Below, in pieces: positions 1 to 36,984 of a DNA stretch of 36,984 nucleotides; the first letter of the stretch is position 1, and each line of letters starts with the position of its first letter. Below the pieces are notes generated by a model. The model saw only the letters and a list, made by a program, of their open reading frames with translations, searched no databases and was not told the origin of the DNA. Source of the DNA: Burkholderiaceae bacterium (GTDB lineage Bacteria > Pseudomonadota > Gammaproteobacteria > Burkholderiales > Burkholderiaceae_C); the NCBI GenBank assembly GCA_025458585.1, contig JALOSD010000018.1, positions 1 to 36,984 on the forward strand, in the 5' to 3' direction. Made by a program: the position numbers and the translations under genes.

Positions 1-1
1 G

Positions 2-154
2 ACGCAGATCCTGCAGAACCTCGACGACCTGCTCGGCAAGGGCGAGGCCGAGAAGCACGCCGCCGACGCCGCCGCGGCGCGCAAGGCGGGGACGACCAAA
101 ACCTCGAACGGCAAAGTGGCCGCCAAGAAATCGACCTCGCGTCGCAAGGCCTGA
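2..154 (+). CDS. C-terminal fragment of an unidentified protein with Lys/Ala-rich tail (5' truncated by window edge)
   Basis: Open frame from base 2 to TGA at 152-154: TQILQNLDDLLGKGEAEKHAADAAAARKAGTTKTSNGKVAAKKSTSRRKA*. Confidence 0.5.
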   Translation, partial: TQILQNLDDLLGKGEAEKHAADAAAARKAGTTKTSNGKVAAKKSTSRRKA

Positions 155-215
155 GGACTGCGACGGGCCGGCTCACTCCCGCGGCTCGCATCGCGCCGAC
201 CTTTCGAGCGGTCGC

Positions 216-286
216 GGCGGATCCGGCTTCGCCGGTCCGCTCGCGGCGCCCCCCTTGGGCGGAAGCGCCGAAGGCGCCTCGGGGGG
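216..286 (-). repeat. Dispersed double stem-loop intergenic element, copy A (abuts the ACBP stop codon)
   Basis: Reverse complement CCCCCCGAGGCGCCTTCGGCGCTTCC...GCGGACCGGCGAAGCCGGATCCGC closely matches 15324-15396 on the + strand. Confidence 0.8.
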
Positions 287-541
287 TTACTTCAATGACG
301 CGATGAGGTCGACGTACTCCTGCATCGCCGTCGCCGCGTCCTTGCCCTTCTGCTCGTTCCAGGCGTCCCACTTCGCGCGGCCGACCATGTCGGTGAAGCC
401 GGGGCGCTTGCCCTCGACGTCGCCCTCGGTGGCCTGCTTGTACAGCGAGTAGATCTGCAGCAGCGTCGCGTTGTCGGGCTTCTCCGGCAGCTTCTTGCTG
501 TCGGCCACCGCCTTCTCGAACCGCTTCTCGAGGTCGGCCAT
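287..541 (-). CDS. acyl-CoA-binding protein
   Basis: 84 aa MADLEKRFEKAVADSKKLPEKPDNATLLQIYSLYKQATEGDVEGKRPGFTDMVGRAKWDAWNEQKG, typical ACBP. Confidence 0.93.
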   Translation of the reverse strand: MADLEKRFEKAVADSKKLPEKPDNATLLQIYSLYKQATEGDVEGKRPGFTDMVGRAKWDAWNEQKGKDAATAMQEYVDLIASLK

Positions 542-636
542 CGCCTGTCTCCTGTCGGTGAAAATGTGAGTTGACGCTGTCGATGTTAACCACCATCGTC
601 GGCACGCGACCACGACGACAACCCGAGGAGACCACG

Positions 637-2064
637 ATGCCGCCAGCCACCGAACGCATGTCGCGGGTCGACACCGCGTGGCTGCGCATGGACAGCGACG
701 TCAACCTGATGATGATCACCGGCGTCTGGTTGCTGACGCCGGCGGTGAGCTTCGAGGCGTTGTGCGAGCGCCTGCGCGCGACCATGCTGCGCTACCCGCG
801 CTTCAAGCAGAAGGTGGTCGAGGACGCGCTCGGCTACCTGTGGGTCGAGGACGAGACCTTCGACGTCGAGCGGCACGTCACGCGCGAGAAGCTGGCGCGC
901 CGGCGCGGCCAGAGCGAGCGCCAGGCGCTGCAGGTGAGGGTGGCCGAGCTCGCGACGACGGCGCTCGACCACGAGCACCCGCTGTGGCACTGGCACCTGA
1001 TCGAGGACTACGAAGGCGGCTGCGCCGTCGTCATCCGCATCCACCACTGCATCGGCGACGGCATCGCGCTGATGTCGGTGCTGATGGCGATCACCGACGG
1101 CGGCCACGCGCCGCCGCAGCGGCGCCGCCACCGCGAGCACGGTCACGACGGCGACTGGCTCGCCGACGCCGTCGTGCGCCCGCTGACCGAGGTCACCGTG
1201 AAGGCGATCGGCATGTACGGCGAGGGTGTCGCGAAGTCGATCGACATGCTCGCGCATCCCGGCAAGCCGCTCGCCGGCTCGCTCGACCTCGCGCGCACCG
1301 GCATGCAGGTGATCAACGATGCGGCGGCGCTGGCGCTGATGTCCGACGACTCGAAGACGCGGCTCAAGGGCCGGCCGATCGGCCTCAAGCGCGTGGCCTG
1401 GTGCGAGCCGCTGCCGCTCGACGACGTGAAGGCGGTCGGCAAGGCGCTGAACTGTTCGGTCAACGACGTGCTGCTGTCGTGCGTGGCCGGCGCGATCGGC
1501 GACTACCTGCGCGACATCGGCGACGACCCGGCGGGCAAGGAGATCCGCGCGATGGTGCCGGTCAACCTGCGGCCGATCGAGCAGGCGTACAAGCTGGGCA
1601 ACCGCTTCGGCCTCGTGCCGCTCGTGCTGCCGATCGGCATCGACAACCCGATCGAGCGCGTCTACGCGGTGCGCGAGCGCATGGCCGAGCTCAAGGGCAG
1701 CTACCAGCCGCTGCTGGCGTTCGCGATCCTCGCCGGCGCCGGCCTGCTCGTGAAGCCGGCGCAGGACTTCGTCACCGGCCTGTTCGCCCGCAAGACGACG
1801 GCCGTGATGACGAACGTGCCAGGCCCGCGCGAGCCGCTGAAGTTCTGCGGCTCGACGCTGCGGCAGAACATGTTCTGGGTGCCGCAGTCCGGGCACATCG
1901 GCATGGGGGTGTCGATCCTGAGCTACGCCGGCGGCGTGCAGTTCGGCCTCATCACCGACAAGAAGCTGTGCCCCGAGCCGCAGCGCATCATCGACCGCTT
2001 CGCGCCCGAGTTCGAGAAGCTGCTGTGGGTCACGATGATGCTGCCGTGGGGGGAGGCGGCGTAG
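637..2064 (+). CDS. wax ester synthase / diacylglycerol acyltransferase (WS/DGAT family)
   Basis: HHxxxDG active-site motif (HHCIGDG); MSRVDTAWLRMD N-terminus; RBS-like GAGGAG before ATG 637. Confidence 0.92.
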   Translation: MPPATERMSRVDTAWLRMDSDVNLMMITGVWLLTPAVSFEALCERLRATMLRYPRFKQKVVEDALGYLWVEDETFDVERHVTREKLARRRGQSERQALQVRVAELATTALDHEHPLWHWHLIEDYEGGCAVVIRIHHCIGDGIALMSVLMAITDGGHAPPQRRRHREHGHDGDWLADAVVRPLTEVTVKAIGMYGEGVAKSIDMLAHPGKPLAGSLDLARTGMQVINDAAALALMSDDSKTRLKGRPIGLKRVAWCEPLPLDDVKAVGKALNCSVNDVLLSCVAGAIGDYLRDIGDDPAGKEIRAMVPVNLRPIEQAYKLGNRFGLVPLVLPIGIDNPIERVYAVRERMAELKGSYQPLLAFAILAGAGLLVKPAQDFVTGLFARKTTAVMTNVPGPREPLKFCGSTLRQNMFWVPQSGHIGMGVSILSYAGGVQFGLITDKKLCPEPQRIIDRFAPEFEKLLWVTMMLPWGEAA

Positions 2065-2124
2065 CGCGGCATCGTCGGGGCCGTGGGCTTTGCCCCCTCG
2101 CAGAGCTCGGGGGCCTGCATGCCG

Positions 2125-2150
2125 TCCAAGCCTGCGCAGGCAGGCTTGGA
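2125..2150. terminator. Perfect inverted repeat between convergent genes, possible bidirectional terminator
   Basis: TCCAAGCCTG-CGCAGG-CAGGCTTGGA, 10-bp perfect arms, no strong T-tract. Confidence 0.5.
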
Positions 2151-2160
2151 GCCGCGGCAT

Positions 2161-2934
2161 TCAGTCCTCCAGCTCGGCTTTCGCCATCTCGACGTCAAGG
2201 CGTTCCATAGCATCCATCGGCTGGCACGCGGCGGCGTCGACGTAGAGCTTTTCGGCGTCCTTCAGCTTCTTCTCGCCTTCGAGCATCACGAGGCCGTTGG
2301 CGTATTCGACCATCGCGATCGCGCTCGCCGGGTTGAGCTTCAGCGCTTCTCGGTACAGCTTCAGGCCCGTGGCGGTGTCGGCGCCTTGCGTCTTGCCGAT
2401 CAGCTTGCCGACCTTGTCGATCACCTCGGCGTGGAACGAGCCGAGCGCGATGTGCGCGTCGGCGTGCTTCGGCGCGAGCTTGATCGCCGTCTCGAGCGCG
2501 TGCTTGACCGTGCCGCCGAGCCCCTGCGCCAGTGCCTTCGCCACGCTGATGCCCTGGCTGTAGCGGCCGAGCGCGTAGGCCTGCCAGTAGAAGGCATTCG
2601 GGTTCTTCGGCTCGGCTGCCTGCTGCGCCTCGGCGCGTTCGGCGGCTTCCTGGAACATCGCGAGCTTGGTCTTCTCGCTCTTCTCGAGGTAGTTGGCGTA
2701 GATGCACTGCGCCTTGTTGGCCACCGTGATGCCGGCGCCGCCGGCCTTCAGCCCGGCGTCGTACGCCTTCTGGAACTCGCCGGCGTGGAACAGCGCCCAC
2801 GCCGCCTGCACCGCCTCGTCCTTCGGCCAGGGTTCGACGTCGCCGGCGTGCAGCCGCGCCCAGTGCTTCTTCAGCGCCGCGGCGTCGTAGCGGTAGTCGG
2901 CGCTGTCGTACGGAAAGGCGGTCCACTTGGCCAT
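2161..2934 (-). CDS. TPR-like conserved protein
   Basis: 257 aa helical-repeat protein (ALETAIKLAPKHADAHIALGSFHAEV, LYREALKLNPASAIAMVEYANGL). Confidence 0.75.
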   Translation of the reverse strand: MAKWTAFPYDSADYRYDAAALKKHWARLHAGDVEPWPKDEAVQAAWALFHAGEFQKAYDAGLKAGGAGITVANKAQCIYANYLEKSEKTKLAMFQEAAERAEAQQAAEPKNPNAFYWQAYALGRYSQGISVAKALAQGLGGTVKHALETAIKLAPKHADAHIALGSFHAEVIDKVGKLIGKTQGADTATGLKLYREALKLNPASAIAMVEYANGLVMLEGEKKLKDAEKLYVDAAACQPMDAMERLDVEMAKAELED

Positions 2935-2971
2935 CGGCGTCTCCTCGTTGGTTCCTGGTCGGTGTCGGCGT

Positions 2972-3640
2972 TCAGCTCTTGCGGTACGGGCTCACGAGGC
3001 CGTGCAGGTGCTCGCGCGCGGCCGCGTCGAGGTAGGGCATCAGCAGGCTGAGCACGTGGTAGGCGCCGCGCACGAGCGCGGCGCCGGCGCTCTCGGGCTC
3101 GAGCGCATGGCGCGGATCGCGCACGTACTCGTAGCTGAGCCAGTAGGTCAGCACGACGACCATCGCGGTCGCTACCGGCTCGGCCTCGCTCGCGCCGATG
3201 CGCACGCCGCTGCCGCGCGCCAGGCCGTCGAGCACGGCGCGCACCGCGCGGCCCTTGTTCTTCAGCACGTACTGAAACTGCGTCTCGAGCTTGCGGTTCT
3301 TGCTCAGCAGGTCGTTGAGGTCGCGGTACAGGAAGCGGTACTGCCAGATCAGCTCGAACAGCATGTGGAAGAACAGCCACGCGTCCTCGACGTGGCGCAC
3401 GTCGTCGGCGGCGCGCAGCAGCTCGGTGAGCGACTTCTCGTAGCGGCCGAAGAGGGCGTTGATCAGCTCGTCCTTGGCCGGGTAGTGGTAGTACAGGTTG
3501 CCCGGGCTGATGTTCAGCTCGGCCGAGATCAGCGTCGTGCTGACGTTGGGCTCGCCGAAGCGGTTGAACAGGTCGAGCGTTACCTCGAGGATGCGCTCGG
3601 CGGTGCGGCGCGGCGGCTTCTTCGGCGTCGACGGCGACAT
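2972..3640 (-). CDS. TetR-family transcriptional regulator
   Basis: N-terminal HTH RILEVTLDLFNRFGEPNVSTTLISAELNISPGNLYYHYPAKDELINALF. Confidence 0.92.
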   Translation of the reverse strand: MSPSTPKKPPRRTAERILEVTLDLFNRFGEPNVSTTLISAELNISPGNLYYHYPAKDELINALFGRYEKSLTELLRAADDVRHVEDAWLFFHMLFELIWQYRFLYRDLNDLLSKNRKLETQFQYVLKNKGRAVRAVLDGLARGSGVRIGASEAEPVATAMVVVLTYWLSYEYVRDPRHALEPESAGAALVRGAYHVLSLLMPYLDAAAREHLHGLVSPYRKS

Positions 3641-3711
3641 GGTGCGTCGATTCTGGCGCAACGCCGGCGCCTGGGGCGGGCGCCGAAACCCGTGCCTACA
3701 ATCGCGCCCCC

Positions 3712-4626
3712 ATGCCCGCCGTCCGCTTCGAGCACGTCACCAAGGTGTACCGCGGCGCGCGCGGGCCGTTCAAGGCGCTCGACGACGTGTCGTTCGACAT
3801 CGAGCGCGGCGAGTTCTTCGGCCTGCTCGGCCCCAACGGCGCCGGCAAGACGACGCTGATCTCGATCCTGGCCGGCCTGGCGCGCGCTACCGGGGGCCGC
3901 GTCACCGTGATGGGCCACGACGTCGTCGCCGACTACGCCGCCGCGCGCCGGGCGCTGGGCATCGTGCCGCAGGAGCTCGTTTTCGACCCCTTCTTCAGCG
4001 TGCGCGAGACGCTGCGCATCCAGAGCGGCTACTTCGGCGTGCACGGCAACGACGCCTGGATCGACGAGCTGCTCGAAGGCCTGGGCCTCGCCGACAAGGC
4101 GGGCGCCAACATGCGGCAGCTGTCGGGCGGCATGAAGCGGCGCGTGCTGGTGGCGCAGGCCCTCGTCCACCGGCCGCCGGTGATCGTGCTCGACGAGCCG
4201 ACCGCCGGCGTCGACGTCGAGCTGAGGCAGACGCTGTGGCAGTTCGTCGCGCGGCTGAACAAGGCCGGCCACACGGTGCTGCTGACGACGCACTACCTCG
4301 AGGAAGCCGAGGCGCTGTGCTCGCGCATCGCGATGCTCAAGCTCGGCCGCATCGTCGCGCTCGACCGCACGTCGGCGCTGCTCGCCGGCACCGCGAGCAC
4401 GATGCTGCGCTTCAAGACCGACGACGCGCTGCCGGCCGACGTGGCCGCGCACGCGCGCGTGACGGGGCGGATCGCGCAGGTCAGCGCGCACGACGCCGCC
4501 GAGGTCGAGCGCCTGCTCGCGCGCCTGCGCGAGAGCGGCGTGCGCATCGAGGACCTCGAGATCGGCCGTGCCGACCTGGAGGACGTGTTCCTCGAGATCA
4601 TGCAGGGCGCGGGGCAGGCCGCATGA
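3712..4626 (+). CDS. ABC transporter ATP-binding protein (YadG-like)
   Basis: Walker A GPNGAGKTT, signature LSGGMKRR, Walker B VIVLDEPTAGVD. Confidence 0.95.
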   Translation: MPAVRFEHVTKVYRGARGPFKALDDVSFDIERGEFFGLLGPNGAGKTTLISILAGLARATGGRVTVMGHDVVADYAAARRALGIVPQELVFDPFFSVRETLRIQSGYFGVHGNDAWIDELLEGLGLADKAGANMRQLSGGMKRRVLVAQALVHRPPVIVLDEPTAGVDVELRQTLWQFVARLNKAGHTVLLTTHYLEEAEALCSRIAMLKLGRIVALDRTSALLAGTASTMLRFKTDDALPADVAAHARVTGRIAQVSAHDAAEVERLLARLRESGVRIEDLEIGRADLEDVFLEIMQGAGQAA

Positions 4627-5384
4627 AGCTCGCCGGCGCGCGCACGCTGTTTTACAAGGAGGTGCTGCGGTTCTGGAAGGTCGCCTTCCAGACCGTCGGC
4701 GCGCCGGTGCTCACGGCCGTGCTGTACCTGCTGATCTTCGGCCACGTGCTCGAGGGCCGGGTCGAGGTCTTCCCGGGCGTGGGCTACACGAGCTTCCTGA
4801 TTCCGGGCCTCGTGATGATGAGCGTGCTGCAGAACGCGTTCGCCAACAGCTCGTCGAGCCTGATCCAGAGCAAGATCACCGGCAACATCGTGTTCCTGCT
4901 GGTCACGCCGCTGTCGCACTGGGCCTGGTATGCGGCCTACGTCGGCGCGTCGGTGGTGCGCGGGCTCGCCGTGGGCCTCGGCGTGTTCGCGGTCACGGTG
5001 TGGTTCGCGCCGATGCGCTTCGAGCAGCCGCTGTGGATCCTCGTCTTCGCCGCGCTCGGTGCCGGGCTGATGGGTTCGCTCGGTCTGATCGCCGGGCTGT
5101 GGGCCGAGAAGTTCGACCAGATGGCGGCATTCCAGAACTTCATCGTGATGCCGCTGACCTTCCTCGCCGGCGTGTTCTATTCGGTGCACGGGCTGCCGCC
5201 GTTCTGGCTCGAGGTCAGCCACCTGAACCCGTTCTTCTACATGGTCGACGGCTTCCGTGCCGGCTTCTTCGGCGTCAGCGACGTGTCGCCGTGGCTGAGT
5301 CTCGCGGTGGTCGGCGTCGCGTTCGTCGTCGTCGCCGCGATCACGCTGCGGCTGCTGGCCAGCGGCTACAAACTGCGCCACTGA
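4623..5384 (+). CDS. ABC-2 type transporter permease (YadH-like)
   Basis: ATGA overlap with upstream ATPase; MKLAGARTLFYKEVLRFWKVAFQTVGAPVLTAVLYLLIFGH, multiple TM segments. Confidence 0.93.
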   Translation: MKLAGARTLFYKEVLRFWKVAFQTVGAPVLTAVLYLLIFGHVLEGRVEVFPGVGYTSFLIPGLVMMSVLQNAFANSSSSLIQSKITGNIVFLLVTPLSHWAWYAAYVGASVVRGLAVGLGVFAVTVWFAPMRFEQPLWILVFAALGAGLMGSLGLIAGLWAEKFDQMAAFQNFIVMPLTFLAGVFYSVHGLPPFWLEVSHLNPFFYMVDGFRAGFFGVSDVSPWLSLAVVGVAFVVVAAITLRLLASGYKLRH

Positions 5385-7216
5385 GACTCGACGTCGGGCA
5401 CGCGCGCGCCCAGCGCCGGCGGCAACGGCGCCTCGAGCAGCCGCGCGGCGGTCAGCAGCGTCGCCGCCGCGGTGTCCGACGACGCGAGCGCCGGGTCGGC
5501 CGCCCACGCGGCGACCCATTCGCGCACCGGCAGCGGCCGCTGCAGGCCGGCGACGCGCTGCAGCCGCACGAGGGCACGCCAGGCACGCGGCGGCCGCAGG
5601 GGCGGCGTCGGCCGGTCGAGGATGCCGAGGGCGTGGCGCGCCCGGCGGGCCCAGCGCGAGGCGGTGCCGCTGTCGGCGCCGAGGGCGTCGGCGAGCACCG
5701 CGGTGGCGAGTGTCAGGTCGTCGCCGCGCGCGGCAAGCGCGTTGCGCGGCCCCGGCGCCGCGAAGCCGAGCGCGGCACCGCGCAGCCGCTGCCGCAACAG
5801 AAGCCAGCGCAGCGCCACGGTCGGTGTCGTCGCGAAGGTCTTCGCATCGGCGAGCAGGGCCCGTCGCGGCGCGGCCGCCCAGCTGGCGGCGCGGCGCGCC
5901 AGCGCGTCGAAGGTCACGAGCCGCGTCGTCGGCGCGAGCGCGTCGAGGTCGGCGCGCATCGCCGCCGCCCGCGCCGGCGGCAGCGTCTGCCACGCCGCCG
6001 TGTCGTCGGCGCCAGGCGGGCGCAGCAGCGCGAGCAGCGCTGCACGCAGCTCGCCCGCGCCGTGCCACAGCGCGATGCGCTGCAGGGCTTCGGACTCGCG
6101 CGCGCGACGCTGGACCTCCGGCGGGGCGAGGCCGGGGCGCTGCAGCGCATCGTGGTGCGCCGCCTCGGGCGCCGCCGCGTCCGCGCGTCGGGCGGTGGTC
6201 GGTGCCAGCGCCACGACCGGCAGCTCCGGGGCATCGTCCATTGGCGGTGGCAGCACGTCGGCGGGCAGGTTCGGCATCGCGCGCCCGTACAGGCGGCGGA
6301 TGCGCTCGGCCAGCGGCGGGTGCGTGGCCCACCAGCCGCCGAACGACGACGAGACGAGGAACAGGTGCGCGAGCGCGCCGGTGCGCGCCGCCAACTCGTC
6401 GGCGTGCCGGCGCTGCTGCTCGGCGATCTTGCGCAGCGCGCTGCCGAGCCCCGCGACCTGGCGCGTGTACTTGACCGCCGACGCGTCGGCGAGGAATTCG
6501 CGCTGGCGCGAGACGGCGGCCTGCAGCAGCCGGCCCGCGAGCCAGCCGAGCGCGCCCACCGCCATCAGCGCGACGCCGAACAGCACGCCGACGTGGCGGC
6601 GGCCGCGCCCGTCGGGCGCGGTCAACCCGCGACCGAGGTCGAACAGCAGCCGCAGACCCCACACCATGCCGATCAGGCGCATGTTAAGCGTCGTGTCGCC
6701 GTGCACCAGGTGGCTGAGCTCGTGCGCGACGACGCCCTGCAGTTCCGCGCGGTCTAGGCGCTCGAGCGCGCCGCGCGTGACGGCGACGACGGCGTCGTCG
6801 GCGCGCCAGCCGGCGGCGAAGGCGTTGATCGCGTCCTCGCGCGGCAGCACCCAGGCCGCCGGCGGCGTCGTGTTGGCGGCGATCGCCATTTCGGCGACGA
6901 CGTTCGCGAAGCGCCGTTCGAGCGGGTCGTGCCGGCTCGCCTCGCGCCCGCCCGCGAGCCGAGCGACGTGCGCGCCGCCCTCGCGCAGGCGCAGCGATTC
7001 GACCGTGCAGCCGCCGAGCACGTACAGCAGCACGAGCGCGGTGTTGGTCGTGAAGAACCAGTCGGGGTACCCCGTCGCCCACGGCGCGGTCAGCCGCCAC
7101 GCGAGCATCAGCGCGAGGTTGACCGCGACGACGAGCCCGATGACGACGAGCACGAACAGCAGCACGAGCTGCCGGGTGCTCGCCTGCGCGGCCTCCTGGT
7201 CCCGGCGAAAGCGCAT
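5366..7216 (-). CDS. M48-family zinc metallopeptidase with long C-terminal extension
   Basis: VVAHELSHLVHGDTTLN zinc motif, REFLADASAV; N-terminal TM segments; about 300 aa Ala/Arg-rich C-terminal region. Confidence 0.88.
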   Translation of the reverse strand: MRFRRDQEAAQASTRQLVLLFVLVVIGLVVAVNLALMLAWRLTAPWATGYPDWFFTTNTALVLLYVLGGCTVESLRLREGGAHVARLAGGREASRHDPLERRFANVVAEMAIAANTTPPAAWVLPREDAINAFAAGWRADDAVVAVTRGALERLDRAELQGVVAHELSHLVHGDTTLNMRLIGMVWGLRLLFDLGRGLTAPDGRGRRHVGVLFGVALMAVGALGWLAGRLLQAAVSRQREFLADASAVKYTRQVAGLGSALRKIAEQQRRHADELAARTGALAHLFLVSSSFGGWWATHPPLAERIRRLYGRAMPNLPADVLPPPMDDAPELPVVALAPTTARRADAAAPEAAHHDALQRPGLAPPEVQRRARESEALQRIALWHGAGELRAALLALLRPPGADDTAAWQTLPPARAAAMRADLDALAPTTRLVTFDALARRAASWAAAPRRALLADAKTFATTPTVALRWLLLRQRLRGAALGFAAPGPRNALAARGDDLTLATAVLADALGADSGTASRWARRARHALGILDRPTPPLRPPRAWRALVRLQRVAGLQRPLPVREWVAAWAADPALASSDTAAATLLTAARLLEAPLPPALGARVPDVESQWRSL

Positions 7217-7235
7217 CGCGCCCGGCGCCGGGCGG

Positions 7236-7850
7236 TCAGAACTGCACGCGCGGCGCGCGCCGTTCCTCGTCGCTCGTCGTCGCCTCGAGCATCGCCGCCG
7301 GCCGGAACCCCGTCAGCCGCGCGACGATCACCGACGGGAAGTGCTGCGCCGCGTTGTTGTGGTCGAGCACGGCGTCGTTGAACGCCTGGCGCGCGAAGGC
7401 GACGCGGTTCTCGGTGTGCGTCAGCTCCTCGCTGAGTTCGCGCATCGTCTTGTCGGCCTTCAGCTCGGGGTACGCCTCGACGACGGCCATCAGCCGCGCG
7501 AGTACGCCGCCGAGCGCGCCGTCGGCGGCGGCGAGCGCGCCGATCAGCGTGCCGTCGGCGGGCGCCTGCTTCGCACGGTCGGCGGCGGCGCGCGCCGTGT
7601 TGCGCGCCGCGGTCACGGCTTCGAGCGTCTCGCGTTCGTGCTGCAGGTACTTCTTCGCGACCTCGACGAGGTTGGGCACGAGGTCGTAGCGGCGCTTGAG
7701 CTGCACGTCGATCTGCGCGAACGCGTTGCCGATCTCGTTGCGCAGCCTGACCAGGCGGTTGTAGACCCACACCGCCCAGACGACGACGGCGGCCGCGAGT
7801 GCCCACTTCAGGAGCGCGGACGGCGAGATGCCGAGGGTTTCGAAGTCCAT
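7236..7850 (-). CDS. LemA family protein
   Basis: N-terminal TM then WVYNRLVRLRNEIGNAFAQIDVQLKRRYDLVPNLVEVAKKYLQHERETLEAVTAAR. Confidence 0.93.
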   Translation of the reverse strand: MDFETLGISPSALLKWALAAAVVVWAVWVYNRLVRLRNEIGNAFAQIDVQLKRRYDLVPNLVEVAKKYLQHERETLEAVTAARNTARAAADRAKQAPADGTLIGALAAADGALGGVLARLMAVVEAYPELKADKTMRELSEELTHTENRVAFARQAFNDAVLDHNNAAQHFPSVIVARLTGFRPAAMLEATTSDEERRAPRVQF

Positions 7851-7909
7851 CGTGGCCTTTCGAGCGAAACGGGAAGGGCGCCGGCGCGGTCCGTAGAATC
7901 GGGACGACC

Positions 7910-8188
7910 ATGGCCGATCCGACTGCCGCCGACGTGCGCGCCTATATTGCCGCCGGTCTCGACTGCGAGCACCTCGAAGTCGAGGGCGATGGGCGGCACT
8001 TCTTCGCGACGATCGTCTGCGGTGCGTTCGAGGGCCGCTCGCGCGTGGCGCGCCACCAGCAGGTCTACGCGGTGCTCGGCGATAGAATGCGTGAACAGAT
8101 TCACGCGCTGTCGATGAAGACGCTGACGCCCGCCGAGTGGGCGGCCCAACGGCCCGGCGCTGCGGCGCGGCCCACCCACCACCACTGA
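7910..8188 (+). CDS. BolA/IbaG family protein
   Basis: MADPTAADVRAYIAAGLDCEHLEVEGDGRHFFATIVCGAFEGRSRVARHQQVYAVLGDRM, located just upstream of murA. Confidence 0.9.
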   Translation: MADPTAADVRAYIAAGLDCEHLEVEGDGRHFFATIVCGAFEGRSRVARHQQVYAVLGDRMREQIHALSMKTLTPAEWAAQRPGAAARPTHHH

Positions 8189-8270
8189 GCACCGCCGCGC
8201 TGCCGCGTGCGGTGTCGGTGTCGTCTCGTCGGCGACCCGTCCCGCGTCCCGGTGACGCCGACCGAAACCG

Positions 8271-9545
8271 ATGGACAAACTCCTGATCCGTGGCGGCCGC
8301 GCCCTCGAGGGCAGCGTGCGCATCTCGGGCGCGAAGAACGCGGCGCTGCCCGACCTGTGCGCCGCGCTGCTGACGACCGAGCCGGTGACGCTCACCAACG
8401 TGCCGCGGCTGCAGGACGTCGCGACGACGCTCAGGCTGCTCGAGAACATGGGTGCGCGCACCGAGCGCAGTGCCGCCCAGCCCGAGGTCGTCACGATCGA
8501 TGCGAGCACGGTCACCTCGCCCGAGGCGCCGTACGACCTCGTGAAGACGATGCGAGCGTCGGTGCTCGTGCTCGGGCCGCTGCTCGCGCGCTTCGGCGAG
8601 GCGACGGTGTCGCTGCCGGGCGGCTGCGCAATCGGCTCGCGGCCGATCGACCAGCACATCCGCGGCTTCCAGGCGATGGGGGCGCAGATCACCGTCGAGC
8701 ACGGCTACGTGATCGCGAAGGCGCCGCCCAGCGGCCTGCGCGGCGCGCGCATCACGACCGACATGATCACCGTCACCGGCACCGAGAACTTCCTGATGGG
8801 TGCTGCGCTCGCGCGCGGCGAGACGGTGCTCGAGAACGCGGCGCAGGAGCCCGAGGTGGTCGACCTCGCCGAACTGCTGATCGCGATGGGCGCGAAGATC
8901 GAGGGCCACGGCACGAGCCGCATCCGCATCGAAGGCGTCGAGCGGCTGCACGCGCCGCGCGTGCCGCACCGCATCATCCCCGACCGCATCGAGACCGGCA
9001 CCTTCCTGTGCGCCGTGGGCGCTGCCGGCGGGCGCGTGCGGCTCGAGGGCACGCGCGCCGACCACCTCGACGCCGTGATCGACAAGCTGCGCGAGGCGGG
9101 CGTGACGGTCGAGACCGGCGATGGTGTCATCGACGTCGCCGCGTCGGGGCGGCCGAAGCCGGTGAGCTTCCGCACCAGCGAGTACCCGGCGTTCCCGACC
9201 GACATGCAGGCGCAGTTCATGGTGCTCGACTGCATCGCCGATGGCGCGTCGCGCGTCTCGGAGACGATCTTCGAGAACCGCTTCATGCACGTCAACGAGC
9301 TCGCGCGCCTCGGCGCGCGGATCGAGGTCGACGGCCACACCGCGGTGATCCAGGGCGTGCCGCGGCTGTCGGGCGCCGCCGTGATGGCCACCGACCTGCG
9401 CGCGTCGGCAAGCCTCGTGATCGCCGGGCTGGTCGCCGACGGCGAGACGCTCGTCGACCGCATCTACCACCTCGATCGCGGCTACGACCGCATGGAGGAG
9501 AAGCTGCGCGCCGTCGGTGCCGACATCGAAAGGGTCCGCGCGTGA
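8271..9545 (+). CDS. murA: UDP-N-acetylglucosamine 1-carboxyvinyltransferase
   Basis: [27 protein letters not shown]; active-site Cys in [15 protein letters not shown]. Confidence 0.97.
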
Positions 9546-10186
9546 TCACGCTGGCGCTCAGCAAGGGCCGCATCTTCGACGAGACGCTGCCGCTGCTCGA
9601 ACGCGCCGGCGTGCGCGTGCTCGAGGACCCGGAACGCTCGCGCAAGCTGATCCTGCCCACCAGCCGCGACGACCTGCGCGTCGTGCTCGTGCGCGCCTCC
9701 GACGTGCCGACCTACGTGCAGTACGGCGGCGCCGACCTCGGCGTGGCGGGCAAGGACGTGCTGCTCGAGCACGACGGCACCGGGCTGTACCAGCCGCTCG
9801 ACCTGAAGATCGCGCGCTGCCGCATGAGCGTGGCGGTGCGCGACGACTTCGACTACGCCGGTGCGGTCAGGCAGGGCTCGCGCATCCGCGTGGCGACCAA
9901 GTACACGCAGACGGCGCGCCAGCACTTCGCCGACAAGGGCGTGCACGTCGACCTGATCAAGCTCTACGGCTCGATGGAACTCGCGCCGCTGACGGGGCTG
10001 GCCGACGCGATCGTCGACCTGGTCTCGACCGGCAGCACGCTGAAGGCGAACCACCTCGTCGAGGTCGAGCGCATCATGGACATCTCGTCGCGCCTGATCG
10101 TCAACCAGGCCTCGCTCAAGCTCGAGCGCGAGCCGATGCGCGCGCTGATCGACGCCTTCGCCGCCGCCGTCGCGGAACAGCCATGA
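9542..10186 (+). CDS. hisG: ATP phosphoribosyltransferase, short form
   Basis: GTG start overlapping murA stop; [24 protein letters not shown]; 214 aa. Confidence 0.96.
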
Positions 10187-11523
10187 CCGTCGTCGTCCGT
10201 CGCCTGACCACCGCCGCGTTCGAGTTCGAGCAGGACTTCCAGCGCCTGCTGCACTGGTCCGACGAAGCGGACCATGCCATCGAGCAGCGTGTCGCGCAAA
10301 TCCTGGCCGACGTTCGCGCGCGCGGCGACGCCGCGGTGCTGGAGTACACGGCGCGCTTCGACGGGGTGCAGGCGCACTCGGTGGCTGAGCTCGAGATCCC
10401 GCAAGCCGAGCTGCAGGCGGCGCTCGCCTCGCTCGCGCCCGAGCGCCGTGCGGCGCTCGAGGCCGCGGCACGGCGAGTGCGCGATTACCACGAGCGCCAG
10501 CGCGACGCCTGCTGCCTCGGCTGGAGCTACCGCGACGCCGACGGCACACTGCTTGGGCAAAAGGTCACGCCGCTGGACCGCGTGGGCATCTACGTGCCCG
10601 GCGGCAAGGCGGCGTACCCGTCCAGCGTACTGATGAACGCGATTCCGGCGCAGGTGGCCGGGGTCGGCGAGATCGTGATGGTCGTGCCCACGCCGGCCCG
10701 AAGGGACGGCTCGTCCAAGGACTCGCGCGGCGAGAGGAACCCCCTCGTGCTCGCCGCCGCCGCGGTCGCCGGCGTGCACCGCGCGTTCACGATCGGCGGC
10801 GCGCAGGCGGTGGCCGCGCTCGCCTACGGCACGGCCACCGTGCCGCGTGTCGACAAGGTCACCGGCCCCGGCAACGCCTACGTCGCGAGCGCGAAGAAGC
10901 ACGTCTTCGGCCAGGTCGGCATCGACATGATCGCCGGCCCGAGCGAGATCCTCGTACTCGCCGACGGCACGACGCCGCCCGACTGGGTCGCGATGGACCT
11001 GTTCAGCCAGGCCGAGCACGACGAGCTCGCGCAGAGCATCCTGCTCAGCCCCGACGGGGCCTACATCGATCGCGTGCAGGAAGCGATCGAGCGGCTGCTG
11101 CCGACGATGCCGCGCGCCGACATCATCCGCGCGTCGCTCGAAGGCCGCGGCGCGCTGATCCACACGCGCTCGATGGACGAAGCGTGCGCCATCAGCAACC
11201 GCATCGCCCCCGAGCACCTCGAGGTGTCGAGCGCCGACCCGCACCGCTGGGAGCCGCTGCTCAAGCACGCCGGCGCGATCTTTCTCGGCGCGTTCACGAG
11301 CGAGAGCCTGGGCGACTACTGCGCCGGCCCGAACCACGTGCTGCCCACCAGCGGAACCGCGCGCTTCTCGTCGCCGCTGGGCGTGTATGACTTCGTCAAG
11401 CGCTCGAGCCTGATCGAGGTGAGCGACGCCGGTGCGAAGGCGCTCGGACCGATCGCCGGAGAACTCGCCGACGGTGAGGGTTTGGCGGCGCACGCCGAAG
11501 CTGCGCGGATGCGGCTGCGTTGA
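10183..11523 (+). CDS. hisD: histidinol dehydrogenase
   Basis: ATGA overlap with his[58 protein letters not shown]. Confidence 0.97.
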
Positions 11524-11568
11524 CACGAAGTTCGTGGAGCACGAGAATCGTGGCGCACGAAGTTCGTG
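11524..11568. promoter_or_regulatory. Triple palindromic operator-like array upstream of the antitoxin gene
   Basis: CACGAAGTTCGTG (11524-11536), CACGAGAATCGTG (11540-11552), CACGAAGTTCGTG (11556-11568); centres 11530, 11546, 11562 (16-bp pitch). Confidence 0.8.
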
Positions 11569-11578
11569 GGATGGCCCG

Positions 11579-11824
11579 ATGAAGAACGTCACCGTCACGA
11601 TGGAAGACAGCGTCGCCGAGTGGGCGCGGCTCGAGGCGGCACGCCGCAACACCAGCGTGTCGCGGCTGGTCGGCGAAATCCTGGCCGAGAAGATGCGGCA
11701 CGACGATGCCTACGAGCGCGCGATGCGCGAGTGGCTGGAGCGTGACCTGAGCTTCACGTCGGACGCACGCCCGTATCCCAAGCGCGACGAGATCTATGCC
11801 GAGCGGCTCGACCGTTTTCGTTGA
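11579..11824 (+). CDS. ribbon-helix-helix-type antitoxin (VapB-like)
   Basis: 81 aa MKNVTVTMEDSVAEWARLEAARRNTSVSRLVGEILAEKM, followed by an overlapping PIN-domain ORF. Confidence 0.82.
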   Translation: MKNVTVTMEDSVAEWARLEAARRNTSVSRLVGEILAEKMRHDDAYERAMREWLERDLSFTSDARPYPKRDEIYAERLDRFR

Positions 11825-12254
11825 CACCAACGTGCTGGTCTACGCCGAGGACCGCGCGCATGCCGACAAGCACCGCGCAGCCCGGCGGTGGCTGCGCGAG
11901 CTGTGGACGCGGCGGCAGGGCAGGCTCAGCACGCAGGTGCTCAACGAGTTCTACGTCACGGTGACGCGCAAGCTTGCGCCGGCGATGCCGCCGGGTGACG
12001 CCCGTGCCGAAGTGCGTCGCTTCCAGCGCTGGCAGCCCTGGCTCGTCGATCACGCCACCGTCGAGTCGGCGTGGGCCGTCGAGTCGCGCTTCGGCCTGCA
12101 CTTCTGGGATGCGCTGATGGTGGCATCGGCGCAGCAGCAGGGCTGCCGCTGGCTGCTGACCGAGGACCTGCAGCACGACCAGGTGTTTGATACGGTGCGT
12201 GTCGTCAACCCCTTCGCCGTCGGCCCCGAACTGCTCGACGCGCCCGCGCCATGA
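11796..12254 (+). CDS. PIN-domain ribonuclease toxin (VapC-like)
   Basis: [41 protein letters not shown] acidic motifs; overlaps antitoxin 5' and hisC start 3'. Confidence 0.9.
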
Positions 12255-13339
12255 CGCCCACGCTCGCCGAACGCATCGCGCGCACGATCCGCCAGGACGT
12301 GCAGTCGATGCATGCGTACGCCGTCCAGCCGAGCGCCGGGCTGGTCAAGCTCGACGCGATGGAGAACCCGTTCCGGCTGCCGGGCGAGCTGCAGCGCGAA
12401 CTCGGCGAGCGGCTCGCGCGCGTGGCGATCAACCGCTACCCGACGCAGTGCGTGGCCGACGTGATCGACGCCTTGTCGCGTTTCGTCGACCTGCCTGCAG
12501 GCTGCAAGCTGATGCTGGGCAACGGCTCGGACGAGCTGATCTCGCTGCTCGCGCTGGCCTGCGACGTGCCCGGCGCGACGATCCTCGCGCCGGTGCCCGG
12601 CTTCGTGATGTACGAGATGTCGGCGAGGCTGCAGGGGCTGCAGTTCGTCGGCGTGCCGCTGACGCCCGAGTTCGAGCTCGACGAGGCCGCGATGCTCGCC
12701 GCGATCGAGCGCCACCGCCCGGCGATCACCTACCTCGCGTACCCGAACAACCCGACCGCGAACCTGTGGGACGACGCCGTCATCGCCCGCATCGTCGACG
12801 CCGTGGGAGCGCAGCACGGGCTGGTGGTGTTCGACGAGGCCTATCAGCCGTTCGCGTCGCGCACCTGGATGCAGCGCATGGCGGCCCACGAGCACGTGCT
12901 CGTGATGCGCACGCTGTCCAAGTTCGGGCTCGCCGGTGTGCGCCTCGGCTACATGGCCGGTGCCCCGGCGCTCGTCGAGCAGATCGACAAGGTGCGCCCG
13001 CCGTACAACGTCAGCGTGCTCAACGCCGAGGCGACGCTGTTCGCGCTCGACCACGCCGACGAGTACGCGCGCCAGGCGGCGCTGCTGCGCGCCGAGCGCG
13101 AGCGGCTGCAGCGCGCGCTGTGCGACCTGCCGGGCGTGCACCCGTACCCGAGCGAGGCGAACATGATCCTCGCGCGCGTGGCCGACGCGGCGCGCACGTT
13201 CGCCGGCATGAAGCAGCGCGGCGTGCTGGTGAAGAACGTGTCGGCGCTGCACCCGCTGCTGGCGAACTGCCTGCGCCTGACGGTGGGCACGCCCGACGAG
13301 AACACGCTGATGCTCGACGCCCTGAAGGCCAGCCTATGA
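12251..13339 (+). CDS. hisC: histidinol-phosphate aminotransferase
   Basis: [32 protein letters not shown] overlap with toxin stop. Confidence 0.96.
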
Positions 13340-13932
13340 CGATGAACCGCATCGCCGAAGTCCGGCGCGACACCAAGGAGACGCAGATCCGCGTGCGCGT
13401 CGACCTCGACGGCACCGGCGCGTCGAAGCTCGCCACCGGCATCGGCTTCTTCGACCACATGCTCGACCAGGTCGCGCGCCACGGCCTGATCGACCTCGAG
13501 GTCGAGGCGCAGGGCGACCTGCACATCGACGGTCATCACACCGTCGAGGACGTGGGCATCACGCTCGGCATGGCGGTGGCGAAGGCCGTGGGCGACAAGA
13601 AGGGCCTGGTGCGCTACGGCCACGCCTACGTGCCGCTCGACGAGGCGCTGTCGCGCGTCGTGATCGACTTCTCCGGCCGCCCTGGGCTGCACCTGCACGT
13701 GCCGTTCACGAGCGGGATGGTCGGCGGCTTCGACACGCAGCTCACCTACGAGTTCTTCCAGGGCTTCGCGAACCATGCGCTCGTCACGCTGCACGTCGAC
13801 AACCTGAAGGGCGTCAACGCGCACCACCAGTGCGAGACCGTGTTCAAGGCCTTCGGCCGCGCGCTGCGCATGGCCGCGGCGATCGACCCGCGCGCCGCCG
13901 GCGTCGTGCCGTCGACGAAGGGCACGCTGTAG
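13336..13932 (+). CDS. hisB: imidazoleglycerol-phosphate dehydratase
   Basis: [44 protein letters not shown]. Confidence 0.97.
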
Positions 13933-13935
13933 ACC

Positions 13936-14583
13936 ATGACGAGGACGGTCGCCGTCGTCGACTACGGCATGGGCAACCTGCGCTCGGTGTCGCAGGCGGT
14001 CGCGCACGTCGCGCGCGACGCCGACGTCAAGGTCATCGTCACGTCGAACCCCGAGGAGGTCTACGCCGCCGAGCGTGTCGTGCTGCCGGGGCAGGGGGCG
14101 ATGCGCGACTGCATGCGAGAGCTGAACGACTCCGGCCTGAAGGACGCCGTGCTGCACGCCGCCGTGCACAAGCCGCTGATGGGCGTGTGCGTGGGCATGC
14201 AGATGCTGCTCGACCACAGCGAGGAGCAGGACACGCCCGGCCTCGGGCTGATCGGCGGGCGCGTCAGGCGCTTCCGCCTCGAAGGGCAGCGTCAACCCGA
14301 CGGCAGCCGCTACAAGGTGCCGCAGATGGGCTGGAACCGGGTGTTCCAGGCGCGGCCACACCCGCTGTGGACCGGGGTGCCCGATGGCGCTTGGTTCTAC
14401 TTCGTGCACAGCTACTTCGCGCAGCCGTCGGAGCCGCACCACACCGCGGGCGAGACCGAGTACGGCGTGCGCTTTACCTGTGCGGTGGCGCGGGATAACA
14501 TTTTTGCGACCCAGTTCCACCCCGAGAAGAGTGCCGCCCACGGCCTGGCGCTGTACCGCAACTTCCTGCACTGGAAGCCCTGA
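13936..14583 (+). CDS. hisH: imidazole glycerol phosphate synthase subunit HisH
   Basis: [34 protein letters not shown]. Confidence 0.97.
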
Positions 14584-14651
14584 CCACCCTCCTGCGGTCT
14601 GCCGCGCGCTTCTCGCGCCCCGTTTCGTCCACCCTCGCTCCCGATCGAGCC

Positions 14652-15321
14652 ATGTTGCTGATCCCGGCCATCGACCTCAAAGACGGCAAGTGCGTGCGCC
14701 TGCAGCAAGGCGACATGAACGCCTCGACGACGTTCGGCGACGACCCGGCCGCGATGGCGCGCCGCTGGCTCGACGCCGGCGCGCGCCGTCTGCACTTGGT
14801 CGATCTCAACGGCGCGTTCGCCGGCAAGCCGGTCAACGAAAGCGCGATCAAGGCGATCCTGAAGGAAGTCGGCGACGAGATCCCGGTGCAGCTCGGCGGC
14901 GGCATCCGCGACCTCGACACGATCGAGCGCTACCTCGACGACGGCCTGAGCTACGTGATCATCGGCACCGCGGCGGTGAAGAACCCGGGCTTCCTGCGCG
15001 ACGCAGCTCACCGGCCACGAGGTGGTCGACCTGGCGAAGAAGTTCGAGGACTACGGCGTCGAGGCCGTGATCTACACCGACATCGGCCGTGACGGCATGC
15101 TCACCGGCATCAACATCGACGCCACCGTCAAGCTCGCGCGGGCGCTGACGATCCCCGTCATCGCGTCGGGCGGGCTGAGCGACATGGCCGACGTCGAGCG
15201 CCTGTGCGCCGTCGAGGACGAGGGCATCGACGGCGTCATCTGCGGGCGCAGCATCTACACGGGGGCGCTCGACTTCGCGGCGGCTCAGGCACGCGCCGAC
15301 GAGCTGAACGGCGCGCCATGA
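14652..15321 (+). pseudogene. hisA: HisA isomerase, disrupted by internal deletion plus frameshift
   Basis: Frame 1 [13 protein letters not shown]...[10 protein letters not shown], then from about 15008 the homologous reading continues in another frame ([31 protein letters not shown]...ELNGAP, stop 15319-15321); the intervening VGLDAKDG...DGWSK segment is absent. Confidence 0.88.
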
Positions 15322-15322
15322 C

Positions 15323-15400
15323 ACCCCCCCGAAGCGCCTTCGGCGCCTCCCCCCCAGGGAGGCTTCGCCGGCGGACCGGCGAAGCCGGATCCGCGGCGGC
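15323..15400 (+). repeat. Dispersed double stem-loop intergenic element, copy B (abuts the hisA stop)
   Basis: CCCCCCCGAAGCGCCTTCGGCGCCTCC...GCGGACCGGCGAAGCCGGATCCGC, matching the reverse complement of 216-286. Confidence 0.8.
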
Positions 15401-15454
15401 CGCTTGGACCATGCCTCGCGCGAGGGGCGGGCTCGGTATGGCCGGTTGCTGACG

Positions 15455-16230
<776 letters not shown>

Positions 16231-16234
<4 letters not shown>

Positions 16235-16814
16235 AGCCCGCGCCGCCGCGCGAGGTGCGGCTGATCGGCGGGCGCTTCAAGCGCAGCAAGCTGCCGGTGG
16301 CCGACCGACCCGGGCTGCGCCCGACGCCCGACCGCGTGCGCGAGACGCTGTTCAACTGGCTCGGCCAGGACCTCAGCGGCTGGCGTGTGCTCGACGCGTT
16401 CGCAGGCAGCGGCGCGCTTGGCTTCGAGGCCGCGTCGCGCGGTGCCGCCGAGGTCGTGCTGCTCGAGCGCGACGCGGCGCTCGCCGCCAGCCTGCGCGCG
16501 AGCGCGCAACGGCTCGGCGCGGCGCAGGTGAGCGTGGTCACGACCGACGCGCTGGCGTGGATGAAGAAAGCGGCGCCTGCGAGCTTCGACCTCGTCTTCG
16601 TCGACCCGCCGTTCGACGCCGGCCTGTTCGACGCTGCAATCGCGGCCGCGGCGCCGCTGCTGCGCGACGGCGGCTTCGTCTACCTCGAAGCGCCACGCGC
16701 GTTCGATCCGCCGCCGGCGGGCTGGGCGCTGCACCGCCACGGCCGCGCCGGCGCGGTCCATCACCACCTGCTGCGACGCTACACTGACCCGAACCCCGAC
16801 CGCAGGAGCGAGCC

Positions 16815-16818
<4 letters not shown>
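16231..16818 (+). CDS. rsmD: 16S rRNA (guanine966-N2)-methyltransferase
   Basis: GTG start overlapping hisF stop; [50 protein letters not shown]. Confidence 0.94.
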
Positions 16819-17595
<777 letters not shown>

Positions 17596-17654
17596 GGTCG
17601 CGACTGGCGGCGCCGACACGCTGACGCACCGCGCCCGCGCCGCCCGGCGACGGT

Positions 17655-18281
17655 TCAGGGCGCAGCGTCGTTGCCCGCAGTCTCGGGCGGGCGTGGCGGC
17701 TTCGGCCGCGGCGGCTTCGCGTGCAGCGCCATCGTCGCGCGCTCCATGTCGCCGGCGAGCAGCAGGTCGAGGCTCGGCAGGGTGCGCGCGATGCCCTGCT
17801 CGATCGCCTCGCGGTGCTCGGGCGAGGGCTTCCTCAGCACGTAGTGCACGACCTCGGCCTTCACGCCCGGGTGCCCGATGCCCAGGCGCAGGCGCCAGAA
17901 GTCGGCGCTGCCGAGCTGGGCCACGATGTCCTTCAGCCCGTTGTGGCCCGCGTGGCCGCCGCCGAGCTTGAGCTTGACCTGGCCCGGCGGCAGGTCGAGC
18001 TCGTCGTGGGCGACGAGGATCTCGTCCGGCGCGATCTTGTAGAAGCGCGCGAGCGACGCGACCGCATGGCCCGACAGGTTCATGTAGGTCTGCGGCTCGA
18101 GCAGCCACAGCGGCCCCTCAGGCCGGTTCACGCGCGCGACGAGGCCCTGGTGCCGGCGGTCGGCCTGCAGCGACGCGCCGAGCTTGCGCGCCGCCGTGTC
18201 GATCCACCAGAAACCGGCGTTGTGGCGCGTGGCTTCGTAGTCGGGGCCGGGGTTGCCCAGGCCAACGAGGAGTCGGATCAT
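17655..18281 (-). CDS. pth: peptidyl-tRNA hydrolase
   Basis: [41 protein letters not shown]. Confidence 0.96.
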
Positions 18282-18306
18282 GCGGACGATTATCGGAAGC
18301 GGCAAC

Positions 18307-18330
18307 GAAAAGCCCCACCGAAGTGGGGCT
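18307..18330 (-). terminator. Rho-independent terminator of rplY
   Basis: Minus strand AGCCCCAC-TTCG-GTGGGGCT followed by TTTTCGTT. Confidence 0.85.
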
Positions 18331-18380
18331 CGCGAAGGCGGGCGGACGGGACGAGGCGGGCATGCCCCGGCGCCGCGCCG

Positions 18381-19031
18381 TCACTTCTTGTTCTGCTTCT
18401 CGTCCTTCTTGCCCTTGGCCGCCTTGCCCTTCTCGGGCTTGGCCACCACCGGCGCCGGCGCGGCTTCTTCCTCGACCTTCGGCATCGTCACGGCGGCGAT
18501 CACCGGGTTCAGCGTGCCGCGGCGCACGGCCTTGATGCCCGCGGGCAGCTTGAGGTCGCTCGCGTGCAGCGACTGGTTCTTCACGAGATTCGACAGGTCG
18601 ATCGTGATGAACTCCGGCAGCTGCGATGCGAGGCACTCGACCTCGATCTCGGTCGCGACGTGGCTGATCAGGCACTTGTCGGTCTTCACCGCCGGCGAGT
18701 TCTCCTCGCCCGTGAAGTGCAGCGGCACCTTCTTGCGCAGGCGCGTCGTCTCGTCGACGCGCTGGAAGTCCACGTGCAGCACCTGCTGCTTCCACGCGTG
18801 CATCTGGAAGTCGCGCAGCAGCACCTTCTCGACCTGGCCGGCCAGGTCCATCTCGAGGATCGACGAGTGGAACGCTTCTTTCTTCAGCGCGAAGAACAGC
18901 GCGTTGTGGTCGAGTTCGATCGTCTTCGGCTCGCCGGCACCGTAGACGATGCCCGGCACCTTGCCCGCGTTGCGCAGGCGGCGGCTCGCTCCGGTCCCCT
19001 GCAGCGCACGCTCGTAAGCGGTGAATTTCAT
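18381..19031 (-). CDS. rplY: 50S ribosomal protein L25 (Ctc form)
   Basis: [33 protein letters not shown]-terminal Lys-rich tail. Confidence 0.95.
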
Positions 19032-19133
19032 CTTTCACTCCGGTTGAAAACGGCCCCGCGACCAGGGCCCGTGACTCGCGGGCCATCGGCCCGCCGCTTC
19101 GACGGGGACCGAGACGGCCCCCATCCACGGAAA

Positions 19134-19152
19134 GGGTCGCCACGGGCGACCC
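19134..19152 (-). terminator. Hairpin 3' of prs, possible terminator/attenuator
   Basis: GGGTCGCC-ACG-GGCGACCC, 8-bp perfect stem; minus strand continues with TTT. Confidence 0.45.
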
Positions 19153-19162
19153 GCTCTTCCAT

Positions 19163-20179
19163 CTAGAAGTTGCTGTTCTGCTCCGCGAACAGCGACGTCA
19201 CCGACTCACCGTCGCTGATGCGGCGGATCGTCTCGGCGAACAGGAACGCGACCGACAGCTGGCGGATCTTCTGGCACGTTTTCGCCTCTTCGCTCAGCGG
19301 CAGCGTGTTCGAGATCACGACCTCGTCGAGCGCCGAACCGCGGATGCGATCGATCGCCGGGCCCGAGAACACCGCGTGCGTGCAGTAGGCGTAGACGCTG
19401 CCGGCGCCGCGCTCCTTGAGCACCTCGGCCGCTTTCACGAGCGTGCCCGCGGTGTCGATCATGTCGTCCATGATGACGCAGTTGCGGCCCTCGATCTCGC
19501 CGATCACGTGCATCACCTCGGCGACGTTGGCCTTCGGGCGGCGCTTGTCGATGATCGCGAGGTCGCAGCCGAGTTGCTTGGCGAGCGCGCGTGCGCGAAC
19601 GACGCCGCCGACGTCTGGCGAGACGACGACGAGATCGCGGTAGTTGCGGCTCTTGAGGTCGGACAGCAGCACCGGCGACGCGTAGATGTTGTCGACCGGA
19701 ATGTCGAAGAACCCCTGGATCTGGTCGGCGTGCAGGTCCATCGTCAGCACGCGCTCGACGCCGACGACCTCGAGCATGTTGGCGACGACCTTCGCGCTGA
19801 TCGGCACGCGCGTCGAGCGTGGCCGGCGGTCCTGGCGCGCGTAGCCGAAGTAAGGGATCACGGCCGTGATGCGCCGCGCGCTCGCGCGCTTGAGCGCATC
19901 GGCCATGATGCACAGCTCCATCAGGTTCTCGTTGGTCGGCGAGCCGGTGGGCTGGATCACGAACACGTCGCGCGCGCGCACGTTCTGCTGGATCTCGACG
20001 TCGACCTCGCCGTCGGAGAAGCGCCCGACCTTGGCGTGGCCGAGCTCGACGCCGAGGTGCGACGCGATCTCGCGTGCCAGCGCCGGGTTGGCGTTGCCGG
20101 TGAACAGGACGGTGTTGAACAGCACGGTGGGCGCGTCGTCGGGGGCGATGCCGCGGAGATCGGCGCGGCCGGCGGTCAT
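19163..20179 (-). CDS. prs: ribose-phosphate pyrophosphokinase
   Basis: [58 protein letters not shown]. Confidence 0.97.
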
Positions 20180-20199
20180 GCGATCAGGCGAGAAAGCTC

Positions 20200-20276
20200 T
20201 GGCAGGGGAGGAAGGACTCGAACCCTCGAATGTCGGAATCAAAATCCGATGCCTTAACCAACTTGGCGACTCCCCT
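20200..20276 (-). tRNA. tRNA-Gln (TTG)
   Basis: AGGGGAGTCGCCAAGTTGGTTAAGGCATCGGATTTTGATTCCGACATTCGAGGGTTCGAGTCCTTCCTCCCCTGCCA; acceptor stem pairs, loop TTTTGAT, encoded CCA. Confidence 0.95.
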
Positions 20277-20319
20277 ACACCGGACTCGGCTCGCACCGTG
20301 CCCGCAAACAACTTGTGCT

Positions 20320-21207
20320 TCAGCCGGCCCAGTCCCGCAGCGGGTGTTCGGGCAGGCTGCGACACCATCGCCCCACCCACCCGGCCGACAGCGTGTCGAA
20401 CACGTTGCCGGTCACCGTCGCCGCGGGCGGGCCGATGCCGTCGATTCTCGCAAACACCGCGCTGCCCGAGCCGGTCATCCGGGCGGTGCCGAAACGTGCC
20501 CGGAGCCACGCCAGCGCCTGACCGACCTGCTCACACTGCGCCTGGGCGACCGGCTGCAGGTCGTTGCGGCCGAACGGATCACCATCCAGCAAGCGCACGG
20601 CGTCCGCGAGAAAGCCCTCAACTATAACAGGTTCGGTGTCGCGCACGAGCTCGGGGCTCGCGAAGATCGCCGGCGTCGACACGAGCGCCGGGGGCTTGAC
20701 GACCGCGAACGTCATCGGCGGCAGCGCGATCGGCGTCAGCCGCTCGCCGGTGCCCTCGACGAAGGCCGGCGTGCCGCCGACGAAGAACGCCACGTCGGCG
20801 CCGAGCCGCGGCGCGAGCGCGAGCAGGCGGCTCTTCGGCCAGCCGAGGCCCCACACTCGGTTCAGCGCGAGCAGCGTCGTCGCGGCGTCGGAACTGCCGC
20901 CGCCGAGCCCGGCGCCCCACGGCACCCGCTTGAGCACCGAGATGTCGGCGCCGTGGCTGGTGCCGCTCTCGCGCTGCAGCAACGTCGCCGCGCGAAGCGC
21001 GAGGTCGTCGGGCGGCAGCGCGGGCCCGAGGTCGTGACGGCGCAGCTGGCCGTCGTCGCGACGCTCGAAGTGCAGCGTGTCGGCCCAGTCGATCGGCACG
21101 AACACCGACTGCAGCAGGTGGTAGCCGTCGTCGCGCCGTCCGACGACGTGCAGGAACAGGTTCAGCTTCGCCGGGGCCGGCACCTCGTAGAGCGCCTTCA
21201 GCGCCAT
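20320..21207 (-). CDS. ispE: 4-diphosphocytidyl-2-C-methyl-D-erythritol kinase
   Basis: [43 protein letters not shown]. Confidence 0.96.
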
Positions 21208-21214
21208 CGCGGCC

Positions 21215-21754
21215 TCACGACGCGGCGTCGAGCTGCACGCGCAGCGTCACCGCCGGTGGCTGCGGGCGCCGCAGCAGCACGGCACCGTCGACGTGGCGGC
21301 TGAGGTCGACCGACCAGCCCAGCTGCTCGAACCCGACCGCGTTCGCCGCGCTCGCGGCGCCCGGCCACGGCCGTGCGCGCAGCCAGTCGAACAAGGCGGC
21401 GAGCGGCAGCGGCTCGCCGAGCATGCGCTGCGTCATCGCGTCGAGCGTGTCGAAGCGGTACGTGCCGTCGGCGGTCACGAGCTCGACGTCACCCGGCCGC
21501 CAGCGCGCCTGCGCCAGCGTCGTGCCGAGCGGCGTATACAGCCCGAAGGCGCCTTGCGCGGCGTCGCCGCGCAGCTCGAACAGCGCGCCCAGGCTGCGCG
21601 CCGGCTGCTGGCCGTAGGCGTCGACCTGCAGCGCGAGCCTGCCCGCGATCAGGTCCGCGGCGCCGGGGGACGGCACGCCGGTCGCGCAACCCGCGAGCAC
21701 TGCCGCCAGCGCCGCGAGCACCGCGACGCGCCGCGTGGTGGTCGCCGCACTCAC
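21215..21754 (-). CDS. lolB: outer membrane lipoprotein LolB
   Basis: Lipobox LAGCATG; IAGRLALQVDAYGQQPARSLGALFELRGDAAQGAFGLYTPLGTTLA; GTG start overlapping upstream stop; adjacent to ispE. Confidence 0.88.
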   Translation of the reverse strand: MSAATTTRRVAVLAALAAVLAGCATGVPSPGAADLIAGRLALQVDAYGQQPARSLGALFELRGDAAQGAFGLYTPLGTTLAQARWRPGDVELVTADGTYRFDTLDAMTQRMLGEPLPLAALFDWLRARPWPGAASAANAVGFEQLGWSVDLSRHVDGAVLLRRPQPPAVTLRVQLDAAS

Positions 21755-23586
21755 AGGTCGCCGACGCGCAGGCGGGCGAGGGTCTCGCGCAGCACATCGT
21801 TGTCGGCGTCGCGGCGTTTGGCGTCGCGCCACACGCGGCGCGCCTCGTCGTGTTCGCCGCTGACCCACAGCACCTCGCCGAGGTGGGCGGCGATCTCGGT
21901 GTCGGGGCGCGTCGCGTAGGCCTGCCGCAGCAGCCGCAGCGCCTCGGCGCGATTGCCCAGGCGGTACTCGACCCAGCCCATGCTGTCGGTGATGAAGGGG
22001 TCGCCCGGCGCCAGCTCGAGCGCGCGCACGATCAGCGCGCGCGCTTCCTCGAGGCGCAGGTTGCGGTCGGCGAGCGAGTAGCCGAGCGCGTTGTACGCGT
22101 GGTGGTGGTCGGGCTTGAGCTCCATCACGCGCCGCAGCAGCCGCTCCATGTCGTCCATGCGGTCGATCTTCTCGGCGAGCATCGCCTGCTCGTACAGCAG
22201 GTCGGTGTCGTCGGGGAAGCGCTCGGTCGCGCCGGCGAGCACGGCGTAGGCGTCGCTCCAGCGGCGGACCTCGCGCAGCACCTGGGTCTCGGCGAGAAGC
22301 TTGGCGCGCGCGTCCTGCGCGTTGCGCTCGGGCACGCCGCGCACCATCTCGCGCGCGCCCTGCACGTCGCCGCGCCGCGCGGCGAGGATCGCGCGCCTCG
22401 TCTGCACCTGCAGCGCCTGCTCGGGGCTGTCGATGCGCTCGAGCCAGGCTTCGGCCGCCTTCAGGTCGCCACGCTGCTCGGCGGCCTGCGCGAGCAGCAG
22501 CCACGCCTGCGTCAGCGAGCCGCCGTGCGGGCCCTCGTCGTCGCTTCCGGCCGGCGCGGCAGGCGCCGCCTCGACGAGCTGCACGTAGCGTTTCAGTGCC
22601 GCTTCGGCCGCCGCCGGCTCGCGCAGCTCGAGGTGCAGCGCGCCGAGCGTGAGCCACGGCGGCGCGAGCTCGGGGCGCGCCTGCGTGACGCGCTCGAGCT
22701 GCGCGACGGCGTCGGGGTAGCGCTGCGCCTGCGCAAGCGCCTGCGCGTACGCCAGGCGCAGCATCGGGTCGGCATCCGGGGCACGCAGCGCGTCGGTGAC
22801 GACCGCCTCGGCGGCGGGCGTGTCCTCCATCATCTCGAGCGCTAGCAGCACCGGGCCCGGGGCCGCCGGCTCGGCGCGCGCGGCGGCGCGTGCGAGCTCG
22901 AGCGCGCGCTCCTTGTCGCCGGCACCGAGCCACAGCCGCGCGAGCGCGACGTGGGCGGCGACGCGCGTGTCGTCGCGTTCGAGGTACGGCCGCAGCACCG
23001 GCTCGATCGCGCCGGCGACGGCCTGCCGGTCGGGCGCGCGCTGGAACAGCCGCGGCACGGCCGCGATGACGCCCGCGCGGTCGGCGTCGGGCGTCTGCTC
23101 GAGCAGGGTGCGCAGCGGGTCCGCGGTCTCGGCCGCCCGGTTCAGCGCCAGCAGCAGCTGCAGCTCGAACCGCGCCGCGTCGACCGACGCCGGCCAGGCG
23201 CCTCGCCAGGCGCGGGTGGCGGCCAGCGCCTCGTCCCCGGCGCGCGCCTGCATCGCGATCTCGACGGCACGCCGGTACAGCGTTTCGTCGTTGGTGCGCC
23301 GAGCGGCGTCGAGGATGACCTGGTACGCCGAGCCGACCTCGCCGCCGCGCAGCTCGAGCTCGCCGATCAGCAGCTGGTAGAACAGACGTGCGTCGAGCGC
23401 CGACCGCGCGGGCGCCGCGGACTCGTCGGCAGGCGCCGTCGGTGCCGGCGCCGCGAGCGACGCGCCACCGGTCAGCGCACCCGTTGCCAGCAGCGCCGCC
23501 ACCAGCCATCGCCTCGCCGCGCTCTTTCGGCAGCGGGACTCGCGACGGCTTCGAACCCGCCGCGCTGGCGTGCCGCGACCCGGCAT
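21751..23586 (-). CDS. TPR-repeat secreted protein
   Basis: Signal-peptide-like N-terminus and many TPRs ([43 protein letters not shown]). Confidence 0.88.
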
Positions 23587-23628
23587 GGCAACCCCTCGGA
23601 ACAAAAGATCATTCTAGATAATCGGTCC

Positions 23629-24459
23629 ATGCCCGAGCTTCCCGAGGTCGAAGTCACCCGCCGCAGCGTCGCCGGGCACCTCGAGGGGGCGCGGGTGTGC
23701 GGCCTGCGCCTCGGCGCACCGCTGCGCTGGCCGCTCGGTGTCGAGCCGCAGGCGCTCGTCGGCTGCACGATCGGTGCCATCGGGCGGCGCGGCAAGTACC
23801 TGTGGCTGCCGCTGGCAGGCGGCCCCGAGCCGCGCGCGGGCCTGCTGCTGCATCTCGGGATGTCGGGCTCGCTCGCCTTCAGCGCCACGCCCGCGCCGCC
23901 CGGCAAGCACGACCACTTCGACCTCGTGACGCACCGCGGCACGCTGCGGCTGACCGACCCGCGGCGCTTCGGCGCCGTGGTGTGGGCGAGCGCGCCCGAC
24001 GCCGGCGTCGCCGGCAAGCTGCTCGCGGGCCTGGGGCGCGAGCCGTTCGACCCCGAGCTGACGGCGGCGACGCTGCACGCCGCGCTGCGGCGGCGCCGCT
24101 GCGCGATCAAGCAGGCGCTGCTCGCCGGCGACGTCGTCGTCGGCGCCGGCAACATCTACGCCTGCGAGGCCCTGTTCGAGGCCGGCATCGACCCGCGCAC
24201 GCCGTGCCAGCGGCTCGGCCCGGTGCGCTGCGAGCGCCTGCTCGCGGCGCTGCGGCGCGTGCTCGGGCGCGCGCTCGAGCTCGGCGGCTCGACGCTGCGC
24301 GACTTCCGCGACGCGCACGGCATGGCCGGCGAGTTTCAGGCCGAGGCGCGCGTCTATGGCCGTGCCGGCCAGCCCTGCCTGCGCTGCGGCGGCACCGTGC
24401 GCCGCATCGTGCAGGCGCAGCGCGCGACGTACTGGTGCCCGCGCTGCCAGCATCGCTGA
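23629..24459 (+). CDS. mutM: formamidopyrimidine-DNA glycosylase
   Basis: [15 protein letters not shown]-terminal zinc finger [25 protein letters not shown]. Confidence 0.97.
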
Positions 24460-24572
24460 GCGCGCGGAAAAGAGTGGTCGGGTGCGCCGTGCTCCACGCG
24501 AGCGGGCGCGGGGGCTGCGCTACATTGTTTCGATCTGCGCCCGCGTCGTCCGGCGCTGCAACGCCTGCCCCG

Positions 24573-26471
24573 ATGCACAGCTCGTTCGCCCGTCACCTCG
24601 ACGCCCTGGCTGCGTGGCGTGCGCTGCTCGACCGCCAGCTCGGCGCGCTCGAGCAGACGCTGCGCGACGCCGGGCTGCTCGACGCTGAGGGCGGCGACGT
24701 GATCGACGGGCTGTGCCGCCAGGTGGCGTCCGACCGCGTCGTGGTCGCGTTCGTCGCCGAGTTCTCGCGCGGCAAGAGCGAACTGATCAACGCGATCTTC
24801 TTCGCCGACACCGGGCGCCGCATCCTGCCTGCCACGCCCGGGCGCACGACGATGTGTCCGGTCGAGATCGGCTACCAGGCCGGCGAGGCGCCGATGCTCG
24901 CGCTGCTGCCGATCCACACCCGCACGCTGCCGCAGTCGCTCGACGAGCTGAGACGCCGCCCCGAACTGTGGACGCGCCTGCCGCTGCCGATCGACGCCTC
25001 CGAGCGGCTCGCCGACACGCTGACCGAGGTGATGCGCACGAAGGCCGTCACCGTCGACGAGGCACGCGCGCTCGGCCTGTGGGACGACGAGCGTCCCGAC
25101 GTGCTCGACACGCCGGGGCTGAACGCGATCGGCGCCGAGGTCTCGCTGACGCTCGGGCTGCTGCCGGCGGCGCAGGCGGTCGTCTTCGTCGTCGCCGCCG
25201 ACGCCGGCGTCACGCGCTCGGACCTCGCGATCTGGCGCGACCACCTCGAGCCGCAGGCCGGGGCACGCTACGTCGTGCTGAACAAGGTCGACGCGCTCGC
25301 CGACCCGCTGCTGTCGTCGGCCGACGTCGCCGCGCTCGTCGCGCGCCAGCGCGAGGTCACGGCGGCCGCGCTCGGCGTCACACCCGAGCGCGTCTTCGCG
25401 CTGTCGGCGCGGCAGGCGCTGATGGCGCGCATCGACGGCCAGCGCGCACCGCTGCTCGCCAGCGGCCTGCCCGGCTTCGAGGAGGTCCTCGCGAATGAGC
25501 TGCTGCCCGAGCGCCACGACACGCTCGCGCGCGTGCTGCTCGACGCGCTCGCGCCGCTCGAGGAGCGGCTGACGCGCCGGCTCGTCGACCACCGCAGGCA
25601 CACGGCCGAACAGCTGCTCGAGCTGCGGGGGCTGCGCGGCAAGAGCCAGGCGAAGGTGCAGCTGATGCTGCAGCGCGTGGCCGGCGACGCGCGCGACTTC
25701 GAGCGCTGCACCGTGCGCCTGGCCGCGCTGCGGGCGGTGCACTCGCGCATGTTGCGCGCCGCGCTCGACACGCTGTCGATCGACCGCCTGCGCGACGACC
25801 TCGCGCGGCTGCAGCGCGACATCGCGGCCACGCTGCTGAACCTCGGCGGGCGGCGGCTCTTCGGCGAGCTCGTGCAGCAGCTGCGCGAGCGCCTCGTCGC
25901 CGCCGCCCAGCGCAACGAGGAGATCCGCGCGATGCTGCAGGCGAGCTTCGCGCAGCTCAACAGCGAGTTCGGCTTCGCGCTCGCGCTGCCCGACCCGCCG
26001 TCGCTTGAGCGCGCGCTGCGCGAGCTCGGTCAGGTCGAACGCAACTTCGGCGGCTACCTCGGGCTCGCCAACGCGCTGCGGCTGGCGGACCCGCGCTATC
26101 TCGAGCAGTTCCGCCGCCTGCTGTGGGCGCGCCTGCGCGCGCTGTTCGAAGGCGCGATCGGCGAACTCGAACACTGGAGCCGCGACGCGTCGGCGCAGGT
26201 CGACGCCCAGCTGCGCGAGCGCCGCGACGGCTTCGAGCGGCGGCAGGCGGCGCTCGAGCGCATCCGCGCCGCCGCCGGAGAGCTCGAGCAGCGCATCGGC
26301 GAGGTCGCGGCGACGGAGGACGCGCTCGAGCGCCAGCTCGACGAGGTCCAGGGGGCGTTTGCCGCGCTGCGCGAGCAGGTGGGGCGCACACCCGACCCCG
26401 ACGCCGCGATGCTTCCGTGGCGCGGCGAGCCGCTCGCCGTCGCGGGTGCCCGCACGCGCGGCGTCGTCTGA
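24573..26471 (+). CDS. dynamin-family large GTPase
   Basis: P-loop-like AEFSRGKSELINAIF, G3 DTPGLN, G4 NKVD, long helical C-terminal region. Confidence 0.88.
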   Translation: MHSSFARHLDALAAWRALLDRQLGALEQTLRDAGLLDAEGGDVIDGLCRQVASDRVVVAFVAEFSRGKSELINAIFFADTGRRILPATPGRTTMCPVEIGYQAGEAPMLALLPIHTRTLPQSLDELRRRPELWTRLPLPIDASERLADTLTEVMRTKAVTVDEARALGLWDDERPDVLDTPGLNAIGAEVSLTLGLLPAAQAVVFVVAADAGVTRSDLAIWRDHLEPQAGARYVVLNKVDALADPLLSSADVAALVARQREVTAAALGVTPERVFALSARQALMARIDGQRAPLLASGLPGFEEVLANELLPERHDTLARVLLDALAPLEERLTRRLVDHRRHTAEQLLELRGLRGKSQAKVQLMLQRVAGDARDFERCTVRLAALRAVHSRMLRAALDTLSIDRLRDDLARLQRDIAATLLNLGGRRLFGELVQQLRERLVAAAQRNEEIRAMLQASFAQLNSEFGFALALPDPPSLERALRELGQVERNFGGYLGLANALRLADPRYLEQFRRLLWARLRALFEGAIGELEHWSRDASAQVDAQLRERRDGFERRQAALERIRAAAGELEQRIGEVAATEDALERQLDEVQGAFAALREQVGRTPDPDAAMLPWRGEPLAVAGARTRGVV

Positions 26472-27550
26472 TGTCGCCGACGCGCCCGCGCGCGGCGACG
26501 GCCGGCGACGATTTCGCTGCGCTGGTCGTGCGCTGGCAGCGCCGGCACGGGCGCCACGACCTGCCGTGGCAGCGCACGCGCGACCCGTACCGCGTCTGGC
26601 TGTCGGAGGTGATGCTGCAGCAGACGCAGGTCACCACCGTGCTGGCGTACTACGAGCGCTTCCTCGCGCGCTTTCCGGACGTGCACGCGCTCGCCGCGGC
26701 GCCGCTCGACGAGGTGCTCGCGCTGTGGAGCGGGCTGGGCTACTACCGCCGCGCGCGCCACCTGCACCAGTGCGCGCAGCAGGTGGTCGGCGAACACGGC
26801 GGCGCGTTCCCGCGCGACAGTGCCGCGCTGGCCCGGCTGCCGGGCATCGGCAGGTCGACCGCCGCCGCGATCGCGGCGTTCAGCTTCGGCGAGCGCGCGG
26901 CGATCCTCGACGGCAACGTCAAGCGCGTGCTCGCGCGCGTGCACGGCGTCGCCGATGACCTGTCGCAGCCGCGTGCCGAGCGCGCGATGTGGGCGCGCGC
27001 CGAGGCCCTGTTGCCCGCGCGCGGAATCGAGGCCTACACGCAGGGCCTGATGGATCTCGGGGCGACGGTGTGCACGCTGCGCTCGCCGCGCTGCGACGCC
27101 TGTCCGCTGGGAGCGCGATGCGTCGCGCGCGTCGAGGGCAGCCCGCAGCGGTACCCCGTGAAGGCCAGGCGTGCCGCGCGCGGACGGCGCGCGCACGCGC
27201 TGCTCTGGCTGCAGCAGGGCCGGCGGCTATGGCTCGTGCAGCGCCCGCCGACGGGCGTGTGGGCGTCGCTGTGGAGCCTGCCCGAGTTCCGCTCGGCCGA
27301 CGAACTCGCGGCGCTGGTGGCCGGCTGGCCGGGGCCGGGTGAGTGGCTCGCGCCGATCGAGCACGCGCTGACGCACTTCGACTGGGAGCTTCGCCCGTGG
27401 CGCCACGCGCTGCCCGCGCGGCTCGACGCGGCGACGCGCCACGGCATCGAGGCCGCGCTCGGCACCGGCCGCTGGTTCGACCGCGACGACGCGCTGCAGC
27501 AGGGGCTGCCGGCGCCGGTCAGGCGCCTGATCGAGTCGGGTCGAGGGTGA
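26471..27550 (+). CDS. mutY: A/G-specific adenine glycosylase
   Basis: HDLPWQRTRDPYRVWLSEVMLQQTQVTTV, LPGIGRSTAAAI, C-x6-C-x2-C-type 4Fe-4S cluster CTLRSPRCDACPLGARC. Confidence 0.96.
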   Translation: MSPTRPRAATAGDDFAALVVRWQRRHGRHDLPWQRTRDPYRVWLSEVMLQQTQVTTVLAYYERFLARFPDVHALAAAPLDEVLALWSGLGYYRRARHLHQCAQQVVGEHGGAFPRDSAALARLPGIGRSTAAAIAAFSFGERAAILDGNVKRVLARVHGVADDLSQPRAERAMWARAEALLPARGIEAYTQGLMDLGATVCTLRSPRCDACPLGARCVARVEGSPQRYPVKARRAARGRRAHALLWLQQGRRLWLVQRPPTGVWASLWSLPEFRSADELAALVAGWPGPGEWLAPIEHALTHFDWELRPWRHALPARLDAATRHGIEAALGTGRWFDRDDALQQGLPAPVRRLIESGRG

Positions 27551-27607
27551 GAATCATCGCCGGGCGCCGCAGACGCTGGCGCCGACATTGACGATGACTG
27601 ATGAATC

Positions 27608-27684
27608 TGGTCGGGGTGAGTGGATTCGAACCACCGGCCTCTACGTCCCGAACGTAGCGCTCTACCAGGCTAAGCTACACCCCG
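27608..27684 (-). tRNA. tRNA-Pro (CGG)
   Basis: CGGGGTGTAGCTTAGCCTGGTAGAGCGCTACGTTCGGGACGTAGAGGCCGGTGGTTCGAATCCACTCACCCCGACCA; loop TTCGGGA. Confidence 0.95.
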
Positions 27685-27742
27685 AGGGTCGCGGCAGCGC
27701 CGCGTCGAAACGGCAGGCACCGGCCACGTTCGGCGCCGAGAC

Positions 27743-28735
27743 TCAGGACGAGCGCTCAACCGACCGAAAAGTCAATTCTAGCAAAGCTTCGCGGTGCGGC
27801 GACGGCGGCAGCACGCGCAGCGCGTCGCGTGCGCGCGCGGCTTCCTCGCGCGCGGCCTCGCGCGTCACGTGCAGCGCGCCGGTGTCGCGCACGATGCGCA
27901 GCACGTCGTCGAGCCGCTCGGTCTCGCCGTGCTCGATCGCGCTGCGCAGCAGCGCCCGCTCGTCGTCACGGGCGCGCTCCATCGCGACGAGCAGCGGCAG
28001 CGTGGGCTTGCCCTCGCGCAGGTCGTCGCCGACGTTCTTGCCGAGCTCGTGGGTGTCGCCCTCGTAGTCGAGCAGGTCGTCGACGAGCTGGAACGCGGTG
28101 CCGAGCGCGCGGCCGTAGCCCGCGCAGCTGTCCTCGACGTCGGCGGGCGCGTTCGCGAGCACCGCGCCCAGGCGCGCGCTCGCCTCGAACAGCTTGGCCG
28201 TCTTGAACCGGATCACCCGCAGGTACTCGTCGACCGCGAGGTCGGCGTCGTGCATGTTCATCAACTGCAGGACCTCGCCCTCGGCGATGACGTTGGTGGC
28301 GTCGGCGAGCACGTCGAGCACGCGCATGCGGTTGACCGACACCATCATCTGGAACGCGCGCGAGTACAGGAAGTCCCCGACGAGCACGCTCGCCGCGTTG
28401 CCGAAGGTGGCGTTCGCGGTCGCGAGGCCGCGGCGCAGCATCGACTCGTCGACGACGTCGTCGTGCAGCAGCGTGGCGGTGTGGATGAACTCGACGACCG
28501 CGGCGAGCGTGTGCCGCTCGGGCCCATCGAAGCCGAGTGCCGCCGAGAACAGCAGCACGAGGCGCGGCCGGATGCGCTTGCCGCCGGCGCCGACGATGTA
28601 CTGCGCGACCTGGTTGACGAGCACGACGTCGGAGCGCAGCCGCTCGCGGATCACCTGGTCGACGGCGGCCATGTCGTCGGCCGCCACGTCGACGGCGACG
28701 CGGGTCTCGGGGGGTGGATGGACGACCTGCATCAT
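27743..28735 (-). CDS. ispB: polyprenyl (octaprenyl) diphosphate synthase
   Basis: [35 protein letters not shown]; divergent from rplU. Confidence 0.95.
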
Positions 28736-28821
28736 GAGACGACTCGCGGACCGATTATAGGAACCGCCCCCTGCCGGCCCCGGACCGGTGCAGGACGCAC
28801 CGGCTCGGCAGGCGCACGGCG

Positions 28822-28851
28822 TTGCACGGCGGTGCTCGCCGGTGGTAGACT
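28822..28851 (+). promoter_or_regulatory. Candidate sigma-70 promoter for rplU-rpmA
   Basis: TTGCAC-N18-TAGACT. Confidence 0.5.
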
Positions 28852-28890
28852 TCGCGGTTCCGTTCGGACGCGCATGCGTTGCGAAGCCCG

Positions 28891-28916
28891 GTTGTGCAAC
28901 GACTGTTGTGCAACGA
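28891..28916 (+). repeat. Tandem direct repeat in rplU leader
   Basis: GTTGTGCAACGA at 28891-28902 and 28905-28916, 14-bp pitch, each with GTTG/CAAC dyad. Confidence 0.75.
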
Positions 28917-29053
28917 TTGGCCCGCGCGCAGCGGCGGCCGCGGAAGGCCCGGAACGGCCCACGGCTTGTCGACGAGTGCCTCGTCGCCATCACGCGGGCG
29001 AGGCGGCCGGCTGTAGCGCCGCATCCGGTCTCGACACCATCGAAAGGGCTCGT

Positions 29054-29365
29054 ATGTACGCGGTCATAAAAACCGGCGGCAAGCAGTACAAGGTCGCTGC
29101 CGGCGAAAAGATCAAGGTCGAACAGATTGCTGCGGACGTGGGCCAGGACATCGTGATCGACCAGGTGCTCGCCGTCGGCGACGGCGCCGAGCTGAAGGTC
29201 GGCACCCCCCTGGTCAGCGGCGCGACGGTGACGGCCACCGTCGTCGCCCACGGCAAGCACGACAAGGTGCGCATCTTCAAGCTGCGCCGGCGCAAGCACT
29301 ACCAGAAGCGGCAGGGCCACCGTCAGGCCTTCACCGAGTTGCAGATCGGCGCCGTCAACGCCTGA
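29054..29365 (+). CDS. rplU: 50S ribosomal protein L21
   Basis: [24 protein letters not shown]. Confidence 0.98.
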
Positions 29366-29382
29366 TTCCCGAGGACTGAACC

Positions 29383-31814
<2,432 letters not shown>

Positions 31815-31851
31815 GGGCCCGGCGAGGACCTGCCCTCGGCCGGGCGGGCGA

Positions 31852-32433
31852 TCACGGGCCGGGGGTCGTCGGCGCGCCGTCCGGTGCCGCGAGCTCGCCC
31901 GCAGGCGCCTCGTGGCGGTGCGTGCGCATGCCCGATCGCAGGTAGCGGTTGTGCACGTTGCCGCGCGGCACGTAGCGCGCGAGCTCGGTCAACGCCATCT
32001 GGTAGACGTCGCGCTTGAACTCGATCACGACGTCGAGCGGCACCCAGTAGTCGTTCCAGCGCCAGGCGTCGAACTCGGGGTGGTCGGTCGCGCGCAGGTT
32101 CATGTCGCTGTCGCGGCCGACGAGCTTGAGCAGGAACCAGATCTGCTTCTGGCCGCGGTAGTGGCCGCGGGCGTCGCGCCGGATGTAGTGCTCGGGGACC
32201 TCGTAGCGCAGCCAGTCGCGCGTGCGCGCGAGGATCTTGACGTGCTCCGGCCGCAAGCCCACCTCTTCGTGGAGCTCGCGGTACATCGCCTGCTCGGGCG
32301 TCTCGCCGTACTTGATGCCGCCCTGGGGGAACTGCCACGAGTGGGTGCGCAGCCGCTTGCCCCAGAACACCTGGTTGCGCGAGTTGAGCAGGATGATGCC
32401 GACGTTGGGCCTAAAGCCTTCCCGGTCGAGCAT
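31852..32433 (-). CDS. rppH: RNA pyrophosphohydrolase (Nudix)
   Basis: [27 protein letters not shown]; Nudix box [23 protein letters not shown]. Confidence 0.96.
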
Positions 32434-32444
32434 AATCAACCCCA

Positions 32445-32461
32445 GATTTCAGATTGAAATC
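32445..32461. promoter_or_regulatory. Perfect 7-bp dyad in AT-rich divergent intergenic region (rppH/proS)
   Basis: GATTTCA-GAT-TGAAATC. Confidence 0.5.
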
Positions 32462-32550
32462 ATTATTGCACCGGCCCGGTGCGGCGTGCGATTCCTCGCT
32501 TACCCGCAGGGCTACCGGCGCCGCCGCAGGCGCGCCTCGACGCGATCCCC

Positions 32551-34296
32551 ATGAAAGCGACCCAGTTCTTCATCGCCACGCTCAAGGAGGCGCCGGCGGA
32601 CGCCGAGATCGTCAGTCACAGGCTGATGATGCGCGCCGGCATGATCAAGCGCCTCGGCGCCGGGATCTACACCTACATGCCGATGGGGCTGCGCGTGATC
32701 CGCAAGGTCGAGCGCATCATCCGCGAGGAGATGGAGCGCGCCGGCAGCATCGAGCTGCTGATGCCCGTCGTCCAGCCCGCCGAGTTATGGCAGGAAACGG
32801 GCCGTTTCGAGAAGATGGGCCCCGAGTTGCTGCGGGTAAAAGATCGCCACCAGCGCGACTTCGTGATCCAGCCCACGAGCGAGGAAGTCGTCACGGACAT
32901 CGCGCGGCAGGAACTGCGAAGCTACAAGCAACTGCCGAAGAATCTGTTCCACATCCAGACCAAGTTCCGCGACGAGCGCCGGCCGCGTTTCGGCCTGATG
33001 CGCGGGCGCGAGTTCACGATGAAGGACGCGTATTCGTTCGACCGCGACCCCGCCGCGGCGGCGAAGAGCTACGAGGCGATGTACCGGGCATATTGTGCGA
33101 TCTTCGACCGCATGGGGCTGACCTACCGCGCGGTCGCGGCCGACACCGGCGCGATCGGCGGCGACCTGTCGCACGAGTTCCAGGTCATCGCCGAGACCGG
33201 CGAGGACGCGCTCGTCTACTGCCCCGGCAGCGACTACGCGGCGAACATCGAGCTCGCCGAAGCGTTGCCGCTGCTCGCGCACCGCGCGGCGCCGAAGCAC
33301 GCGCTCGCCAAGACGCCGACGCCCGACCGCAGCACCTGCGAGGACGTCGCCGACCTGCTCGGCATCGCGCTTGCGCACACCGTCAAGTCGCTCGTGCTCG
33401 CGACCGACGAGAAGAACGCCGCCGGCGACGTCGTGAAGACCACCGTGTGGCTGCTGCTCGTGCGCGGCGACCACCAGCTCAACGAGGTCAAGGCCGGCAA
33501 GGTCGAGGGCCTGAAGGGCGGTTTCCGCTTCGCCACCGTCGCCGAGATCGAGGAGCACTTCGGCTGCGAGCCGGGCTACCTGGGGCCGATCGGCACCGTC
33601 CGGCCGGTCAAGGTCGTCGCCGACCGCACGGTGGCGCTGATGAGCGATTTCGTCTGCGGCGCCAACGAGGCCGACTTCCACTACGCCGGCGTCAACTGGG
33701 GCCGCGACCTGCCCGAGCCCGACGTCGTCGCCGACATCCGCAACGTCGTCGAGGGCGACCCCTCGCCCGACGGCAAGGGAGCGCTCGCGATCCAGCGCGG
33801 CATCGAGGTCGGCCACGTGTTCTACCTCGGCACCAAGTACAGCAAGGCGATGGGCGCAACCTACCTCGACGAGGCGGGCAAGCCGCAGCTCTTCGAGATG
33901 GGCTGCTACGGCATCGGCGTCACGCGCATCCTGGGTGCGGCGATCGAGCAGGGCCACGACGAGCGCGGCATCGTCTGGCCCGATGCGATCGCGCCGTTCA
34001 CCGTCGTGATCTGCCCGATCGGCTACGACCGCAGCGCCGACGTCAAGGCCGCCGCCGACCGGCTGCACGACGACCTGGCGGCCGCTGGCGTCGATGTGAT
34101 GCTCGACGACCGCGGCGAGCGCCCCGGCGCGATGTTCGCCGACTGGGAGCTGATCGGCGTGCCGCACCGCGTCGTGATCTCCGACCGCGCCCTGAAGGAG
34201 GGCCAGCTCGAGTACCAGGGCCGCCGCGACGCCCAGCCGACCAAGGTGCCGGCGGCCGACATCGCGGCCTTCGTCCGGGGGCGGTTGCGCACGTGA
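32551..34296 (+). CDS. proS: prolyl-tRNA synthetase
   Basis: [57 protein letters not shown]. Confidence 0.98.
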
Positions 34297-34922
34297 GCAC
34301 GAGATCCGCTGGCGGGGTGTCGCGCCGCGCGCTGCTCGCGGCGGGGCTCGTCGCGCCGTGGAGCCGTGCCCACGCAGGCGGGCAGGTCGAGGAGCCGCTC
34401 GTCGATTCGGTGCGCTCGGCGCTGTCGGCCGCGGTCGCGGAGGCGGCGCCGCCGCAGCCGCAGTTCCCCGAGATCGAGCAGCGCCTGGCACACCTGCGCT
34501 GGCTCGGCGACATGAGCGACCGCCTGCGCCCGCGCAAGAGCGACGTCTCGACGCGCCTCGAGTTCCTGCAGACCGTCTGGTACGAGAGCCGCCGCGCCGG
34601 GCTCGAGGTGCCGCTCGTGCTCGGCCTGATCCAGGTCGAGAGCGCGTTTCGCAAGTACGCGATCAGCTCGGTGGGCGCGCGCGGGTACATGCAGGTGATG
34701 CCGTTCTGGGCCCGGCTGATCGGCGACGGCGACGTCTCGCGCCTGTTCCACACGCAGACCAACCTGCGCTTCGGCTGCGTGATCCTGCGCCACTACCTCG
34801 ACCGCGAGCGCGGCGACCTGTTCATGGCGCTCGGCCGCTACAACGGCAGCCGAGGCCGCGCCGAGTACCCGAACGCCGTGTTCGCCGCGCGCCGGCGCTG
34901 GCTGCACGAGACCTCGGTCTGA
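34293..34922 (+). CDS. lytic transglycosylase (SLT domain) with Tat-like signal peptide
   Basis: GTG start overlapping proS stop; [47 protein letters not shown]. Confidence 0.9.
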
Positions 34923-34944
34923 ACTCGTTGCCCGGGCCGGCGGG

Positions 34945-35505
34945 CTAGAGGCCGCGCCACTCTCGCGGCTGCGCCCGGCCCGCGCCGACGAGCGCGAGCA
35001 CGCGCTCGACCGTCTCGTCGACGAGCTCGTCGATCGTCGTCGGCCGGTGGTAGAACGCGGGCAGCGGCGGGAACACGATGCCGCCCATCTCGGTGACGGC
35101 CGTCATGTTGCGCAGGTGCGCGAGGTTGAACGGCGTCTCGCGCACGAGCAGTACAAGCCGTCGGCGTTCCTTCAGCGTGACGTCGGCGGCGCGCGTGAGC
35201 AGGTTGTCCGACAGGCCGTGCGCGATCGCGGCCAGCGTCTTCATCGAGCACGGCGCGACGATCATCGCGTCGGTCGGAAACGAGCCGCTCGCGATGCACG
35301 CGCCGACGTCGGCCGGGCTGTAGGCCTCGTCGGCGAGCGCCTCGAGCCCGCGCCGGTCGAGACCGAGCTCGTGGTGGACGTTGAGCACGCCGGCCGGCGT
35401 CGCCACCAGGTGTGTCGCGACGCCGAGCGCGCGGGCGCGCTGCAGCAGCCGCACGCCGTAGACCGCGCCGCTGGCCCCGGTCAAGCCGACGACCAGCCGG
35501 CCCAC
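34945..35505 (-). CDS. ubiX: flavin prenyltransferase
   Basis: VVGLTGASGAVYGVRLL; MIVAPCSMKTLAAIAHGLSDNLLTRAADV. Confidence 0.95.
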   Translation of the reverse strand: MGRLVVGLTGASGAVYGVRLLQRARALGVATHLVATPAGVLNVHHELGLDRRGLEALADEAYSPADVGACIASGSFPTDAMIVAPCSMKTLAAIAHGLSDNLLTRAADVTLKERRRLVLLVRETPFNLAHLRNMTAVTEMGGIVFPPLPAFYHRPTTIDELVDETVERVLALVGAGRAQPREWRGL

Positions 35506-35507
35506 GC

Positions 35508-35825
35508 TCAGCCTGCCTTGCCGAGCACCTGCTGCAGCTCGCCGCTCTGGTACATCTCCATCATGATGTCCGAGCCGCCGACGAACTCGCCGTTGACGTA
35601 GAGCTGCGGGATCGTCGGCCAGTTGGCGTATTCCTTGATGCCCTGGCGGATCGCCTCGTCCTCGAGCACGTTGACGGTCGTCAACTCGTCGACGCCGCAG
35701 GCCTTGAGGATCTGCACCGCGCGCCCCGAGAAGCCGCACATCGGGAACTGGGCCGTGCCCTTCATGAAGAGCACGACGGGGTGGGTCTTGACGATCTGGT
35801 CGATGCGTTGATTGACGTCGTTCAT
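35508..35825 (-). CDS. grxD: monothiol glutaredoxin
   Basis: [43 protein letters not shown]. Confidence 0.96.
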
Positions 35826-35911
35826 GGTTGCAAGGAGTCGGGTCGCGCAAAGCCCGTACTCTAGCCGGGACGCGGTGGACCTGCCCGGGGCAGGGGCGGG
35901 GCCCGGGACGG

Positions 35912-36490
35912 TCAGAACGAGTACGACACGCCGAGCTGCAGCACCGGCGCGAGCCGCAGGTCGCGCAGGACGTCCTCGGCGGCGTTGAGGTCGGCCGAGC
36001 GCGCGGGGCGCAGCCCGCTGCCGTAGCCGGCGAGGCCGATGTCGGCGCTGATGCCCCAGCCGCCGCGCAGCGACAGCCCGGTGAAGCCCAGGCCGAGGTA
36101 GGGCAGCGGCGCCGATGCCGCGTCGCTGCCGTCGAGATGGCCACGGTCGCGCCAGGCGAGGCCGCTGCCGCCCGCGCCCGGTGGCATGCCGGTGGCGAGA
36201 CCACGCGCACCGACCGTGAGGCCCGTGGTGGCGCGCACGCCGCCGGCGAAGCCGTCGACGACGCTGGGCAGGTCGAGCAGATAGTAGTCGCCGAACACGC
36301 GCGCGCCGGACGCCGCGGCCGCAGCGTCGGCGATCGCGGCTTGGTACGGCAGCACGGAGCCAAGCCGTTCGACGCGCGCCTGCCAGCGCGGCCACGACGT
36401 GTCGGCGGGCGGCTTCAGGCCGTCCTGCGCCGGTGCAGCCAGCGACGCGAGCAGCGCCACGGCTGCCATCGTTCGACGGGGAGGGGGCAT
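35912..36490 (-). CDS. hypothetical secreted/outer-membrane beta-barrel-like protein
   Basis: 192 aa, signal-like N-terminus [22 protein letters not shown], alternating Gly/aromatic strands, C-terminal LQLGVSYSF. Confidence 0.65.
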
Positions 36491-36601
36491 CGTCGACTCC
36501 TTCGCCGCTGCGCGGGCGGCCTGCACGAAATGACCCGATCCACGGTGTGCGCGGGTTCAATCTACACCGGCAGCGGCGCCGCTGCGGCGCGAACTGGCGC
36601 G

Positions 36602-36691
36602 GATCTTCCTCGCAGTTGCGATCTTCCTCGCGGCTGCGATCTTCCTCGCGGCTGCGATCTTCCTCGCGGCTGCGATCTTCCTCGCGGTTGC
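36602..36691. repeat. 18-bp tandem repeat, 5 copies
   Basis: GATCTTCCTCGC(A/G)G(T/C)TGC x5 at 36602, 36620, 36638, 36656, 36674. Confidence 0.95.
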
Positions 36692-36726
36692 GGATTTGCC
36701 GCTTTCGCGATCGGTGACGTTCGACG

Positions 36727-36984
36727 TCAACGACCTCGGAGGCCGGCGTCGGGCAGGCGTGGCCAGCGGCCGCCGCTGCAGCGTTCGTGGCCGGCCAGGT
36801 CGCGGCGCGTCGCGATCGCCTCGAAGCCGGCAGCGGCGAGGCGCCGGCGCACATCGTCGCCCTGGTCGAAGCCGTGCTCGAGCAGCAGCCAGCCGCCGGG
36901 GTGCAGGTGCGCGCCGGCGCCGGCGACCAGCGCGTCGATCGCGCCGAGCCCGTCGCCGCCCGGCGTCAGCGCCGCGCGCGGCTC
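36727..36984 (-). CDS. prmC: C-terminal part of peptide chain release factor N5-glutamine methyltransferase (truncated by window edge)
   Basis: Minus frame [74 protein letters not shown]...*; next to grxD-ubiX. Confidence 0.88.

Follow-up and report, generated by a model that had tools for sequence, protein, structure and literature searches.

The three 13-bp palindromes that lie between hisD and a small gene pair in the analysed window, a stretch of 36,984 nucleotides from a Burkholderiaceae bacterium, are in all likelihood the autoregulatory operator and promoter of this pair, which is of the VapBC type and combines a predicted ribbon-helix-helix (RHH) antitoxin with a PIN-domain toxin. This reading is based on the position of the array upstream of the antitoxin gene at every locus measured, on its overlap with a promoter and on its co-occurrence with the antitoxin among genomes of the host family. 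The pair and its operator are located immediately before hisC, and therefore histidine production may be under the same control.

The region 11520-11581 reads TTGACACGAAGTTCGTGGAGCACGAGAATCGTGGCGCACGAAGTTCGTGGGATGGCCCGATG. The stop codon TGA of hisD occupies 11521-11523 and the array begins at the next base. Palindrome 1 (CACGAAGTTCGTG, 11524-11536, centre 11530), which is recognised by its sequence and conserved in relatives, is followed by palindrome 2 (CACGAGAATCGTG, 11540-11552, centre 11546) and palindrome 3 (CACGAAGTTCGTG, 11556-11568, centre 11562); none of them is assigned to a strand. All three fit the pattern CACGANNNTCGTG, their pitch is exactly 16 bp, and 10 bp separate the end of the array from the antitoxin ATG at 11579. 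The first-pass annotation of this DNA had described the same starting point, pitch, centres and gap, and its coordinates match exactly; identical outer copies and a middle copy with the same arms and an altered centre were likewise found as it had described them. From the base composition, chance would give 0.03 occurrences of a single CACGANNNTCGTG in the window and about 1e-12 triples with a 16-bp pitch in the genome. The pattern is found at 20 places in the 2.73-Mb assembly (84% complete), and none but these three are arranged as an array. An 18-bp tandem repeat with five copies (95% matches) is located elsewhere in the window, at 36602-36692.

The repeat scan returned the unit also as a 16-bp tandem repeat, as had been noted before, and this would suit a palindromic repeat that is dispersed in the genome, or a tandem repeat that arose by chance and has nothing to do with the pair. 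The probability of such an origin is negligible. The genome-wide motif search that the first-pass annotation had proposed yielded two copies of CACGAANTTCGTG, both at the outer positions of the array, and relatives have one array per genome, located at the pair. The uniqueness of CACGAANTTCGTG refutes the dispersed repeat for the assembled sequence, and the operator reading passes this search. The annotation had also suggested that slippage could change the number of sites. The number does vary, with two or three sites among relatives, and slippage may be the cause; the pitch stays at 16 bp in all of them.

The linkage between array and antitoxin was assessed in 401 genomes of the host family, drawn evenly. 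The antitoxin search and the palindrome search both covered these genomes and were taken as one set, as the genome labels agree. An antitoxin homologue is present in 122 of the 401 genomes. The double-site pattern, defined as two palindromes at pitch 16 with up to two mismatches, was detected in 113 of these 122 and in none of the 279 genomes without the antitoxin, and it thus tracks the antitoxin in the way that the operator reading of the first-pass annotation implies. Outside the family, 369 genomes of the class were searched with at most one mismatch; the single match obtained is itself a family member. The family matches and three loci from genome contigs, two of them duplicates, gave 115 non-redundant loci that were measured. 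All 115 carry a pitch-16 array upstream of the antitoxin gene, usually with two sites and sometimes with three, and in four of them (L040, L056, L061 and L077) the array lies further upstream. Neighbouring sites are exactly 16 bp apart in 137 of 147 cases, the others being stray weak matches, and the palindrome arms are conserved in sequence, beyond what pairing alone would require.

The array sits among the his genes of an operon, and in many bacteria such genes are subject to upstream control. It could hence be the binding site of a separate regulator of the his locus and not of the antitoxin. We regard this as very unlikely: twenty hisC loci from family genomes lacking the pair contain neither the site nor the toxin, the 279 genomes without the pair are devoid of any double site, and antitoxin homologues away from hisC possess related double sites with the same pitch. 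The latter were found among 23 loci with a related antitoxin, taken from other places in this genome or from beyond the family; in 12 of them CAC-N7-GTG occurs twice at pitch 16, often as CACGnnnnCAGTG-TTA-CACTGnnnnCGTG. No hisC match was present near these loci within the DNA read. The 16-bp pitch therefore appears to be older than the linkage to his genes. A second VapBC-like pair of the same genome (L028, on contig 327 of G000) has the composite double site CACGGGACCAGTG-TTA-CACTGATCCTGTG, with the pitch of 16 and other half-sites.

The putative promoter is interleaved with the array. Its -35 hexamer TTGACA (11520-11525, plus strand) contains the hisD stop and abuts site 1, and its -10 hexamer GAGAAT (11543-11548, plus strand) follows 17 bp later within palindrome 2. 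In a pattern scan of 11400-12300 this was the sole promoter-like match, with 10 of 12 positions matching; shuffled sequences gave a mean of 0.0. The overlap of operator and promoter that the first-pass annotation had expected is thus seen at both hexamers. A perfect TTGACA abutting site 1 together with a -10-like hexamer inside site 2 occurs in 18 of the 24 relatives with three sites, and the site-2 hexamer scores 4/6 in 15 of these 24 as opposed to only 2 of the 90 two-site arrays. The middle palindrome keeps its arms and not its centre because the centre is the -10 hexamer. The promoter scan and the three-site relatives lead us to reject a reading of the middle copy as a mere degenerate repeat, as its centre is constrained as a -10 element. 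Two loci, L032 and L033, retain TTGACA with no hisD found in front of either, which shows that this hexamer belongs to the module and not to hisD. Site 3 would surround the transcription start and extend just beyond it.

The position of the predicted start also bears on the possibility that the palindromes act in RNA, as leader hairpins or as a his attenuator. If they were transcribed, each of them could fold into a short hairpin. However, sites 1 and 2 are located upstream of the predicted start here, and both sites precede the -10-like hexamer in most relatives, so they would hardly be transcribed; furthermore, the arms keep their sequence and not only their pairing. A function in RNA is extremely unlikely.

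Two sites are present at 90 loci and three at 24. At the two-site loci a -10 element resembling TAAACT or TTAAAT follows site 2, and the start codon usually comes 13-14 bp after this site. In most of these loci, for example in L067 and L081, about 6-12 nt separate the end of the -10-like hexamer from the start codon, and the antitoxin mRNA would therefore be leaderless or nearly so. On an approximate tree built with a quick method, the three-site TTGACA layout requires 9 changes, 3 of which are forced by well-supported branches.

The antitoxin gene (11579-11824, plus strand) encodes a VapB-like, putative RHH protein of 81 amino acids related to DUF6364, a relation shared by 28 of 29 homologues. 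Helices are predicted at residues 10-22 and 27-54, and the strand is not formed in the monomer model. These helices overlay the RHH proteins CopG, Arc and CopASO over about 40 residues with an rmsd of about 1 A and E-values that are not significant. Many matches of the fold search are RHH proteins, with TM scores (target) of 0.8-0.9 over about 40 residues and E > 0.2; such values can be expected for a 40-residue domain. An antitoxin profile search found no solved structure by sequence.

The toxin gene (11796-12254, plus strand) starts within the 3′ end of the antitoxin gene and encodes a predicted VapC-like PIN-domain ribonuclease of 152 amino acids (Pfam PIN, E=9e-13). Its match to the NCBIfam family Mtu_PIN_fam (E=3e-9) is under the curated cut-off, and it is likewise below the NCBIfam cut-off for VapC. 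The AF2 model has a pLDDT of 96 and its fold matches VapC proteins and PcrIIC1. The best solved-structure match by both sequence and fold is PcrIIC1, a Cas9-associated protein (8wmm), which ranks ahead of the VapC proteins. Among 28 homologues, the first Asp of the PIN acidic residues is invariant, Asp105 is nearly so and the Glu of the NEF motif is mostly kept; some homologues, in a few lineages, are without one usual acidic residue. The pair thus shows features of VapBC systems, namely a PIN-domain toxin, conserved acidic active-site residues and a small, overlapping upstream antitoxin for which DNA binding is predicted. Both reading frames are intact at all 115 loci and dN/dS is 0-0.22 in 13 tested pairs of relatives; judged from these sequences, the pair is under purifying selection. 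In a plasmid search, all toxin matches were less than 60% identical.

The genes on both sides of the pair belong to histidine biosynthesis and are all on the plus strand. The gene hisD (10186-11523), whose stop is inside TTGACA, encodes histidinol dehydrogenase (Pfam Histidinol_dh, E=9e-164). The gene hisC (12251-13339) encodes histidinol-phosphate aminotransferase, as judged from Pfam Aminotran_1_2 and its position after hisD and before hisB. It is followed by hisB (13336-13932), the gene for imidazoleglycerol-phosphate dehydratase (Pfam IGPD, E=5e-62), and by the next gene in the operon, which encodes a hisH-like glutamine amidotransferase (13936-14583, Pfam GATase). The toxin gene ends and hisC begins within a shared ATGA, and hisC and hisB are joined by the same overlap of stop and ATG. 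The reading frame of hisA (14652-15403) opens at 14652, breaks near 15000 and resumes in a different frame, owing to an indel in the assembly or to a genuine defect.

Since the promoter shares sequence with the end of hisD, the toxin gene runs into the start of hisC and hisB is joined in the same manner, transcription of hisC would be expected to follow the state of the operator. However, hisC may have another source of transcripts in a his promoter further upstream and may be independent of the array promoter: no terminator was found between hisD and the array in the window, where hisD runs straight into the array, and read-through from upstream into hisC is therefore possible. A hisC promoter inside the toxin gene is possible as well. 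Terminator-like sequences lie within 160 bp in front of the array at seven loci. In L133 and L135 they are placed between hisD and the array, so that hisC and the genes after it would most obviously be transcribed from the array promoter. The orientation of upstream genes, taken from the longest open reading frame, is a rough measure in GC-rich DNA and was left out of the evidence.

The tie of the module to hisC, missed by the first-pass annotation, extends across the family. A HisC-type gene directly follows the toxin gene at all 115 non-redundant loci; the distance is -4, a 4-bp overlap of stop and start, in 63 of them and is mostly within 20 bp. Among the last eight loci, four have the same layout and array. 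L210-L212, with an antitoxin N-terminus 42% identical, have neither a hisC match nor an array. At L209 (1458-1700) a remnant lies between hisD and hisC, consisting of a short antitoxin-like reading frame and one decayed site with no toxin match, perhaps a loss in progress. Of the loci that lack the pair and include hisD in the DNA read, most have it close to hisC. In the genome G456, of the same genus, HisC is 93% identical and the hisD-hisC junction is short and without the module. The absence of the module from many relatives, G456 included, indicates that it is dispensable for the his genes. Between the window and L031 the toxins are 81% identical and the HisC proteins 65%, which together with the empty junction of G456 implies that gain or loss of the module has occurred repeatedly at this one address. 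The pair is, as far as these comparisons tell, a lineage-specific resident of the his locus.

These data also fit a view in which the array is the operator of the pair, but the site before hisC is a safe landing place without regulatory meaning, from which the module is hard to lose precisely and is spread by homologous recombination through hisD and hisC. We give this a little less than an even chance. The patchy presence of the pair (122 of 401 genomes), the horizontal gain or loss suggested by L031 and G456, the decayed remnant in L209 and a distance correlation of only 0.51 between pair and HisC, compared with 0.82 between toxin and antitoxin, all speak for it. Against it stand the strict placement, the 63 overlaps of 4 bp and the loci with a terminator-like sequence before the array, where hisC is put under the array promoter whether selected or not. 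In addition, the pair still adjoins a HisC-type gene at four loci (L055, L066, L107 and L128) where this gene is only about 30% identical to HisC of the window, as though hisC had been exchanged and the pair retained.

As the working of the operator we propose that one RHH antitoxin dimer would bind each 13-bp palindrome, and that the 16-bp pitch, close to one and a half turns of the helix, would favour cooperative binding of neighbouring toxin-bridged dimers. The bound dimers would cover the -35 element at site 1, the -10 element at site 2 and the start region at site 3, and this coverage would lead to autorepression depending on the toxin:antitoxin ratio. Repression or derepression at the operator would then change the transcription of hisC and the genes after it; such control is likely from the layout, but our high confidence concerns the operator reading. 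In a further-reaching scheme, the pair would have become a regulator of an amino-acid pathway: the ratio would set hisC and later his transcription through the three-site operator-promoter, and degradation of the antitoxin under stress would free the RNase and at the same time alter histidine synthesis. We put this last scheme forward tentatively, as plausible and somewhat short of probable.

Similar to FitAB and other VapBC systems with an RHH antitoxin, the pair combines an RHH-like antitoxin and a PIN toxin with promoter autoregulation, which is predicted here (PMC4803016); it differs in being distinct in sequence, fixed before hisC and encoded in overlapping reading frames. The YefM-YoeB operator has two palindromes, one of them over the -10 element, at 12 bp from centre to centre, a spacing needed for cooperative binding (PMC4803016), whereas the present array has a pitch of 16 bp, up to three near-equal sites and an RHH-like protein in place of the YefM fold. 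In Kis-Kid (parD), one palindrome lies over the -10 element and a second upstream, as is the case here, and a toxin-antitoxin octamer binds cooperatively (PMC4803016); the toxin family differs, and the sites here are adjacent at constant pitch. From Burkholderiales, VapBC of Acidovorax citrulli (Aave_0579-0580) is a working toxin-antitoxin pair; the part of that report drawn on here describes a strain-limited locus of likely horizontal origin that resembles Xanthomonas genes, and mentions no his linkage (PMC4701950). A relBE pair is located near his genes in an arrangement unlike the present one (PMC3948609), and a BrnT-like pair has been described (PMC10714953). The literature searched contained no description of a his operon with a VapBC or PIN gene. 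As far as these papers show, the kind of system is known and its wiring into the his locus is new.

On chromosomes, toxin-antitoxin pairs usually have a patchy distribution and no constant location, and their role in the cell is disputed. Here, in about a third of the sampled family genomes, such a pair occupies one address before hisC, with overlapping frames and a promoter of its own. About 115 natural operator variants with constant pitch and varying promoter register are useful for studies of cooperative RHH binding, and the pair in the his locus makes it possible to ask directly whether the operator of a toxin-antitoxin pair may serve as a metabolic switch.
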